In this document: positions 1-64,000 of the stretch, piece by piece
How positions within the stretch are numbered: position 1 is the first letter of the stretch
How the letters are laid out: every line of letters starts with the position of its first letter
Source of the DNA: Candidatus Rokuibacteriota bacterium
GTDB taxonomy: Bacteria; Methylomirabilota; Methylomirabilia; Rokubacteriales; CSP1-6
NCBI GenBank assembly: GCA_023248995.1
Contig: JAHFDN010000009.1
Coordinates: 1-64,000, forward strand
Reading direction: 5' to 3'
Length of the DNA: 64,000 bases
Notes under the pieces: model-generated
The model's database searches: none
What the model saw: the letters and a program-made list of their open reading frames with translations, nothing else
What the model was told of the DNA's origin: nothing
Program-made: the position numbers and the translations under genes

Positions 1-497
1 ACCTCCCGCGCCCAGGTCACCGCGTCCCGGCCCGCGGGACGGCGACCACCGTGACTATAGACGGTCCACCGCCCGTTCTGCGCGGCTCCCGATCCATCGC
101 GCTTGGCATCAATCGCCACGACGATGCACTGGCTGCCGAACCGCTCCGCGGCCTCGCGGATCAACCCCGGCCGCTCGAGCGCAGCCGTATTCAACGAGAC
201 CTTGTCCGCTCCCGCGCGGAGCAGCGTCCTGATCTCGTCAACTCCGCGAATGCCTCCACCGACCGTGAGGGGCATGTAGATCCCCTCCGCCGTGCGCCGG
301 ACCACGTCGAGCATGATGGCGCGCCCCTCATGGGAGGCGGTGATATCCAAGAACACCAGCTCGTCCGCCCCCTGCGCGTCGTACGCGCGCGCGGCCGCCA
401 CCGGATCGCCGGCATCGCGGAGATCCAGAAACCGGACCCCCTTGACGATCCGTCCGTCCTTGACGTCCAGGCACGGGACGATGCGCTTGGCTAGCAC
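1..497 (-). CDS. hisF: Imidazole glycerol phosphate synthase, cyclase subunit (partial)
   Basis: HisF is the cyclase half of the HisF-HisH complex. It uses ammonia from HisH to turn PRFAR into imidazole glycerol phosphate and AICAR. The first 165 residues are visible; the 3' end lies beyond the left edge. The N-terminus reads [15 protein letters not shown], with catalytic D11 in place, and the second catalytic aspartate is D130 in VVAIDAKRD. The phosphate-binding KVSLNTAA segment is at about 99-106. The start is GTG at 497, which overlaps the hisA stop by 7 bases; this implies translational coupling and decides the start. It is the last his gene visible. hisI/hisE are not in the window and could follow outside it. 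Confidence 0.96.
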
Positions 498-1213
498 GCC
501 CCCACCTCGGCCAGCGCTGCTTCCAGGTCGACGGCGCCCGTGTAGAGCGCCCGCCCGACAACGGCCCCGATCACCCCGGGGATCCGCGCCAGCCGCTTCA
601 GGTCCTCCAGGCTCCCGACCCCGCCTGAGGCCAGGAGCGGGAGGCCCGCCGCGCGCGCGAGAGCTTCCGTGCTCGCCAGGTTGGGGCCGGACTGGGTGCC
701 GTCCCGGGCAATGTCGGTGTAGAGAAGCTCGGCGGCGCCGGCCTCGCGAGCCTGCCGGGCGAGCTCCGCCGCTTGGACGTCGAGGCGCCGAGTCCAGCCA
801 TCCACGGCGACTTGCCCATCGGAGGCATCCACGGCGACGATGATCCTGCCGGGAAAGAGACGGCACGCCTCGGCCAGGAACACGGGATCAAGCGCGGCGC
901 GGGTCCCCACGAGCGCCCACCGGGCCCCGGCCGCCAGAATCGCCTCGACGGACTCGAGGTTTCGCAGGCCGCCTCCGGCCTCCAGCGGGATCCGGACGCT
1001 CCGGGCAATCTCCCCGATGAGCCCGGTCTGCATTGGCGAGCCGGCGAAGGCCCCGTCGAGGTCCACCACGTGGAGCCTCGGAGCGCCCCGGAGCGCCCAG
1101 GATCGCGCCACCGCGACGGGGTCGTCGGAGAAGACCGTCTCGGCCTCCGGCCGCCCCTGCACGAGCCGAACGCATCGGCCGCCGCGCAGATCCACCGCGG
1201 GGATCACCATCAT
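491..1213 (-). CDS. hisA: ProFAR isomerase
   Basis: HisA is 1-(5-phosphoribosyl)-5-[(5-phosphoribosylamino)methylideneamino]imidazole-4-carboxamide isomerase, the Amadori-type step before HisF in histidine synthesis. The 240-residue (beta/alpha)8 barrel has the usual length. It begins [12 protein letters not shown], with catalytic D8, and carries the second aspartate in [10 protein letters not shown] near residue 130 and the phosphate-binding LLASGGVGS late in the chain. The start chosen is the first of two ATGs at 1213, giving an ATGA overlap with the hisH stop. Downstream it overlaps the hisF GTG by 7 bases. Confidence 0.96.
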
Positions 1214-1827
1214 CCCCGCTGGCCCTTCACGAAGGCGGCGAAGTTCTCGATCAGGCGGAGCCCCCACCGCTGGCTTTTCTCGGGGTGGAACTGAGTGGCA
1301 AAGAGGTTGCCTCTGCCGATGGCGGCCGGGAAGCTCACTCCGTAGGTGCACGTGGCCACCCCGAGCGTGCCGTCCAGCAACTCCGGGTAATAGGAGTGGA
1401 CGAAGTAAAAGTAGGCGCCGCTCGGGATCCCGTCGAAGATCGCCAGGTCGCCCGCGTGATGGACCCGGTTCCATCCCATGTGGGGGACCTTGAGCCCCTT
1501 GGGGAAGCGCCGGACCACTCCCGGGATCAGGTCGAGCCCCTTGCCCTGACCGAATTCCTCGCTTTCGGAGAACAGGAGCTGGTAGCCGAGGCAGATCCCC
1601 AGGAAGGGGCGCCCGCCTTCCAGCACCCGGCGGAGGGGCGCCAGCAACGCCAGGCGCTCGAGGCTCGCCATCGCGTCGTGGAAGGCGCCGTCGCCGGGCA
1701 GCACCACCGCTTCCGCGTCCTCGACCACGCGCGGGTCTTCGGTCACGAGGGCCTCCATGCCGACGCGCGCCAGCGCCTTCTCAACGCTGCCGAGGTTGCC
1801 CCTGCCGTAATCCACGATCGCGATCAT
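1210..1827 (-). CDS. hisH: Imidazole glycerol phosphate synthase, glutaminase subunit
   Basis: HisH is a class I glutamine amidotransferase that supplies ammonia to HisF. The 205 residues match the family length. The nucleophile is C79 in GICLGYQ; the other triad members are H181 and E183 in FHPEKS. The N-terminal IVDYGRGNLGSV is typical. The start ATG at 1827 lies 5 bases after the hisB stop, and the end overlaps hisA by 4 bases (ATGA). The close packing with hisA and hisF fits equimolar production of the two synthase subunits. Confidence 0.96.
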   Translation of the reverse strand: MIAIVDYGRGNLGSVEKALARVGMEALVTEDPRVVEDAEAVVLPGDGAFHDAMASLERLALLAPLRRVLEGGRPFLGICLGYQLLFSESEEFGQGKGLDLIPGVVRRFPKGLKVPHMGWNRVHHAGDLAIFDGIPSGAYFYFVHSYYPELLDGTLGVATCTYGVSFPAAIGRGNLFATQFHPEKSQRWGLRLIENFAAFVKGQRG

Positions 1828-1832
1828 GGCCG

Positions 1833-2477
1833 TTACAAGTTCCCCTTGGTGGAAAGCACGCCTTCGATCCGCGGGTTGAGACGCGTAGCCTCGGCCAGGG
1901 CGCGCCCCGCGGCCTTGAACACCGCTTCGGCGATGTGGTGGAGGTTCTCCCCGTAGTGGAGGTTGACGTGGAGCGTGAGGTCCCCGTTGAAGGCGAACGC
2001 CCGGAAGAAGTCCTTCAGGAGGTCCAGGTCGAAGTTCGCCACCCGGGTCCGCATGAGCGGGACGTTGAAGACCAGGAAGGGCCGCCCCGAGATGTCCACG
2101 CTGCCGGACACCAGCGCCTCGTCCATGGGGATGGACGCGACCCCGTAGCGAACGATTCCCTTCTTGTCCCCGATCGCTTCCTTGAACGCCTTGCCCAGGC
2201 AGATCCCGACGTCCTCGACCGTGTGATGCAGGTCCACCTCCGTGTCGCCCCGGGCGTCCACCGTGAGATCCATCAGGCCGTGCTTGGCCCACGCCTCGAG
2301 CATGTGGTTCAAGAACGGGATCGTGGTTTCCACCTTGGAGATCCCGGTGCCGTCCAGGTTGAGCTGGAGCAGGACCTCGGTCTCCCGCGTCTTCCGCTCG
2401 ATACGCGCGACCCGGGCTCGAGAGGGCTCGGGTGGCCGCGGCACATCCGGCTGTTCCGGTCGGGTGATTCGGCTCAT
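1833..2477 (-). CDS. hisB: Imidazoleglycerol-phosphate dehydratase
   Basis: This is a monofunctional IGP dehydratase: the histidinol-phosphatase domain found in enterobacterial HisB is absent. Metal-binding histidine motifs are visible: LNHML, DLHHTVEDVG and LHHIAEAVFKA. The 214 residues include about 25 extra N-terminal residues rich in Pro and Arg before the conserved start near ARIERKTRETEV. An internal start is therefore possible, but ATG 2477 overlaps the hisD stop as ATGA, the same coupling seen at the neighbouring junctions, and is preferred. Confidence 0.95.
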   Translation of the reverse strand: MSRITRPEQPDVPRPPEPSRARVARIERKTRETEVLLQLNLDGTGISKVETTIPFLNHMLEAWAKHGLMDLTVDARGDTEVDLHHTVEDVGICLGKAFKEAIGDKKGIVRYGVASIPMDEALVSGSVDISGRPFLVFNVPLMRTRVANFDLDLLKDFFRAFAFNGDLTLHVNLHYGENLHHIAEAVFKAAGRALAEATRLNPRIEGVLSTKGNL

Positions 2478-3787
2478 GATGATCGTCCTCGCTCGGGGAG
2501 ACGGATCGCCGCCGCGGCGCCGTGAGCCTGGAGTCCTTCGACCCGCGTGAGCTCTAGGACGTGCGGCCAGGCCTCCCTCAGACTCGCCGTGGAATAGTGG
2601 ATGAGGCTGGAACGCTTGACGAAGTCCTCGACGCCGAGGGCCGAGGAAAATCTGGCGGTGCCCCCCGTGGGCAGGACGTGGTTCGGCCCCGCCACGTAGT
2701 CACCGACCACCTCGGGGGTGTGGCGACCAAGGAAGATGGCCCCGGCGTGACGCACCCGGGGCAGCAGGGAAAAAGGATCCCCGACCTGGAGCTCGAGATG
2801 CTCGGGGGCCAGGGCGTTGGCGATGGCCATCGCCTCGTCGAGGTCCCGGGTCAGGACCAGGGCCCCGTGGTTCTCGAGCGCCTTCCGGGCGATCGTGCTG
2901 CGCGGGAGCCCGGCCAGCTGCTCCTCCAGCGCCCGGGCCACGCCTTCGACGAGGCCGGGAGCCGGCGTCAGGAGCACCGCGCGCGCCATGGGGTCGTGCT
3001 CGGCCTGGGCGAGGAGATCGGCGGCGACCCACGCGGGGTCCGCCTCCGCGTCGGCCACCACGACGACCTCGCTTGGGCCGGCCATCATATCTATTCCGAT
3101 CTGGCCGAACACCTTGCTCTTGGCCAACTGGACGTACATGTTGCCGGGCCCAACGACCTTGTCCACGCGGCGGATGGTCTGGGTCCCCCAGGCCAGGGCG
3201 GCGACGGCCTGCGCCCCGCCGATCCGGTAGGCCTCCGTGACCCCGGCGATCCGCGCGGCCGCGAGAACCGCGGCGTTCAGCGACTTGTCCGACGCCGGCG
3301 GCGAGACGAGAACAATCTCCGGGACGCCGGCTACGCGCGCCGGGATGACCGTCATCAGGACCGTGGAGGGGTAAGCCGCGCGGCCACCGGGGACGTAGAC
3401 GCCCACCCGCTCCAGCGGACGGACCTGCTGCCCGAGCACGGAGCCGTTGGCGTCCTCCACCCACCAGGACCGGGGCAGCATGTGACGGTGAAACGCCTCG
3501 ATACGATCGGCGGCGTAGCGGAGCGCCCGAAGCGTCTCGGCCCCAACCGCCCTCTCGGCCGCCTCGTACTCGCCGGGGGTGACGGCCAGCTCGGCGGCGG
3601 ACAGTCGGACTCCGTCGAAGCGCTCCGTGAACTCAAGCAGGGCGGCATCCCCACGCGCTCTGACGGCCGACAAGATCCCCTCCACCTGACCGTGGATCTC
3701 GGGATCCACCCCCCCGAGCGACCGATCCAGGGCGCTCAGGACCCCGGGGATTCCCAGCGCGCGGACTTCCAGCCGACGGCACGTCAT
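2474..3787 (-). CDS. hisD: Histidinol dehydrogenase
   Basis: HisD oxidises histidinol to histidine in two NAD-dependent steps and carries a catalytic zinc. It has 437 residues. The conserved segments VPGGRAAYPSTVLM, the GIDMMAGPSEV loop, the catalytic Glu-His pair in APEHLELQ and the C-terminal TARFSSALGVEDFVKRSS motif are all present. The frame stays open upstream, but ATG 3787 forms an ATGA overlap with the hisG stop and gives the expected N-terminus. It is followed by hisB with another ATGA overlap. Confidence 0.96.
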   Translation of the reverse strand: MTCRRLEVRALGIPGVLSALDRSLGGVDPEIHGQVEGILSAVRARGDAALLEFTERFDGVRLSAAELAVTPGEYEAAERAVGAETLRALRYAADRIEAFHRHMLPRSWWVEDANGSVLGQQVRPLERVGVYVPGGRAAYPSTVLMTVIPARVAGVPEIVLVSPPASDKSLNAAVLAAARIAGVTEAYRIGGAQAVAALAWGTQTIRRVDKVVGPGNMYVQLAKSKVFGQIGIDMMAGPSEVVVVADAEADPAWVAADLLAQAEHDPMARAVLLTPAPGLVEGVARALEEQLAGLPRSTIARKALENHGALVLTRDLDEAMAIANALAPEHLELQVGDPFSLLPRVRHAGAIFLGRHTPEVVGDYVAGPNHVLPTGGTARFSSALGVEDFVKRSSLIHYSTASLREAWPHVLELTRVEGLQAHGAAAAIRLPERGRSS

Positions 3788-4425
3788 GGGCGCGCCACCT
3801 GCTTCTTCATCTGTTCGATGAGCTGGCTGACCGGCAAGTACCCGGTCTTGAGGGAGGCGCGGTTCACGATCAGGCGGGCGGTGGACCGCATGATCTCCGC
3901 GACCTCCACGAGGCCGTTGGCCCGGAGCGTCTCCCCGGACTGGACGAGATCCACGATCCGCTCGGCCAAGCCGACCAGGGGGGCCAACTCGATCGAGCCG
4001 TCCAGCCGGATCATCTCCACCTGGATTCCCCGCTCGGAGAAGTAGCGCTCGGTCAAGGTGGGGTACTTGGTGGCCACGCGCACCCACGACCACTTGGCCG
4101 GATCGTCCCGCTCCCAGAGCGTGAGCGGCTCCGCCACGACCAGCCGGCAGAAGCCGAAGCCCAAGTCCAGCGGCTCGTAGACATCGGGTTCCTGCTCCAT
4201 GAGGATGTCCTTCCCCACGATCCCCAGATCCGCCGCGCCGTACTCGACATAGGTCGGGATGTCGGCCGGCTTCAGGATCAAGAATCGGAGGCCGCGCCGC
4301 TCGTCGGCAAAAATCAGCTTCCGCGAGTCGGCCTCCACGCCGTCGAGCCCCATGCTCCGCAGCATCTGGAGGGCTGGGGCGAGCAGCCGGCCTTTCGGCA
4401 GCGCCAGCGTGAGCGGCTTGTTCAC
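3784..4425 (-). CDS. hisG: ATP phosphoribosyltransferase, short form
   Basis: HisG catalyses the committed first step of histidine synthesis, joining ATP and PRPP. At 213 residues it is the short type: the N-terminal TLALPKGRL and the PRPP-binding [18 protein letters not shown]-like region are present, but the C-terminal ACT-like allosteric domain of long HisG is missing. In known short-form systems HisG needs the regulatory partner HisZ, which is not in this window. It overlaps murA upstream and hisD downstream by 4 bases each. Confidence 0.95.
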
Positions 4426-5675
4426 GGGATTCGCCGGATCCGGGCACCGAGTGCCTGGAGCTTGGCTTCGAGCCGCTCGTAGCCCCGGTCCAGGTGATAC
4501 ACGCGCGAAACCTCGGTCCTCCCCTTGGCCGCCAGGCCTGCCAGGACCAGCGAGGCGGACGCGCGGAGATCGGTCGCCATCACGGGAGCTCCCTGGTAGT
4601 GCGACACGCCTTGGACGAGGGCCGTCGCACCGTCAATTTCGATCCGCGCCCCCATCCGATTCAGCTCCGCCGCGTGCATGAACCGGTTCTCGAAGATCGT
4701 CTCCGTGATCCGCGAGAGACCGTCCGCCAGGCCCAGCAGGCTCATCACCTGCGCCTGCATGTCCGTAGGGAAGCCCGGAAACGGGCTGGTGATCACGTCG
4801 GTCGGGGACGGCCGCTCCGGCCCCCGGCAGCGGACCCAGTCTTCCCCGACCTCCAGGAGGGCACCGGCCTCCTCGAGCTTCGCCAGGAGCGCCGAGAGAT
4901 TTCGAGGCGCGGCGTTTGTCACGGTTACATCACCGCCCGTGATGGCGCCGGCCACCAGCAGAGTTCCCGTCTCGATGCGATCCGGGATGACCCGGTGGCG
5001 GCAGCCGCCCAGCTCAGGGACTCCCAGGATCTCGATCCGTTCCGTCCCTGCGCCTTCGATCCTGGCGCCCATGGCCTCCAGCAGGCGGGCGAGGTCCACG
5101 ACCTCCGGCTCCCGGGCGGCGTTTTCGATCACCGTCGTGCCTTCGGCGAGCACGGCGGCCATCATCAGGTTTTCGGTGCCCGTCACCGTGACGAGGTCCA
5201 GCGTCATCCGACAGCCCTTGAACCGGCTCGAGCGCGCCTCCACATAGCCATTCTGGATCCCGATGTCGGCGCCGAGGCGCTTGAGCCCCTTCAGGTGCTG
5301 GTCGATCGGCCGAAGCCCGATGGCGCAGCCGCCGGGAAGGGCGACCCGGGCCAGCCCCGTCCTCGCCAGGAGGGGTCCGAGAACGAGCACCGACGCGCGC
5401 ATGGTGGAAACCAGCTCGTACGGCGCCTCGTGGCTCTTCACCTGCCGCACCTGTACCCGCGTGGCCCCGTCCGGCTCCTGGGAGAGTTCGGCGCCCAGGC
5501 GCTCCAAGAGCTGGCTGATCGTCCTCACGTCGGCCAGGGCGGGCAGGTTCTCCAGCACGACCGGCTCCGCCGTCAGCAGCGAGGCCACCAGGGCGGGGAG
5601 CGCGGCATTCTTGGCGGGGCTGGACGGGACCTGTCCCTTGAGCCGGACCCCTCCCTCGATCTCGAGGCTCGCCAT
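4422..5675 (-). CDS. murA: UDP-N-acetylglucosamine 1-carboxyvinyltransferase
   Basis: MurA transfers enolpyruvate from PEP to UDP-GlcNAc, the first committed step of peptidoglycan synthesis in the cytoplasm. The 417 residues match the family. The N-terminal [17 protein letters not shown] and the PEP-binding loop [16 protein letters not shown] are seen. The loop Cys targeted by fosfomycin is retained rather than replaced by Asp. The start ATG at 5675 shares one base with the prmC stop (TAATG), and the 3' end overlaps hisG by 4 bases, so a cell-wall gene sits inside a translation-to-histidine operon. Confidence 0.97.
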
Positions 5676-6553
5676 TAAGGGCCCTTCCTTCCGCCGATCA
5701 TCCGTTCGACCCCCCGCAAATCCCTTCGCACCCCGATCTCCTCAAAGGAGGCGGCCACCATGACCCGCCCGAGCTCTTCCGCCTGACGCTCCCCCATCTC
5801 CATCAGGAGCCACCCGCCGGGCCGGAGAAGCCGGGCAGCCTGGGGGACGAGGCGCCGGTGCACATCCATCCCATCGGGGCCGCCGTCGAGCGCTTGGCGT
5901 GGCTCCCAGTCGCGGACCTCGGCAGGCAAACCCGGCAGGTCACCCGTGGGGATGTACGGCGGATTGGCTACGACAAGATCAACGGCGTTGATCAGACCCC
6001 CCAGGGGCTCGAGAAGATCACCGGCGACCAGGCGCACCCGCCCTCCGAGACCCAGGGCGGCGATGTTCGTCCCCGCGAGGGCCAGCGCCCCCGCAGAGCG
6101 CTCCACCGCCACCACCTCCAGGTCGGGGGCCGCCGCGGCCAGGGCGCAGGCGATCGCGCCCGTCCCGGTCCCGACGTCCACCGCGATCGCCCAGGGTCCG
6201 TGCCGTAGAGCGAGCTCGAGCGCCCATAGGACGAGCAGCTCGGTCTCCGGGCGCGGGATCAACGCCGCGGGAGACGTCTTCAGGCGAAGGCCCCGGAACT
6301 CTTCGAAGCCCACGATGTGCTGGAGAGGCTCGTGCCGCGCGCGGCGCTCGACCTGCCTCCTGAATCCTCGGACGATCTCGCCGGAAACCGCGCGGCCCGG
6401 CTCCAGGTAGAGCCGGAACCGATCGATCCCCAGTGCGGCCGCCAGCAGCCACTCCGCCTCCTGGCGCGCCGCGGGCAGCCCTTGGCTCTCAAGGAGGGCG
6501 GCCCCCTCGGCCAGCAAACGACCGACGGTCGGCGCAGGGGCGAGCAGCGTCAT
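5675..6553 (-). CDS. prmC: Peptide chain release factor N5-glutamine methyltransferase
   Basis: PrmC (HemK) methylates the glutamine of the GGQ motif in release factors RF1 and RF2 using SAM. The 292-residue protein has the N-terminal helical domain, a SAM-binding [11 protein letters not shown] segment and the substrate-binding [11 protein letters not shown] (NPPY) motif. It is placed directly after prfA, its substrate gene, with an ATGA overlap (6550-6553). It overlaps murA by one base downstream. Confidence 0.96.
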
Positions 6554-7620
6554 ATCGCCATCTGCGCCATGCGCTCGGCCTGGTCGGCGGCCTGGAGCGC
6601 CTCGATCAACTCGTCCAGATCCCCATCCAGGACAGCGGGCAGCTTGTGGAGGGTCAGGTTGATCCGATGATCGGTGACGCGCGCCTGCGGGAAGTTGTAG
6701 GTCCGGATTCGCTCGCTCCGCTCTCCGGTCCCCACCTGACTGCGCCGGTCGGCCGCGATCTGGGCCCGCTGATCCTCCTGGGCGCGCTCGAGCAACCGCG
6801 CTTTCAGCACCCGCGTGGCCTTGGCCCGGTTCTTGATTTGGGAGCGCTCGTCCTGGCAGGTCACCACGAGGCCGGTGGGGATGTGCGTGATCCGGACCGC
6901 CGAATCCGTGGTGTTCACCCCCTGCCCGCCGGGGCCGGAGGAGCGGTACACGTCCACTCTGAGATCCTGCTCCTTCACCTGGATTTCCACATCCTCGGCC
7001 TCGGGCAGGACCGCCACGGTCACCGTCGAGGTGTGGATCCGCCCCGAGGACTCGGTCACCGGCACCCGCTGGACGCGATGGACCCCGCGCTCAAACTTGA
7101 GCCGGCTCCAGGCGCCCTTGCCCTGGATGAACAGGATGACTTCCTTGACCCCCCCCACGCCGGTCGGGTGGCGATCCACGACCTCTACCTTCCAGCCCTG
7201 ACGCTCTGCGTACTTCCAGTACGTGCGGAACAGGTCGGCGGCGAACAGCCCGGCCTCGTCACCGCCGGCGCCAGCCCGGATTTCCATGAAGACGTTCCGC
7301 TCGTCGTTGGGGTCCCGAGGGGTCAGAAGTCGCTTGAGCTCCTCCTCGAGGGCGGCCTGACGACGGGTGAGTTCGTCCAGCTCGGACTGAGCCAGCTCGC
7401 AGAGCTCCCGATCCGTCTCCTCAGCCAGGATGTGCCGCGCCTCGCCGATCCGTGCGAGGACCGCTTTGTACTCGTCGAAGCGGTCCACCACGAGGCCGAG
7501 ATCGCTCGCCGCCTTGGCGTGGCGCGCGTATTCCGCGGGCTGCGCGATCACCTGTGGGTCGGCCAACAGGCGGGAGAGTTCCCGGTACCGTTCTTCGATC
7601 TGGCGCAGCCTCTCAAACAT
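6550..7620 (-). CDS. prfA: Peptide chain release factor 1
   Basis: RF1 ends translation at UAA and UAG. The 356 residues include the catalytic GGQ loop in [12 protein letters not shown] and a PxT codon-recognition tripeptide (PVT in [13 protein letters not shown]), which marks RF1 rather than RF2. No programmed frameshift signal is expected or seen. It is followed immediately by prmC. About 170 bp separate it from rpmE, including a GC hairpin just downstream of the rpmE stop. Confidence 0.97.
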
Positions 7621-7763
7621 TCCGGAACCTCACCTGGCAAGAGCGGGCACTCGGGACCGGGAGGAGCGCGGGCGGGGGAACGCGAAAGGCGGGACCGGAA
7701 CGACTCGAAAGAATCAGCGCCGAGGGACAGAGCCCCAGGACCGACATCCTCCCCGACCCGGCA

Positions 7764-7777
7764 GGCGGCAAGCCGCC
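7764..7777 (-). other. GC hairpin between rpmE and prfA
   Basis: An inverted repeat with a five-base GGCGG/CCGCC stem and a CAAG loop lies about ten bases after the rpmE stop on the transcribed strand. It has no T-tract. It may slow polymerase or protect the rpmE mRNA end. The rest of the 7621-7787 gap shows no clear promoter or small gene. Confidence 0.3.
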
Positions 7778-7787
7778 GAGGCGGATC

Positions 7788-8003
7788 TCACCCCTCTGTC
7801 GCGGTTTTCCTCTTGTACTTCCGCTGGAAGCGCTCGACCCGACCGGCCGTGTCCACCAGCTTTTGCTTTCCGGTGAAGAAGGGGTGGCACTTGGAGCACA
7901 CTTCCACCCGAATCTGGGGATGGGTGGAGCGGGTGTGGACGACCTCCCCGCACGCACACGTGATCGTTGCCTCGACGTATTCAGGATGAATGCCCGCCTT
8001 CAC
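7788..8003 (-). CDS. rpmE: Ribosomal protein bL31, zinc-binding type
   Basis: This is large-subunit protein L31, 71 residues. Four cysteines in a CxC plus CxxC arrangement (ITCACGEV and VCSKCHPF) mark the zinc-containing paralogue rather than the zinc-free stress form. The start is GTG at 8003, supported by a strong GAGGAGG site 6 bases upstream; the longer open frame would add residues not seen in L31. Neighbours are rho upstream and prfA downstream, a common order in several phyla. Confidence 0.95.
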
Positions 8004-8073
8004 GGCGCACCTCCTCAGGAACACCTAACTCTAGCAGCAGTGCGGGGAAAACGCAAGGAATTTCAGGGGTAAT

Positions 8074-8088
8074 CGGGGCTTCGCCCCG
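8074..8088 (-). terminator. Possible terminator or attenuator after rho
   Basis: A six-base CGGGGC/GCCCCG stem with a TTC loop (GAA on the transcribed strand) lies 12 bases past the rho stop. The sequence that follows on the transcribed strand is only weakly T-rich, so termination may be partial and allow read-through into rpmE. Confidence 0.3.
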
Positions 8089-8099
8089 GGGCGGGCACC

Positions 8100-9353
8100 C
8101 TACCCCAGCTGGTTCATGGCGTTGAGAAACTCCTTGTTGGACTTGGTCAGCTTGAGCTTGTCGAGCAGGAGCTCCATGGCCTCGACCGGGTTCAGCTGGG
8201 ACAGGACCTTGCGGAGGAGCCAGACCTTCGAGAGCTCGTCCTTTTCCAGCAACAGCTCCTCCTTCCGGGTCCCCGACTGCTCGATGTTGATGGAGGGGAA
8301 GATGCGCTTGTCCATCAGGCGGCGATCCAGGTGGACCTCCATGTTACCTGTGCCCTTGAATTCCTCGAAGATGACGTCGTCCATGCGGCTGCCGGTGTCC
8401 ACGATGGCCGTGGCCATGATCGTCAGCGAGCCGCCTTCTTCGATGTTCCGCGCCTGGGCGAAGAAGCGCCGGGGGCGTTGGAGCGCGTTCGCGTCCAGGC
8501 CGCCGGAGAGGACCTTCCCCGATGAGGGGATGATCGCGTTGTGGGCGCGGGCGAACCGCGTGATGGAGTCCAGTAGAATCACCACGTCGCGCTTGTGCTC
8601 GACGAGTCGCTTGGCCTTCTCGATGACCATGTCCGCCACCTGGACGTGCCGTTGCGGCGGCTCGTCGAAGGTGGATGAGATGACCTCCCCCTTCACCGAG
8701 CGCTGCATGTCGGTCACCTCTTCCGGGCGCTCGTCGATGAGGAGGACGATCAGGTACACCTCCGGATGGTTCTTGGCGATCGCGTGGGCCAGGTTCTGGA
8801 GCATCATCGTCTTGCCGGTGCGCGGCGCCGCCACGATGAGACCGCGCTGGCCTTTGCCGATCGGCGTGAGGAGATCCATGACCCGGGTGGTCAGCTCGTC
8901 CCCCTCGTGCTCCAGCCGGATCCGCTCCATGGGGTAGAGCGGGGTGAGGTTGTCGAAAAAGATCTTCTCCCGGGCCGCATCGGGGGTCTCGAAGTTGATG
9001 GCCTCCACCTTCAGCAGGGCGAAGTAGCGCTCGGTATCCTTCGGCGGCCGGACCTGCCCGGAAATCGTGTCGCCGGTCCTCAGGTCGAACCGTCGGATCT
9101 GGGAGGGAGAGACGTAGATGTCGTCGGGGCCCGGAAGGTAATTGTAGTCGGGAGCTCGCAGGAAGCCGAACCCGTCGGGAAGGACCTCCAGCACGCCCTC
9201 GGCAAAGATGAGGCCGTCCTTCTCGGCCTGGCTCTGGAGGATTTTGAAGATCAACTCCTGCTTCCTGAGACCGCTGAACCCCTGGACGCTCAGGTCCTTG
9301 GCGATCGTGTTCAGCTCCGAGATCGTCTTCTCTTTCAGCTCCGAGAGGTTCAT
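8100..9353 (-). CDS. rho: Transcription termination factor Rho
   Basis: Rho is a hexameric RNA-dependent ATPase that ends transcription. The 417 residues contain the N-terminal helical domain ([15 protein letters not shown]), the cold-shock-like RNA-binding fold ([18 protein letters not shown]), Walker A in APRTGKTMM and the [11 protein letters not shown] segment. ATG 9353 is chosen because AGGAGG lies 6 bases upstream; the frame is open 12 codons further but without a site. There is no N-terminal insertion. A 245-base leader precedes it. Confidence 0.97.
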
Positions 9354-9606
9354 CCTCTTACCTCCTGGCCTCTGAGCCTCGCCGAGCATGGCGGCGGGAC
9401 ATTAAAAGAACGGACGGCCGGGCGATGTCGGTGGGGGCGGGTAGGCATCCAATGACTCCTTGTCGAGATCCCGCCGAACGGCGGGAGGACGTGAATTCGA
9501 CCAGACAAAGTCGCTCTGTGAGGCTCCCTCAAGAAACGCCTTGTGAGATTATTTCCACGGGTGGGTTTTAATTTTTATGCGGGATCCTACGACGAGTACG
9601 ATCCCA
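9354..9606 (-). promoter_or_regulatory. Long rho 5' leader with hairpin
   Basis: There is no gene between the SurA-like stop and the rho start. The transcribed strand holds an A/T-rich patch (TAAAAATTAAAA) near 9565-9580, unusual for this genome, and a CCCGCCG/CGGCGGG hairpin at 9470-9485. Long leaders in front of rho often serve autogenous termination control, so that role is likely here by analogy. Confidence 0.4.
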
Positions 9607-9635
9607 TGCTCCCACACCGCCGTCAGGCTTGTCAA
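9606..9635 (-). promoter_or_regulatory. Candidate sigma70 promoter for rho
   Basis: A perfect TTGACA (9635-9630) lies just after the SurA-like stop, followed by an 18-base spacer and GAGCAT (3 of 6 matches to TATAAT). It would start the long rho leader. Confidence 0.35.
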
Positions 9636-9644
9636 CTATTTTTC

Positions 9645-10745
9645 TCACAGCCGGACTTCGATGATGGCGCGCTTTCTGATCTCCTCGAGCCAAGCCGCCA
9701 GCCGGGCGGCATACTTTTGCCGAAAGAGGATATCCCGTATCTGCCGCTTGGTCTGTGCCAGCGTCTCTCCCGAGAGCCCCTCTTTCCACTCGAGCTTGAA
9801 AATGTGAAAGCCCAGCTTGGAGCGGTAGGGCGCCGACGCCTCCCCCGGCCGCAAGCGGAGAATCTGTCCCTCCAGGTCGGGGGCCAGCTCCCCCTGCTTC
9901 AGCTCGCCGAGGTCCCCTCCCTCCTTCGCCGCGGGATCATTCGAAAACTGTCGGGCCAGCTCGGCGAAATCCTCCCCCGCGCGGACCTTGGCCCAGACCT
10001 CCTCGGCGCGGCCCCGGGCTGCCTCCCACGCCGCTTCCTGCCCCGGGGGGTCGGGCGCGACGAGGATGTGGCGGGCATGGTAGGAGAGCCCCGTCTCCAG
10101 CTTCTCCCGGTTCTCGAAGAGGTACTGCTCGATCTCCTCCTCCGTCACGGAAACCCGGAGCTGGACCTTCCGGTGGACCACCCTCTGGATCAACAGCTGC
10201 TCCCGAAGCCGTTTCTTGACCCCCTCCAGCATCAGCCCCTGGGCTTTGAGGAGTTTGTCGAACTCCTCCTGGCTCGTCGCGTTGGTCCGCTTCATCACGT
10301 CGGCCAATTGCTCATCGACCTCGGTGTCCTCCACCGTGACCTGCTCCCGCGTGGCCTCCTGAAGCTGGAGGCGGTTTTCGATCATGCGCTTCAGCAGACG
10401 CTCCTTGAGCTCTTGCTCCTGCGCCGGCTCCGGTTTTGCCGACTGCCTAGACTCGTAGAGGTAGGCGGCAAGGTTTTCCTGCAGGTCGCTCAAGGTGATG
10501 GCGTCGCTGTTGACCACCGCGATCACGCGGTCCAGGACGTCTGGCCCCTCGGGGAGCGCAACGGGGGCGGCCGGGGGAGGCGGCGCGACGGCCGCCCGCG
10601 CCCTCGCCTGCGTTTCTCGGACGGCCTCCGAGACCGAACCGGCGGGAGCCGGCGTCTCGCGCGAGAGCCACCCGCACCCCTCCGCACCCAGCGACGTGAC
10701 CAGGAGGAGGGGGACCAGGCGGCAAACGGCCCGATGCGTGTTCAT
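9645..10745 (-). CDS. SurA/PpiC-like periplasmic peptidyl-prolyl isomerase
   Basis: This is a probable outer-membrane-protein chaperone. The 366 residues start with a hydrophobic export signal (LVPLLLVTSL) and a Cys near residue 25 in GAEGCGW. That could be a lipoprotein cleavage site, although AEGC is a poor lipobox. A SurA-type N-terminal helical region follows (VLDRVIAVVNSDAITLSDLQ), then one parvulin domain at about 200-300 (ARHILVAPD, ARQFSNDPAAKEGGDLG, LGFHIFKLE). E. coli SurA has two parvulin domains; this has one. The start ATG at 10745 shares one base with the mfd stop (TGATG). Confidence 0.88.
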   Translation of the reverse strand: MNTHRAVCRLVPLLLVTSLGAEGCGWLSRETPAPAGSVSEAVRETQARARAAVAPPPPAAPVALPEGPDVLDRVIAVVNSDAITLSDLQENLAAYLYESRQSAKPEPAQEQELKERLLKRMIENRLQLQEATREQVTVEDTEVDEQLADVMKRTNATSQEEFDKLLKAQGLMLEGVKKRLREQLLIQRVVHRKVQLRVSVTEEEIEQYLFENREKLETGLSYHARHILVAPDPPGQEAAWEAARGRAEEVWAKVRAGEDFAELARQFSNDPAAKEGGDLGELKQGELAPDLEGQILRLRPGEASAPYRSKLGFHIFKLEWKEGLSGETLAQTKRQIRDILFRQKYAARLAAWLEEIRKRAIIEVRL

Positions 10746-13700
10746 CAAAAGGCGGCCAGGAGCTCGCCGAGGGCCTGTCGGACCGCGGGCCAGGGCTCGG
10801 CCGGGACCGTGGCCTCCACGACGAACTCTTTTTTCAGGCGAAGCTTTGCGGGGTGGGCACGAACGGCGCGGAGGAGCCGCTCGGGCGAGACCGGGGTCGA
10901 GGGCGCGAAGGTCAGGTGGACCCTCCCCCCTTTAGCCTCCACCCGCTCGATCCCCAGCGCCCGTGCCGCCGTCCGGATCTCGACGATCTCGAGGAGCCGC
11001 GCGACCGGGGCCGGGAGCGGACCGAACCGATCCCGCAGCTCGTCGCGGACCTCCGCGATCTCCTCCGAGCGCGTGATCCCGGCGAGGCGCTTGTAGAGGG
11101 CCAGGCGCTGGCTCACCTCGGGCACGTAGGCCTCGGGCAGCAGGGCTTCGACCTCCACGGTCACGACCGTCTCGGGAGCCTCCTCCGCGGGACCTCCCTT
11201 CAATTCTCGCACGGCCTCTGCCAAAAGTTTTGAATACAGATCGAAACCCACCGCGGCGATGTGCCCGTGCTGCGCGGCCCCGAGCAGATTCCCGGCCCCC
11301 CGGATCTCCAGATCCCGGAGCGCCAGCCGGAAGCCCGAGCCCAGCTCGGTCAGCTCCTGGATGACGGCGAGGCGTTTCTGGGCCGTCTCGTCTATCCGGC
11401 CATCCGCCGGGATCAGCAGGTAGGCGTACGCCTGCTGACGCTCCCTCCCGACGCGGCCCCGCAGCTGGTAGAGCTGGGCGAGCCCGAAGCGATCGGCCCG
11501 GTTGACCACGATGGTGTTCGAGGCTGGAATGTCGAGACCCGACTCGACGATGGCCGTGGACACCAACACATCGGCCTGGCCGCTCACGAAGCGCAGCATC
11601 ACCTCTTCCAGGTCCTTCTCCCGCATCTGGCCGTGCGCCATCACGACCCGCGCCCGCGGGTGGAGCCGCTGGATGAACGCGGTCATCGAGGGAAGCGACT
11701 GGACGCGATTGTGAACGAAGAAGACCTGACCTCCCCGAGCGACCTCTCGCTCGATGGTCTCGCGGATCAGCGTTCGACTGAACGGGACGACCACGGTTTC
11801 CACGGGAAGGCGGTCCGGGGGGGCCGTTTCGATCACCGAAAGGTCGCGCACCCCGGCCAGCGACATATAGAGCGTGCGCGGGATAGGGGTGGCGGTCAGC
11901 GTCAGCACGTCCACGGCCTTTCGGAGCTGCTTGATCCGTTCCTTGTGCGACACCCCGAACCGGTGCTCTTCGTCCACGATGAGCAACCCCAGGTCCCGGA
12001 AGCCGACGTCCCGGGAGAGCAGACGGTGGGTCCCGATGACCAGGTCCACCGTACCCTGGCGTAGGCCGGCCACCACCGCCTTCTGCTCCTTGGGCGACCT
12101 AAAGCGCGACAAGAGCTCCACGCGGACTGGAAACGGGGCCAGACGCTCCGAAAAGGTCGTCCAGTGCTGCTGGGCCAGGATGGTGGTCGGCACCAGGACG
12201 GCGACCTGCTGGCCGTCCATGACGGCCTTAAAGGCGGCCCGAAGGGCGACTTCGGTCTTGCCGTAACCCACGTCCCCCGCCACCAGTCGGTCCATCGGGC
12301 GGGGCTGCTCCATGTCGGCCTTGACCTGCTCGATGGCCCGGAGCTGATCGCGCGTCTCCTCGAACCTGAACGTCGCCTCAAACTCCCGCTGCCAGGGAGT
12401 GTCCCCGCCGAAGGCGTGCCCCTCGAGCACCGAACGGGCCGCGTAGAGCTTCAGGAGTTCCTCCGCCATCTGGCGGAGCGCTGCCCGGACCGTTTCCTTG
12501 ACCCGCTGCCAGGAGATGCCTCCCAGCCGGTCGAGGCGGGCCCCCGCACCGTCGCCAGCCAGGTACTTGGAGATCACCCCGAGCCGCTCCACCGGCAGGT
12601 AGAGGCGGTTCCCCTCGGCGTACTCTAGGAGGAGAAAATCCCCCTGACGCCCGTCCACGGGCAGCGTCTTCAAGCCCAGGTATCGCCCGATCCCGTGCTC
12701 CTCGTGAACGACCAAGTCGCCGACCACGAGGTCCGTGAACGCGCTGAGGGCGGTGCCCCGCTGGTAGCGGGGACGGCGCAAGGTCCGGCGCCGGGCACCG
12801 AAGACCTCCCCTTCCGTCAGGACGATGAGGCCGAGCGCGGGAACGGAGAATCCTTCCCCGCACTCGCCGACGAGGATCCCGAGCCTCTCCGGTCCATCGA
12901 GCGCGGCACCTTCCAGCGCCTCGAGTCCGTGCTCGAAGAGGATCTGCTTGAGGCGGCGGGCCTGTCCCTCGTCCTGGCAGACGAGACGCACGGTGAACCC
13001 TTCCAAGAGCCACTGGCCGAGCTCGGCCGCGAGCCGGCGGAACTGCCCCCGGAAGCTCTCCACGGATCGCGTCTCGAGGCGATACCGAGCGGCCCCGGGC
13101 TCGGGCGGCGCGGCAGTCAGGAGGCCGAGCTCCAGCCGCTGGCGCCCCTTCAAGAGCTCGCCCAGCGGGACCGGCGAGGGCGCATCATCCGGCGGGGCGT
13201 CCAGGAGGCTCGGACCGTCCAGGATCGTGGGAGTCTCGGCGGGGACGTAGGAGAGGAGGGTGGCGCGCGGGTCCGCGCCGAGGGTCAGGGGGAGGATCTG
13301 GACGGAGCGGATCGCATCCACGGCGCGCTGCGAGGTCGGATCGAAGCACCGGAGGGACTCGACCTCGTCACCGAAGAATTCCGCGCGCACCGGCTCTTCC
13401 CGGACCGGCGAGAAGATATCCACGATCCCGCCGCGGACGCTCCACTGCCCGACCTCTCCGACCGTTTCCACGCGCTCGTATCCCGCCGCCGCCAGCCGCT
13501 CCAGCAGCTCCTTCCGGCTCCAGCTGCCGCCGACGTCGAGCGACAACGTGCGACGCCGGAATTCCTCCGGGGCCATCAGCGGCGCGGCACAGGCAGCCGG
13601 TGTCGTGACGATGGTCAGCGGCTCCACGGAGAGGAGCCGATGGCAGACGAGGGCCCGTTCACCCTCCTCCTCCCGCTGCCGCCCGCCGCGCCAGAACGAC

Positions 13701-13981
13701 GGCTGGGGAGGCGGAAACTCCTCGACGCGAGAGGGAGGATCACCGAAGGCGGTCGCGAAAAACCGGAGGTCCTGACACATCCGGCGGATCGCCGCCAGAT
13801 CCGGCACCAGGACGAGCGCGGAGCCGCCCGACTCGCGTAGGAGCGCTGCGACCGTAAGCGCGCGCGACGACCCCCACAGGCCGTCCGCGACGAGGCAGGG
13901 ATCTCCCTTGGCGAAGGCCCCGGAGAGCGCTTGGAACGGGGCCCACCGCGCGAGCAGGGAGAGTGGGGCCCGCACGATCAT
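10745..13981 (-). CDS. mfd: Transcription-repair coupling factor
   Basis: Mfd displaces RNA polymerase stalled at DNA lesions and recruits UvrA. The ~1078 residues cover the UvrB-like N-terminal modules, the RNA-polymerase-interaction domain ([16 protein letters not shown]), the translocase with Walker A in [14 protein letters not shown] and DEEHRFG box, and the C-terminal TRCF domain. A TTG at 14023 would extend the frame but is itself part of the -35 box TTGACG. With the -10 at 14000-13995, the first start safely downstream is ATG 13981; ATG 13999 and GTG 13990 are alternatives. Confidence 0.95.
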
Positions 13982-13994
13982 CGACGACACAAAT

Positions 13995-14023
13995 CCCATA
14001 CCACCAGAGCGAGAGGGCGTCAA
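13995..14023 (-). promoter_or_regulatory. Candidate promoter for mfd
   Basis: TTGACG (14023-14018), a 17-base spacer and TATGGG (14000-13995) sit just downstream of the rex stop. No ribosome-binding site follows; the next in-frame ATG is 13 bases past the -10 box, giving a leader of about 6 nt. Confidence 0.45.
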
Positions 14024-14033
14024 CCGCTGCCGG

Positions 14034-14684
14034 TCAGCGGGTCGCCTGAGCTAGATAAAAGGAGAGCGTCTCCAGCTCGATGGACAGGTCCACATTCTGT
14101 AGCCGCACGTCCTTGGGAATCTTCAGGCGGGCGGGGGCGAAGTTCAGGATCGCCTTCACCCCCGCGGCGACGAGCCGCTCCGCGACGGCCTGGGCGGACT
14201 CCGCCGGCACGGCGATGATCCCGATCTGCAGATTCCGCCCCTTGGCCTCCTGCGAGAGCTCCCGGAGTGACAGGATCGGCACGCCTTCGACACTCCGCCC
14301 GGCTTTCTGCGGATCGGCGTCGAAGATCACCGTGATCCGAAATCCCTGGCGGGTGAACCCCTTGTAGTGGAAGAGCGCGGACCCGAGGTTCCCATAGCCG
14401 ACCAGGGCCACCTGCCACTCGCGATCGAGCCCCAGGATCTTCTGCAGCTCGGCTTTGAGGCCCGAGACGTAATAGCCGGTGCCGCGGACGCCGAACTCGC
14501 CGAAGTAGGCCAGGTCCTTCCGCACCTGGGCGGAGTTGAGGTTGAAGCGCTCTGCCAGTTCCTCGGAGGAGATGGTCTTGACCCCGTCCTCTTCCAGCTG
14601 AAGCAGGCATCGCGTGTACACCGAGAGACGGCGAATCGTCATCTCGGGGATCCTGGGAATCTTGAAGTTCGACCGAGGTCTCAT
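14034..14684 (-). CDS. rex: Redox-sensing transcriptional repressor Rex
   Basis: Rex binds DNA when NAD is high and releases it when NADH rises, and typically controls respiratory and fermentative genes. The 216 residues include an N-terminal winged helix (SVYTRCLLQLEEDGV, then SSEELAERFNLNSAQVRKDLAYFGEFG) and a Rossmann domain (VALVGYGNLGSALFHY). The C-terminal swapped helix VDLSIELETLSFYLAQ is clear. ATG 14684 is preferred over two upstream GTGs because GGGGA lies 8 bases ahead. It lies directly downstream of the F0 genes, an apt place for a redox regulator. Confidence 0.95.
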   Translation of the reverse strand: MRPRSNFKIPRIPEMTIRRLSVYTRCLLQLEEDGVKTISSEELAERFNLNSAQVRKDLAYFGEFGVRGTGYYVSGLKAELQKILGLDREWQVALVGYGNLGSALFHYKGFTRQGFRITVIFDADPQKAGRSVEGVPILSLRELSQEAKGRNLQIGIIAVPAESAQAVAERLVAAGVKAILNFAPARLKIPKDVRLQNVDLSIELETLSFYLAQATR

Positions 14685-14694
14685 CACCACCGTC

Positions 14695-14731
14695 CCCGGC
14701 GGGGGCGCCGGGTCCCTTCCCCTTCGGGGGC
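14695..14731 (-). other. Two GC hairpins between atpE and rex
   Basis: One stem pairs CCCGGCG with CGCCGGG (14695-14712, GGGG loop on the plus strand). A second pairs CCCC with GGGG around TTC (about 14720-14730). No T-tract follows. They probably lower rex expression or stabilise the upstream atp mRNA. Confidence 0.35.
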
Positions 14732-14747
14732 CACCCCCACCGCGAGC

Positions 14748-15080
14748 CTATTTCACGGGCTGCACGAAAAGCAGGATCGCCGCGATAACGAAGACGTACA
14801 GGGCCAGCGACTCGATCAAGGCGAGACCGATTATCATGGCCGTCTGGATCCGCCCAGCAGCGCCAGGCTGGCGCGCCATCGCGTCCACCGCGCTCGCGGT
14901 GGCCCGGCCCTGCCCGAGAGCGCACAGGCCGGAGGCGATGGCCATCCCGATCCCGGCCGCGATCACCGCAAAGGGACCCACCCAACCGCCCGAGGCCCCG
15001 GCCTCGGCGGCCCACACCCCGCTCGGCCCCGCCAACACCGCTGCCACAGCCACCACCGTCAGAACGAACACAAGTCGCAC
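14748..15080 (-). CDS. atpE: F0F1 ATP synthase subunit c
   Basis: This is the rotor-ring proteolipid. The 110 residues are longer than usual because of a hydrophobic N-terminal signal-like segment of about 27 residues (LVFVLTVVAVAAVLAG) before the two-helix hairpin. The polar loop ARQP is present and the ion-carrying glutamate is E90 in ALIESLALY. Q57 in LGQGRA and S91 lie at the spacing of the sodium-binding ligands in Ilyobacter c subunit, but Pro and Thr of that set are absent. Start GTG 15080 has an AAAGGAGGAG site 5 bases upstream. Confidence 0.94.
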   Translation of the reverse strand: MRLVFVLTVVAVAAVLAGPSGVWAAEAGASGGWVGPFAVIAAGIGMAIASGLCALGQGRATASAVDAMARQPGAAGRIQTAMIIGLALIESLALYVFVIAAILLFVQPVK

Positions 15081-15127
15081 GACGTCTCCTCCTTTCGTGG
15101 GTTCACGGCGCAGAAGGCGCGCTGCCA

Positions 15128-15874
15128 TCAAGGGTGCTCGGCTTCTTCGATCGCACCGGCGATGTAGAGCATCGAGAGCATGCAGAAGATGAAGGCCTGC
15201 AGAAAGGCCACCAGGATCTTGAGCGGGAGCAGGAAGCCGGCGGTGAAGAGGACCAGGAGCGCGCTGCCGGGCAGGCCGAGCAGCACGCCTGGAAGCGAGC
15301 CGGCCGCCGCCCAGCTCGCCAGGCCCAGGGTCAGCGAGACTATGACCGCCAGGAGAATGTGACCGCCGGTCATGTTGCCGAACAGCCGAAGCGCGAGGGA
15401 GAGCGGTCGGGCCAGGTGGCTGAAGATCTCCACGACGAGCATGAGCGGCGCCAGCCACCAGACGGGGCCGCCGAGGTGCTTCAGGTACCGCCCGAGCCCC
15501 TGCTTGCGGATCCCGATCCAGTGGTAGGTGAAGAACACGATCAGCGCGCAGGCGGCCGTGGTGTTGATGTTGGAGGTGGGCGCCACGAGCCCCGGCACGA
15601 GCCCCAGCAGATTGGAGGTGAGGATGAACAGGCCGAGCGTCGCGATGAGGGGGAGATACCGGCGTCCGTCGTGCCCCACCACGTCATCCAGGAGGCTCAG
15701 GAACTGCTCCAGCACGATCTCCATGAAATTCTGGAGCCCCCGCGGGACGAGCTGGAGGCGGCGGGAGGCGGCGGCGCTCACGACGATCAGGATGACCATC
15801 ACGAGCCACGTGTAGGTCAGGTGGTCTGGAACGCCCGGGATCGCGAAGAGCGGCGGATGCTCGATCGCTTCCAT
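15128..15874 (-). CDS. atpB: F0F1 ATP synthase subunit a
   Basis: Subunit a forms the ion half-channels next to the c-ring. The 248 residues contain at least five membrane helices. The essential arginine is in SLALRLFGNMTGGH, and the TSNLLGLVPG segment and the C-terminal LQAFIFCMLSMLYIAGA helix are typical. The start lies 4 bases after the stop of the atpI-like gene and 47 bases separate it from atpE. Subunits b, alpha, beta, gamma, delta and epsilon are not in the window, so the ATP synthase genes are split over at least two loci. Confidence 0.96.
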   Translation of the reverse strand: MEAIEHPPLFAIPGVPDHLTYTWLVMVILIVVSAAASRRLQLVPRGLQNFMEIVLEQFLSLLDDVVGHDGRRYLPLIATLGLFILTSNLLGLVPGLVAPTSNINTTAACALIVFFTYHWIGIRKQGLGRYLKHLGGPVWWLAPLMLVVEIFSHLARPLSLALRLFGNMTGGHILLAVIVSLTLGLASWAAAGSLPGVLLGLPGSALLVLFTAGFLLPLKILVAFLQAFIFCMLSMLYIAGAIEEAEHP

Positions 15875-15878
15875 CGGG

Positions 15879-16247
15879 TTACGGGTTCAGCGCCGCCCTC
15901 CGAAGCGCCTCGACAATGAGCACCGGCGGAAGCACCGAGAGGCCGACCATCAGCCATACTGGATGCACGTGCCCGCTCCAGAGCAGGACCCCGAGCACCG
16001 AAAAGAGGCAGAGGTGTCGGAGCCCGAAACCCACGAGCCCCCAAGGCTCAACGCGCCCGCTCCGGAAGAGGGCCAGGAACCGGTGGCTTGCCGTACTGAG
16101 CCAGCGGAAGTTCCCCAGGGCCACGCCCCCCCCGGCGAGCACGCCGAGGAGTCCCGGAAGATCAGCCCAAGAAAAGGCTACAGCCGAGATCGGCACGAGC
16201 GCCAGGGCGCCGGCGCCTGTCACGCGCGCGACCAGGTTACGATCCAT
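15879..16247 (-). CDS. AtpI-like ATP synthase subunit I family protein
   Basis: A 122-residue membrane protein with four hydrophobic segments. Its position between atpZ and atpB and its pattern (ALGNFRWLS after two helices, then GFGLRHLCLF) fit the ATP synthase subunit I family, an assembly factor or magnesium-related accessory for the F0 sector. It overlaps atpZ by 11 bases at its start. Confidence 0.75.
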   Translation of the reverse strand: MDRNLVARVTGAGALALVPISAVAFSWADLPGLLGVLAGGGVALGNFRWLSTASHRFLALFRSGRVEPWGLVGFGLRHLCLFSVLGVLLWSGHVHPVWLMVGLSVLPPVLIVEALRRAALNP

Positions 16248-16464
16248 TCTCCTCCTCGCGCTCGGCGGCCTTGATGGTTCGAACGAGTTCTCTGAACCCG
16301 ACGACGACGCCGAGGCCGAGCCCGATCAGGGTGAGCCACGGCGAACTTTGGAGCCAGCCGTCTAGGAAATAGCCGGCAACGGCACCGCCCGCCGTCGCCA
16401 CCACCAGGGTGATGCCGGCACTGGCCACGAGGCCGAGGCCCCGCCAGGGGGACGGCTCTACCAT
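16237..16464 (-). CDS. atpZ: AtpZ/AtpI small F0 accessory protein
   Basis: A 75-residue protein with two membrane helices (LVASAGITLVVATAGGAVAGYFLD, then LTLIGLGLGVVVGFRELV) and a charged tail, matching the AtpZ family often found first in F0 gene sets. ATG 16464 is chosen over a longer upstream frame because the extension lacks family features and overlaps a promoter. No Shine-Dalgarno site precedes this ATG. The -10 box lies 10 bases upstream, so the mRNA may be nearly leaderless. Confidence 0.75.
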   Translation of the reverse strand: MVEPSPWRGLGLVASAGITLVVATAGGAVAGYFLDGWLQSSPWLTLIGLGLGVVVGFRELVRTIKAAEREEENGS

Positions 16465-16474
16465 GTGAACAAAA

Positions 16475-16503
16475 CAACTATCACACCGGGGAGCCAAAGA
16501 CAA
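16475..16503 (-). promoter_or_regulatory. Candidate promoter of the atpZ-I-B-E unit
   Basis: TTGTCT (16503-16498), 17-base spacer, TAGTTG (16480-16475) with an upstream TG giving an extended -10 look. The atpZ ATG is 10 bases downstream. A TGTGA/TCACA inverted pair overlaps the -10 box and start. The remainder of 16504-16609 shows no gene. Confidence 0.4.
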
Positions 16504-16609
16504 GCGCGGGAAACCTCCTGATCTCAAAGGGGATTCTAAGTCCTCGCGACCGTGAGTCTCGCACAAAGGGTAGCCCGGCCCCGCCTGGCCGAACATTTCG
16601 CTGCCTCCC

Positions 16610-17383
16610 TCATGGGTGCACCAACGCTTTGGCCAAGTCCGGGCGATCCGTGATCAGGACATCCACCCCCAGATCCGTGCATCGCCGGATACCATCGGCT
16701 TCGTTCACGGTCCACGCCCCCAGCAGGAGTCCCGTTCGAGCCGCCAGGGCGACGGCCTCGAGGGTCACCAGCGAGTGCTGGAGCCCGACGAACAGGATCC
16801 CGGCTTTCGCCAGCCGTTCGAACTCCGACCCCACGCTCGCGCGCCGCCCCCTCATCGTCCGCGGGGAGTAGAGCGCGCCGACCCGGACGTCGGGGCGAAG
16901 CTCGCGCACGCGACGGATCGTATCGGCCTCGAACGACGTGAGGATGGTCCGGGCCGTGATCCCGCGACGGTCGAGGTCGGCCAGCGCTTTTTCCTCGATG
17001 CCCGGGTACCGAGCGCGCCGCGCATCCGCCTTGATCTCGACCAGGAGCCCGATCCCCGTGGGAGCGGCGAGGGTCGCCACGTCATCCAGCGTCGGAACGA
17101 TCTCGTCCGTGGCTCTCCCGTCCTTGTCACGGAGCCTGAGCGTCCGGAGCTCGGCAAGCGTCCGCCCTCGCACGGCGCCCGTCCCCGTGGTCGTCCGCGG
17201 AAGCGTCGGATCGTGGATCACGACCACCTCCCCATCTTTGCTGAGGTGGACATCGCACTCCAGGAAGTCCACCCCGAGGGCGACGGAGTTCCCGAACGCG
17301 AACAGGCTGTTCTCCGGCCAGAGCAGCGCGCCGCCCCGGTGGGCCGCTACCAGACAGGTGCGTCCTTGCCCGGCGCGCCTCAA
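16610..17383 (-). CDS. Glycerophosphodiester phosphodiesterase
   Basis: It hydrolyses glycerophosphodiesters to glycerol-3-phosphate and an alcohol. The 257 residues form a GDPD TIM barrel: AAHRGGALLWPENSLFAF at the N-terminus, the metal-binding LECDVHLSKDGEVVVIHD segment, and the closing GAWTVNEAD and LITDRPDL motifs. No signal peptide is seen, so it acts in the cytoplasm. Upstream in-frame ATGs would extend deep into glpD. TTG 17383 overlaps the glpD stop (TTGA) and fits the barrel start. It runs with glpD, which consumes its product. Confidence 0.9.
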   Translation of the reverse strand: MRRAGQGRTCLVAAHRGGALLWPENSLFAFGNSVALGVDFLECDVHLSKDGEVVVIHDPTLPRTTTGTGAVRGRTLAELRTLRLRDKDGRATDEIVPTLDDVATLAAPTGIGLLVEIKADARRARYPGIEEKALADLDRRGITARTILTSFEADTIRRVRELRPDVRVGALYSPRTMRGRRASVGSEFERLAKAGILFVGLQHSLVTLEAVALAARTGLLLGAWTVNEADGIRRCTDLGVDVLITDRPDLAKALVHP

Positions 17384-19008
17384 CGATCCCGAAACCGGTG
17401 GCTTCGCGCAACCGCGTCGTGGTACGCGACCAGCTCGGCCTCCCGCCGCCGGGAGCTCCACCCCAGGAGGTCCGCCATCCGGGACGCGATGGGCCCGGCG
17501 CAGTCGAGCCCCTGGCACGAGCTCGTTCCGATGCCGGTTCGACGAAGCAGGAAGTCCTGGAGTGAGACCGTCAGTTCCTCGGTGACCGCATAGTGAAGCT
17601 GAGCGACGATCTCGGGATTCCGGGGGCAGAGCCGGCGTTCCCCGTCCGGGAGCTTTCGGACGAGGTCCACAACGCGCACGTAGTTGCGCCCGTAGGTCTC
17701 GACGAGCATCTCCAGGGTCTCGCGGCCGAGCCCCGTCGCCGCCATCTCGCCGGAAACGTCCATCCAGGCCCGGGCCTCCACGGAGCCACGCACCTTGTCA
17801 TCGCTCCCGTCGAGTGCGAGAAAAGCCGTGCGCGAGGGCGCCCGGCGTCCGAGCCGGGCCGTCGCCAGGTCGGCGACCCTTTCGGCCAGGCTGCGAAAAC
17901 AGGTCAACTTCGTCCCCGTGATCGTGAGGAACATCCCGTGGGGGCCTTCCTCCCACACGCGGTGCTGCCGCGAGACTCTGGAGGGAGACTTCCCCCCCTC
18001 GTGGGTCAGAGGCCGGATCCCGGCATAGGTGTACAGGATGTTGGATGCCGTCACCCTCGGATCCGGAAGGACCCGCCGGACCTCTGCGAGAAGATACGTC
18101 ACCTCGTCCCGCGTGGCCCAGAGGCGATCGAGGTCGCCTTCGAAGTCCGTGTCGGTGGTCCCGACCAGGGAGAACTCTCTCCACGGGATCACGAAGATCA
18201 TCCGCTCGTCCTTCGTTCCCAGGTACACGGCGTGCTCCGTCAGCCGCGGCAGGAGACAGTGAATGCCTTTCGTCGTCCTGATGACGCGAGCCCTCCTGTC
18301 GGCGAGCCCAGCCATCGCGCGGATCCGGTCCACCCATGGACCGGCCGCGTTGACGACGACCCGCCCGCGCACGGTCCGGACCCGATCGGTCAGGAGGTCC
18401 CGGACGCGGAGACCCTCGATGCCTCTCGGGCCGACGAGGACTTCCTCCACTTCCACGTAGTTGAACGCCCGGGCTCCGTGCCGGCAGGCGGAGAGGATGT
18501 TCTCCAGGCAGAGACGTTCCGGAGAGAGCAGCAGATCGTCCACGTAGAAGCCCGCTCCCCTGAGGTCTTCGGTGCGGAGCTCGGGCTCGAGGGCCAGCGC
18601 GCCTTCCGGCCGGAGCACCCGGTCACGCTCCGCCGCTGTTTCCGGCGTCAGCCAATCGTAGAGCGTGAGACCGATCCTCACCTTGATGAGACCCCGGCTC
18701 GCGCCGCGATAGATCGGGAGCAAGAAGGGGAGCGGCCGGATCAGGTGGGGGGCCAGGCGCCGCAACGTCTCGCGCTCGCGGAGCGACTCGCGCACCAGGG
18801 CGAAGTCGAAGAGCTCAAGGTAGCGGAGCCCGCCGTGGACGAGCTTGGAAGAGCGCGAGGTCGTGCCGGACGCGAAGTCGTTCTTTTCGAAGAGCGCCAC
18901 GCTGACGCCCCGAAGCGCGAGGTCGCGTGCCACGCCTGCCCCGGCCATCCCGCCCCCGATGACGAGGACGTCGAACGCCTGATCGCCGAGCCCGGCGAGA
19001 CGGCTCAT
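17380..19008 (-). CDS. glpD: FAD-dependent glycerol-3-phosphate dehydrogenase
   Basis: GlpD oxidises sn-glycerol-3-phosphate to dihydroxyacetone phosphate and passes electrons to quinone at the membrane. The 542-residue protein has the FAD-binding VIGGGMAGAGVARDLALRG at the N-terminus, the FASGTTSRSSKLVHGGLRYL signature and the C-terminal DAO_C region. ATG 19008 overlaps the HAD phosphatase stop by 4 bases. With nuoLMN on the same strand and only 27 bases before the HAD gene, the set could be co-transcribed with respiratory genes. Confidence 0.95.
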   Translation of the reverse strand: MSRLAGLGDQAFDVLVIGGGMAGAGVARDLALRGVSVALFEKNDFASGTTSRSSKLVHGGLRYLELFDFALVRESLRERETLRRLAPHLIRPLPFLLPIYRGASRGLIKVRIGLTLYDWLTPETAAERDRVLRPEGALALEPELRTEDLRGAGFYVDDLLLSPERLCLENILSACRHGARAFNYVEVEEVLVGPRGIEGLRVRDLLTDRVRTVRGRVVVNAAGPWVDRIRAMAGLADRRARVIRTTKGIHCLLPRLTEHAVYLGTKDERMIFVIPWREFSLVGTTDTDFEGDLDRLWATRDEVTYLLAEVRRVLPDPRVTASNILYTYAGIRPLTHEGGKSPSRVSRQHRVWEEGPHGMFLTITGTKLTCFRSLAERVADLATARLGRRAPSRTAFLALDGSDDKVRGSVEARAWMDVSGEMAATGLGRETLEMLVETYGRNYVRVVDLVRKLPDGERRLCPRNPEIVAQLHYAVTEELTVSLQDFLLRRTGIGTSSCQGLDCAGPIASRMADLLGWSSRRREAELVAYHDAVARSHRFRDR

Positions 19009-19787
19009 TGGATCAGCTCCCGGATCGAGGCGAGCACGTGATCAGGCCCGAGCTCGGCGATCCGCGGATCGCCGGGGACCGTGACGCCGGACAGGACGAG
19101 CACGGTGGCGAGCCCGAGCGCCTTTCCCATCACCACGTCCGTCTCGATCCGGTCTCCGACGATCGCCGTCTCCGCCGCCGGCAGACCCAGGACCGCCAGG
19201 GCCACCTCGAGCATCAGCGGGGATGGTTTCCCGACGACCAGCTCCACGCGCTTGCCGGTCACGGCCTCCACCGCGGCGATCATCCCCGCGCAATCCGGAA
19301 TCTCGCCGTCGACGACCGGGCACGTCCGGTCGGGATTCGTGGCGATGAGCCGCGCGCCGCGCTTCACCGCCTGCAGCGCCGTGTTCAGCTTCGCGTAGGT
19401 GAACGTCCGGTCGAACGCGATCACCACCCAGCGAACCCGATCGTCCGGACGTACCTCGAAGCCGTGTGCTTCCAGCTCCCCGATCAGGGGCGGCTCGCCG
19501 ATGACGAAGCAGGGGGCCCCGGGGTCCAGGCGCCGCAGATGGCGGGCCAGAACGAGGGAGGAGTTGACCACCTCTTCGGCCACGGTGGGGATGCCGAGGC
19601 GGCTCAGCTTCGCCGCGTATTCGCTCCGGGTCTGGATCGGCTTGTTTGAGAGGAAGGCGACGCGCCTGCCCGCCCCGCGGAGCGCCGAGACGACCTCCAC
19701 CGCGCCGTCGATGAGCTTCTCCCCGCGGTACACCGTGCCGTCAAGATCCAGGAGCCAGCCGAGGTAGGAGAAGCGGATCGCTGGCAT
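19005..19787 (-). CDS. HAD-family sugar/glycerol phosphatase, NagD-like
   Basis: This 260-residue HAD phosphatase has DLDGTVYRG (nucleophile Asp and acid/base Asp), the LSNKP motif II region, ATNPDRTCPV typical of the NagD/AraL group, GKPSPLM and the GDRIETDVVMG metal site. Members hydrolyse phosphoglycolate, glycerol-3-phosphate, 4-nitrophenyl phosphate or sugar phosphates. Its overlap with glpD suggests glycerol-3-phosphate or a related overflow metabolite as substrate, which is an inference from context. Confidence 0.85.
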   Translation of the reverse strand: MPAIRFSYLGWLLDLDGTVYRGEKLIDGAVEVVSALRGAGRRVAFLSNKPIQTRSEYAAKLSRLGIPTVAEEVVNSSLVLARHLRRLDPGAPCFVIGEPPLIGELEAHGFEVRPDDRVRWVVIAFDRTFTYAKLNTALQAVKRGARLIATNPDRTCPVVDGEIPDCAGMIAAVEAVTGKRVELVVGKPSPLMLEVALAVLGLPAAETAIVGDRIETDVVMGKALGLATVLVLSGVTVPGDPRIAELGPDHVLASIRELIQ

Positions 19788-19814
19788 CGCGGGGCCCGCT
19801 GACCTCTCACCCTG

Positions 19815-21254
19815 TCAGCGCAAGAGCGGCGCCACGGCGGCCTGGGCGAGGTTCAGGACCGGCGCCGGCATCACGCCCAACTGCAGGACGCCCCACAGCG
19901 CGATCCCCAGGGCCAAACGGCCGGCAAAGGACGGCACCGCCCCGGTGGGCACGCCCTCCCGGTCGCGCATGTACATGTAGACGATCACCCGGAGATAGTA
20001 GTAGGCGGCCACCGCGGAATTGAGCACGGCGATGACCGCCAGCCAGATATAGCCCGATCGGACGGCAGCGCCGAAGAGGTAGAATTTGCCGGCAAAGCCC
20101 GCCGTGGGCGGCATCCCGGTGAGCGAGAGGAGAAAGAGCGCGAGCACGAGCGCCAGCACGGGATGACTCTCGGCCAACCCCCCGTAGTCGTCCAGGTTCA
20201 CGGCTTCCTGGCGCCCCCGCTCGAGGAGCAGGATCACCCCGAACGCGCCGACCGTCGTGAAGGTGTAGACCAGGAGGTAGAACAGCACGCCGCCGGCCCC
20301 GAGCGCCCCCCCCGCCACCACCCCCACCAGCACATACCCCACGTGGGCCACCGAGGAGTAGGCCAACATGCGCTTCACGTTCGACTGGGCGATGGCGACC
20401 ACATTTCCGACCGTCATGGTCAGGACCGCCACGCCCCACAGGAGCGCGGTCCAGTCCGGCTGGACGACCTTGAACGTCGAAAGGAGGACGCGAAGCAGGG
20501 CGGCAAATCCCGCCGCCTTGGATCCCGTCGCGATCAGCGCGGCCACGCTGGTGGGGGCGCCCTCGTAGACATCGGGCGCCCACATGTGGAACGGCACCGA
20601 GGAGATCTTGAAGCCGAACCCCACCAGGAGCAGGCCGAGTCCGACGACGAGGAGCGGGCCCGGGGGCCGCGCTCCCGCGGCGGCGGCAATCCGCTCCAGC
20701 GCCGTGCTGCCGGTGGCGCCGTAGATCAGCGCGACCCCGTACACGAAGAACCCGGAGGCAAAAGCGCCGAGGAGGAAGTACTTCATCGCGGATTCGCCCC
20801 CGGTCAGCCGCCAGCGGAAAAAACCCGCCAACACGTAGAGCGAGAGGGACATCAGCTCCAACGCGAGGAAGATCAGGATCAAATCCGCCGCGTGCGCCAT
20901 GAGCATCATCCCGAGCGTCGAAAAGAGAACGAGAACGTAGTACTCGCCGCTCTCTATCCCATGGCGCCCGCAGTAGTCCATGGAGAGGAGCAGGACCAGC
21001 GCCGCGGCGTAGCAGATCACCACGTCGAAGAACAGCGCGAAGCCGTCCAGCACCACCATCCCGCTGAACGCCCGAGCCTCCCGTCCCCAGAGGACGACCG
21101 TCACGAGCAGCGCCGCCACCACCCCGGCCAGCGCCACGACGCCGAGGTGCCGCTTGGTGCCCCGGGGCGGAAGCAGGTCGAGCACGAGAAGGAGGAACGC
21201 GGTTCCCGCCACCACGAGCAGCGGCGCCACGGGCCGGACGGCGGCATCCATCAT
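19815..21254 (-). CDS. nuoN: NADH-quinone oxidoreductase subunit N
   Basis: NuoN is one of the three antiporter-like proton-pumping subunits of Complex I. The 479 residues show about 14 membrane helices. The key charged residues are in helix contexts such as LALELMSLSLYVL and the discontinuous-helix region FGFKISSVPFHMWAPDVYEGAP. The start ATG at 21254 gives an ATGA overlap with nuoM; the longer open frame is rejected. It is the last gene of the nuoLMN set. Confidence 0.95.
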   Translation of the reverse strand: MMDAAVRPVAPLLVVAGTAFLLLVLDLLPPRGTKRHLGVVALAGVVAALLVTVVLWGREARAFSGMVVLDGFALFFDVVICYAAALVLLLSMDYCGRHGIESGEYYVLVLFSTLGMMLMAHAADLILIFLALELMSLSLYVLAGFFRWRLTGGESAMKYFLLGAFASGFFVYGVALIYGATGSTALERIAAAAGARPPGPLLVVGLGLLLVGFGFKISSVPFHMWAPDVYEGAPTSVAALIATGSKAAGFAALLRVLLSTFKVVQPDWTALLWGVAVLTMTVGNVVAIAQSNVKRMLAYSSVAHVGYVLVGVVAGGALGAGGVLFYLLVYTFTTVGAFGVILLLERGRQEAVNLDDYGGLAESHPVLALVLALFLLSLTGMPPTAGFAGKFYLFGAAVRSGYIWLAVIAVLNSAVAAYYYLRVIVYMYMRDREGVPTGAVPSFAGRLALGIALWGVLQLGVMPAPVLNLAQAAVAPLLR

Positions 21255-22837
21255 CGGCCTCCAACGCCGGCAATCGCTTCCCCATCCGCGCGGGACACGC
21301 GGGGATGGGCGGCCGCCGCCGCCGCGGCCTTGGACCGCACCTGGGCGATCAGCGCCTGCGCGCTGGCCTCGGTCATGCCGGTGAAGGGGCGCGGGTACAC
21401 GCCGATCCAGAAGATGAAGAGCAGGACGGGGAGGAGCACGGCCCACTCGCGCGGCGTCAGGTCACGAAGCCCCCGGTTCGCGTCATGCGCGATCTCCCCG
21501 AAGCACACCCGCTGGTACATCCAGAGCATGTAGATCGCCGCGAAGATGATCCCGCTGCTCGCCAGAACCGGCACGAGGTACGCAGAGGGGCCGGCCGCCG
21601 CCTGGGAGGCCCACGCGAACGCTCCCACGAGGATCAGGAACTCGCCCACGAAGCCGTTCAAACCGGGAAGACCGAGCGAGGAGAGCGATACGATCAGGAA
21701 GAGAACCGAGAACGCGGGCACCACCTTCCAGAGTCCGCCGAAGTCGGCGATCAGCCGGGTGTGCCGCCGCTCGTAGAGAACGCCCACCAGGAGGAAGAGG
21801 GCGCCGGTGGAGAGGCCGTGGTTCACCATCTGGATGATCCCGCCGACCAGCCCCTGCGGGGTCAACGTGAATAGGCCGAGGACGACGAAGCCCAGGTGGC
21901 TCACGCTGGAATACGCCACGAGCTTTTTCAAATCCGGCTGCACCATGGAGACCCAGGCGCCGTAGATGATCCCGACGAGCGCCAGGGCGAAGATCCACGG
22001 CGCGAAGGCCAGGCTCGCCGCGGGGAAGAGCGGCAGACAGAAGCGGAGAAAGCCGTAGGTGCCCATCTTCAGCAGCACGCCGGCCAGGAGCACGCTCCCC
22101 GCGGTCGGCGCCTCCACGTGGGCGTCGGGGAGCCAGGTGTGGAAGGGGAACATCGGGACCTTGATGGCGAACGCCAGCGCGAACGCCAGGAACAGCCAGA
22201 CCTCGACACCGCGCGGCACCACGTAGCGCGCCAGGACCGGCAGGTCGAAGGTGTAATTTCCCGTAGCGCCGCCGTGCTGAAAGTAGAGGACGAGGATCGC
22301 CACGAGCATGAGGACCGAGCCTGCCAGCGTGTACAGGATGAACTTGATCGCCGCGTAGATCCGCGCCGGGCCGCCCCAGACCCCGATGACGAGATACATC
22401 GGGATCAACATGGCCTCCCAGAAGACGTAGAAGAGGAACAAGTCCAGGCTGACGAACACCCCCAGCATACCCGTCTCCAGGAAGAGCATGCTGACGGCGA
22501 ACTCCTTGACCCGGCCCTCGATCGCCCGCCATGACGACAAGAGCGCGACCGCCGAGAGGAACGTGGTCAGGAGCACCAGGAGCAGGCTGATGCCGTCAAT
22601 GCCGAGGTGGTAGGAAATCCCGAAGGACGGCATCCACCGGGCCTGCTCCACGAACTGGTAGCCGGGGTCCCGGGCGTCGAAGCCGACGTAGAGGAGGAGA
22701 GACACCGCGAAGGTCGCCGCCGCGACGAGGAACCCGCACCAGCGGACGAGCGCGGCCCGGCCCCGGGGCAGGAGCGCGACGCCGACCGCGCCCAGCGCCG
22801 GAAGAAACGTGACGATCGAGAGGACGTGGCCCATCAT
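21251..22837 (-). CDS. nuoM: NADH-quinone oxidoreductase subunit M
   Basis: NuoM is an antiporter-like Complex I subunit. The 528 residues carry the family segments FYVFWEAMLIPMYLVIGVWG, the lysine-containing FAIKVPMFPFHTWLPDAHVEAP and SSVSHLGFVVLGLF. Two adjacent ATGs (22837, 22834) overlap the nuoL stop; the first gives the usual ATGA. The 3' end overlaps nuoN in the same way. Confidence 0.96.
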   Translation of the reverse strand: MMGHVLSIVTFLPALGAVGVALLPRGRAALVRWCGFLVAAATFAVSLLLYVGFDARDPGYQFVEQARWMPSFGISYHLGIDGISLLLVLLTTFLSAVALLSSWRAIEGRVKEFAVSMLFLETGMLGVFVSLDLFLFYVFWEAMLIPMYLVIGVWGGPARIYAAIKFILYTLAGSVLMLVAILVLYFQHGGATGNYTFDLPVLARYVVPRGVEVWLFLAFALAFAIKVPMFPFHTWLPDAHVEAPTAGSVLLAGVLLKMGTYGFLRFCLPLFPAASLAFAPWIFALALVGIIYGAWVSMVQPDLKKLVAYSSVSHLGFVVLGLFTLTPQGLVGGIIQMVNHGLSTGALFLLVGVLYERRHTRLIADFGGLWKVVPAFSVLFLIVSLSSLGLPGLNGFVGEFLILVGAFAWASQAAAGPSAYLVPVLASSGIIFAAIYMLWMYQRVCFGEIAHDANRGLRDLTPREWAVLLPVLLFIFWIGVYPRPFTGMTEASAQALIAQVRSKAAAAAAAHPRVSRADGEAIAGVGGR

Positions 22838-24708
22838 CGCCACAGCAGGAAGCCGACGATGGCGACCGCGCCCGCGAGCGTGGCCATGGCGTAGTTCATC
22901 ACGTACCCGGTCTGGAGCGCCCGCATGGACCGGGCCCAGCCCACGACCAGTCGCCCCACGCCGTTGACGGCTCCGTCCACCACACCCAGGTCGAGCGTGC
23001 GCGCGCAGAAGCCCGCGGCCCGGAGCGTCGGGCGGACGAACACGGCGTCGTACAGCTCGTCCACGTAATACTTGTTGAGAACGAGCGCGTGCAACCGGTT
23101 CCGCGGACGACCGATGGCCTCGGCCCTGACGGGCCGCCCCCGATACACGAGCCACGCGAGGAGGACTCCGGCGGTGGCCGCGACCACGGAGAGGACGAGG
23201 AGCGCGTACGCCGAGAGCCCGCCGTGATCGACGCCCTCAGGGAGCGGAAACACCGGGCTCACGAAGCGCGCGAACGCCATTCCGTGGGCGGAGGGGATAC
23301 CCACGGCCCCCGCCACGGCTGTCAGCAGCGCCAGGACGCCGAGGGGCACCGTCATCACGAGGGGCGACTCGTGGACGTGCTGCGCCACCTCCTTCGGCAT
23401 GCGGGGGGCTCCGAAGAAGGCGAGGAAGACGACCCGGAACACGTAGACGGCCGTGAGAAACGCGCCGATCAGCAAGAGCGCCCAGAGCGCGAGAGGCCCC
23501 CGATGGTACGACGATGCCAGGATCTCGTCTTTCGAGAAGAAGCCGGCGAAGGGCGGCAGCCCGGCGAGACCCGCCGCTCCCACGAGAAAGGTCACCGTGG
23601 TGGCCATCATCCGCGGCGCGAGACCTCCCATCTTCCGAAGGTCCTGCTCGCCCGCCTGGGCGTGGATCACGCTCCCCGCGCCGAGGAACAGGAGCGCCTT
23701 GAAGAACGCGTGCGTCACGAGGTGAAAGATCGCCGCGGCGTACGCGCCCACACCCACGCCGGCGAACATGTAGCCGAGCTGGCTGATCGTCGAGTAGGCG
23801 AGCACCCGCTTGATGTCGGTCTGCGCCAGGGCAATGGTCGCGGCGAAGAGCGCGGTGATCCCGCCGACCCACGCGACGACGTCGAGCGCCACGCCGGAGC
23901 GCTCGAACAGGGCGTGGCTCCGCGCCACCATGTACACGCCCGCCGTCACCATGGTGGCCGCGTGGATCAACGCCGACACGGGCGTGGGCCCTTCCATCGC
24001 GTCGGGGAGCCACGTGTGGAGCGGGAGCTGGGCCGATTTGCCGCACGCCCCCATGAAGAGCAGGAGCGCGATCACCGTGGCCGTCGTCGGAGACAGGGCC
24101 CCGATCCTGGCGAACACCTCGCCGTAGTCCAGCGTGCCGAGCGCGACCCAGAGGTACATGACCCCGAGCCCGAAGCCGAAGTCGCCCACGCGGTTGACGA
24201 TGAACGCCTTCTTGCCGGCGTCGGCCGCCGACCTGCGCGTGTACCAGAAGCCGATCAGAAGGTACGAGCAGAGCCCCACGGCCTCCCAGAAGACGTAGAG
24301 GACCAGGAAGTTCCCCGCCAGGACCAGCATGACCATGGAGAACACGAAGAAGTTCAGGTAGGTGAAGAACCGGGCGTAGCCGGGATCGCCGTGCATGTAA
24401 CCGACCGAGTAAACGTGGATCAGGAACCCCACGCCCGTCACCACCAGCAGCATCACCGCCGAGAGCGGATCCACGAGCGCCGTCACACTGGTCCTGAAGG
24501 AACCCGCCTGGATCCAGGGGAAGAGGTCGCCGGTGAATGTCTCGCCCTGCCAGACCTTCAGGAAGACGGCACAGGACAGCAGAAACGAACACCCGAGAGC
24601 GGGGACGGCAACCCAGTGAGCCTTCCGGTCGATCCACCGCCCGAAGAGCGCGTTCAGGAGAGTTCCGAGAAGGGGGAAAAGCGGAATCAGCCAGACGATG
24701 TTCGACAC
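22834..24708 (-). CDS. nuoL: NADH-quinone oxidoreductase subunit L
   Basis: NuoL is the distal proton-pumping subunit of Complex I. The 624 residues include LYVFWEAVGLCSYLLIGFW, AQLPLHTWLPDAMEGPTPVSALIHAATMV in the conserved core, and a long C-terminal part consistent with the lateral helix that braces NuoM and NuoN. That C-terminus separates it from Mrp antiporter subunits. The start is GTG 24708, only 6 bases after a good -10 box and with no ribosome-binding site, so a leaderless mRNA is likely. nuoA-K are not in this window. Confidence 0.96.
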   Translation of the reverse strand: MSNIVWLIPLFPLLGTLLNALFGRWIDRKAHWVAVPALGCSFLLSCAVFLKVWQGETFTGDLFPWIQAGSFRTSVTALVDPLSAVMLLVVTGVGFLIHVYSVGYMHGDPGYARFFTYLNFFVFSMVMLVLAGNFLVLYVFWEAVGLCSYLLIGFWYTRRSAADAGKKAFIVNRVGDFGFGLGVMYLWVALGTLDYGEVFARIGALSPTTATVIALLLFMGACGKSAQLPLHTWLPDAMEGPTPVSALIHAATMVTAGVYMVARSHALFERSGVALDVVAWVGGITALFAATIALAQTDIKRVLAYSTISQLGYMFAGVGVGAYAAAIFHLVTHAFFKALLFLGAGSVIHAQAGEQDLRKMGGLAPRMMATTVTFLVGAAGLAGLPPFAGFFSKDEILASSYHRGPLALWALLLIGAFLTAVYVFRVVFLAFFGAPRMPKEVAQHVHESPLVMTVPLGVLALLTAVAGAVGIPSAHGMAFARFVSPVFPLPEGVDHGGLSAYALLVLSVVAATAGVLLAWLVYRGRPVRAEAIGRPRNRLHALVLNKYYVDELYDAVFVRPTLRAAGFCARTLDLGVVDGAVNGVGRLVVGWARSMRALQTGYVMNYAMATLAGAVAIVGFLLWR

Positions 24709-24714
24709 CGGCTC

Positions 24715-24744
24715 ACTCTAGCGAAACCCCCCGGGGGGTGTCAA
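24715..24744 (-). promoter_or_regulatory. Promoter of nuoLMN, leaderless arrangement
   Basis: TTGACA (24744-24739), 18-base spacer, TAGAGT (24720-24715). The nuoL GTG begins 6 bases after the -10 box, about where transcription should start. The spacer contains a perfect 14-base palindrome of six C then six G flanked by A and T (24726-24739). Confidence 0.6.
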
Positions 24745-24851
24745 GCCGCGCCCCGCTCGACGATTGGGAAGAGGGGGTAATCGGCCACGGTGTCCACGAG
24801 GGGCTCGTCAAGACACTGGAAGGTCCGGCGCAAATGGTGTAAGAAGGAAGC

Positions 24852-25751
24852 ATGCGGGCGGCCCGGGCAGCGTCACCGATCGGGCTCAAGGCGGCGCTCT
24901 TCGGGTACGCGGTCGTGTTTCTGCTGAAGGCCGTCGCCTGGTGGTTCACCGGGTTCTTCGTGCTCCTGGCCGAAGCCCTCCACACGCTCTCCGACCTGAC
25001 GATCTCGGGCTTCCTCCTGGCCGCCGACCGCTTCTCGCGCCGCCCCGCCGACGCGCGCTACCGCTACGGCTACGGGCGGGCCCAGCACGTGGCGGCGCTC
25101 GTGGCCGCCACCCTCTTTATCTCCTTCACGAGCTTCAGGCTGGCCGAGGAGGCGGTGGGACGGCTCCTCCACCCCGTCGTTCCGGCCTACAGCCGTCTGG
25201 GACTGGCCGTGGGGGTGCTCGTTCTCTCGATGGCCTTCTCGGCCGTGCCGATCGTCCTCCTGGGCCTTCAGAAGCGGCGCGGCCCGGCCGCCCGCGCCCA
25301 GCTCATGGAGTCCTTCAACGACGAGCTGGGTCTCCTGGCAGCCCTCGCGGGAGCGCTCTTGGTCTCGAGCGGGTGGCCGCTGGCCGACCCAATCGCCTCC
25401 CTGGCGGTGGCGATCCTCATCGCCGCCAACGCCGTCGGCCTTTTCCTCGACAACGCGCGCGTCCTCATGGGGCGCGCTCCGGAGCGGGAGTTCTTCGACC
25501 GGATCGCGGCTCTGGCCCGCACGGTGCCAGCCGTCGAGGCTGTCCACGACCTCCGGGCTCAGTACGTCGGACCCGAGACGGTCAACCTCTCGCTGCACGT
25601 GGAGGTGGACCCGATGATGACCGTCGCCGACGGCGAGGAAGTCGCCAAGGCGGTCCGCGATACCATCATGGCCGAGGCGAACTGCGCCTACTGCGTGGTC
25701 CACGTGGACCCGCTCGGAGCTCCGCCCGAGCCCGGCGAGATCGACTTCTAG
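24852..25751 (+). CDS. Cation diffusion facilitator family transporter
   Basis: This is a metal (zinc, iron or manganese) / proton antiporter. The 299 residues have six membrane helices and a C-terminal cytoplasmic ferredoxin-like domain. The first metal motif is H44xxxD48 in EALHTLSDL. The second, normally HxxxD or DxxxD, reads E153xxxD157 in MESFNDELG and resembles the SLC30A9-like branch. RBS-like AAGGAAG precedes ATG 24852. It is divergent from nuoL across 143 bp. The next gene begins 47 bases downstream. Confidence 0.87.
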   Translation: MRAARAASPIGLKAALFGYAVVFLLKAVAWWFTGFFVLLAEALHTLSDLTISGFLLAADRFSRRPADARYRYGYGRAQHVAALVAATLFISFTSFRLAEEAVGRLLHPVVPAYSRLGLAVGVLVLSMAFSAVPIVLLGLQKRRGPAARAQLMESFNDELGLLAALAGALLVSSGWPLADPIASLAVAILIAANAVGLFLDNARVLMGRAPEREFFDRIAALARTVPAVEAVHDLRAQYVGPETVNLSLHVEVDPMMTVADGEEVAKAVRDTIMAEANCAYCVVHVDPLGAPPEPGEIDF

Positions 25752-25798
25752 CAGCCCCGCGCTTCCGCCGCTCCTCGGCGCCGAGCGGAAGGCACAAG

Positions 25799-27265
25799 TT
25801 GACGGCGCGGACTCCGGCCGCTATCATTCACCTCGTGCCTCGATCGGTCTGGAAGACCTGGCTGCGCATCACGCTGATCTTCTCGCTCGGCATCGTCGGC
25901 GCGATCTCGTACCTCGGCTGGCGCCAGGCGGTTCCCGGCGTGAGCGCCACCCTCATGCCTCCTCCGAAGTTCATCGGCCTCAAGACCACCCTGATCCTGG
26001 GCCTCACCGCGACACGCGGCGGGCTCACGTCCTTCGAGGTCCGGGTCATCCAGGGGACCCAGAAAGTCACCGCGACCCGGGAGACCTTTCCGCCTCCGTT
26101 CCCGAACGACAAGGCAATCAGCCTCGTCGTGGAGGGACGCACGCTGGGCCTCCGGGAAGGAGCGGCGACGCTCGAGGTGTACGCGACGGACGGCTTCTGG
26201 CGTCCCCTCCGGATTGACGACAGGCCGATCCTCACCTACCAGGTGACGCTGGACCTGACCCCGCCGACCCTCGACCTCCTTTCCGCCACGCAGTATCTCG
26301 GCCAGGGCGGCGGGGGCCTCGTGGTCTACCGCACCAAGGGAGCGGCGCGGACCGGCGTGAACATCGGGGGGATCTTTTCCCCGGGATTCCCCGTCGGTTC
26401 CGCCGACGCCGGCACCCACGTCGCGATGCTGGCCGTCCCGTACGACTTCCCGGTCAGCTCACCGATCGTCCTCGTCGCCCAGGACGAAGCCGGCAACAGC
26501 GCCAGCAGGTCGGTGCCGAGCGAGATCAGGCCGCGGAAATTCCCCAGGGACACCGTGGAAATCAAGGAGGAGTTCCTCCAGCGGAAGCTCCCGGAGCTGC
26601 TCCCCGAACGAGGGAGTGTCCCGCCCGACCAGCTGCTCGAGGCGTTCCTCACCATCAACCGCGACAAGCGCCGGCAGGCCGAGGAGACCAAGCGGACCGT
26701 CTCCGCGAAAACGCAGCCGAAGCCGCTCTGGCAGGGAGTCTTTCTCCAGCCAAAGAACACCAAGGTCTTCTCCAACTTCGCCGAGACCCGGAGCTACCGC
26801 TTCCGCCGTCAGGACGTGGACACCCAGGTGCACTGGGGCTACGACCTGGCCTCGGTCAAGGAGAGCCCCGTTCCCGCCGCCAATCGGGGGACCGTGGTCT
26901 TCGCCCGTCCGCTCACCATCTACGGCAATACCGTGATCCTGGACCACGGACTCGGGCTCCAGACCCTCTACGCCCACCTCTCGCGCATTGACGTGCAAGA
27001 GGGGCAGACGGTGGACAAGGGGGCCGAACTGGGCCGGACCGGGAGCACGGGATTGGCCGTCGGGGACCACCTGCACTATGAAGTGCTGATCCACGGGATC
27101 TCGGTCACGCCGCTGGAATGGTGGGATGCCCGGTGGATCCGCGACCACATCCTGAAGCCGCTCCGCGAGGCCAACGTACCGCTGATCGAAGGCGACGCCC
27201 TCAAGGAGGAGCCAGCCGGCACTCCCCAGCCGCCCCGGCTCCGGCGCTCCCGCGAGACGCGCTAG
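25799..27265 (+). CDS. M23 family metallopeptidase, membrane-anchored
   Basis: This is a probable peptidoglycan endopeptidase of the LytM type. After a single N-terminal membrane helix (LIFSLGIVGAISYLGW), a long beta-rich region of about 300 residues with no catalytic motif precedes an M23 domain at about residues 350-450. The zinc ligands are in HWGYDLAS (HxxxD) and GDHLHYEV (HxH), so the domain should be active. TTG 25799 is chosen because GGAAGG lies 7 bases upstream; GTG 25835 is the alternative. It is followed after 2 bases by a thioesterase gene. Confidence 0.88.
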   Translation: MTARTPAAIIHLVPRSVWKTWLRITLIFSLGIVGAISYLGWRQAVPGVSATLMPPPKFIGLKTTLILGLTATRGGLTSFEVRVIQGTQKVTATRETFPPPFPNDKAISLVVEGRTLGLREGAATLEVYATDGFWRPLRIDDRPILTYQVTLDLTPPTLDLLSATQYLGQGGGGLVVYRTKGAARTGVNIGGIFSPGFPVGSADAGTHVAMLAVPYDFPVSSPIVLVAQDEAGNSASRSVPSEIRPRKFPRDTVEIKEEFLQRKLPELLPERGSVPPDQLLEAFLTINRDKRRQAEETKRTVSAKTQPKPLWQGVFLQPKNTKVFSNFAETRSYRFRRQDVDTQVHWGYDLASVKESPVPAANRGTVVFARPLTIYGNTVILDHGLGLQTLYAHLSRIDVQEGQTVDKGAELGRTGSTGLAVGDHLHYEVLIHGISVTPLEWWDARWIRDHILKPLREANVPLIEGDALKEEPAGTPQPPRLRRSRETR

Positions 27266-27267
27266 CG

Positions 27268-27705
27268 ATGCCCAGGATGTTCGACCGGATTCAGATGATG
27301 CAGCGCGGGGAGATCCCCCCGGCGCCGATCGCCACGCTGATCGGGTTCACGCTGACGTCCATCGAACCCGGCCGGGCCGTCATCGAGCTCGAAGCGACCG
27401 AGCGCCATGCCAACCCGGTCGGGACGCTCCACGGCGGCGTCTTCTGCGACATCGCCGACGCCGCGATGGGAATGGCCTACGCCAGCACCCTCGGGGAGGG
27501 GGAGACGTTCACCACCCTCGAACTCAAGATCAACTTCCTCAGGCCGATGTGGACCGGCAAGCTCCGTGCGGTGGCCAAGATCGTGAGCGCGGGGCGGACG
27601 ATCGGCCTCGTGGAGTGCGACGTGCTGGATGAACGGGAGCGGCTCGTGGCCAGGGCGACCAGCACCTGCATGACTCTCCGCGGCGCCGACGCGCGGGATC
27701 GGTGA
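27268..27705 (+). CDS. PaaI-type hotdog thioesterase
   Basis: This 145-residue hotdog-fold protein is of the PaaI/YigI acyl-CoA thioesterase type. The signature LHGGVFCDIADAAMG (HGG then Asp) and the following AYASTLGEG and LKINFLRP strands fit the family. It probably hydrolyses aryl- or acyl-CoA esters. ATG 27268 follows the M23 stop directly; the upstream in-frame extension would run inside the peptidase gene. Confidence 0.85.
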   Translation: MPRMFDRIQMMQRGEIPPAPIATLIGFTLTSIEPGRAVIELEATERHANPVGTLHGGVFCDIADAAMGMAYASTLGEGETFTTLELKINFLRPMWTGKLRAVAKIVSAGRTIGLVECDVLDERERLVARATSTCMTLRGADARDR

Positions 27706-27769
27706 ATCCCCTCGGCAAGACCCGCCATCCAAATCGGTAACTGCCCCAACCCGACAAGGAGGTTCCCCC

Positions 27770-28234
27770 ATGGCCGAGCTGATCCACATTTCCAGGGTGA
27801 AGATCGTCAAGGACAAGGGGCCGACCCGCCGGGCCTACATCGAGGCCTTCCCCGAACCGGTCCGGTACGGGGTCCACGGCGGGATCAAGAAGTTCTACGG
27901 GGTGGAGCCGGAGGAGGAGCTTCCGACGACCCTCGACCACATCGTCGCTGCGGTCGCGGGCTGAATGACCGGCACGCTAGCGGTTGCGCTAGCCGCGAGG
28001 AAGATCCCGACCCAGCCCGACCGCCTGTCCTCGGAGGTCGAGGGATTCATCGAGCACGTGGACGGTAAGCCGCTGATCACAAGGATTAAGGTGCACTACC
28101 GGGTCAAAGTCCCCACGGGCAAGCGCGAGGAGGCGCAGCGCGCCATCGACGTCCACGAAAAAGGCTGCCCCGCTTCGCAGTCCGTTCAGCGCGGCATCGC
28201 CATCGAATGGGACGGCCAGGTGGTCGAAGAGTAA
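27770..28234 (+). CDS. OsmC-family peroxidase, predicted selenoprotein (Sec65)
   Basis: OsmC/Ohr proteins reduce organic or hydrogen peroxides with a Cys pair. Here the frame from ATG 27770 (AAGGAGG 7 bases upstream) runs 64 codons to TDHIVAAVAG-like sequence, meets TGA at 27962-27964, and continues in the same frame as MTGTLAVALAARKIP through to TAA 28232. Joined, the 154 residues form one complete OsmC domain. The TGA stands exactly where OsmC proteins have the first catalytic Cys (the AGC-M motif), and the second Cys is C133 in HEKGCPAS. A hairpin follows the TGA. I read it as selenocysteine. A nonsense mutation is the alternative but would not explain the position, the hairpin or the intact downstream frame. 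Confidence 0.85.
27976..27993 (+). promoter_or_regulatory. Predicted bacterial SECIS hairpin
   Basis: GCTAGCG (27976-27982) pairs perfectly with CGCTAGC (27987-27993) around a GTTG loop. The stem begins 11 bases and the loop 18 bases after the TGA at 27962-27964, within the spacing known for bacterial SECIS elements, and the loop opens with G. Both halves force the rare leucine codon CTA in a genome that prefers CTC/CTG. A lower CG/CG pair with a bulge may extend the stem. Confidence 0.7.
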
Positions 28235-28238
28235 AGAC

Positions 28239-29456
28239 TCAGCGCGGGACGCCGAAGATCAGCCGCGGGGAGAGCAGCGCGCGCGGCGGGACGAAGTCGC
28301 CGAGCACGCCCATGAGGAGACTCAGGAGGTCGGGGCGCCGCCGAAGCCGGTGGGCCACGAAGTTGGCCAGCCAGCGCCGCCCGATCACCGCCTGAAGCAG
28401 GCGCGTCACCCGTCCCTTGTCCCCGAACGCCGCGTCGCGCGCGCGCCAGAAGGGCTCCAGCGCCGCCCGGGAGACATCGCCGCCGACGAGCGCCAAGTGT
28501 CCGGTCGCCGCGGCCAGCTCGGCAGAGCGCAAGGCCGCATAGATGCCTTCTCCCGTGAACGGGTCGAAGAAGCCTGCCGCATCGCCGATCACGAGCACAC
28601 CCCCGTGGCGCGGGCGCTCTACCCGGTACGCGAGCGGGCCGAGCGCGGCCACCGGCGCGACCGACCGCATGCCCGCCAGGCGCGGCGCCAGGTGATCGAG
28701 CTGTTTGAGCCGGGCGAAGAAGAACGTCTCGAGCCGCCCCGCGAAGGGCGCGGCGTGACCGAAGGGGACCACCAGGCTGAGGCTCGCCACGCCGGCGGCC
28801 ACCGGGTTCAGGATGGCGTAATCCGGCGGGTCCACGTAGATTTCCCCCAGATCCTCGAAGTCACCGAGCCCCTCCACGTACGTCAGGAGGGCCATGCGAC
28901 GAAGCGCGTGCGCGCCAAGGAGGCCGAGCCGGCGGGCCACGACCGACTGCCGCCCGTCGGCGCCGATCACGAGGGGCGCCCGCGCTTCGAGCACGCGACC
29001 ATGGACATCGGCAGCCCGGACTCCCACCACCCGGTCGGTCTCGACGAGCAGGTCCTCGACACGGTGACGCTCGCGAACCTCCACGGGGAGCGCCTTCGCG
29101 CGCTCCACGAGAATCTGATCGAAGCTGAGCCGCCTGATCGCCAGCGCGTGATCGCGGTAGCCGCGATAGGCCCCCGCGGTCGGATAGCGTCCCTCGAGCC
29201 GAGTCCCATCGGGCGCCGTGATCTGCATCCCCCGAATCGGAACCGCCCCCGCCTGGTCCACCGCTTTCAGCACACCCAGTCGATCGAGGATCCGGGCCGT
29301 CTCGGGGCTCAGATACTCGCCGCAGAGCTTGGGACGGGGGAAGGCCGCTTTGTCGAGGAGGAGCACCGAGTGACCGTGCTCGGCCAGGAGAACAGCGGCG
29401 GCGCTCCCCGCCGGACCGGCGCCCACGACGATCGCGTCGTACACCCGCGCGCTCAC
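28239..29456 (-). CDS. FAD-dependent oxidoreductase, geranylgeranyl-reductase/hydroxylase type
   Basis: A 405-residue group A flavoprotein: N-terminal dinucleotide fold AIVVGAGPAGSAAAVLLAEHG, the LLDKAAFPRPKLCGEYLSP segment, and GVLVIGDAAGFFDPFTGEGIYAAL, which binds FAD and is typical of geranylgeranyl reductase-like and phenolic hydroxylase enzymes. It overlaps the methyltransferase by 4 bases and follows the type III polyketide synthase, so it most likely oxidises or reduces that pathway's lipid product. It converges with the OsmC gene with a 4-base gap. Confidence 0.85.
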   Translation of the reverse strand: MSARVYDAIVVGAGPAGSAAAVLLAEHGHSVLLLDKAAFPRPKLCGEYLSPETARILDRLGVLKAVDQAGAVPIRGMQITAPDGTRLEGRYPTAGAYRGYRDHALAIRRLSFDQILVERAKALPVEVRERHRVEDLLVETDRVVGVRAADVHGRVLEARAPLVIGADGRQSVVARRLGLLGAHALRRMALLTYVEGLGDFEDLGEIYVDPPDYAILNPVAAGVASLSLVVPFGHAAPFAGRLETFFFARLKQLDHLAPRLAGMRSVAPVAALGPLAYRVERPRHGGVLVIGDAAGFFDPFTGEGIYAALRSAELAAATGHLALVGGDVSRAALEPFWRARDAAFGDKGRVTRLLQAVIGRRWLANFVAHRLRRRPDLLSLLMGVLGDFVPPRALLSPRLIFGVPR

Positions 29457-30169
29457 TCTCGGACCCCCACGACGGCGAGCCTCACCCGGAGCGGATGGCG
29501 GACGACGCGAATGCCCGAGAGCCCGGCCCGGGCGGCCAGCGACCCGATCTCCTCGGGAGTATAGGCCCGCAGGACCGAGAGGGGGCCATCGTGCCTGGAC
29601 ATCCGGTGCCAGGCGAAGAGCCGCGTCGCGAGCCAGACGAGGGCGTAGGCCACGCGGCTTCGGATGAGATCGTTCACGACGAAGCCGATCCGGGCGACCC
29701 GCGCCATCTCCCCGAGGAGCTGGGGCGCCACCGCGGGCTCGAGATGGTGAAGGGTGAGCGAGGAGATCGCCGCGTCCACGCCGCTGGCCCTGAGGGGCAG
29801 GTGGAGGCCATCGGCCTGGACCAGGGAGATCTCCGGATACGCCGCGGCCCGCCGGCGCGCCACCTCCAGGATCTGCCGGTCCCGGTCCACCGCGATCAGG
29901 CGGAGTCGCCGCCCTCGTCGCCGCGCCCAGCGGGCGAGCCTGACGGGGATGTCGGCGCCCCCGCTCCCCACGTCGAGCACGGTCATCGGCTCACTCCGGC
30001 AATGCCGGAGCAGCCGGGTCAGATGAGACTGGGTCACCGACGCGCCGCCGAAGTAGCGATTCAGACGGGCAACATCGTCGAGGTTCTCCCGAAGCTCGGA
30101 CAGGGGGGCCGGACCGTCGAGAAGCTCGGCTCTGTCGTGGGACCGCGGGAGAGCGCGGAAGAGCGCCAT
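29453..30169 (-). CDS. Class I SAM-dependent methyltransferase
   Basis: A 238-residue methyltransferase. The SAM-binding motif TVLDVGSGGADIPVRLARWA begins at about residue 62, the acidic residue of motif II is in LRLIAVDRDRQIL, and motif IV is DAAISSLTLHHLEP. ATG 30169 lies 11 bases after the polyketide synthase stop, and the 3' end overlaps the flavoprotein. The context suggests O- or C-methylation of the polyketide-derived aromatic lipid. Confidence 0.87.
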   Translation of the reverse strand: MALFRALPRSHDRAELLDGPAPLSELRENLDDVARLNRYFGGASVTQSHLTRLLRHCRSEPMTVLDVGSGGADIPVRLARWARRRGRRLRLIAVDRDRQILEVARRRAAAYPEISLVQADGLHLPLRASGVDAAISSLTLHHLEPAVAPQLLGEMARVARIGFVVNDLIRSRVAYALVWLATRLFAWHRMSRHDGPLSVLRAYTPEEIGSLAARAGLSGIRVVRHPLRVRLAVVGVRE

Positions 30170-30180
30170 ACGAAAACCGG

Positions 30181-31212
30181 CTACCAGCGGAGCAGCGCGC
30201 CCTCGGCGGCAAAGCCCGGCCCGAGCGCGATCATGACGCCCCAGTCCCCGGGCACGGGCTGGGCGCGCCTCAGCGCTTCCTCGAAGACGAAAATCACCGT
30301 CGCCGACGACATGTTGCCGTACCGGCCGAGCACGGCCCGCGAGGCGGCAACGTCGTCGGCGCTCAGGTCCAGCAACTCCTGCACGTTCTCGATGACGCGC
30401 CGGCCGGCGGAGTGGAGGATCCAGAACGCGACGTCCTCTTTCTTCAGGCCCTGGGAAGCGAGGAGGGACGTCGCCATCTCTTTCATCATGACTCCGCCGA
30501 TCTTCCGGACCTCCTTGGAGAGGATGACCTGCGGCCGGCCCCCCGGGTAGCGGAACCCCATGGCGTCCAGGTGCTCGGAGCGAAAGAGCGTCTGGTGTTC
30601 GACGAGATTCGCGCCCTCGCCCTCGGTGCCGAGTGCCAGCGCCCCGGCGCCGTCGGCGAAGATGGCGTGAGCCACCGCGCTCTCCAGGCGGTCGTCCAGG
30701 TAGTAGGCAGCCGAGCAGATCTCCACGGCGACGACCAGTGCGCGATGACCGGGGAACGCCCTCAGGTGGTTGGACGCCTGCTGGAGGGCCACGAGGGCGC
30801 TGGCGCAGCCGGTGTCTCCGACATGGACCCGCTGGATGTCCGGACGGCAACCGAGATCACGGATCAGGTGAGCGTCCAGGCTGGGGCAGAGCCGCCCCGT
30901 GCAGGTGGTGGTGGCCAGGAAGTCCAGGTCGCGGGGCTGCCAGCCTGCGCGCTCGAGGCAGGCGCGCGCGGCCGCACTCCCGCATTCGAGCGCGCCCCGC
31001 TGGAAGCGGTCGTTCAGCTCCTCGGCGCTCTCGTCCGTGCGCACGCGGGCCGGATCGAGGTAGAGGTAGCGTCCCTCGATCCCGCTGTTGGCAAAAAACC
31101 CCCTGCGCTGCGCGTCCTCGTAGCCGGCGAGCAGAGCCACTTGTGGCTGGGGAAAGTAATGGGCCGGCGTGGCGGTGGCGACGGCCAGGATCTTCGGGTT
31201 CCCGGGCGGCAT
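30181..31212 (-). CDS. Type III polyketide synthase
   Basis: A chalcone-synthase-like homodimeric synthase of 343 residues that extends an acyl-CoA starter with malonyl-CoA. The Cys-His-Asn triad is clear: VGDTGCASALVALQ, FWILHSAGRRVIENV and LGRYGNMSSATVIF. Bacterial relatives (ArsB/ArsC, SrsA) make alkylresorcinols and alkylpyrones. A second ATG at 31224 overlaps the -10 box; ATG 31212 lies 7 bases after it and is chosen. The methyltransferase and flavoprotein downstream parallel the srsABC arrangement of Streptomyces. Confidence 0.9.
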   Translation of the reverse strand: MPPGNPKILAVATATPAHYFPQPQVALLAGYEDAQRRGFFANSGIEGRYLYLDPARVRTDESAEELNDRFQRGALECGSAAARACLERAGWQPRDLDFLATTTCTGRLCPSLDAHLIRDLGCRPDIQRVHVGDTGCASALVALQQASNHLRAFPGHRALVVAVEICSAAYYLDDRLESAVAHAIFADGAGALALGTEGEGANLVEHQTLFRSEHLDAMGFRYPGGRPQVILSKEVRKIGGVMMKEMATSLLASQGLKKEDVAFWILHSAGRRVIENVQELLDLSADDVAASRAVLGRYGNMSSATVIFVFEEALRRAQPVPGDWGVMIALGPGFAAEGALLRW

Positions 31213-31219
31213 GGTGTGG

Positions 31220-31248
31220 AGCATACGCCCCGTCCCGGCCGCTGTCTA
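31220..31248 (-). promoter_or_regulatory. Promoter of the type III PKS operon
   Basis: TAGACA (31248-31243), 17-base spacer, TATGCT (31225-31220). ATG 31212 begins 7 bases downstream, with no ribosome-binding site between, so the mRNA should be leaderless. Confidence 0.6.
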
Positions 31249-31263
31249 GCGCGAGCCACCCGA

Positions 31264-31293
31264 TTGACGCGCGCTGACGGCGGGTGCTAGGGT
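31264..31293 (+). promoter_or_regulatory. Promoter of the carbonic anhydrase gene
   Basis: TTGACG (31264-31269), 18-base spacer, TAGGGT (31288-31293). It is divergent from the PKS promoter. A leader of about 25 bases carries a GAGAGGAGG site before ATG 31326, so this unit is leadered. Confidence 0.45.
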
Positions 31294-31325
31294 GAGCGGG
31301 ATTTTCAGCGCGAGAGGAGGAAATC

Positions 31326-31850
31326 ATGCCGCTCTGGAGCTTCGAAGGAAAGGCGCCGCGCATCCACCCCACCGCCTTCATCGCCCCCACCGCCACCATT
31401 ATCGGGGACGTCGTCGTCGAGGAGCGGGCGTCGGTGTGGTACGGCGCGGTGCTGCGGGGGGACTTCAACCAAGTCGTCGTGAGCGCGGGGGCCAACGTCC
31501 AGGACAATTCAGTGCTCCACACCACCCCGGTCGCGCCCGTCGTGGTGGGGCCGGGCGCCACGGTGGGCCACACCTGCGTGATTCACTCGGCCACGCTCGA
31601 AGAGGAATGCCTGATCGGCAACGGCGCCACCGTCCTCGACGGGGCGAAGATCGGGGCCCGGGCGATGGTCGGGGCCGGGGCCCTGGTCGCCCCGGGCACC
31701 GTGGTGCCGCCGGGGATGCTGGCCGTCGGCGTCCCGGCCAAAGTGACGCGTCCTCTGGCAGGAACATCCGCCGAGCGCTGGGTCCAGCTGAACCCCGAGG
31801 CCTACCAGGCCCTGGCCCAGCGTCACAGGGCCGGCCTCGCCCCGGCCTGA
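31326..31850 (+). CDS. Gamma-class carbonic anhydrase-like protein
   Basis: A 174-residue left-handed beta-helix protein built of hexapeptide repeats, of the gamma carbonic anhydrase/YrdA group. The three zinc histidines are in VLHTTP, TVGHTCVIHS and the repeat that follows. Members interconvert CO2 and bicarbonate or remain of unknown activity. GAGGAGG lies 7 bases before the ATG. It faces the PKS operon across a 101-bp divergent promoter region. Confidence 0.88.
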   Translation: MPLWSFEGKAPRIHPTAFIAPTATIIGDVVVEERASVWYGAVLRGDFNQVVVSAGANVQDNSVLHTTPVAPVVVGPGATVGHTCVIHSATLEEECLIGNGATVLDGAKIGARAMVGAGALVAPGTVVPPGMLAVGVPAKVTRPLAGTSAERWVQLNPEAYQALAQRHRAGLAPA

Positions 31851-31869
31851 GGCCGGGAGACCGGCGGGC

Positions 31870-32007
31870 GTGGAGCTTACGTGGCCGGCCGTCGCCGGGC
31901 TAGTTCTGGGGATGGCTCTCTTCGCCCGGGTGGAGCAGGCGCGGTTCAGGCGGCTCGTCTTCGCCCTCCTGTTCACCCTGGGAGTGGTTCTGCTCCTCCG
32001 GGGTTGA
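31870..32007 (+). pseudogene. Fragment resembling the C-terminus of a TauE/SafE (TSUP) permease
   Basis: A 45-codon frame from GTG 31870 encodes a hydrophobic helix, the short basic stretch ARVEQARFRRLVF, and a final helix LLFTLGVVLLLRG. This is how many TSUP sulfite/sulfonate exporters end. The rest of such a permease (about 200 residues) is missing, because the carbonic anhydrase gene occupies the upstream bases. It is most likely the leftover of a deletion. A genuine small membrane protein cannot be excluded. Confidence 0.4.
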
Positions 32008-32016
32008 CCCGGACGC

Positions 32017-32808
32017 CTACCGCCCGGTGAATTTCGGGCGGCGCTTTTCCTTGAAGGCGCGCACGCCCTCTCGGTGGTCTTCGGTGTCGCGGACGACGGC
32101 CATGTGGGAGGAGACCAGGTCGAGGTGGGTGCGGATGTCGAGCCTGAGACTCTGGTAGGCGACGCGCTTCGTCAGCCGGATCGCGATCTGCGGTCCGTCG
32201 GCGATCTTCCGCGCCAGCCCGTAGGTGTACTGGCGCAGGTCCCCGGCCGGCACGACCTTGTTGACGATGCCGAGGCGCTCAGCCTCCCGAGCCTCGACGA
32301 AGTCTCCGGTCCAGAGCAGCTCCAGCGCCTTCGCGACGCCCACGAGGCGGGGGAGGAAGAAGGCGTCCCCGTCGCCGGGAACCAGCCCCACGTTCACGTA
32401 GCCGGTCGAGAACCTCGCCTCCTCGGCGGCGATCCGGAGGTCGCACTGAAGCGCCATCCCCATGCCGGCGCCGACGGCCACCCCGTTGACCATGGCGATG
32501 ACGGGCTTGTCCATAGCGTCCAGCATCTTCGGGATCTGGTGGATCTTCTCCCACAGCTCGTTCTTGTGCTGGAGCGGCGTGGGCGTTGTCTCGCCCATCC
32601 GCCCGACGTCGCCCCCCGCGCAGAAGGCCCGCCCCGCGCCGGTCACGACCACGACGTTGACCTCGGGGTCGCGCTGCGCCTCGGCGAGCGCCCACACCCA
32701 GCGCTCGATCATGGGAGCGGTGAACGCGTTCAGCTTGTCCGGCCGGTTCAGGGTGATGGTCGCGATCCGGGCCTCCACCTCGTAGAGCAGCTCGCTAGTC
32801 TCCGGCAT
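32017..32808 (-). CDS. Enoyl-CoA hydratase/isomerase family protein
   Basis: A 263-residue crotonase. The oxyanion-hole segments AFCAGGDVGRM and NGVAVGAGMGMALQCDLRIA are present. The two glutamates of classical enoyl-CoA hydratase are not at their usual places (MGM and GYV instead of CEL and PEI). GLVPGDGDAFFLPRLVG with its Asp resembles the PaaG-type isomerases. It is therefore probably an isomerase or other crotonase rather than a standard beta-oxidation hydratase. Nine bases separate it from the acyl-CoA dehydrogenase. Confidence 0.9.
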   Translation of the reverse strand: MPETSELLYEVEARIATITLNRPDKLNAFTAPMIERWVWALAEAQRDPEVNVVVVTGAGRAFCAGGDVGRMGETTPTPLQHKNELWEKIHQIPKMLDAMDKPVIAMVNGVAVGAGMGMALQCDLRIAAEEARFSTGYVNVGLVPGDGDAFFLPRLVGVAKALELLWTGDFVEAREAERLGIVNKVVPAGDLRQYTYGLARKIADGPQIAIRLTKRVAYQSLRLDIRTHLDLVSSHMAVVRDTEDHREGVRAFKEKRRPKFTGR

Positions 32809-32817
32809 GGGGCGCTC

Positions 32818-34008
32818 CTAATCCTTGGGGAGGCCGAGGACGCGCTCGGCCAGGATATTTTTCAAGATCTCCGACGTGCCGGCGCGGATCGTGCTGGCCC
32901 GGGCCAGAAGGCAGTTGGACGCCCACTGCCCCCCGTCCACCGCCCGGGCTCCGCCGGTGAGCTGGCTCGCCGGGCCGAGGATCTCGGTGGCCAGCTCCGC
33001 CAGCTCCTGATCCACGCGGCTCCAGGCCAGCTTCGAAGTGGAGCCCTCGGGCCCGGGCGCCTGGCCCCGGAGGAGCCGGGTGAGGCTCCGGTAGCCGTTC
33101 AGTTGCAGGCACTTCTCCTCGATGAGCAGAGCAACGAGGCGCTGCCGGATGACCGGATCGCCCGCGGCGCTGCCCCCGTTGCGCTCGATTTTTTTCGCGA
33201 GCGCGACGAGCCGGTCCATGGCCATCCGGAGCGAGACGTTCCGGATGAACGTCAGAAGGTCGCGCTCGTAGGAGAGCGTGGTGATGGCGACCTGCCAGCC
33301 CTCGTTCACCCGGCCCACGACGTTGGCCACGGGGACCTTCACGTTGTCGAGGAACACCTCGTTGAACTCGGCTTCCCCGGTCATCTGCTTGAGCGGCCTG
33401 ACGGTGACCCCGGGGCTCCGCATGTCCACCAGCAGGAAGGTGATCCCCTTGTGCTTGGACGCCGACGGGTCGGTCCTGACGAGGAAGAACCCCCAGTCGG
33501 CCACGTGGGCGAGGCTCGTCCAGACCTTCTGGCCGGTGACGACGAAGGAATCGCCGTCCAGAGCGGCCCGGCACTGGAGGTTCGCCAGATCGGAGCCCGC
33601 GTTGGGCTCGGAGAAGCCCTGGCACCAGATCTCCTCCGCGGTGAGAATCTTCGGCAGGTAGCGCCGGATCTGGGCCTCCGTGCCGTGCTCCATGAGCGTG
33701 GGGCCGAGCATGCTGAGGGCGCCGCGGTTGACGGGCGGGGGCGCCTGGGCGCGCGCCAGCTCCTCGTAGAAGATGATCTGCTCGACGATGGAGGCTCCGC
33801 GCCCGCCGTACTCGACGGGCCAATTGAGCCCGACCCAGCCGCCCTCGTAGAGCGTCCGCTGCCAGGCGCGGAGGCGGTCCACGTGCTCCCGGTCCGCCCG
33901 GGAAAAGGCGAACTCCCCGAGACTCAAATCCCGCGGGAGGTGGGACCGGAGCCAGCTCCGCACTTCCTGACGGAAGGCCTGCTCCCGGGACGTAAAGTCG
34001 AAGTCCAT
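32818..34008 (-). CDS. Acyl-CoA dehydrogenase family protein
   Basis: A 396-residue flavoprotein with the three acyl-CoA dehydrogenase domains. The FAD/substrate segments CQGFSEPNAGSDLANL and KVWTSLAHVADW are clear. Near the C-terminus TIRAGTSEILKNILAERVLGLP has Ala-Gly where short- and medium-chain enzymes carry the catalytic Glu. That is typical of a subgroup that includes steroid-degrading FadE heteromers, so catalysis may need another Glu or a partner subunit. It is paired with the crotonase downstream. Confidence 0.93.
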   Translation of the reverse strand: MDFDFTSREQAFRQEVRSWLRSHLPRDLSLGEFAFSRADREHVDRLRAWQRTLYEGGWVGLNWPVEYGGRGASIVEQIIFYEELARAQAPPPVNRGALSMLGPTLMEHGTEAQIRRYLPKILTAEEIWCQGFSEPNAGSDLANLQCRAALDGDSFVVTGQKVWTSLAHVADWGFFLVRTDPSASKHKGITFLLVDMRSPGVTVRPLKQMTGEAEFNEVFLDNVKVPVANVVGRVNEGWQVAITTLSYERDLLTFIRNVSLRMAMDRLVALAKKIERNGGSAAGDPVIRQRLVALLIEEKCLQLNGYRSLTRLLRGQAPGPEGSTSKLAWSRVDQELAELATEILGPASQLTGGARAVDGGQWASNCLLARASTIRAGTSEILKNILAERVLGLPKD

Positions 34009-34167
34009 GGCCCCCTATCTAGCACAAACCGGCGCCGCTGAATAGGCCATCCCCGCCCCCCGTCCAAGCCGGCAAGACGGAGGAAGTGACCCCGGAAGAA
34101 CAACGGGGCAGTGTAAACGATTCGCGGGCTTCCTCCGTCAAAGGCCAAGCGAAAGGAGGTGAACAGC

Positions 34168-34563
34168 ATGCGTCGACTGATCGCCCTGATCCTGGTCTCA
34201 GCCCTGACGGTCGGGTTCGCCGCACCCGCGGCGTACGCGGGGGGGAACACCGCCCAGAACGTGGCGCTGGGCCTGGCCTCCTTCGCCGTGTTCAACCAGC
34301 TGGTGGGGCCCCTGCTCCACCCGCGCCCGGCATACGCCAGGCCCGTGTACGTTGTGGAGCCCCCCCCTGTCGTCTACGCCACCCCGCCGCAGGTGGTCGT
34401 GGTTCAGCCTCCTCCACCCCCGGCGCCCACTGTCGTGTACTATCCGCACGGCCGGTACGAGCTCCGGGCGAACGGAATCCAGTACTACTGGGTCTGGATC
34501 CCCAACCCGCCGCCTCCGCCGGCGATGCCCCCGCCGCCCGCAGCACCCCCGCTCGGATCCTGA
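34168..34563 (+). CDS. Secreted proline-rich protein of unknown function
   Basis: A 131-residue protein with a clear signal peptide (LIALILVSALTVGFAAPAAYA), a short hydrophobic segment (NVALGLASFAVFNQL), then a low-complexity half made of Pro, Val and Tyr with several runs of four to six prolines, including a small YYPHGRYEL module. Strong AAAGGAGGTGA precedes ATG 34168; an in-frame GTG at 34159 falls inside that site and is rejected. Such proteins occur in cell envelopes of many proteobacteria-like organisms, but I do not recognise a function. Confidence 0.75.
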   Translation: MRRLIALILVSALTVGFAAPAAYAGGNTAQNVALGLASFAVFNQLVGPLLHPRPAYARPVYVVEPPPVVYATPPQVVVVQPPPPPAPTVVYYPHGRYELRANGIQYYWVWIPNPPPPPAMPPPPAAPPLGS

Positions 34564-34568
34564 GCGGG

Positions 34569-35468
34569 TTAACCGTCGAGACTGCGCCTGAGCGAGCCGC
34601 CCGCCCTCCCGAGGAGACGGGCGGCCGCCCGGGCGCTGACGCCTCGCCGGGCCATGAGGATCGCTACCTTGGTCCGGCCACCGGCCGCACGCAGATAGCG
34701 GCGCGCCCGGGCCCGCGACACCTTCCCGAGCAGACGGACCAAGCGCTCCGCGCGGGCCCGGAGCTTTCGCGACCGCGGCTCGAGGTCCACCATCCAGTTG
34801 CCGTACGTCTTGCCCAGCCCGACGAACGCGCCGGTCGTCAGCATGTTCAGGATCATCTTGGTGGCGGTCCCGGCCTTCAACCGGGTGGAGCCGGCCAGGA
34901 TCTCCGGACCGATGGAGGGAGCGATCGCGACGTCGGCGAGGCGCGCCATCGGGCTCCGGGCGTTCATCGCGACCAGCACCGTGCGACACCGGCGGCGCCG
35001 CGCCTCGGCCAGGGACGCCCTCACGAACGGCGTGACCCCGCTCGCGGCGACTCCCACGAGGACGTCCCCGGCCCGGATCCGTCCGCCCACGGCCCGGCGC
35101 CCTTCCCCCGCCCGGTCCTCGGCACCCTCGCGCGAGCGAAACACCGAGCCCCGGCCGCCTGCGACGATCGCCTGCACGAGGGACGGCGGCGTGCCGAACG
35201 TCGGCGGGCACTCCGCGGCCTCCAGCACGCCCAGGCGGCCGCTGGTGCCGGCCCCGACGAAGAAGAGACGACCGCCCGACGCGAGCCTCCTCGCGATCAC
35301 CCCGACGGCCCGCGCCACCTGCCGCCGGACCCGGGCGACGGCCTCTACGACCCGGCGGTCCTCCCGGTTCATCAGCGCCACGATCTCGAGGGGCGAAAGG
35401 GAGTCGAGCCGGCGGCTCCGGGGGTTGGGCCTCTCGGTGGGGAGCGCCTCGTAGGACAAACGCGGCAT
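34569..35468 (-). CDS. murQ: N-acetylmuramic acid 6-phosphate etherase
   Basis: MurQ removes the lactyl ether from MurNAc-6-phosphate to give GlcNAc-6-phosphate, the key step of MurNAc salvage. The 299 residues form a SIS domain: LFFVGAGTSGRLGVLEAAECPPTFG with the catalytic Glu, VGVAASGVTPFVRAS, and the STRLKAGTATKMILNMLTTG motif. ATG 35468 fits the family; the frame is open further but runs across the promoter. It is divergent from namZ, a shared peptidoglycan-recycling theme. Confidence 0.95.
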   Translation of the reverse strand: MPRLSYEALPTERPNPRSRRLDSLSPLEIVALMNREDRRVVEAVARVRRQVARAVGVIARRLASGGRLFFVGAGTSGRLGVLEAAECPPTFGTPPSLVQAIVAGGRGSVFRSREGAEDRAGEGRRAVGGRIRAGDVLVGVAASGVTPFVRASLAEARRRRCRTVLVAMNARSPMARLADVAIAPSIGPEILAGSTRLKAGTATKMILNMLTTGAFVGLGKTYGNWMVDLEPRSRKLRARAERLVRLLGKVSRARARRYLRAAGGRTKVAILMARRGVSARAAARLLGRAGGSLRRSLDG

Positions 35469-35475
35469 CGCGGCT

Positions 35476-35504
35476 TCGAAGATACCACCTTTTCCTGCTA
35501 GAGT
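35476..35504 (+). promoter_or_regulatory. Overlapping divergent promoters for murQ and namZ
   Basis: Only 46 bases separate the two start codons. On the plus strand TCGAAG, a 17-base spacer and TAGAGT (35499-35504) end 10 bases before the namZ ATG 35515. On the minus strand TATCTT (35484-35479) ends 10 bases before the murQ ATG 35468; its -35 is unclear. Neither gene has a ribosome-binding site. Confidence 0.45.
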
Positions 35505-35514
35505 GAGACACGCC

Positions 35515-36687
35515 ATGGCGCGCGTGGCCACCGGCTTGGATCGCCTGCTCGACTCCCGGCTCGCCCGCCTCAAGGGTCAACGGCTCGGACTCCTCTGCCA
35601 CCAGGCCTCCGTCAACAGGGCGCTCGAGCACGCCGTGGACCTTCTCCGATCGCTCCGGAGCGCGAGGCTGGTCGCCCTCTTTGCCCCCGAGCACGGTCTC
35701 GCGGGTGCGGCCCAGGACCACGCCCTGATCCCGACCTCGAGAGAGCCGGCCACTGGCCTCCCGGTGATAAGCCTCTACGGCCGCGGCCACGCCCCGAGTC
35801 GAGCCATGCTCGGCACCCTCGACGCCCTCGTCTGCGACCTCCAGGACGTGGGCGCGCGCTACTACACGTTCCTCTGGACCATGACGCTGGCGATGGAGGC
35901 GTGCGGGCGCGCCGGCGTCAGGGTGATCGTCCTCGACCGGCCCAATCCGCTCGGCGGCGCTCAGGTAGAAGGTAACGTGTCCGACCCGCGCTTCGCCTCG
36001 TTCGTCGGACGCTACCCCCTGCCGGTCCGTCACGGGATGACCATGGGAGAGTTGGCGCGCCATCTCAACGCCCGCCACGGGCTCAACTGCCGCCTCGAGG
36101 TCATCCCCATGCGCGGCTGGCGTCGCGCGATGCTCTGGGAGGAGACCGGCCTCGAATGGGTCGCGCCCTCCCCCAACATGCCGACGCCGGATACCGCCCG
36201 GGTTTACCCTGGCGCCTGTCTGATCGAAGGCACGAACCTCTCGGAAGGGCGCGGGACCACGCGTCCGTTCGAGTGGGTGGGGGCACCGTTCGTCGAGGGC
36301 CCCCGTCTTTCCCACGCCCTCACCGGCCTCTGCCTGCCGGGCGTCCGCTTCCGCCCGTGCCAGTTCCAGCCGACGTTTCACAAGTGGCGGGGACGCCTCT
36401 GCGGGGGCGTCCAGCTCCACGTCACGGACCCGCGCCGGTTCAAGCCATACCTGACCGGACTGGCCTTGATCAGGACGGTGCGCCGGCTCTACCCGCGCCG
36501 GTTCGCCTGGCGGCGGCCGCCCTACGAATTCGAGCGGCGGCGACTGCCCATCGATCTCCTGTGCGGGACCGATCTGATCCGGCGCCAGATCGAGGCGGGC
36601 CGCCCGCTCGACCAGCTGGAGGCAGGGTGGCGGCCTGCCCTCGCCCAATTCCTCCGGGAGCGCCGGAAACACCTTCTCTACCGATGA
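35515..36687 (+). CDS. namZ: Exo-beta-N-acetylmuramidase of the DUF1343 family
   Basis: The 390-residue protein matches the DUF1343 family, whose characterised member NamZ cleaves terminal MurNAc from peptidoglycan fragments. Conserved stretches include FAPEHGLAG, VCDLQDVGARYYTFLWTM, VLDRPNPLGG and LIEGTNLSEGRGTTRPFEW. No signal peptide is evident, so it either acts in the cytoplasm on imported fragments or is exported by another route. A GTG at 35503 overlaps the -10 box, so ATG 35515 is chosen. It overlaps nagZ by 4 bases (ATGA). Confidence 0.9.
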   Translation: MARVATGLDRLLDSRLARLKGQRLGLLCHQASVNRALEHAVDLLRSLRSARLVALFAPEHGLAGAAQDHALIPTSREPATGLPVISLYGRGHAPSRAMLGTLDALVCDLQDVGARYYTFLWTMTLAMEACGRAGVRVIVLDRPNPLGGAQVEGNVSDPRFASFVGRYPLPVRHGMTMGELARHLNARHGLNCRLEVIPMRGWRRAMLWEETGLEWVAPSPNMPTPDTARVYPGACLIEGTNLSEGRGTTRPFEWVGAPFVEGPRLSHALTGLCLPGVRFRPCQFQPTFHKWRGRLCGGVQLHVTDPRRFKPYLTGLALIRTVRRLYPRRFAWRRPPYEFERRRLPIDLLCGTDLIRRQIEAGRPLDQLEAGWRPALAQFLRERRKHLLYR

Positions 36688-38249
36688 CCCTGGAGGAGCT
36701 GGTCGGTCAGCGGCTCGTCTTCGGCCTCCCCGGCACCCGGATCCGGCCCGAGGACGTCTCCCTGTTCAGGGAAACTGGGGCGGGCGGGTTGATCCTCTAT
36801 CGGCGGAACTTCGAATCCGCGCGGCAGCTGGTCGCCCTCATCGCGGAACTGGAAGAGACCCTGGGCCGGCGGCTGCTCGTCGCCACCGATCACGAGGGAG
36901 GACGCGTGATCATGCTCGGAGAGGGCGTGACGATCTTCCCCGACAACCTGGCCGTCGGCGCGAGCGGCGAGGCCCTGTTCGCCGAGCGCCAGGGGCGCAT
37001 GGAGGCGCGGGAGCTGCGCCGCCTGGGCATCGACGTCAATCTCGCTCCGGTCCTCGACGTGCTCACGGAAGCCCCGAGCCCCAACATCGGCATCCGCTCC
37101 TACGGCAAGGATCCGGCGCGGGTCGCGCGCTTCGGCGCCGCCCGGATCCGGGGGATGCAGGGCGCGGGGCTCTCGGCCTGCGGCAAGCATTTCCCGGGCA
37201 AGGGTCACTCGCCCCTCGACGCGCATTGGGGCCTCCCGACGATCCCCTCCACGTGGGACGAGATGAGGCGCATCCACCTTCCGCCTTTCCTCGCCGCCAT
37301 CGAGGCCGGCGTGGACCTCATCATGACCTCCCACCCGCTGTATCCGGCCCTCGATCCGGCCCCCCGGACGCCGGCCACCTTCTCGCGGCGGATCGTCGCC
37401 GACTTGCTGAGGGGGGAGCTCGGGTACGGCGGAGTGATCGCGAGCGACGATCTGGAGATGCGGGCGATCGACGAGCTCTGCCAAGTGGGCGAAGCCGCGC
37501 TCAAAGCCACCGAGGCCGGCCATGATCTCCTGCTCGTCTGCCACACGGCGAGCGCGCAGCGCCAGGTCTGGGCGGCGCTCCTCGAGGCCTACCGGGAAAA
37601 GCGCCTCCCGCGCGGGGAGCTGGAGGCGAGCGTCGCCAGAATCGCGCGACTCAGGGCCAAGCGGGATCGCCGCTTCGAGGGGGGCGAGCCCCGCGCCGAA
37701 GTAGGGGGGACGCCGCTGGCCAGGGCCATCGCGACCGAGGCAGTCACGCTGCTTCAGCCGGGGCCCGCCGACTTCCGGAAGCGCCTGAACGGGGCGGCCG
37801 CCGTGATCTTTCCCCGCTTCTCACGGCTGGCCGACCGCATCACGATCGAGCCCCCCCTGCGCGACGAGCGGGCGTATCTGGCGGCGGCTTTCGGCCTCCT
37901 CGGAGTGACCCCGGAGATCCTTCTCGTGGGAATCGAGCCTGCCGACGCCGAGGTCGAAGAGGCCGCCGGCCTGGCAGCGCGGTCAGACGTGACGCTCTTG
38001 TTCCTCTTCGACGCCCACCTCTACCCGTCCAACAAGCGACTCCTGGACCGGCTTCAGGCCACCGCCTCGGCCCTGGCCGTGGCGCTCCTCCGGAATCCCT
38101 ACGACGCGGTCTTTTTGAAGCCGGGCGTCCTCGGCGTCACGGCCTACGGGTTCAGGCTCTGCCAGCTGGCCGCCGTCATCGCCCGGCTCCTCTTGCCGGG
38201 TGATTCGCCGACGGGTCCAGGACCGGCCCCAGGAGCCAGGCCAGGGTAA
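36684..38249 (+). CDS. nagZ: Glycoside hydrolase family 3 beta-N-acetylglucosaminidase
   Basis: A 521-residue GH3 enzyme of the NagZ type that releases GlcNAc from muropeptides. The motif CGKHFPGKGHSPLDAHWGLP carries the flexible-loop His used as general acid/base, and ASDDLEMRAI carries the nucleophile Asp. The N-terminal domain is standard. About 180 extra residues follow as a second domain, longer than in E. coli NagZ (about 340). It overlaps namZ by 4 bases upstream and the symporter gene antisense by 74 bases at its end. Confidence 0.92.
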   Translation: MTLEELVGQRLVFGLPGTRIRPEDVSLFRETGAGGLILYRRNFESARQLVALIAELEETLGRRLLVATDHEGGRVIMLGEGVTIFPDNLAVGASGEALFAERQGRMEARELRRLGIDVNLAPVLDVLTEAPSPNIGIRSYGKDPARVARFGAARIRGMQGAGLSACGKHFPGKGHSPLDAHWGLPTIPSTWDEMRRIHLPPFLAAIEAGVDLIMTSHPLYPALDPAPRTPATFSRRIVADLLRGELGYGGVIASDDLEMRAIDELCQVGEAALKATEAGHDLLLVCHTASAQRQVWAALLEAYREKRLPRGELEASVARIARLRAKRDRRFEGGEPRAEVGGTPLARAIATEAVTLLQPGPADFRKRLNGAAAVIFPRFSRLADRITIEPPLRDERAYLAAAFGLLGVTPEILLVGIEPADAEVEEAAGLAARSDVTLLFLFDAHLYPSNKRLLDRLQATASALAVALLRNPYDAVFLKPGVLGVTAYGFRLCQLAAVIARLLLPGDSPTGPGPAPGARPG

Positions 38250-39696
38250 TCGTGCCCGCGGTCCCCCAGATGACAAGCCAACTCCAGCCGAGCAGCAGGA
38301 CCTGAGTTTCGGACAGGATCAGGAGGACCAGATTCACCAGCGCCATCGTCACCATGGCGACGACGTTCGCGCGGTTCGCGACGCGGCTCGAGAGCAGGCC
38401 CAGCAGGAAGACCCCCAGGAGCGAGCCGAAGGTCACGCCCGCGATCTTGAAGGCAAGCCACAGGATCTTGTCGAAGAAGGAAAATCCGTAGGCCAAAATC
38501 GCCAGGAGCAAGCCGAAGAGGACCACGCTGATCCGCGAGACCCGCAGGTAATGGCGCTCCGTCCTCCCCCGCACGAGGAGCGGGCGGTAGATGTCCGTGA
38601 CGAAGGACGCGGCGAGCGAGCCGAGTGGGGAGTCGATGCTCGCGAGCACGATGGCGGACAGCATCAGGCCTCGGAGCCCCACCGGTAGGGCGGACGCGAT
38701 GAAGTGGGGGAAGATGTCGTCGGGTCGCGGCACGGAGAGCGTCGGGTGCTCATGGTAGTAGGTGTAGAGCCCGGCCCCGAGGCCCAGATAGATGAAGAGG
38801 GTCAGGAGGGTCCCCAGCGGCGTCAGGGCGAGCGTCCGCTGGCTCGCCTGGCGGGTCTCCACGGTCAGGAGCCGCTGCATGAGGTCGTGGTCGGTGCCGA
38901 AAGCCGCCATGGAGCCGACAACGCCGTTCAAGATCGCCAGCCAGACGATGTTCGGGTCGGTCAGCACCCGCGTCCAGAAATCCGGCGCTCCCGGAGCGGG
39001 CCCCCAGTCGATGACGTTCAGCCGGCCCGCCCGGCCCGCTGTCGCCAGCACCGCGCTCACCCCTCCGTCAATCTGCGCGACCAGAAACGCCAGCGTGAGG
39101 CCGCCGGCCACGAGGAAGGTCAGGGCCTGGAAGACGTTGGCCCACACAACCGCCTTGACCCCACCCATCGCCATGTAGATGGTGGAGACGAGGGTGAAGA
39201 GCGCGATCGTCGGGCCGATCGGCCAGCCGAGGAGGATGGAGACGGCAAGGCAGGCCGCCATGAGGCGGACGCCGGAGCCGAGGAGACGCGTGACGAAAAA
39301 GAAGACGGAGCCCGTGACCTGGGTCGCCTGCCCGAAGCGATGGCCCAGGAATTCGTAGATGGTCGTACAGTTGTAGGCGTAGAAGGCCGGGATGAAGAGA
39401 AACGCGACGGCGAACTTGGCCAGGCTCGATCCCACGAAGAACTGGAGATACTCCCAGTTCTCGCTGTAGGCGGTCGCCGGCACGGCAATGATGGTGACCG
39501 CGCTGATTTCGGTCGCCAGGAAGGAGAGGCAGGCGGCCCACCAGGGGACCCGGCGACGGGCCAGGAAAAAATCGGCCGTGTCGCGCTGCTCCGAGGTGAA
39601 GCGGACCCCGACGGCGATCAGGCAGGCCAGGGAGAGCAGCAGGATGCCGTAGTCAGGCCAGGTGAGCGAGCTCGAGCCACCAACCCAGGGGGGCAT
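38176..39696 (-). CDS. Sodium:solute symporter (SSS family)
   Basis: A 506-residue transporter with about 13 membrane helices. Family features include FFLARRRVPWWAACLSFLATEISAVTI, AFYAYNCTTIYEFLGHRFG and the sodium-site helix LMLSAIVLASIDSPLGSLAASF. Lying between nagZ and a sugar kinase, it may import MurNAc, anhydro-MurNAc or GlcNAc; this substrate is inferred from neighbours. The 3' end overlaps nagZ on the opposite strand. A TCGACC-17-TATGAT promoter lies immediately upstream. Confidence 0.9.
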   Translation of the reverse strand: MPPWVGGSSSLTWPDYGILLLSLACLIAVGVRFTSEQRDTADFFLARRRVPWWAACLSFLATEISAVTIIAVPATAYSENWEYLQFFVGSSLAKFAVAFLFIPAFYAYNCTTIYEFLGHRFGQATQVTGSVFFFVTRLLGSGVRLMAACLAVSILLGWPIGPTIALFTLVSTIYMAMGGVKAVVWANVFQALTFLVAGGLTLAFLVAQIDGGVSAVLATAGRAGRLNVIDWGPAPGAPDFWTRVLTDPNIVWLAILNGVVGSMAAFGTDHDLMQRLLTVETRQASQRTLALTPLGTLLTLFIYLGLGAGLYTYYHEHPTLSVPRPDDIFPHFIASALPVGLRGLMLSAIVLASIDSPLGSLAASFVTDIYRPLLVRGRTERHYLRVSRISVVLFGLLLAILAYGFSFFDKILWLAFKIAGVTFGSLLGVFLLGLLSSRVANRANVVAMVTMALVNLVLLILSETQVLLLGWSWLVIWGTAGTITLAWLLGPVLDPSANHPARGAGR

Positions 39697-39707
39697 GGGC
39701 CGGCTTC

Positions 39708-39736
39708 ATCATAGCCCGGCCCGCGGTCGCGGTCGA
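39708..39736 (-). promoter_or_regulatory. Promoter of the SSS transporter gene
   Basis: TCGACC (39736-39731), 17-base spacer, TATGAT (39713-39708). The ATG at 39696 is 11 bases downstream with no ribosome-binding site, leaving a leader of about 4 bases. Confidence 0.5.
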
Positions 39737-39752
39737 AGGATTTGACGCCCGG

Positions 39753-40370
39753 TCAGTTCGGATTGCGCGCGTTCTGCTCTAAGCTCGCGGGCTCTACTAC
39801 GTCCCTCGACCGCATCTTCGCCATCAGACCCTCGTAGGACGACGTCTGGATCACGCGGTTGAACTGGGCGCGGTAGGTGCTCACGAAGCTGACGCCCTCG
39901 ATGAGGACGTCGTAGACCGCCCACCGCGAGTCCACGAGGTGGAGCCGATACTCGATGGGGATCTCGGTCCTCCGGCTGGTGACGACCTTCGAGCGGACCA
40001 CGGCGTACTCTCCATCCACCATCTCGCCCGTGTACATGATCCGCTCTCCGGAGAAGTTCTCGAGCTTGCCGAAATAGGACCGCTCCAGAATGGACGTGAA
40101 GAGGCGAACGAACTCCTCGCGCTCCTGCGACGTGCGATCGGTCCAGTGCCGGGCCAGGGACCGCCGGGCCATCTCCGGGAAATCGAAGAGACGCTCGGCA
40201 ACCCGGCGGATCTCGACGCGCCGATGTTCGGCCGCCGCCGGTCGCGCCAGGTCGGGGTCCTGTACCACCCGGACCACCTGCTCAATGGCGGCCTGGATCA
40301 CCTCGGTCGGGCCGACCATGGATACGGGGCTGACGGCGAGAAGAAGCCAGGCTGCCAGGGCTCTCTCCAT
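39753..40370 (-). CDS. mlaC: MlaC/Ttg2D-type phospholipid-binding protein
   Basis: A 205-residue periplasmic lipid carrier of the MlaC family, which shuttles phospholipids between outer and inner membranes. A short N-terminal hydrophobic signal (LAAWLLLAVSPVSM) is followed by the family core: RLFDFPEMARRSLARHW, FVRLFTSILERSYFGKL, then the strand-rich VRSKVVTSRRTEIPIEYRL and WAVYDVLIEGVSFVSTYRAQF. AGGAGAG precedes ATG 40370. The partner genes mlaD, mlaE and mlaF are not adjacent. Confidence 0.88.
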   Translation of the reverse strand: MERALAAWLLLAVSPVSMVGPTEVIQAAIEQVVRVVQDPDLARPAAAEHRRVEIRRVAERLFDFPEMARRSLARHWTDRTSQEREEFVRLFTSILERSYFGKLENFSGERIMYTGEMVDGEYAVVRSKVVTSRRTEIPIEYRLHLVDSRWAVYDVLIEGVSFVSTYRAQFNRVIQTSSYEGLMAKMRSRDVVEPASLEQNARNPN

Positions 40371-40471
40371 AGGTCTCTCCTCTTTCCGGAAGAATCGCGT
40401 TACTTCGCTCCCTCGACAGAGCATACCCTGTGCCAGCCGTGACCGTCCGGCAACTCCCCGTTATTTCAAGG

Positions 40472-40501
40472 TTGACACGCTGTCAGCGGGGGGGACATAG
40501 T
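40472..40501 (+). promoter_or_regulatory. Promoter of the sugar-kinase gene
   Basis: A perfect TTGACA (40472-40477), an 18-base spacer and CATAGT (40496-40501) lie in the divergent region between mlaC and the kinase. The ATG at 40536 follows after about 28 transcribed bases. On the minus strand TATGCT (40425-40420) could serve mlaC. Confidence 0.45.
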
Positions 40502-40535
40502 CAGCGCCAAACCACGGGCGTCAGGGACCCAACAG

Positions 40536-41363
40536 ATGCCGGAACAGGTGCGGGTCGGGGTTGATCTGGGCGGGACGCGCATCCGGGTGGCCGCCGGAGG
40601 ACGTCCAGGGAACTGGTCCCGCCGGTTCCAGGCCCCTGCCCCCGCGCTGGCCGGCCTCCCACAACTGCTCCGGCGGCTCTGGCGGCGCTGGCGGCTCTCG
40701 CGAGGCCGCGTGGACGCGCTCGTGGTCGCCGCCAAAGGAATCTGGACCCCGGCCGAGCGCCGGGCCCTCGAGGCGCGCCTGGGTGGTTTCGCACGGCGGG
40801 TGCGCGCGATCTCCGATGCCGAAGCGGCGTTCCACGGCGCGCTGGACGACGAACCGGGCATCCTGGTCCTCGCGGGCACCGGCTCAATCGTCCTGGGGCA
40901 GAACCGGGGAGGCCGCCGGAGGCGGGCTGGCGGGCTCGGGGCGCTCCTGGGCGACGAAGGTTCGGCCTTCTGGATCGGGAGGCTCTGGCTCAAGGCCGCC
41001 TGGAGCGACGAGAGGGCGCGAAAGATCGCGCGCGATCCCGACGCCGTGAGGCGGGTCGCGGCGCTCGCCCCGTCGGTGCTCCGGCGCGCCGCCCGGGGCC
41101 ACCAGGTCGCCCGCCTGATCGTCACCGGCTCTCAGGAAATGCTCGCCGCGCTGACGTGCCAGGTGGCTCAAGACCTCGGGCTCCGCCCGACGGTCCGGGT
41201 AAGCTGGGCCGGAAGTCTCATGGCGAACCCGGTCTTTCGTCGAGGAGTGTGGCGCGCGCTGGAACGCCAGGGAATGAGACCTCGCGTCGTGCCGCCGAAA
41301 CGATCGCCCGTCGTCGCGGCGCGCGACCTGGCAGTCCGCCTCGCCGAGGGCGCCCGACCATGA
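40536..41363 (+). CDS. BadF/BcrA-type ATPase, probable N-acetylhexosamine kinase
   Basis: A 275-residue ASKHA-fold kinase: phosphate-1 motif VGVDLGGTRIRV, phosphate-2 LVLAGTGSIVLG, and LGALLGDEGSAFWIGRLWL, typical of the eukaryotic GlcNAc kinase / MurK branch of the BadF family rather than of CoA-ester reductase activators. Placed in a locus with namZ, nagZ and murQ, it likely phosphorylates MurNAc or GlcNAc at C6 to feed MurQ. It ends with an ATGA overlap into the next gene. Confidence 0.82.
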   Translation: MPEQVRVGVDLGGTRIRVAAGGRPGNWSRRFQAPAPALAGLPQLLRRLWRRWRLSRGRVDALVVAAKGIWTPAERRALEARLGGFARRVRAISDAEAAFHGALDDEPGILVLAGTGSIVLGQNRGGRRRRAGGLGALLGDEGSAFWIGRLWLKAAWSDERARKIARDPDAVRRVAALAPSVLRRAARGHQVARLIVTGSQEMLAALTCQVAQDLGLRPTVRVSWAGSLMANPVFRRGVWRALERQGMRPRVVPPKRSPVVAARDLAVRLAEGARP

Positions 41364-41731
41364 AGCGGCTGCTCGAGATCACCGTGTGCCCGAAGGAGCG
41401 CGGCACCGTGCGGCTTGCCGTGGAGCGCGGGGGGCGGCGCCTACGCATGGACGCCCGCACCCTCGTGTGTCACCTCGAGCGCCTGATCGCCCGGCGCGGG
41501 CTCGCGGGGACGGTCTGGGTCCGGCAGGATTGCGCGGGCGGGTGCAGCTGCGAGGGCCCGAACGTCCACGTGGACGTCTTCCTGAAGGCGCTGCCGGGAG
41601 AAGAGCAGGACCATGTGGCCGTGGCCAGCCGGAGCTACGTCTATTCGCTCCCGATGCTGGGCTGTCTCGCCCGGATCATTGACGAGAACCTGCTGGCCGG
41701 GCAAACCAGAGGTAGGCGAGGGGCCCGGTGA
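41360..41731 (+). CDS. Cys-rich small protein of unknown function
   Basis: A 123-residue cytoplasmic protein translationally coupled to the kinase (ATGA overlap). It has six cysteines: C10, C37, a cluster C58xxxC62xC64 in QDCAGGCSCEGPNVHV, and C101. The cluster next to GPNVHVDVF recalls thioredoxin-like [2Fe-2S] proteins, but the spacing is not a match I can name. Metal or cluster binding is a reasonable inference. The 3' end overlaps the permease gene antisense by 56 bases. Confidence 0.7.
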   Translation: MKRLLEITVCPKERGTVRLAVERGGRRLRMDARTLVCHLERLIARRGLAGTVWVRQDCAGGCSCEGPNVHVDVFLKALPGEEQDHVAVASRSYVYSLPMLGCLARIIDENLLAGQTRGRRGAR

Positions 41732-42992
41732 GGGCGACGCCGACGGCCACCGCGGTGTTGAAAGGCCCCGCCGTGGCCATCGCCAGGAGCGCGCAGGCGC
41801 TCGGGAGGGCCACGGCGACCCACGCGCCCGCGGGCCCGCCGGGAACGCGCCACGGGCGGGGGAGGCCGGGCTCGCGCGCCCGGAGGGCGAGGAACGCCGA
41901 GAGCTCGACCAGGAGGCTCAGCGAGTAGAGCCAGTTGTTGAGGACCACCAGCTCCCTGAAGCTGAACCCGGCGAAGACAGTGTAGATCAGGCTCGAGACG
42001 AGGACGGCGACCCACGGCGTCCCGTAGCGGACGTGGACCGTCGCGATGAACGGCGGCAGTTGGTTGGCCCGGGCCAGCACGAACGGCAGGCGCGAATTGG
42101 TCAGCAGGAGGGAGAGAAAGAGCCCGGCGCCGCTCGCCGCCGCGCCGAGCGTGGTCCAGGCTCCGAGCCACGGTCCGCCGATCTCCGCCCCGATCCTGAC
42201 AAGCGCCCCTGTCCCCCACTCCTCGGACGGCCCGGTCGCAGCGAGACCGATCCCCACAGGCAGCACGTACGACAGGGTGATCAGGGGGAGGCTCAACGCG
42301 AGAGCCCGTCGAAACGCGCGCTCAGGGTTTCTCGTCTCCCCGAGGCACGTGGTCGGCGTGTCCCAGCCCGAGTAGTTCCACATCACGACTGCCAGCCCGA
42401 GGCCGAGGTTCTGGACGAGACCGCCTCCCTCGACCGTAAACGGTTCCCAGGGGGCGAACTGAAGCCGGGCCGCGCCGGTGATGACGAGTGCCAAGATCGG
42501 GGCGAGCGCCAGCACGCCGAGGACGACCGCGCCCCGGCCCACCAGCCTGACTCCACGGATATTGAGGCCAGTCAGGATCCAGATGAACGCCAGCGCGAGC
42601 AGCCAGCGCGAGAGCGGCGTCATGCCCGGCAGCCAGTACCTCAGGTATTCGACGAACAGCACCGGGTAGCCCGCGATGTCCACAAAGCTGTCCACCCAGC
42701 TCCACCAGCCGACGACGAACGCCCAGAACGGGCCAAAGGCCCGTCTCACCCACGTCACGTACCCCCCCTCGTCGGGGAGCGCCGAAGAGAGTTCGGCCAT
42801 GACGAGCGTCACGGGGAGGCTCCACACGAGCGGGGTGAGGACCAGGAGGAGGAGGGCAAGGCCGGGACCGAACGCGGACACGGCGTCCTCGATCCCGTAG
42901 GGACCGCCGCTGACGTTGAAGAAGATGACCGCGGCGAGGGAGGGGAGCCCGAGGTCCCGCCGGAGGCTCGCCGCCGGGCCCCGGGCGGTCAT
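41676..42992 (-). CDS. APC-family amino acid/polyamine permease
   Basis: A 438-residue transporter with 12 predicted membrane helices. The helix 1 unwound segment is FFNVSGGPYGIEDAVSAFGP. Helix 6 contains VMWNYSGWDTPTTCLGETRNPERAF, like polyamine and LAT-type carriers. The N-terminal GGP-GIE pattern differs from the common G-S/A-G motif, so the substrate (amino acid or polyamine) cannot be fixed. It starts 4 bases after the stop of the small upstream gene, so the two form one unit. Confidence 0.88.
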   Translation of the reverse strand: MTARGPAASLRRDLGLPSLAAVIFFNVSGGPYGIEDAVSAFGPGLALLLLVLTPLVWSLPVTLVMAELSSALPDEGGYVTWVRRAFGPFWAFVVGWWSWVDSFVDIAGYPVLFVEYLRYWLPGMTPLSRWLLALAFIWILTGLNIRGVRLVGRGAVVLGVLALAPILALVITGAARLQFAPWEPFTVEGGGLVQNLGLGLAVVMWNYSGWDTPTTCLGETRNPERAFRRALALSLPLITLSYVLPVGIGLAATGPSEEWGTGALVRIGAEIGGPWLGAWTTLGAAASGAGLFLSLLLTNSRLPFVLARANQLPPFIATVHVRYGTPWVAVLVSSLIYTVFAGFSFRELVVLNNWLYSLSLLVELSAFLALRAREPGLPRPWRVPGGPAGAWVAVALPSACALLAMATAGPFNTAVAVGVALTGPLAYLWFARPAGSRQ

Positions 42993-42996
42993 CCCC

Positions 42997-43224
42997 TCAG
43001 GCGGCCCCGGTGGCCCGGCGGATCAACTCGGGCAGGCCCTTGAGCCACTGGTCCAAGGGCGCCCGGGCATCCACAGTGATCTCGATCTTCCCGCTCGGAA
43101 GCTTCCGCACCCGACCGGGATCCCCCGGCCCGAGGGGGATCACCAGCGCCTCCCGGTGAATCCCGAGGGCGTCGGTAACCGCGAAAATCTTCTCGATCTC
43201 CTTCATCGTGACGGCTTCGAGCAC
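42997..43224 (-). CDS. Small conserved-looking protein of unknown function
   Basis: A 75-residue protein starting with GTG 43224, which has GAGGTGG 4-5 bases upstream; a longer frame without a site is rejected. The sequence (VTMKEIEKIFAVTDALGI, PLGPGDPGRVRKLP, SGKIEITVDARAPLDQWLKG) looks like a compact alpha/beta domain with no cysteines and no signal. It is directly upstream of and probably co-transcribed with the permease. I do not recognise the family. Confidence 0.6.
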   Translation of the reverse strand: MLEAVTMKEIEKIFAVTDALGIHREALVIPLGPGDPGRVRKLPSGKIEITVDARAPLDQWLKGLPELIRRATGAA

Positions 43225-43297
43225 GGGGCCACCTCGCGATGCGGGATCGTTCGCTGCGCCTATGGTAGACGCGCCGTCGGGGTCGCGCAACCCGTGT

Positions 43298-43303
43298 TAT
43301 ACT
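43298..43303 (+). promoter_or_regulatory. -10 box of the amidohydrolase gene
   Basis: TATACT, one of the best -10 matches in the window, lies 8 bases before ATG 43312. No good -35 hexamer is seen at 16-18 bases. There is no ribosome-binding site, so a leaderless transcript is expected. Confidence 0.45.
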
Positions 43304-43311
43304 CCGCTCGG

Positions 43312-44133
43312 ATGCGCCGGCGCCGACTCAAAGTCCTGATCTTGCTCGCCGCCCTGTTGGTGCCCGCGCCCGGACGAACGCAGGCGGAACTCCCGATCTT
43401 CGACACCCACATCCACTACAGCCAACCCGACTGGGGGACGTACACGCCCGCGGACATTGTCAAGATCCTCGACCGCGCCGGCGTCCGGCGCGCGCTGGTC
43501 TCCAGCACGCCCGACGACGGTACACTCAAGCTCTACGACAAGGCCCGCGCGCGCATCGCTCCCGAGCTCAGGCCTTACCGCACCCACGGAGACATGCAGT
43601 CCTGGTACCGCGATCCCGCGGTCCTCGCCTACGTGGAGGACCGGCTGAAGCGCGGCATCTACAAGGGGATCGGCGAGTTCCACCTCTTCGGCGGCCAGAC
43701 CAGCACGCCGGTCGTCCGGCGAATCGTCGAGCTGGCTGCCGAGAAGAAACTCATCCTGCACGCCCACTCCGACGAGGCCGCCGTCGAGGAGCTGTTCCAG
43801 CTCAACCCCGCGGCGAAGATCCTCTGGGCTCACGCCGGCATGACGTCGGGCCCCGAGGCCATCGGCCGGATGCTGGACCGCCACCCGACCCTCTGGGCCG
43901 AGCTGGCATTTCGCACCGACATGGCCTCCGGGGGGAAACTCGAGCCGGCCTGGCGCGCCCTCTTCCTCCGTCATCCCGACCGCGTCATGGTCGGAACCGA
44001 CACCTGGACGACTTCGCGCTGGGCTGAACTCCCGGGGTACCTCGCCTGGACGCGCGCCTGGCTCGCTCAGCTCCCTCCCGAGGTGGCCGAGAAGATCGCC
44101 TTCAGGAACGCCGAGCGGCTGTTCGGACCCTAG
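43312..44133 (+). CDS. Exported amidohydrolase (TIM-barrel metal hydrolase)
   Basis: A 273-residue protein with a signal peptide (KVLILLAALLVPAPGRTQA) and an amidohydrolase_2-type barrel: metal motif FDTHIHYSQPD, then ILHAHSDE, LWAHAG and VGTDTWTT in the order of metal and catalytic residues. The 5' gene edge carries TATACT 8 bases before the ATG. It is likely periplasmic; the substrate is unknown. It converges with cobA and overlaps its end by 32 bases on the other strand. Confidence 0.85.
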   Translation: MRRRRLKVLILLAALLVPAPGRTQAELPIFDTHIHYSQPDWGTYTPADIVKILDRAGVRRALVSSTPDDGTLKLYDKARARIAPELRPYRTHGDMQSWYRDPAVLAYVEDRLKRGIYKGIGEFHLFGGQTSTPVVRRIVELAAEKKLILHAHSDEAAVEELFQLNPAAKILWAHAGMTSGPEAIGRMLDRHPTLWAELAFRTDMASGGKLEPAWRALFLRHPDRVMVGTDTWTTSRWAELPGYLAWTRAWLAQLPPEVAEKIAFRNAERLFGP

Positions 44134-44923
44134 GCGAAAGGGCGGTCGAGACGGACTCGGGTTCCTCGGCCATCCCTCCGGGGAGGTCGAACCACCGGAG
44201 CTGCTCGCGCAGCGAGACCACCTCGCCGATGACGGCCACGACCGGCGGCCGGAGCCCCGCCGCTTTGTCGACGATGTCGGCCAGGGTACCCGTGATCGTC
44301 TTCTGAACCTCCGTCGTTCCCCACCGGATCAACGCCACCGGGGTCTCGGGAGCGCGCCCGTGGGCGACAAGCTCGCCCACGATCCGCGGAAGCGCCCTCA
44401 CGCCCATCAGGATGACCAGCGTGTCCACGGCCGTCGCCAACCGCTGCCAGTCCACGCCCGGCTCGTCCTGTGAGACGTCTTCATGGCCCGTGACAACCGC
44501 GAATGAGGAAGACAGCCGCCGGTGGGTGAGCGGAATGCCCGCGTAGGCCGGCACCGCCACCGCCGAACTCACCCCCGGCACGACCTCGAACGCGATGCCC
44601 GCCTCCGCCAGCGCCTCCGCCTCCTCCCCGCCCCGGCCGAAGACGAACGGATCGCCCCCCTTGAGCCTGACGACGCGGCGGCCGCGCCGGGCGTGAGCGA
44701 CGAGGAGGGCGTTGATCTGCTCCTGCGGCAGACAGTGGGTTCCCGTCACCTTGCCGGCGAAGATCCTGAGGGCCTCGGGCGGCGCTTCGTCCAGGAGCGC
44801 CGGATTGACCAGACGGTCATAGATGACCACCTCCGCCTGCCGGAGGAGCGCCAGGGCCCGCACCGTGATGAGCCCGGGATCGCCGGGGCCCGCACCGACC
44901 AGATGCACCGTGCCTAGCCGCAT
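44102..44923 (-). CDS. cobA: Uroporphyrinogen-III C-methyltransferase
   Basis: SUMT methylates uroporphyrinogen III twice to give precorrin-2, the entry to siroheme. The 273 residues have VHLVGAGPGDPGLITVRAL, the GGDPFVFGRGGEEAEAL loop, VPGVSSAVAVPAYAGIPLTHR and a C-terminal AVIGEVVSLR. It is a stand-alone enzyme, not the CysG fusion. ATG 44923 overlaps the met8-like gene by 10 bases. Confidence 0.95.
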   Translation of the reverse strand: MRLGTVHLVGAGPGDPGLITVRALALLRQAEVVIYDRLVNPALLDEAPPEALRIFAGKVTGTHCLPQEQINALLVAHARRGRRVVRLKGGDPFVFGRGGEEAEALAEAGIAFEVVPGVSSAVAVPAYAGIPLTHRRLSSSFAVVTGHEDVSQDEPGVDWQRLATAVDTLVILMGVRALPRIVGELVAHGRAPETPVALIRWGTTEVQKTITGTLADIVDKAAGLRPPVVAVIGEVVSLREQLRWFDLPGGMAEEPESVSTALSPRVRTAARRS

Positions 44924-45552
44924 GCCCCCGCTCCGAGTCGCCGCAACAGATGCGCCTTGGCCTCCTCCCGCCGCCCCTCCGCGATCAAGCGGCGGAGGTC
45001 CCCGTTCAGCGCCCTCGCCCACGCATCCGCCCCCGGGACGCGCTCCCGCCCCTTCAGCTCGCGCCGGACCTCCACCACGATCTCCGCGAGCGCGGCGTAA
45101 TCCTGGGTGAAGTACGCCTCGAGCTCCTCTCTGACAGCCCGGGACAGCGCCGGGCTCGCCCCGCCGGTCGCGACCGCGACCACGAGGTCGCCGCGCCGCA
45201 GGACGGAGGGGAGAATGAAATCGCAATGGGCGGGGTCATCGGCGGCGTTGACCCACACGCCCCGCGCCCGCCCTTCCCGGGAAACGGCCTGATTCACCTC
45301 GCCGTCGTCGGTGGCAACGAAGGCGAGCTGATACCCGGCGAGGTCGCCGGGAGCGTACACCCGCCCCACGTGGCGGATCCGGCGCTCCCTGGCCAAGGCC
45401 TCGAGGGCGGGGCAGAGCGACGGGCTGACCACGGTGACCGATGCGCCGACCGCGAGCAACCCCTCGACCTTCCTCTCGGCCACCGGGCCGCCGCCGATGA
45501 CGACGCACGGCCGCCCGGTCAGATCGAGAAAGAGCGGATAGTACGCCATCAC
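44914..45552 (-). CDS. Precorrin-2 dehydrogenase / sirohydrochlorin ferrochelatase (Met8/CysG-N type)
   Basis: A 212-residue protein with an N-terminal NAD-binding domain (YYPLFLDLTGRPCVVIGGGPVAERKVEGL), the NAADDPAHCDFILPSVLRRGDLVVAVATGGASPAL region carrying the catalytic Asp, and a helical C-terminus. It converts precorrin-2 to sirohydrochlorin and may also insert iron. Start GTG 45552 overlaps the hemD stop (GTGA); ATG 45549 is an alternative. It lies between hemD and cobA in a siroheme unit. Confidence 0.92.
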   Translation of the reverse strand: MMAYYPLFLDLTGRPCVVIGGGPVAERKVEGLLAVGASVTVVSPSLCPALEALARERRIRHVGRVYAPGDLAGYQLAFVATDDGEVNQAVSREGRARGVWVNAADDPAHCDFILPSVLRRGDLVVAVATGGASPALSRAVREELEAYFTQDYAALAEIVVEVRRELKGRERVPGADAWARALNGDLRRLIAEGRREEAKAHLLRRLGAGACG

Positions 45553-46403
45553 CCTGCCTTCCCCGCGCCAGCCTCCGCCCCCGCCAGATGGTCGGCGATG
45601 GCGTGGACGAGGGCGCCCATGGTTCCCTTGTCGGCCTGGATGCGCGGCGCGATCCCGTGCTCGGCCAGTGTCGCCCGGCAGACGGGGCCGACCACGGCCA
45701 CGGTGACCTTCTGGCGGAGCGCGGCGATCAGCTCATCGTGCAGCCCAAGGCGGTCCGCCACGACGAAGAGGTGCTTGATCTGAGGCGAGCTCGTGAAGGC
45801 GACGACGTCAATCCGTTCCGCGATGAGGCCCTGAATCAACCGGACCAGCGGCTCCTGATCCTCCGGGAGCGCCCACTCGTAGAGGGGGATTTCGAGCACG
45901 GTGGCGCCCCGCGCCCGAAGCCCCTCGACGAGGAAGGGGTTCTCCTCGCCGTAGAGCTGAACGGCCACCACGCGTCCGCGGAGTTGATCCTCCGGGAGAC
46001 CCTCCAACAAGCCCTCCGAGGTCGGCTCCTTGGGAACCAGGTCAATTCGCACCCCTGCCTCGCGGAGCACCGCGACCGGCTTGGGCCCGCGGGCCGCGAC
46101 GAACATGCCCCCGAGCGCCTTCAAGAGCACCTCCCGCTTCCCCGCCTCGGCCGCCAGGCCGAAGAAGGCGCGGGTCCCCACCCCGGTGAGAAAAACAATG
46201 ACCGATACTTCCCGACGGCAGATGCGCTCGAGCGCATCGAGGGCCGGGCGCTGGTCCCGGCGCGGGACCTCTCGGACCGCCGGTGCCGAGCACGGGACTC
46301 CGCCGAGCTTCGTGATGAGACTGGCCAGCTCAGCGGCCCGCCGGGCCTCGGTGATCGCAATGGTCTTTCCGCGAAGCGAGTGCACGGTCCGCTCGTCAGC
46401 CAT
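45549..46403 (-). CDS. hemD: Uroporphyrinogen-III synthase
   Basis: HemD closes hydroxymethylbilane into uroporphyrinogen III. The 284 residues have the weakly conserved bi-lobed fold: LRGKTIAITEARRAAEL at the start, VSVIVFLTGVGTRAFF, and DVVAFTSSPQIKHLFVV with TVAVVGPVCRATLAEHGI in lobe two, all family hallmarks. ATG 46403 overlaps the sat-sir stop by 8 bases; upstream in-frame ATGs lie inside that gene. It supplies the precursor for both siroheme and heme. Confidence 0.9.
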   Translation of the reverse strand: MADERTVHSLRGKTIAITEARRAAELASLITKLGGVPCSAPAVREVPRRDQRPALDALERICRREVSVIVFLTGVGTRAFFGLAAEAGKREVLLKALGGMFVAARGPKPVAVLREAGVRIDLVPKEPTSEGLLEGLPEDQLRGRVVAVQLYGEENPFLVEGLRARGATVLEIPLYEWALPEDQEPLVRLIQGLIAERIDVVAFTSSPQIKHLFVVADRLGLHDELIAALRQKVTVAVVGPVCRATLAEHGIAPRIQADKGTMGALVHAIADHLAGAEAGAGKAG

Positions 46404-49281
46404 CCACGCCGTGAGGTGGGCGCCCGGGGGAGGGATCGCGCGCCACCGCCGCCACCCCCCCACCCCCTAGGAACTCGCGGAGCTGGTCGTCCGTGTGGCG
46501 GGCGCAGAACCGGCGGAAGTTCTCCCCGTCGACCCGCTCCGAGAGGTAACTCGTGAGCAGCCGCTCGATGGCAGCCGGCACCCCGGTCGCGGGGACGCGG
46601 TAGCCGATCGGGCGCGCCTTGGCCTGGTGCCTGCCCACGGCTCCACCGAGGCAGAAATAGTAGGCGTCCACCATCTGCCCTTCCACCTTCACCTTCTTCC
46701 CCTCGATCCCGATGTCGGCGATCCAGTGCTGGCCGCAGCTGTTCGGGCAGCCGGTGACGTGGATCTTGAGGTGCTGCCCGAACCCCGGCAGCCGCGTTTC
46801 GAGATCCTCCACCAACCACCGCGCGAAGTTCTTCGTCTCGCTCAGGGCGAGCTTGCAGAATTCGGTCCCCGTGCACGCGATCGTCCCCCGCCAGAAGGGC
46901 GAGGCGTTGATCCGGAGCCCCAACGCCTCAATCTCCCCCGTCAGCGCGGCGGCCCGCTCGCGCCGCACATTCAGGATGAGGAGATTCTGCATGATGGTCG
47001 CCCGGAGCTCCCCGGTCCCGTAGCGGTCCGCGAGGTCCGCCACGGCCCGCATCTCGCCGGGGGTCATGCGCCCCCGGAGGACCGCGAGTCCCGCGTAGCA
47101 GTAACCGTCCTGCTTCTGCGGATGGATTCCCACGTGGTCCCGGTAGACGTCCTCGGGCGGCTCCTCGGCGACCGCCGGGTCCAGCGCAAAGCCGATGCGG
47201 CGTTCCAGCTCCGCCTGGAAGCGCTCGGCCGTCCAGCCGTGGGTGAGGAAGAGGAACTTCAGCCGCGCCTTCTCGCGGTTCTGGCGCAGCACGTCGCTGT
47301 CCCTGAAAATCTCCGAGATCCCCCTGACGACGGCAAGCACCTGGTTCCAGCGGACGAAGGCGTTGAGGCGAAGAGCCAGGTGGGGATCGGTCGAGAGCCC
47401 GCCGCCCACCCGCACCGAGAAGCCGACCTCGCCGGTCTGGGGGCGCCGGAGCGCGGTCATGCCGATGTCGTTGATCTCGGGATACGAGCACCAGACGCGG
47501 CAGCCGGTGATCGAGATCTTGTACTTGCGCGGGAGGTTGTAGAAGTCCGGGTTGCCGTTGAGCATCCGGGTCGCCGCCTGGACCAGCGGCGAGGCGTCCA
47601 CGATCTCGTCGCCATCCACGCCCGCGAGGGGGCAGCCGGTGATGTTGCGGGTGTCGTCGCCGCACGACCCCATGGTCGTGATCCCGCACCGCGAGAGGCT
47701 CTGGAAAATTTCGGGGAGGCTCTCGATCCTCACCCAGTGGAGCTGGACGTTCTGGCGGACGGTGAGATCCGCGATCCCCCGCGCGTGCCGCTCGGCCAGA
47801 TCGGCGATCGTGCGCAGCTGGTGGGCGAGGAGGACGCCGTTCGGGATCCGGATCCGGACCATGAAGTAGGGGACGGCTTTCCCCTCCCCGCCTTTCCCCC
47901 CCACCGCGCCGATGCCATCGCCCTGCGTGTACACCCCCCACCAGCGGAAATAGGTGTTGAGCCACTCGGCCGGGATCGATTGATATCCCTCGCGGGCGAA
48001 CCGGACGATCTCCGGGTAGGCTTCCCAGGGGTTCAGCGCGCGCTTGAGCCGCTCCGCCCGCTGGGCCTTGGTCTCCTTGACGGGCTGCGGCGCCGGAGGG
48101 GCCTCCACGGGCCCGCGCACCCAGTTCCGCAGGATCTCGGCGACCTCCGGGCGCGTGAACTCGGCGGGGAGCGCCTCGCCCCGTCCCAGGAGCTCGCGGA
48201 CCAGGGTCCCGCTCAGCGCCATACGGTCCAACGGATTGTGCGGGCAGGTCTTGGGGGACGTGACGGCCTCGCACCGACGGCAGTAGAAGGTCTCGTCGAA
48301 GAAGAGGGGGACCACGCCAAGCTCTTCCGGGGTGAAGCGGCGGAAGAGCTCATCCACGGTCACCGGAGACGACGCGGCCTCGACGCTCGCGTACTCGCGG
48401 CCGACGATGAAGTGGGTGCAGCCGTAATTCTTCCGGACGAGAGCGTGGAAAACCGTCTCCCGCGGCCCGGCATAGCGCATGGCGCCGGGAAACACGGCGA
48501 GGACGACGCGATCCTTGGGGTAGTACTGCCCGACCAGGACCTGATAGCAGCGAACGCGGACCTCCGAGGGAACCTCGTCGAGCTTGGTCTGGCCCACGAG
48601 CGGGTGGATCAGGAGGCCATCCAGCGGCTCCAGGGCGCACTTCTGGATGTACTCGTGGGCGCGGTGGATCGGGTGCTGGCTCTGAAAGCCCACGACGGTC
48701 CGCCATCCGAGCTCCTCGAAGCGAGCCCGCGTGGCGGCGGGATCGAGGCGGTAGGCCTCGAATCCTCTGAAGGGGGGGCGGCCGATCAGGTCCACCTTTC
48801 CGGCGAGCAGCACGTCCCCCCGGGCCAACTGGTACTGGGCCCCCGGGTGACCCGGGTCCTCGGTCCCGTAGACAAGGCGGGCCTCCTCCCGCCCGTCGTA
48901 GGGAAAGCGCTCTTCCAGGTGAAGGATCCCGAGCGGCTCCTCCCAAGGGGACACGAGGGCGACGTCCTCGCCTTCCCGGAGGGCGTCAGCGTCGGCGCGT
49001 CGAACGGCGAGCGTAATCGGAAGCGCCCAGGCAAGGCCGTTCGCCAAGCGCATCTCGTGGAGGACGCTCCGGTAATCGGCCTGGCCCATGAAGCCTTCGA
49101 GAGGGCTGTAGGCCCCGACCGCGATCAACTCGAGATCTGACATCGTGCGGGCGTTCAGCGCGATGCGTTTCAGGGAAGCAGCCCGCCGGCCGGCCTCCTC
49201 CCGGACCTCCCCACGGAGCACTCGATCCACGAGCACCCCACCATGGGGACGAATCGTGCGGGCGAGAGAAAGCGGAGTCAT
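46396..49281 (-). CDS. Fused ATP sulfurylase - ferredoxin-type sulfite/nitrite reductase
   Basis: A single 961-residue frame. Residues 1-388 are ATP sulfurylase: PUA-like start, HPIHRAHEYIQKCALE, VFPGAMRYAGPRE and a zinc-type Cys motif (FYCRRCEAVTSPKTCPHN). After a Pro-rich linker (about 389-405), residues 406-961 are a siroheme-[4Fe4S] reductase with C803xxxxxC809 and C845xxxC849 ligands and TGCRVWCSYPEIND in the first half. Sat makes APS from sulfate and Sir reduces sulfite; the APS or PAPS reductase needed between is not visible. In the Sat nucleotide motif the usual QTRNP reads Q200-S-Q-H-P, losing the conserved Arg and Asn. Siroheme genes follow directly. Confidence 0.92.
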   Translation of the reverse strand: MTPLSLARTIRPHGGVLVDRVLRGEVREEAGRRAASLKRIALNARTMSDLELIAVGAYSPLEGFMGQADYRSVLHEMRLANGLAWALPITLAVRRADADALREGEDVALVSPWEEPLGILHLEERFPYDGREEARLVYGTEDPGHPGAQYQLARGDVLLAGKVDLIGRPPFRGFEAYRLDPAATRARFEELGWRTVVGFQSQHPIHRAHEYIQKCALEPLDGLLIHPLVGQTKLDEVPSEVRVRCYQVLVGQYYPKDRVVLAVFPGAMRYAGPRETVFHALVRKNYGCTHFIVGREYASVEAASSPVTVDELFRRFTPEELGVVPLFFDETFYCRRCEAVTSPKTCPHNPLDRMALSGTLVRELLGRGEALPAEFTRPEVAEILRNWVRGPVEAPPAPQPVKETKAQRAERLKRALNPWEAYPEIVRFAREGYQSIPAEWLNTYFRWWGVYTQGDGIGAVGGKGGEGKAVPYFMVRIRIPNGVLLAHQLRTIADLAERHARGIADLTVRQNVQLHWVRIESLPEIFQSLSRCGITTMGSCGDDTRNITGCPLAGVDGDEIVDASPLVQAATRMLNGNPDFYNLPRKYKISITGCRVWCSYPEINDIGMTALRRPQTGEVGFSVRVGGGLSTDPHLALRLNAFVRWNQVLAVVRGISEIFRDSDVLRQNREKARLKFLFLTHGWTAERFQAELERRIGFALDPAVAEEPPEDVYRDHVGIHPQKQDGYCYAGLAVLRGRMTPGEMRAVADLADRYGTGELRATIMQNLLILNVRRERAAALTGEIEALGLRINASPFWRGTIACTGTEFCKLALSETKNFARWLVEDLETRLPGFGQHLKIHVTGCPNSCGQHWIADIGIEGKKVKVEGQMVDAYYFCLGGAVGRHQAKARPIGYRVPATGVPAAIERLLTSYLSERVDGENFRRFCARHTDDQLREFLGGGGVAAVARDPSPGRPPHGVDG

Positions 49282-49290
49282 AGATGGGGC

Positions 49291-49319
49291 AACATACTAT
49301 TCCCGATCAAGAATGTCAA
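49291..49319 (-). promoter_or_regulatory. Strong promoter of the sat-sir/siroheme operon
   Basis: TTGACA (49319-49314), exactly 17 bases, TATGTT (49296-49291): the best promoter in the window. The sat-sir ATG 49281 follows 9 bases after the -10 box without any ribosome-binding site. Only 67 bases separate it from the hemY stop, which shows no convincing terminator. Confidence 0.7.
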
Positions 49320-49348
49320 GAAACCTTTTTAGACGAGCGGGACTGATC

Positions 49349-50740
49349 TTATGACACAGCTGAGGCGGCGTCTTCTCCAGAGTGGACGCAGTCGGAGATG
49401 CCGACCCCGCGGTAGGCGCCTCCCGCCAGGGCGAGCCCCGGGTGGCCCTTCAGTCGCCGCTCGATCGCCTCCACGGTCGTCAGGTGCCCGACCTGGTATT
49501 GCGGCATCGAGGCCGGATGGCGGTGAAGCCGGGTCAGGAGCGGCGGCGCGGTGATGCCGAGGAGCTCGCCCAGCTCTCCCCGGACAGCGGCGACAATCCG
49601 CTCGTCGTCCTCCTCGAGCACCCCCCCGTCCTGGGCTCCCCCCACGAACACCCTGAGGAGCGCGTGGCCCGCCGGCGCGCGTCCCGGGTACTTCACGCTG
49701 GAGAACGTGCAGGCCAGGATCGGCCGCCGCTCGAGCCGCGGCACGACGAAACCGAAGCCGTCGAGCGGGTGGCGGATCTCGTCCCGACGGTAGGCGAGCG
49801 TGATCGTGGCCGACGAGGCGTACGGGATCGCCTCGAGGAGGTGGGCGAGGGCCAGGTCGAGAGAGCGGACCATCCGTGCCGCCTGGTGGGCCTCGGCGGC
49901 GACGATCACGGCATCGGCGTCGAGGCCGCTCCCATCCGCCAGGCCGACGCGCCAGCGTTCCCCCTCGCGGCGGAGCCCCACCACCCGCGCGCTGAGGCGC
50001 GCCGAGCCCGGGGGCAGGCGGCCGGCCAGCGCGCGCACCAGCTCCTCCATCCCGCCCGCGAAGGTCACGAAGAGGCTCCAGCGCGCCCCGCTCACGCCCT
50101 GGACCCTGCGGGAGGCCCGCCAGAGGGCCAGGATGAGGCTCCGGTGCGCGCGCTCCATCTCGAGAAAGCGCGGCATCGTCGCGGCGAGACTCAAAGTATC
50201 GGGGTCGGAGGCGTAGATCCCGGCGACCAGCGGCTGGCCGACCCGTTCCAGCGCCTCGGCGCCCAGGCGGCGACGGACGAACGAGCCCAGGCTCTCGTCG
50301 TCCGCGCCGAGGCGCCTGGGCAGGACCAGGTCCATCGCCATCCGGAGCTTGCCGGGCCAGGAGAAGAGGCGGGAGGAGACGAAAGGCCGAAGACGCGCCG
50401 GGGCGAGGAGCTGAAAGCCGTCCGGGAGCGGCTCGAGGCGCCCGGCGCGCACGACGTACGTGCGACGAAACCGGTCGTCGGTGCGAACCAGGCGGTCGAC
50501 GAGGCCGAGTCGCTCCGAGAGCGCCAACGCCCAGGGCTTTTCCGAAATGAAGGAGTCGGGTCCCGCTTCGATCAGGAAGCCCTGGGCGCGCTCGGTGGCG
50601 ATCGTGCCGCCGACGCGACCGCGCGCCTCGAGGAGCGTGAGCTCGAGCGGCACGCCACGCTCCCCGGAAAGCTCGGCGAGCCGATGCGCCGCGGCCAGGC
50701 CGGCTACCCCCCCGCCCACGACCACCACGCGGCGCCCCAT
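49349..50740 (-). CDS. hemY: Protoporphyrinogen/coproporphyrinogen oxidase, HemY type
   Basis: A 463-residue FAD oxidase: VVVVGGGVAGLAAAHRLAEL at the N-terminus, LLEARGRVGGTIATE, GFLIEAGPDSFISEKPWAL, and the C-terminal LALAGGAYRGVGISDCVHSGEDAA. It uses oxygen to aromatise the porphyrinogen ring. Sequence alone does not tell me whether it works on protoporphyrinogen (classical route) or coproporphyrinogen (CgoX route). It follows hemH by 4 bases. Confidence 0.93.
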   Translation of the reverse strand: MGRRVVVVGGGVAGLAAAHRLAELSGERGVPLELTLLEARGRVGGTIATERAQGFLIEAGPDSFISEKPWALALSERLGLVDRLVRTDDRFRRTYVVRAGRLEPLPDGFQLLAPARLRPFVSSRLFSWPGKLRMAMDLVLPRRLGADDESLGSFVRRRLGAEALERVGQPLVAGIYASDPDTLSLAATMPRFLEMERAHRSLILALWRASRRVQGVSGARWSLFVTFAGGMEELVRALAGRLPPGSARLSARVVGLRREGERWRVGLADGSGLDADAVIVAAEAHQAARMVRSLDLALAHLLEAIPYASSATITLAYRRDEIRHPLDGFGFVVPRLERRPILACTFSSVKYPGRAPAGHALLRVFVGGAQDGGVLEEDDERIVAAVRGELGELLGITAPPLLTRLHRHPASMPQYQVGHLTTVEAIERRLKGHPGLALAGGAYRGVGISDCVHSGEDAASAVS

Positions 50741-50744
50741 CCCG

Positions 50745-51671
50745 CTACCCCTTGAGGCCAGCCCTCGCGAGATCGGCCAGCATCTCGACGAACGCCGGAT
50801 GATCGTTGGCGGTCGTCGCGCGATGAAAGCGGAGCCCGAGCTGCCGCGCTACCGCTCGCGCCTCGACGTCCAGGTCGTAGAGCACCTCCACGTGGTCGCA
50901 CACGAACCCGATCGGGACGACGACCGCATCCGTCGCGCCTTCCGCCGCCAGCTTCGGGAGCGCGTCGGCGACATCGGGCTCGAGCCAGGCGTCGCTCGGT
51001 GAGCCGCTCCGGCTCTGATAGGCCACCGACCAGCGGGGATGCTCGAGCCGCGCCGCGACCATGCGGGATGCCACCTCGAACTGCGCGACATAAGGCGACC
51101 CTTCGGCCATGGCGCTCGGCACGCTATGGGCGGTGAACACGAGCGGCGTAAGGCTCCGGCGGTCAGGGGAAACCCGGGAGAGCGCATCGGTCGCCCGGTC
51201 GGCCATGGTCTCGATGAAGCGCGGATGGTCGAACCAGGCCGGCGCGTACCCCACCTCGGGGGCGTCGGGACCCACCTTCTCGCGAGCCGCCGCGACGTCA
51301 CCCATGTAGCGCCCCCACGACGCCTCGGTCTGGAACGCGGAGAGGATGATCCCGAGCGCGCGGCGGTGGCCCCTCGCGGCCATCTCCGCCAGCGTCTCGT
51401 GAAAGAACGGATGCCAGTTCCTCATGCCGACATAAACGGGCTCGGGCAGGCCATCGCGTTTCAAGACCCGGCGCAACCCCTCCGCCTGGCGTCTCGTCAG
51501 CTCGTTCAGAGGCGAGCGGCCGCCGATCAGCTCGTAGTGATGCGCCACCTCTTCGAGGCGCTCGGGCGGGATCCGGCGGCCCGCGGCGACGATCCGGAGA
51601 AAGGGGCGGATCTCCTCGGGTTTCTCGGGCCCGCCGAAGGCGATCAGCAGAACGGAATCGACCGCGCTCAT
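50745..51671 (-). CDS. hemH: Ferrochelatase
   Basis: HemH inserts ferrous iron into the porphyrin. The 308 residues include LLIAFGGPEKPEEIRPFL, the catalytic His in VFTAHSVPSAM and PIGFVCDHVEVLYDLDVEA with the metal-path Glu. No Cys-ligated [2Fe-2S] tail is present. ATG 51671 overlaps the hemE stop as ATGA; the longer frame is rejected. It could equally be a coproporphyrin ferrochelatase if the cell uses that route. Confidence 0.94.
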   Translation of the reverse strand: MSAVDSVLLIAFGGPEKPEEIRPFLRIVAAGRRIPPERLEEVAHHYELIGGRSPLNELTRRQAEGLRRVLKRDGLPEPVYVGMRNWHPFFHETLAEMAARGHRRALGIILSAFQTEASWGRYMGDVAAAREKVGPDAPEVGYAPAWFDHPRFIETMADRATDALSRVSPDRRSLTPLVFTAHSVPSAMAEGSPYVAQFEVASRMVAARLEHPRWSVAYQSRSGSPSDAWLEPDVADALPKLAAEGATDAVVVPIGFVCDHVEVLYDLDVEARAVARQLGLRFHRATTANDHPAFVEMLADLARAGLKG

Positions 51672-52705
51672 CGGGCCGACAGCTCGTGAACCATCTCCAC
51701 GAAGGCGATCACGTGATCCACGGGCGTCTCGGGAAGGACGCCATGACCCAGGTTGAAGATGTGGCCCGGGCGGCCGCCCGCTCGCCGGAGGATCGCCTCC
51801 ACCTCGCGCCTGATCTCGGCGGGCTTGGCCAGGAGCAGCGCGGGGTCGAGGTTCCCCTGGATCCCGACGTCGTAGCCCACCCGCCTCCACGCTTCGCCCA
51901 GGTCCACGCGCCAGTCGAGCCCGATCACATCCCCGCCCGCCACCCGCATGAGCTCGAGCAACCCCGCCGTGCCCGTGCCGAAGTGAATGACGGGGACGCC
52001 GGCGGTGATCCCGTTGACGGTCGCGCGCGTATGGGGAAGCACGAACTCCCGGTAGTCGTCGGGGGAGAGGATCCCCACCCAGCTGTCGAAGAGCTGGACG
52101 GTCTGAGCGCCCGCGGCGATCTGGCCGTTCAGGTAGCCCACGGTGACGCCGACGAGGCGCTCCATCAGGAGGCGCCACGCCGCGGGATCGTCGTGCATCA
52201 GGCGTTTAGTGTCGAGGTACTCCCGCGAGGGGCCGCCCTCGATCAGATACGAGGCCAGGGTGAAGGGCGCGCCGGCGAAGCCGACCAGCGGCACGCGCTC
52301 CTTGAGCGCCGCCCTGACCTTGCGGATCGCCTCGAAGACGAAAGGCGTCGCCTCGCGCGGATCCACATCGGCCAGCCGTTCCAGGTCGGCAGCGCCGCGG
52401 ACCGGGCGCCGGATGACGGGGCCCTCGCCCCGGGAGAACTCCAGACCCACGCCCATCGCCTCCACGGGGAGGAGAATGTCGGCGAAGATGATCGCGGCGT
52501 CCACCCCGAGGCGCTCGACGGGAAGGAGCGTGACCTCCGCCGCCGCCTCGGGATTCTTACAGAGCTCCAGGAAGCCCAGGCGCTCCCGGATCGCGCGATA
52601 CTCCGGCATGTAGCGCCCCGCCTGGCGCATGAGCCAGACCGGCGTGTAGTCGGTGGGTTCGCGTCGGCACGCTCGGAGAAAGGGCGAGGAGAGCGCCGGC
52701 TTCAT
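51668..52705 (-). CDS. hemE: Uroporphyrinogen decarboxylase
   Basis: HemE removes four carboxyl groups to make coproporphyrinogen III. The 345 residues carry the N-terminal signature PVWLMRQAGRYMPEYR, the catalytic Asp region IIFADILLPVEAMGVGLEF, GFAGAPFTLASYLIEGGPS and GHIFNLGHGVLPETPVDHV. It is first of hemE-hemH-hemY. The -10 box TAGGCT ends 9 bases before ATG 52705. Confidence 0.97.
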   Translation of the reverse strand: MKPALSSPFLRACRREPTDYTPVWLMRQAGRYMPEYRAIRERLGFLELCKNPEAAAEVTLLPVERLGVDAAIIFADILLPVEAMGVGLEFSRGEGPVIRRPVRGAADLERLADVDPREATPFVFEAIRKVRAALKERVPLVGFAGAPFTLASYLIEGGPSREYLDTKRLMHDDPAAWRLLMERLVGVTVGYLNGQIAAGAQTVQLFDSWVGILSPDDYREFVLPHTRATVNGITAGVPVIHFGTGTAGLLELMRVAGGDVIGLDWRVDLGEAWRRVGYDVGIQGNLDPALLLAKPAEIRREVEAILRRAGGRPGHIFNLGHGVLPETPVDHVIAFVEMVHELSAR

Positions 52706-52714
52706 GGACGACTC

Positions 52715-52743
52715 AGCCTACCGTCGCGTCGGGGCCGAGTCAA
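52715..52743 (-). promoter_or_regulatory. Promoter of hemE-hemH-hemY
   Basis: TTGACT (52743-52738), 17-base spacer, TAGGCT (52720-52715). ATG 52705 begins 9 bases later with no ribosome-binding site. Confidence 0.6.
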
Positions 52744-52755
52744 GGAAGCGCCGGA

Positions 52756-52784
52756 TTGACAACCCCGGTGCCCTGGGGGACGAT
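52756..52784 (+). promoter_or_regulatory. Promoter of the ThDP-enzyme operon
   Basis: TTGACA (52756-52761), 17-base spacer, GACGAT (52779-52784). It is divergent from the hemE promoter. A GGAG site lies 6 bases before ATG 52821, so this transcript has a normal leader of about 30 bases. Confidence 0.45.
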
Positions 52785-52820
52785 GGCGTCCGCAGCCCAT
52801 ACCCGGAGCCGGAGGCCGCG

Positions 52821-54494
52821 ATGCCGTTCATGGCGGGAAAGCAGGCGTTCCTGGAGCTCCTGAAGCAGGAAGGAGTGGACCTGCTCTTCGGCAACCCCGG
52901 CACCACCGAGCTGCCGCTGATGGATGGCCTGGCGCGCGAACCGAAGATCCGCTACGTGCTCGCCCTTCAGGAGGCCGTCGTGATCGCCATGGCCGACGGC
53001 TACGCCCAGGCGAGCGGGAAGCTGGCCGCCGTCAACGTCCACATCTCCCCCGGCCTCGGCAACGCCATGGGGATGCTCTACGATGCCTGGAAGGCCGGCT
53101 CCCCGCTGCTCCTCACCGCGGGCCAGCACGACCAGTCCTTCTCCGTGACCGAGCCCGTGCTCTGGTCCGAGCTCCCGCCGGTGGCCAAGCCCTACGTCAA
53201 GTGGTCTACCGAGGTCCACCGGCTCGAGGACCTGCCGCGCGTCGTCCACCGGGCCGCCAAAGTCGCCCTGACCCCTCCGACGGGCCCGGTCTTTCTCTCC
53301 CTGCCGGTGGACGTCCTGAACGCCGAGCGAGACCTGGAGCTCGGCGAGCCGACCCGCGTGGACCCGCGGATCCGGGGCCCGCGCGAGGCCGTGGAGCGAG
53401 CCGCGGACCTCCTGGCGCGGGCCAAACGGCCGCTCGTCACCGCCGGCGACCTCGTGGCACAGAGCGGCGCGCACGCCGAGCTCATCCTGGTGGCCGAGCT
53501 GCTCGGCGCGCCGGTCTACACCGAGGGCATGGCCAGCCGGTGCAGCTTTCCGTTCACCCACCCGCTCTATCAGGGCGCGATTCCCCGGCTGGCCCCCGGC
53601 CTCCGTGCGCTCCTCCAGCAGTACGACCTGCTCTTCTCCGTCGGGGGGGACGTGTTCCTGCTGTCGCTCCCGTCGGACGTGGAGCCCATGCCGCGCGACC
53701 TCGCGGTCATCCACCTCGATGTGGACGCGTGGGCGATCGGGAAGAACTACCCTGCGAAGGTCGCGATCGTCGGCGATCCGAAGGCCACGCTGCCGAATCT
53801 GGCGGAGGCGCTGCGCCGTCGCTTCAACGGAGGCCGCCACCCCGAGGCGCAGCGCCGGACAGAAGAGGCGCAGAAGGGGCACGCCCAACGGGTCGCCGAC
53901 CTCAGGACACGCGCGCTCGCCGAGAGCGACCGGCGGCCCATCCCGCCCCTGGCCCTCGTGCATGCCGTGGCGGAGAGCCTGCCGCCGGATGCGGTGGTCG
54001 TGGACGAAACCATCTCCTCGGGAGGCGGCCTCCGGGAGCTCCTCCGCTGCCAGGACCCTCAGAGCTTCTTCGGCCTTCGCGGGGGCGGCATCGGCTGGGG
54101 GCTGCCCGCGGCCCTCGGCGTGAAGCTCGCGCTGCCGCGCCGCCCCGTCGTGGCGCTGGTGGGGGACGGAAGCGCCATGTACACGAGCCAGGCCTTCTGG
54201 ACCGCCGCCCACGAGGGCCTCGCCGTCGTCTTCCTCATCATCAACAACTGTAGCTACAGGATCCTCAAGCAGCGCACGCACGCGCTCAAAGGATTCTCGG
54301 CCCAGGACAATCGCTACGTGGCGATGGACCTCGACCGGCCGGCGATTGATTTCGTCGGGCTCGCCCACGCCCTCGGCGTCCCCGGCGAGCGCGTGCAAAA
54401 GGCCGCCGACATCGGCCCGGCTTTGGCGCGCGGCCTGGCGTCCGGCGGCCCGTACCTCCTCGACGTCCACGTGGACCCCGCCTTCCTCCCCTAA
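52821..54494 (+). CDS. Benzoylformate decarboxylase-like thiamine diphosphate enzyme
   Basis: A 557-residue ThDP enzyme very like Pseudomonas benzoylformate decarboxylase. It has LLFGNPGTTELPLMDG (Ser of the Pseudomonas enzyme replaced by Thr), catalytic Glu in LALQEAVVIAMADGYAQ, the first active-site His in VNVHISPGLGNAMG and the second in CSFPFTHPLYQG, and the cofactor motif GDGSAMYTSQ ending in IINN. It decarboxylates an aromatic or branched 2-oxo acid, or is an acetolactate-synthase-like relative. An SDR gene follows 18 bases downstream. Confidence 0.9.
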   Translation: MPFMAGKQAFLELLKQEGVDLLFGNPGTTELPLMDGLAREPKIRYVLALQEAVVIAMADGYAQASGKLAAVNVHISPGLGNAMGMLYDAWKAGSPLLLTAGQHDQSFSVTEPVLWSELPPVAKPYVKWSTEVHRLEDLPRVVHRAAKVALTPPTGPVFLSLPVDVLNAERDLELGEPTRVDPRIRGPREAVERAADLLARAKRPLVTAGDLVAQSGAHAELILVAELLGAPVYTEGMASRCSFPFTHPLYQGAIPRLAPGLRALLQQYDLLFSVGGDVFLLSLPSDVEPMPRDLAVIHLDVDAWAIGKNYPAKVAIVGDPKATLPNLAEALRRRFNGGRHPEAQRRTEEAQKGHAQRVADLRTRALAESDRRPIPPLALVHAVAESLPPDAVVVDETISSGGGLRELLRCQDPQSFFGLRGGGIGWGLPAALGVKLALPRRPVVALVGDGSAMYTSQAFWTAAHEGLAVVFLIINNCSYRILKQRTHALKGFSAQDNRYVAMDLDRPAIDFVGLAHALGVPGERVQKAADIGPALARGLASGGPYLLDVHVDPAFLP

Positions 54495-54512
54495 CGGCCC
54501 CGGACACGCACA

Positions 54513-55325
54513 ATGCGAGCAGAGCGAGCCACCTCGACGGGCACCCGACCCTTGCGGTCGGGTCGCCTCAAAGGCAAAGTCGCCATCGTCACCGGCGCCG
54601 GCTCGCGCGGCCCCGGCCTCGGCAACGGGAAGGCTGCGGCCATCCTCTTCGCGCGGGAGGGCGCCCAGGTCCTCTGCGTGGATCGGGTGATCGAGCGCGC
54701 GGAGGAGACCTGCGCGATGATCCTCTCCGAAGACGGGGAGGCCTCCCCGCTCCAGGCCGACGTCTCGCGGAGCTCCGACTGCGAGCGCATGATCTCTGCG
54801 GTCTCTGAGCGCTACGGCCGGCTCGACATCCTCCACAACAACGTCGGGATCGAGTCGCGCAAAGGCCTCCTGGAGACCTCCGAGGAGGAGTGGGACCAGG
54901 TGCTGGCCGTGGACTTGAAGAGCATGTTCCTCGCCGCCCAGGCGGCCATCCCGCGCCTCGTCGAGGCCGGGGGCGGCTCGATCATCAACGTCTCCTCGGT
55001 GGCCGCTCTCAGGGCCCACGGCCGGACCGCCTACGCCGCGGCCAAGGCCGGCGTCATCGGCCTGACGATCTCGCTCGCCGGCCAGCTGGCGAAAGATCGA
55101 ATCCGCGTCAATTGCATCGCCCCGGGGTTCGTGTACACGCCGATGGTCGCCGAGGGCATGTCCGCCGAGCTCCGCGAACGCCGCCGGCTCGCCGCCCCCA
55201 TCCAGGATGAGGGGACGGCCTGGGACGTGGCTTGGGCCGCGGTGTACCTGGCGAGCGACGAGTCCCGCTGGGTGACGGGCCAGGTCCTCGCCGTGGACGG
55301 CGGCCTCACGATCACCAGCCGGTGA
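54513..55325 (+). CDS. Short-chain dehydrogenase/reductase
   Basis: A 270-residue classical SDR. The cofactor motif VAIVTGAGSRGPGLGNG has an extended glycine loop. Then come LHNNVG, SIINVSSVAAL with catalytic Ser, and TAYAAAKAG with the Tyr-Lys pair; VNCIAPGFVYTPM and QVLAVDGGLTI close the fold. The Asp after strand 2 (LCVDR) suggests NAD. Position after the ThDP decarboxylase suggests oxidation or reduction of the aldehyde or alcohol it forms, which is inference. Confidence 0.92.
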   Translation: MRAERATSTGTRPLRSGRLKGKVAIVTGAGSRGPGLGNGKAAAILFAREGAQVLCVDRVIERAEETCAMILSEDGEASPLQADVSRSSDCERMISAVSERYGRLDILHNNVGIESRKGLLETSEEEWDQVLAVDLKSMFLAAQAAIPRLVEAGGGSIINVSSVAALRAHGRTAYAAAKAGVIGLTISLAGQLAKDRIRVNCIAPGFVYTPMVAEGMSAELRERRRLAAPIQDEGTAWDVAWAAVYLASDESRWVTGQVLAVDGGLTITSR

Positions 55326-55393
55326 CCGGGCCACTTGACAACGCCACCCCTCAACGGTATGCAGCCAGACAACCCAGGGAGGATCGAGGAGTG

Positions 55394-56368
55394 ATGACGT
55401 TCGGCGTGCACGTTGGGCACCTGGCCAGCCCGCAGGGCGAGCTGCGCCGCCTCTGGCGATTCGCCGACGCCTCGGGCTTCGACTGGTTCTCGGTCTCGGA
55501 CCACTTCCAGGAATCCCCGCCCCGGGGCGGCGACCTGGACTGCTTCGAGTCCGTCTCCACCATGGCGGCGCTCGCGGCCGAGACCAAGCACCTTCGCGTC
55601 GGCTGCCTGGTCTTCTGCGTCAACTACCGCCACCCGGGCGTGCTCGCCAAGGCGCTCTGCACGATCGACCATCTGTCGGGGGGGCGCGTCGAATGCGGCA
55701 TCGGCGCGGGGTGGCACGAGGCCGAATACAAGGCCTTCGGCATCCCCTTCGAACGGATCGGGACCCGCCAGGACCAGCTGGAGGAGGCCGTGCAGGTCCT
55801 GCGGCTCCTCTTCACCCAGCGGATCGCGAACTTCAACGGGCGCTACTTCCAGCTGAACGACGCGCGCTGCAACCCGAAGCCGCTCCAGAAGTCGCTCCGG
55901 ATCTGGGTCGGCGGCCTCGGGGAAAAGCGCACGCTCCGAACGGCGGCCAAGTACGCCGACGGCTGGAACGCCCCCTACATCTCGCCGGAGGAGTTCAGGC
56001 GGAAGAGCCAGATCCTCGACGATTGGTGCCTCAAGGAAGGGCGCGATCCCGCCAAGGTCTTGCGCACCGTGAACGTCGGGTTCTACATGGGCGCCGACGA
56101 GCGGGGGGCCAAACGCCAGGCCGAGCGGATGAAGGCCCAGTGGGGCGCGTCCCTCGAGCAGCGGATCGGCGGGTTCCTCGTCGGCACCCCCCGGCAGGCC
56201 GTGGACCGAATCGCCGAGTACAAGAAAACCGGCGCGGTCCGCCTGAACATCGGCGTCAGGATGCCGTTCGACTGGGACGCCCTGCGCGCCTACGTCGAGG
56301 AGGTGCTGCCGGCGTTCCTCCCCCGGAAAAAGGCCGCCCGGAAGAAGACCGCCCGTCGCCGGCGGTGA
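55394..56368 (+). CDS. Luciferase-like, probable F420-dependent oxidoreductase
   Basis: A 324-residue LLM-class TIM-barrel flavin/F420 enzyme: FGVHVGHLASPQGEL, FDWFSVSDHFQ, LRVGCLVFCVNYRHP, DHLSGGRVECGIGAGWHEAEYKAFG and IWVGGLGEKRTLRTAAKYADGWN. The GAGWHEAEY stretch is typical of the F420 branch. The last 13 residues are nearly all Lys and Arg, an unusual basic tail. ATG 55394 follows GAGGATCGAGGAG; the frame upstream overlaps the SDR. Confidence 0.9.
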   Translation: MTFGVHVGHLASPQGELRRLWRFADASGFDWFSVSDHFQESPPRGGDLDCFESVSTMAALAAETKHLRVGCLVFCVNYRHPGVLAKALCTIDHLSGGRVECGIGAGWHEAEYKAFGIPFERIGTRQDQLEEAVQVLRLLFTQRIANFNGRYFQLNDARCNPKPLQKSLRIWVGGLGEKRTLRTAAKYADGWNAPYISPEEFRRKSQILDDWCLKEGRDPAKVLRTVNVGFYMGADERGAKRQAERMKAQWGASLEQRIGGFLVGTPRQAVDRIAEYKKTGAVRLNIGVRMPFDWDALRAYVEEVLPAFLPRKKAARKKTARRRR

Positions 56369-56380
56369 AGGCAAATCTGG

Positions 56381-56409
56381 TACACTAGCCTCCGGGCGGC
56401 ATTCCGCCC
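56381..56409 (+). promoter_or_regulatory. -10 box and 5' hairpin before an unknown gene
   Basis: TACACT (56381-56386) is a good -10 sequence with a poor -35. A GGGCGG/CCGCCC hairpin with CATT loop (56394-56409) would form the first part of the transcript, 7 bases before ATG 56417. It could also end the upstream mRNA. Confidence 0.35.
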
Positions 56410-56416
56410 ACCGAGC

Positions 56417-56917
56417 ATGTTCGACAGAGCCCAGGACCCGGAGCTTTTCCGGAGCATCTTCGACCAGACGCAGGTACTGCGTAAACCCCTGCGCGGGATC
56501 ATCGCCGGCTACCACGTCCTGCCGTACATCCTGGTCGGGGCACCGGAGGAGCAGAGCCAGCGCTCCGTGGAGATCCGCGGGAAGATCCGCGTGTCGCCCA
56601 AGCTCGTCCTCGCTCCCGGCCGTCACGGGCAGACCTACGGCGACCTCTTCCACGAGCAGGAGGTGATGGACCAGGCCCTCGTGGCGCGGGTCTTCAGCTT
56701 CCTCTACACCGCCCGGCACCAGGTCACGCTGGAGCACGAGGACCTCAAGGTCATCCGGAGCGATCGGGACCCCGAGACGCAGATCCGCCGGGCGCTGGAC
56801 GAGCTCCTGCGCCGCGAGATCATCGACACGGGGGTGATCCTCTGCCCGCGCGTCAGGTTCTACCCCGTGTCGATCGACCGCTTCATCACGGAGATCCTGG
56901 AGCAGGAATTCCGCTGA
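56417..56917 (+). CDS. Protein of unknown function upstream of an acyl-CoA dehydrogenase
   Basis: A 166-residue soluble protein (FDRAQDPELFRSIFDQTQVLRKPL, then an FLYTARHQVTLEHEDL segment and an Arg/Glu-rich helix). No signal, membrane helix or Cys cluster is visible. It ends 2 bases before the acyl-CoA dehydrogenase start, so the pair is surely co-expressed. I do not recognise the family; a regulatory or coupling partner of the dehydrogenase is possible but unproven. Confidence 0.75.
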   Translation: MFDRAQDPELFRSIFDQTQVLRKPLRGIIAGYHVLPYILVGAPEEQSQRSVEIRGKIRVSPKLVLAPGRHGQTYGDLFHEQEVMDQALVARVFSFLYTARHQVTLEHEDLKVIRSDRDPETQIRRALDELLRREIIDTGVILCPRVRFYPVSIDRFITEILEQEFR

Positions 56918-56919
56918 GC

Positions 56920-58086
56920 ATGGTGGACATGACGTTCGCGCTGACCGACGAGCAGCGGGCCCTCAAGGCGGCGGTCTACGACCTCTCTAAGCAGTTCCCA
57001 CCCGAGTACTGGCGCGAGCTGGACGCCAAGCGGGAGTACCCGGAGGCGTTCGTCAACGCTCTGACCAAGGCCGGCTACCTGGCGGCGCTGATCCCCCACG
57101 AGTACGGCGGGGCCGGGCTCGGAATCCTCGAAGCCTCCCTGATCCTCGAGGAGATCAACCGCTCGGGCGGCAACGGGGCGGCCTGCCACGCCCAGATGTA
57201 CATCATGGGCACGCTCCTCCGCCACGGGTCCGAGGAGCAGAAGCGCCGCCACCTCCCCAAGATCGCGACGGGGGAGTTGCGGCTCCAGGCCTTCGGGGTC
57301 ACCGAGCCGAACTCGGGGTCCGATACCACGAAGCTTCAAACGACAGCAGTGCGCCGGGGCGACAGGTACGTCGTGAACGGCCAGAAGATCTTCATCTCCC
57401 GCGTGCTGCAGTCCGACCTGATGTTGCTGCTGGCCCGGACGACGCCGCTCGAGCTGGTCAAGAAGAAGACCGACGGCCTCAGCGTGTTTCTGGTGGACAT
57501 CCGCGGTCTCAAGGGGTTGGAGGTGCGGCCGCTCCGCATGATGATGAACCACTCCACCAACGCGCTCTTCTTCGACAACGTGGAGATTCCGGCGGACGGC
57601 CTCGTCGGCCAGGAAGGGAAGGGCTTCACCTACATCCTCGACGGGATGAACGCCGAGCGCATCCTGGTTGCTTCCGATTCCATCGGCGACGGCCGCTGGT
57701 TCATCGAGAAGGCCGTGGCCTACTCGAGCCAGCGGGTCGTCTTCGGCAAGCCCATCGGCGCCAACCAGGGCGTGCAGTTCCCGATCGCGAAGGCTCATAT
57801 GGCGGTTGAAGCGGCAGACCTGATGAGGCTCAAGGCCGCCCGCCTGTTCGACGCCGGGCAGCCGTGCGGCGCCGAGGCCAACATGGCCAAGTACCTCGCC
57901 GCCGAGGCGGCCTGGGAGGCGGCCAACGCCTGCATCGACTGCCACGGGGGCTACGGGTACGCCGAGGAGTACGACGTGGAGCGCAAGTTCCGCGAGACGC
58001 GCCTCTACAGAACGGCCCCCGTCAACCAGAACCTGGTCCTGGCCTACATCGGCGAGCACGTCCTCGGCCTGCCGCGCTCGTACTGA
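56920..58086 (+). CDS. Acyl-CoA dehydrogenase
   Basis: A 388-residue flavoenzyme with LQAFGVTEPNSGSDTTKLQT, YVVNGQKIFISR and the closing CIDCHGGYGYAEEYDVERKFRETRLYRTAP. The last motif lacks the MCAD-type Glu. The helix segment ILDGMNAERILVASD carries a Glu where isovaleryl-CoA and related dehydrogenases keep their base, so branched-chain or similar substrates are likely. ATG 56920 is used; ATG 56929 also fits. PFK follows 6 bases after its stop. Confidence 0.93.
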   Translation: MVDMTFALTDEQRALKAAVYDLSKQFPPEYWRELDAKREYPEAFVNALTKAGYLAALIPHEYGGAGLGILEASLILEEINRSGGNGAACHAQMYIMGTLLRHGSEEQKRRHLPKIATGELRLQAFGVTEPNSGSDTTKLQTTAVRRGDRYVVNGQKIFISRVLQSDLMLLLARTTPLELVKKKTDGLSVFLVDIRGLKGLEVRPLRMMMNHSTNALFFDNVEIPADGLVGQEGKGFTYILDGMNAERILVASDSIGDGRWFIEKAVAYSSQRVVFGKPIGANQGVQFPIAKAHMAVEAADLMRLKAARLFDAGQPCGAEANMAKYLAAEAAWEAANACIDCHGGYGYAEEYDVERKFRETRLYRTAPVNQNLVLAYIGEHVLGLPRSY

Positions 58087-58092
58087 CGTCCC

Positions 58093-59337
58093 GTGACGAC
58101 CCTGGGCATCCTCGTGGGCGGGGGACCGGCGCCGGGCATCAACGCGGTGATCGCAGCCGCCACCATCGAGGCCCGGAACAGCGAGGCGCGCGTAGTCGGC
58201 GTGTTCGACGGCTTCAGATGGCTTGCGCAGGGCGATACCACCCACGCCCAGGAACTCACGATCGGCGACGTGTCCCGGATCCACGTCGAGGGCGGCTCGA
58301 TCCTCCGGACCTCACGGGAGAATCCGGCCAAATCCCCCGACTCCCTTCGGAGCGCCACCGAGGCTCTCGACAAGCTGGGCGTCACGCACCTCCTCACGAT
58401 CGGCGGGGACGACACGGCCTTCGCCGCCTCGCGCCTGGCGAAAGCAAGTCACGGCCGCTTGGCCGTCGCCCACGTGCCCAAGACCATCGACAACGACTTG
58501 CCCCTGCCCCACGAGATCGTCACCTTCGGATACATGACCGCGGTCAACCTGGGCAAAGAGCTCGTCTCCAATCTGATGCGCGACGCTGCGACGACCGAGC
58601 GCTGGTTCTTCGTCACGGTGATGGGCCGCCGGGCGGGGCACCTGGCGCTGGGGATCGGCGGGGCCGCGGCCGCCACGCTTACCGTCATCGGCGAGGAGTT
58701 TCCCGAATCCCGAATTCCCGTCCAGGCGCTCGTGGACGTCCTGGAGGGAGCGATCATCAAGCGGCGCGTTCAGGGTCGGGATCACGGGGTGGCGATCCTG
58801 AGCGAAGGATTAGCGGAAAAGCTGGACCTCGCGACCCTGGGACCTGTCGAACAGGACAGTTACGGCAATGTGCGACTGTCAGAGCTAGACCTGGGGCGGG
58901 CCCTCAAAGAGCGGGTAGCCGCGAGCCTCAAGGCGCGGGGGATCGACGTGACCATCGTGGCCAAGGACCTCGGCTACGAGCTGCGCTGCGCCCCCCCCGG
59001 CGGTTACGACACCCAGTACTGCCGGAGCCTCGGGTTCTGGGCCACGCGGTTTCTGCTGGAGGGGGGAACGAGCGCTATGGTCACAATCCAGGGGGGCCGG
59101 CTCGTCCCCGTGCCCTTCCAAGAGATGCTCGATAGCCGCACCGGGCGCGTCAGAGTCCGCTACGTGGACATCAGCTCGGATTCCTACCGGACCCATCTGG
59201 CCTACATGATCCGCCTGAAACCCGAGGATCTGGCCACGGATCGCCTCCCAGCCCTCGCGAAAGCCGGGAACGTCGGCCAGGAGGAGTTCAGGAAACGATT
59301 CGGCCCGCTCTTGGAACGGAGGGAAAAGCCCCGATGA
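58093..59337 (+). CDS. 6-phosphofructokinase, pyrophosphate-type signature
   Basis: A 414-residue group PFK: N-terminal GILVGGGPAPGINAVI. G104-G-D106-D107 in TIGGDDTAF has Asp where ATP enzymes have Gly, and K130 in VPKTIDNDL replaces the Gly of ATP-PFK. Both changes mark PPi-dependent enzymes, which work reversibly between fructose-6-phosphate and the bisphosphate. Substrate segments MGRRAGHLALG and EEFPE are present. The start is GTG 58093, with no clear ribosome-binding site; it overlaps the methyltransferase by 4 bases. Confidence 0.92.
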   Translation: MTTLGILVGGGPAPGINAVIAAATIEARNSEARVVGVFDGFRWLAQGDTTHAQELTIGDVSRIHVEGGSILRTSRENPAKSPDSLRSATEALDKLGVTHLLTIGGDDTAFAASRLAKASHGRLAVAHVPKTIDNDLPLPHEIVTFGYMTAVNLGKELVSNLMRDAATTERWFFVTVMGRRAGHLALGIGGAAAATLTVIGEEFPESRIPVQALVDVLEGAIIKRRVQGRDHGVAILSEGLAEKLDLATLGPVEQDSYGNVRLSELDLGRALKERVAASLKARGIDVTIVAKDLGYELRCAPPGGYDTQYCRSLGFWATRFLLEGGTSAMVTIQGGRLVPVPFQEMLDSRTGRVRVRYVDISSDSYRTHLAYMIRLKPEDLATDRLPALAKAGNVGQEEFRKRFGPLLERREKPR

Positions 59338-59894
59338 CCAAACGCGCGCGCGCCATGCTGAGCCAGATGGACCGGGCCACCCGGTCCTGGTTTCTCCCGG
59401 TCATCGGGCGAGACAAGGGACGCTTCATCGCGCGGCTCATTGACAAACACCGGCCCAAGCGGGCCGTCGAGATCGGCTCGCTTATCGGCTACTCCGCGAT
59501 CGTCATCGCGGGGAACCTTCCACCCGGAGGCCGTCTCGTCTCGATCGAGCTGAACACTTACATGGGGAGGATCACCGGGCGAAACGTGGCCGCCGCCGGG
59601 CTCAAGTCGCGCGTGCGCGTGATTGTGGGAGACGCCCGCCGCGTGCTCCCCTTCCTCGGGAGCCGCTTCGACTTCGCCCTGATCGACGCGGCCAAGGAGG
59701 AGTACCTGGAGTACCTCCGAGCCCTGGAGCCGCGGCTCGCCAAGGGCGCCTGGGTGGTGGCAGACAACACGAAGATCTTCAAGTCTCAGCTCAAGGACTA
59801 CCTCGCCTACGTCAGGCGGAGCGGCCGGTACGAGAGCCGGGAGCAGGACTTCGACCAGGACGCCATGGAGGTGAGCCGCTTCGTCGGCGCTTGA
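59334..59894 (+). CDS. O-methyltransferase (class I, caffeoyl-CoA-OMT-like)
   Basis: A 186-residue SAM methyltransferase: AVEIGSLIGYSAIVIAGNLP, LVSIELNTYMGRITGRNV, FDFALIDAAKEEYLEYL and AKGAWVVADNTKIF follow the order of the catechol/caffeoyl-CoA O-methyltransferase family, including the metal-binding DAAKEEY and DN. The N-terminal part is shortened compared with typical 220-residue members. It is coupled to the PFK gene by ATGA. The substrate is unknown. Confidence 0.85.
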   Translation: MTKRARAMLSQMDRATRSWFLPVIGRDKGRFIARLIDKHRPKRAVEIGSLIGYSAIVIAGNLPPGGRLVSIELNTYMGRITGRNVAAAGLKSRVRVIVGDARRVLPFLGSRFDFALIDAAKEEYLEYLRALEPRLAKGAWVVADNTKIFKSQLKDYLAYVRRSGRYESREQDFDQDAMEVSRFVGA

Positions 59895-59925
59895 GTTCGG
59901 CCGGCCGATCGCCTAGACTCGGGCT

Positions 59926-61092
59926 ATGTCAGGCCGGCCGTTCCTCCAGATTCCCGGGCCCACGCTGGTGCCCGAGCGCATCGTGCGGGCCATGTCCGAG
60001 TCCATCATTGATCATCGCGGGCCGAGGTTCGCCGCCCTCGTCCACGAGTGCTTAGAAGGCCTGAAGGGCATCTTTCAAACGGACAAGGGGCAGATCATGA
60101 TCTACCCCGGCTCGGGCACGGGGGCCTGGGAGGCCTGCCTGGTCAACACGCTCTCTCCCGGCGACCGGGTGCTGGCCTGCGTGAACGGCCACTTCTCCAC
60201 CGGCTTCGCCAAGACGGCCGTGGCCTATGGGATCGACGTGGACCGGCTCGACCTGCCGTACGGCGCCGGGGTTCCCGCCGACCGAGTTGAAGAGCGACTC
60301 CGGGCCGATACGACCCACCAGCTCCGCGCCGTGCTCGTCGTCCACAACGAGACCTCGACGGGCGTGACGTCCAACGTGGCGGCGATTCGCGCGGCGCTCG
60401 ATCGGGCCCGCCACCCGGCCCTCCTCCTCGTGGACGTGGTGTCCTCGCTGGCCTCGATTGACTTCCGCGTGGACGCGTGGGGTGTTGACGTGGCCCTGAC
60501 CGGTCCTCAAAAGGGCCTGATGCTTCCTCCCGGCCTCGCGATCCTCGCCGTCAGCGACAAGGCGCTCCACGCGAGCGAGAAGGCCAGGTGCCCCCGCGCC
60601 TACTGGGACTGGGCCCCGGTTGTCGAGCGCAACAAGCGCGGCGAGTTCCCCTATACGCCGGCCACGAGCCTGCTCTTCGGTCTCCGGGAGAGTGTCCGCA
60701 TGCTGAGCGAGGAGGGGCTTCCCAACGTCTTCAAGCGCCACGCGCGGCTCGGGGAAGCGTGCCGGCGCGCGGTCCAGGCGCTCGGTCTCCGGCTTCTCTG
60801 CCAGAATCCCGCCGAGTACTCGAACACCCTCACCGCCGTGGTGATGCCGACGGGACTCGACTCCGACGCCTACATCGCCCACGCCTGGAAGACGCTGGAC
60901 ATGTCCCTGGGCGTGGGGCTCGGCGACGTCAAAGGGAAGGTGTTCCGGATCGGCCACCTGGGAAGCCTGAACGAGCTGGAGCTCTTGGGCGGCCTCGCCG
61001 GAGTGGAGCTGACGCTCAAGAGCTTCGGCGTGGACCTCCGCCTGGGCGCCGGGCTCGCCGCCGCCGAGCAGTACCTCCTGGACACCCGGTAG
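59926..61092 (+). CDS. Class V aminotransferase, alanine/serine-glyoxylate type
   Basis: A 388-residue PLP enzyme: LQIPGPTLVPERIVRAM, DHRGPRFAALVHECLEG, VHNETSTGVTSNVAAIR, LLVDVVSSLASIDFRVDAWGVD and the PLP lysine in LTGPQKGLMLPPG. This is the alanine-glyoxylate / serine-glyoxylate aminotransferase family, linked to glyoxylate detoxification, serine cycle or photorespiratory salvage. No other serine-cycle gene is in the window. Confidence 0.92.
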   Translation: MSGRPFLQIPGPTLVPERIVRAMSESIIDHRGPRFAALVHECLEGLKGIFQTDKGQIMIYPGSGTGAWEACLVNTLSPGDRVLACVNGHFSTGFAKTAVAYGIDVDRLDLPYGAGVPADRVEERLRADTTHQLRAVLVVHNETSTGVTSNVAAIRAALDRARHPALLLVDVVSSLASIDFRVDAWGVDVALTGPQKGLMLPPGLAILAVSDKALHASEKARCPRAYWDWAPVVERNKRGEFPYTPATSLLFGLRESVRMLSEEGLPNVFKRHARLGEACRRAVQALGLRLLCQNPAEYSNTLTAVVMPTGLDSDAYIAHAWKTLDMSLGVGLGDVKGKVFRIGHLGSLNELELLGGLAGVELTLKSFGVDLRLGAGLAAAEQYLLDTR

Positions 61093-61105
61093 CCGCCGGG
61101 TCCCT

Positions 61106-61996
61106 TTGGATCTCCTCTCGGGCCCCGCGCTGGGCGCGCTCGCCGCCCTCGGCTCGGCCGTCACGTGGACGTTCATCAGCCTCCTCGTCCGCACCCTCTC
61201 GGCAACCTTCGACTCCATCCGGCTCAACGCCCTCCGCGCCTCCCTCGGCGGCCTCTTGCTCCTCCTCTCGGTCTTGGCACTGGACCAGGGAGCCGGCCTG
61301 GCGCGGCTGTCGGCCCGCACCTTCGCGCTCCTGGTCGTCTCGAACGTCGTGGCCATCGTCGTCGGCGACACGCTCTTTTTCGAAAGCACGCGCCACGTGG
61401 GACTGGCGCGCGCCATGACGGTCTCGATGAGCTACCCGCTGATCACCGCGGTCTTCGCGGTGGCCTTGCTGGGAGAGACGATCACCGGGCGCGTCGCGAC
61501 GGGCATCGGCCTCACGCTCGGGGGGCTGGTCCTGATCGTGACCGCTCGGGAGACGGCGCCGCCCGAGAGCCCGCATCAGGCGTGGAAGGGCCTGGGTCTG
61601 GCGGCCCTCGCGGCGCTGGCCTGGGCGGTGGCCGTGATCGTGCTGAAGCCGCCCCTCCGAGAAATGGACGCGGCGACCGCCCAGGCCGTTCGCCTTCCGA
61701 TGGCCGGGTTCATCCTCCTCGCCTCGCCATGGGCCCGCGGCGCGGTCGCCCGGTTCCGGCAGGCCGGCCGGACGGCCCAGTCGCGGGTCATCTGGCTGGC
61801 GGGGCTGACCGCGGCGAGCTCCCTGATGTTCGTGGCCGGGCTGAAACATGCGAGCGCGGCCGTCGCCACGGCGCTGGCCTCGACGGCGCCGCTCTTCGCG
61901 ATCCCCGTCGGGCTGCTCTTCCTGGGCGAACGGCTCCAGGTCCGGGCGGTGCTCGGCGCGATCTTGACCGTAGGCGGGATCGCGCTGCTGACCTGA
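61106..61996 (+). CDS. EamA/DMT-family transporter
   Basis: A 296-residue membrane protein with ten helices in two EamA repeats (SAVTWTFISLLVRTLS in the first and LAALAWAVAVIVLKP in the second; each ends with an LGE motif: LLGETITGR and FLGERLQVR). It is an exporter of metabolites or amino acids of unknown identity. The start is TTG 61106, without a clear ribosome-binding site, 13 bases after the aminotransferase. Ten bases separate it from the convergent dppC-like gene. Confidence 0.87.
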   Translation: MDLLSGPALGALAALGSAVTWTFISLLVRTLSATFDSIRLNALRASLGGLLLLLSVLALDQGAGLARLSARTFALLVVSNVVAIVVGDTLFFESTRHVGLARAMTVSMSYPLITAVFAVALLGETITGRVATGIGLTLGGLVLIVTARETAPPESPHQAWKGLGLAALAALAWAVAVIVLKPPLREMDAATAQAVRLPMAGFILLASPWARGAVARFRQAGRTAQSRVIWLAGLTAASSLMFVAGLKHASAAVATALASTAPLFAIPVGLLFLGERLQVRAVLGAILTVGGIALLT

Positions 61997-62006
61997 GCGC
62001 GCCGGC

Positions 62007-62867
62007 TCACTCCGTCCGCACGCCTGCGGGCGTGAGGACCCGGTGCGGGTCCAGGACATCCCGGAGCCCGTCGCCGAACAGGTTGATCCCGAGCGTGGTG
62101 ATGAAGATGGCCAGGCCCGGGAAGGCCGCCAGCCACCAGTGGGTCAGCATGTACACCCGCCCTTCGCCCAGCATCCCTCCCCACGACGGGGTCGGCGGCT
62201 GGATCCCCAGGCCCAGGAAGGAGAGGAAGGACTCGAGGATGATCATCCGGGCGACCTCCAGGCTCGCCATCACGATGATCGTGTTCAAGAGGTTGGGCAG
62301 CACGTGGGCGCGGATGATCCGGGCGGTGCCGAGCCCGAGGGCGCGTGCCGCCTGCACGAACTCGCGCTCGCGGACCTTCAGCGTCTCGGCCCGCACCACG
62401 CGCGTGTACACCGGCCATCCGGTCAGCCCGAGGACCACGATCATGTTGCCGAAGCTGGGTCCCAGCGCGGCGATCGCGGCCAGCGCCAGGAGGAGGAACG
62501 GATAGGCCAGTATGACGTTCACGAGATTGCCGATGATGGAGTCCACGAGGCCACCGTAATACCCCGCCAGGAGTCCCATGAGGACGCCGAACGTCATGGA
62601 GACGACGACCGCGAGCGCGCCGGCGCTGATCGAGACGCGGGCGCCGTAGATGATGCGGGAGAGGAGGTCGCGCCCGAGGGGATCGGTCCCGAGCGGGTGC
62701 TGCCACGTGCCGCCCGCGTCCCACACCGGCGGGATCAGACGGGCGCTGACCACCGGGAGGTACGGGTCGTGGGGCGCCAGGAGCGGCGCCATGACGGCGC
62801 AGAGGACCGCCGCCAGCACGATCGTCGCCCCGACCGCGAGGAACCTGAGCCGTGCGAGCCTACCCAT
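62007..62867 (-). CDS. Peptide/nickel ABC transporter permease, DppC type
   Basis: A 286-residue permease with the N-terminal domain seen in DppC/OppC, HPLGTDPLGRDLLSRIIYGARVS, and the EAA coupling loop EFVQAARALGLGTARIIRAHVLPN. ATG 62867 overlaps the DppB stop by 8 bases. It forms the inner-membrane channel with the upstream permease. No ATPase genes follow within the window; a convergent transporter gene begins immediately after. Confidence 0.93.
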   Translation of the reverse strand: MGRLARLRFLAVGATIVLAAVLCAVMAPLLAPHDPYLPVVSARLIPPVWDAGGTWQHPLGTDPLGRDLLSRIIYGARVSISAGALAVVVSMTFGVLMGLLAGYYGGLVDSIIGNLVNVILAYPFLLLALAAIAALGPSFGNMIVVLGLTGWPVYTRVVRAETLKVREREFVQAARALGLGTARIIRAHVLPNLLNTIIVMASLEVARMIILESFLSFLGLGIQPPTPSWGGMLGEGRVYMLTHWWLAAFPGLAIFITTLGINLFGDGLRDVLDPHRVLTPAGVRTE

Positions 62868-63789
62868 GCTCCCGTCCGAGCCGGATCCGCGGATCCAGGA
62901 AGGTGACGGCGACATCGGCCAGGAGGTTGGCGAGAACGACGACGAGCGCCAGGAACACGACGGCGCCCTGGACGACCGGATAGTCGTAGGTGCGGATCGC
63001 CTTCACCGCGAGCGAAGCGACGCCGGGCCAGGCGAAGACCGTCTCGGTGACCACCGCCCCTCCAAGGAGCCGGCCGAACTGGACGCCCAGGATGGTGACG
63101 ATGGGGATGGCGGCGTTGCGGAGCGCGTGCTTGAAGAGGACGACCCGCTCGCGCACGCCCTTGGCGCGCGCCGTCCGGATGTAGTCCTGGGTGAGGACGT
63201 CCAGCATCCCCGAGCGGGTCAGCCGCATGGTGAGCGGGGCGAGGTACGCTCCCAGCGTGACGGCCGGAAGAATCAGGTGCCAGACGGTGCCGCGGCCGGA
63301 GGCGGGCAGGACGCGGAACTTCACGGCGAACACCAGGATCAGCATGATGCCGAGCCAGAAGATCGGCATCGCCTGGCCCGCCACCGCCCCCACCGTGCAG
63401 AGCCGATCGGTGAGGGCCCCGCGCTTGACGGCGGAGATCACCCCGAGCGGAATCGCGATCCCCAGCCCCACGAGCATGCCCGCCAGGGTCAGCTCGAGGG
63501 TCGCCGGCAGCCGCTCGAGGATCAACGCGAACGCCGAGTCCTGGGTGAAGAGCGAGCGGCCGAAATCGCCGCGGAGCGCGTCCGTCAAGAACGACAGGTA
63601 CTGGGCCGCCAGCGGGCGGTCGAGCCCGAGCTGATCCTTGAGGAGGGCCACGTCCGCGTCCGAGGCGGCCTGGGGCAGGAGGAGGAGCACCGGGTCGCCC
63701 ACGACGTGGAGCAGGAAGAAGGTGATGAGCGAGATGCCCAGGCAGACGAAGAGAGCCTGGAACAGCCGGTGCAGAATGTAGACCTGCAT
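62860..63789 (-). CDS. Peptide/nickel ABC transporter permease, DppB type
   Basis: A 309-residue permease: VYILHRLFQALFVCLGISLITFFLLH, FGRSLFTQDSAFALILERLPATLEL and the EAA loop DYIRTARAKGVRERVVLFKHALRNAAIP. About six membrane helices. It lies 30 bases after the solute-binding protein stop, across a hairpin, and overlaps the DppC-type gene by 8 bases. Confidence 0.94.
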   Translation of the reverse strand: MQVYILHRLFQALFVCLGISLITFFLLHVVGDPVLLLLPQAASDADVALLKDQLGLDRPLAAQYLSFLTDALRGDFGRSLFTQDSAFALILERLPATLELTLAGMLVGLGIAIPLGVISAVKRGALTDRLCTVGAVAGQAMPIFWLGIMLILVFAVKFRVLPASGRGTVWHLILPAVTLGAYLAPLTMRLTRSGMLDVLTQDYIRTARAKGVRERVVLFKHALRNAAIPIVTILGVQFGRLLGGAVVTETVFAWPGVASLAVKAIRTYDYPVVQGAVVFLALVVVLANLLADVAVTFLDPRIRLGREHG

Positions 63790-63794
63790 GGAAC

Positions 63795-63811
63795 GGGGGC
63801 CCTTCGCCCCC
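63795..63811 (-). other. Intercistronic hairpin in the ABC operon
   Basis: GGGGGC (63795-63800) pairs with GCCCCC (63806-63811) around a five-base loop, between the solute-binding protein stop and the DppB-type start. Such stems often protect the binding-protein mRNA and reduce permease expression. Confidence 0.4.
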
Positions 63812-63819
63812 CCGCGTCA

Positions 63820-64000
63820 CTACTTCCAGGTCGCTGCGTGCACCCGCATGATCTCGTCGCCGGAGGCCTCGTAGTTCAGCTTGTTCGAGACGGCCTCGAT
63901 GGTGAACTGGGCGTACATGGGGACCCAGTAAGCCTGGTCCACGATGAAGCGCTCGAAGCGCGAGTAGAGCTCCTGGCGTTTCTTGGAGTCCACCGTCGCC
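63820..64000 (-). CDS. ABC transporter family 5 solute-binding protein (C-terminal part)
   Basis: The last 60 codons are visible, ending WK-TAG at 63820; the gene continues beyond the right edge. The sequence reads KKRQELYSRFERFIVDQAYWVPMY, the C-terminal pattern of DppA/OppA-like binding proteins. It is first of the binding protein-DppB-DppC unit and would determine substrate (peptides, nickel or other). Confidence 0.85.
   Translation of the reverse strand, partial: ATVDSKKRQELYSRFERFIVDQAYWVPMYAQFTIEAVSNKLNYEASGDEIMRVHAATWK

What the first reader, a model, noticed from the sequence alone, without database searches (positions are those of the whole stretch)
27770..28234. OsmC-family peroxidase encoded as a selenoprotein (in-frame TGA at the catalytic Cys)
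Two short frames (27770-27964 and 27965-28234) lie in the same phase, separated only by TGA 27962-27964. Joined, they make one normal-length OsmC domain. The TGA falls where OsmC proteins have the first redox Cys (AGC followed by M), and the second Cys (C133, HEKGCPAS) is intact. Ordinary annotation would split this into a 64-residue unknown protein and a truncated OsmC. OsmC-like selenoproteins have been reported from metagenomic surveys, so the class is known, but this gene would be missed by standard callers. A Sec/Cys pair would make a faster peroxidase.
Basis: partly seen in the sequence, partly recalled or inferred. Interest (0 to 1): 0.9.

Follow-up and report, generated by a model that had tools for sequence, protein, structure and literature searches.

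The report
Selenocysteine-containing OsmC protein, unlisted subfamily
A bacterial gene that standard annotation would cut in two at a TGA stop codon is one protein of the OsmC (peroxide-detoxifying) fold in which that TGA almost certainly encodes the rare amino acid selenocysteine, and it belongs to a nearly selenium-only subfamily, found in several phyla, that I could not find in current family models or selenoprotein inventories.

Summary
In detail: 27770-28234 is one frame interrupted only by TGA 27962-27964, and read through it gives a 154-residue OsmC domain with U65 at the peroxidatic-Cys position and C133 at the second Cys. Open frames on both sides of a TGA are common here (117 in this GC-rich window), so the evidence is homology. 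96 of 97 distinct homologues have TGA at this exact codon; the one exception has TGC and has also lost the hairpin. All 37 further matches in a 395-genome sample drawn around a Desulfopila genome carry one TGA. The genome has selA, selB, tRNA-Sec(TCA) and a Sec-containing selD. A hairpin 18 nt after the TGA meets the published bacterial SECIS model, and its stem is held by rare CTA codons. AlphaFold gives a confident OsmC fold (pLDDT 96.5) with U65 inside a helix. The published OsmC selenoprotein (UxxT; NF041052) is a different subfamily, and no NCBIfam model reaches cut-off on the window protein. So: a new, almost exclusively Sec-using subfamily of a known kind of selenoprotein. The catalytic Arg/Glu of Ohr/OsmC are not clearly conserved, so peroxidase activity is plausible but untested.

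The parts
27756..27762 (+). AAGGAGG ribosome-binding site of the read-through gene
   Evidence: read directly from the sequence, 7 nt before ATG 27770
27770..28234 (+). OsmC-fold selenoprotein gene, 154 residues read through plus stop TAA 28232-28234
   Evidence: translation; Pfam OsmC 52.5 bits; AlphaFold pLDDT 96.5 over the whole length and OsmC/Ohr structures as best matches
27962..27964 (+). in-frame TGA read as selenocysteine, U65 (peroxidatic-Cys position)
   Evidence: TGA in 96 of 97 distinct homologues, TGC in one; every match of two further genome searches carries one in-frame TGA (one of them also a TAG)
27976..27993 (+). predicted bacterial SECIS hairpin: GCUAGCG [GUUG] CGCUAGC, 7-bp stem, 4-nt loop starting with G, 18 nt after the TGA
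   Evidence: fold and constraints; published bSECIS model (PMC13188914); rare-codon and pairing evidence
28166..28168 (+). TGC, C133, the second redox residue (invariant Cys-Pro)
   Evidence: invariant in alignment A1; TGC/TGT in all 110 loci
27268..27705 (+). upstream neighbour, hotdog-fold thioesterase; not shown to be linked in function
   Evidence: Pfam 4HBT, NCBIfam TIGR00369; neighbourhood not conserved in distant relatives

Best explanation
27770-28234 encodes one OsmC-fold thiol/selenol redox protein. The ribosome reads UGA 27962-27964 as selenocysteine, using SelB, tRNA-Sec(UCA) and the SECIS hairpin just downstream; this is shown by comparative evidence, not by experiment. Sec65 sits in the central helix where Ohr/OsmC enzymes carry the peroxidatic Cys, and Cys133 sits where they carry the second Cys. 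By analogy with Ohr/OsmC (inferred), Sec65 attacks a hydroperoxide to give a selenenic acid, forms a selenenylsulfide with Cys133, and is reset by a dithiol reductant. The gene belongs to a distinct subfamily (motif U(M/L)xGT) that uses Sec almost without exception in Methylomirabilota, Acidobacteriota, deltaproteobacterial (Desulfobacterota-type) and some actinobacterial genomes.
For: TGA at codon 65 in 96 of 97 distinct homologues (the window's own gene among them; the others 46-93% identical to it), with C133 codons intact in all 110 loci. The phylum-wide search found the gene or a relative in 58 of 95 genomes and every match carries an in-frame TGA. A 395-genome sample around the Desulfopila genome gave 37 matches in 36 genomes, each with one TGA. 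Own genome: SelB 380 bits, SelA 593 bits, tRNA-Sec 70.9 bits with anticodon TCA, clustered on contig C51; SelD 347 bits and itself Sec-containing, CAGUASK. The hairpin meets all four published bSECIS constraints. CTA is 1.2% of Leu codons in the window, yet stands at the two stem Leu codons in 18 and 19 of 30 close homologues. The lone Cys homologue L080 has no such hairpin. Model pLDDT 96.5 with U65 inside helix 54-76; PDB matches are OsmC/Ohr along about 150 columns. SelB over cut-off in 46 of 50 genomes with the gene; selA found in the other four.
Against: No experimental proof of Sec. Per-sequence hairpin strength against synonymous recoding is only moderate (mean z -1.5; 25% of sequences at p<=0.05). 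Five Methylomirabilota MAGs with the gene or a relative of it lack both selA and selB, among them G087 (100% complete) and G061 (95%). The usual catalytic Glu ten residues before Cp is Leu/Ile here, with an invariant Asp next to it; the Arg is Arg in 42 and Lys in 4 of 46.
Confidence: 0.94

Rival explanations
1. The TGA is a real stop and the locus is two translationally coupled small proteins, the second starting at ATG 27965.
For: An ATG follows the TGA directly, in this gene and in most homologues.
Against: Leu CTC, not a start codon, follows the TGA in L129, L130, L043 and L044. No ribosome-binding site before ATG 27965. The break falls inside helix 54-76 of one confident fold. Invariant residues lie on both sides of it. 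A second start would not explain TGA rather than TAA/TAG in all 96, nor the TGC of L080.
Confidence: 0.02
2. The TGA is a sequencing error, or the gene is a dying pseudogene.
For: The window comes from a metagenome-assembled genome.
Against: The same codon is TGA in 96 distinct homologues from many assemblies and several phyla, with both frames otherwise intact.
Confidence: 0.005
3. UGA is read as another amino acid (altered code or suppressor tRNA).
For: A few bacterial lineages do reassign UGA (general knowledge).
Against: TGA ends 31 of 49 long ORFs in the window. The position aligns to Cys, not Trp or Gly. A full Sec system is present.
Confidence: 0.01
4. It is a selenoprotein but not a hydroperoxide peroxidase; it acts as another redox or sulfur-handling protein, like the OsmC-fold group of YhfA, whose activity is unknown.
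For: The Ohr catalytic Glu position is Leu/Ile; the family has its own invariant residues G34, H36, K40, F42, Y43, D56 and E95. The Ohr/OsmC family includes members of unknown activity (PMC5962072).
Against: Sec/Cys occupy the two redox positions of Ohr/OsmC. The gapped alignment puts Asp56 on a Glu of E. coli OsmC at the corresponding place, and OsmC proper carries its Arg in a different loop from Ohr (PMC5962072), so the triad may be re-formed.
Confidence: 0.35

Closest known systems
OsmC-like selenoprotein, UxxT type (Sargasso Sea survey, PMC1088965; listed in PMC13188914; its motif fits NCBIfam NF041052)
   Same: OsmC fold, Sec at the first Cys position, bacterial SECIS downstream
   Different: Motif AFULMTQ (UxxT) instead of AGUMTGTL (UxxGT). 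The window protein scores 25.8 bits against a cut-off of 95. The two are separate, well-supported clades. Both occur in one phylum and sometimes about 0.8-1.4 kb apart.
OsmC peroxiredoxins (TIGR03562; T. thermophilus 1ukk, E. coli 1nye)
   Same: Fold and both redox positions; 1ukk is the best PDB sequence match and second-best fold match
   Different: Cys, not Sec; 35.5 bits against a cut-off of 85.8; 24% identity or less in the fold alignments
Ohr organic hydroperoxide resistance proteins
   Same: Fold and Cp/Cr positions
   Different: Cys; catalytic Glu ten residues before Cp is Leu/Ile here; only weak sequence matches

Membership tests
Bacterial selenoprotein | In-frame TGA aligned with Cys in homologues and conserved | tested here: met
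   96 of 97 distinct homologues TGA, one TGC; aligns to Cys of 1ukk and 1nye
[quoted passage not shown]
   4-nt loop GUUG, 7 bp, 18 nt, -11.3 kcal/mol
Bacterial selenoprotein | Genome encodes SelA, SelB, SelC, SelD | tested here: met
Bacterial selenoprotein | Selenium present in the protein | not testable with these tools
   needs 75Se labelling or mass spectrometry
OsmC superfamily (PF02566) | Profile match over the curated cut-off, and OsmC fold | tested here: met
   52.5 bits against 27.5; fold search
NF041052 OsmC-related (seleno)protein, UxxT type | Score over the cut-off of 95 bits and UxxT motif | tested here: not met
   25.8 bits; 20 of 46 members match weakly, best E 4.6e-6; motif UxxGT
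OsmC peroxiredoxin TIGR03562 | Score over the cut-off of 85.8 bits | tested here: not met
   35.5 bits
Ohr/OsmC peroxidase | Cp and second Cys in place | tested here: met
   position 65 (U, or C in L080) and C133 invariant
Ohr/OsmC peroxidase | Catalytic Arg and Glu | tested here: inconclusive
   R20 in 42 of 46 (Lys in 4); the -10 Glu is Leu/Ile, invariant D56 lies at -9; the alignment shifts D56 onto a Glu of E. coli OsmC with a one-residue gap
Ohr/OsmC peroxidase | Dithiol-dependent hydroperoxide reduction | not testable with these tools
   needs an enzyme assay

The most novel reading that the evidence does not exclude
A third, almost obligately Sec-using OsmC subfamily (UxxGT) spread over several phyla, absent from curated family models, in a phylum (Methylomirabilota) where most OsmC-fold genes appear to use Sec; it may have a re-formed active site (Sec65 with Asp56 and Lys40/His36) and a function other than Ohr-type peroxide reduction.
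Probability: 0.45. Interest if true: 0.65.

Novelty: new variant of a known kind. Interest (0 to 1): 0.52.

Why it matters
Many Sec families have abundant Cys counterparts (general knowledge); in the genomes searched here this one has a single Cys version, so the enzyme seems to depend on selenium, and that one natural Cys switch, with its decayed SECIS, gives a ready-made comparison. No NCBIfam model reaches its cut-off on the window protein, so such genes are likely split or truncated in public annotation. Members occur in named deltaproteobacterial genomes (Desulfacinum hydrothermale DSM 13146, Desulfopila sp. IMCC35006), so the prediction can be tested in culture. It also adds to the picture of Methylomirabilota as unusually rich in selenoproteins (a 63-selenoprotein genome is cited in PMC13188914).

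Tried and rejected
Plain open-frame length as evidence: rejected, since 117 TGAs in the window look alike. Whole-segment folding energy: only z = -1.5, not decisive alone. Gene neighbourhood as a clue to function: no neighbour is conserved outside close relatives; the largest cluster is antisense shadow of the gene itself. Rfam: no hits at the gathering threshold, so no help with the SECIS. Plasmid and phage collections: no match. A second selB (L007): the tool listed a SelB C-terminal-like frame there, but far below the cut-off, and the single frame I translated is not open, so it was not counted as a second selB. The NF041052 label was considered and rejected on score and motif. Reading annotation of the cultured relative: record not held.

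Full report
What is there. The window lies in a 2.34-Mb metagenome-assembled genome, 97% complete. At 27770-28234 two in-phase frames are separated only by TGA 27962-27964. Read through, they give a 154-residue protein. The read-through protein matches Pfam OsmC at 52.5 bits; the downstream half alone gives 37.3 and the upstream half nothing. A ribosome-binding site AAGGAGG precedes the first ATG and none precedes the second. Because the DNA is 69% GC, read-through frames are common by chance (117 similar cases), so the claim rests on comparison.

Conservation of the TGA. A scan of the GTDB genome collection returned 80 loci, and a phylum-wide search found matches in 58 of 95 genomes, with an in-frame TGA in every match. 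After removing duplicates from 110 loci there are 97 distinct proteins: 96 have TGA at codon 65 and one, L080 from a Syntrophaceae genome, has TGC. The second Cys codon is TGC or TGT in all. The collection scan used peptide patterns that would have caught Cys versions of the motif, so it did not favour TGA. A profile search of 395 genomes sampled around the Desulfopila genome found 37 matches in 36 genomes, each with exactly one TGA. The residue after the TGA is Leu in part of the family, and coded CTC in L129, L130, L043 and L044, which excludes a start codon there.

Machinery. The genome has a selA-selB-tRNA-Sec cluster on contig C51 (SelA 593 bits, SelB 380 bits, tRNA-Sec 70.9 bits with anticodon TCA) and SelD on C22, itself Sec-containing with the motif CAGUASK. 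Of 50 genomes from other hits, 46 have SelB over the cut-off, and selA was found in the four that do not. Five Methylomirabilota MAGs that carry the gene or a relative of it lack both selA and selB at the thresholds used. Since these genes form one cluster here, loss of one contig would explain it, but that is inference; G087 is listed as 100% complete and remains a loose end.

SECIS. The published bacterial SECIS model asks for a 3-9 nt loop with G in its first two positions, a 4-16 bp stem, 16-37 nt from the UGA, and at most -7.5 kcal/mol (PMC13188914). The window has GCUAGCG[GUUG]CGCUAGC, 18 nt after the UGA, -11.3 kcal/mol. Against synonymous recoding each single hairpin is only moderately special (mean z -1.5 over 96 sequences, 25% at p<=0.05), but nearly all have one, in three main sequence forms: CGCUAGC-type in close Methylomirabilota relatives, CUGGCCA-type mainly in deltaproteobacterial relatives, and CGCGCAC-type in Acidobacteriota, with related forms elsewhere. 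CTA makes up 1.2% of Leu codons in the window, yet the two stem Leu codons are CTA in 18 and 19 of 30 close homologues, and CTC, the commonest Leu codon, is nearly absent there. These are related sequences, so the counts are not independent events. The single Cys homologue has no qualifying hairpin; L095, a TGA homologue, also has none within the loop sizes I scanned (3-8 nt).

Structure and function. AlphaFold on 46 family members gives pLDDT 96.5, with U65 inside helix 54-76, and the best PDB matches are OsmC and Ohr proteins over about 150 columns. U65 and C133 are the only Cys/Sec residues of the protein. In Ohr, Cp works with Arg19 and Glu51 (PMC5962072). Here Arg20 is Arg in 42 of 46 and Lys in the rest; the position ten before Sec is Leu/Ile and the next one is an invariant Asp56; G34, H36, K40, F42, Y43 and E95 are invariant. 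The alignment, with a one-residue gap, places Asp56 on a Glu of E. coli OsmC at the corresponding place. Peroxide reduction by Sec65 with Cys133 as resolving residue is therefore the leading but unproven function. Gene neighbourhood gives no help. This is the only OsmC-fold gene found in this genome.

What is known. OsmC-like selenoproteins were reported from the Sargasso Sea with motif UxxT (PMC1088965), and the 2026 inventory of 119 prokaryotic selenoprotein families and subfamilies lists only that one OsmC entry (PMC13188914). The UxxT motif fits NCBIfam NF041052: its 22 over-cut-off members in this phylum all carry TGA, and the ones read show AFULMTQ or a close variant. That the Sargasso type and NF041052 are the same family is my inference from the motif. 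The window protein scores 25.8 bits against the NF041052 cut-off of 95, and no NCBIfam model reaches its cut-off on it; other members match the same models only weakly. A tree separates this family (100/100), NF041052 (100/98) and a third Sec type, ALGxUTSMT and similar (99/95). By the inventory's own rule, that differing Sec motifs make distinct subfamilies, this is a new subfamily. I could search only open-access text; subscription papers, including the groundwater study with the 63-selenoprotein genome, were not readable, so earlier mention cannot be excluded.

Verdict. The class is known; this subfamily, its near-absence of Cys forms and its lack of a curated model are the new part.

Noticed in passing
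Methylomirabilota genomes; L133-L153 (type B), L160, L162, L179, L182, L183, L187-L190 (type C): At least three Sec-using OsmC subfamilies coexist in the phylum. Of the OsmC matches listed for 95 genomes, 57 (hand count) have no stop inside and the rest, about 100, have one in-frame TGA.
   Followed up: partly
G048:C17:97236-98913, G050:C121:115617-117930, G052:C115:24082-25756: The window-type gene and the NF041052-type Sec-OsmC gene lie about 0.8-1.4 kb apart on opposite strands in these genomes.
   Followed up: no
G000:C22:271492-272433 (L018): SelD of this genome is itself a selenoprotein, CAGUASK.
   Followed up: yes
L080 4001-4456 (Syntrophaceae MAG, G127): Natural Cys version in a genome that keeps selA and selB: a Sec-to-Cys switch with loss of the SECIS hairpin but not of the machinery.
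   Followed up: partly
G087, G061: Near-complete MAGs with Sec-OsmC genes but no selA or selB found; probably a missing contig, not proven.
   Followed up: partly
window 58084 (+) and 19817 (-): Two other TGAs with long, coding-like frames on both sides by codon-position GC (533/416 and 548/269 codons); they may simply be adjacent genes in the same frame.
   Followed up: no
window 28239-31224 (-): FAD-dependent oxidoreductase (28239-29456), an unscanned frame between the two (within 29453-30850) whose translation reads like a methyltransferase, and a ketosynthase III / type III polyketide synthase-like gene (30181-31224): looks like a small lipid or polyketide operon.
   Followed up: no
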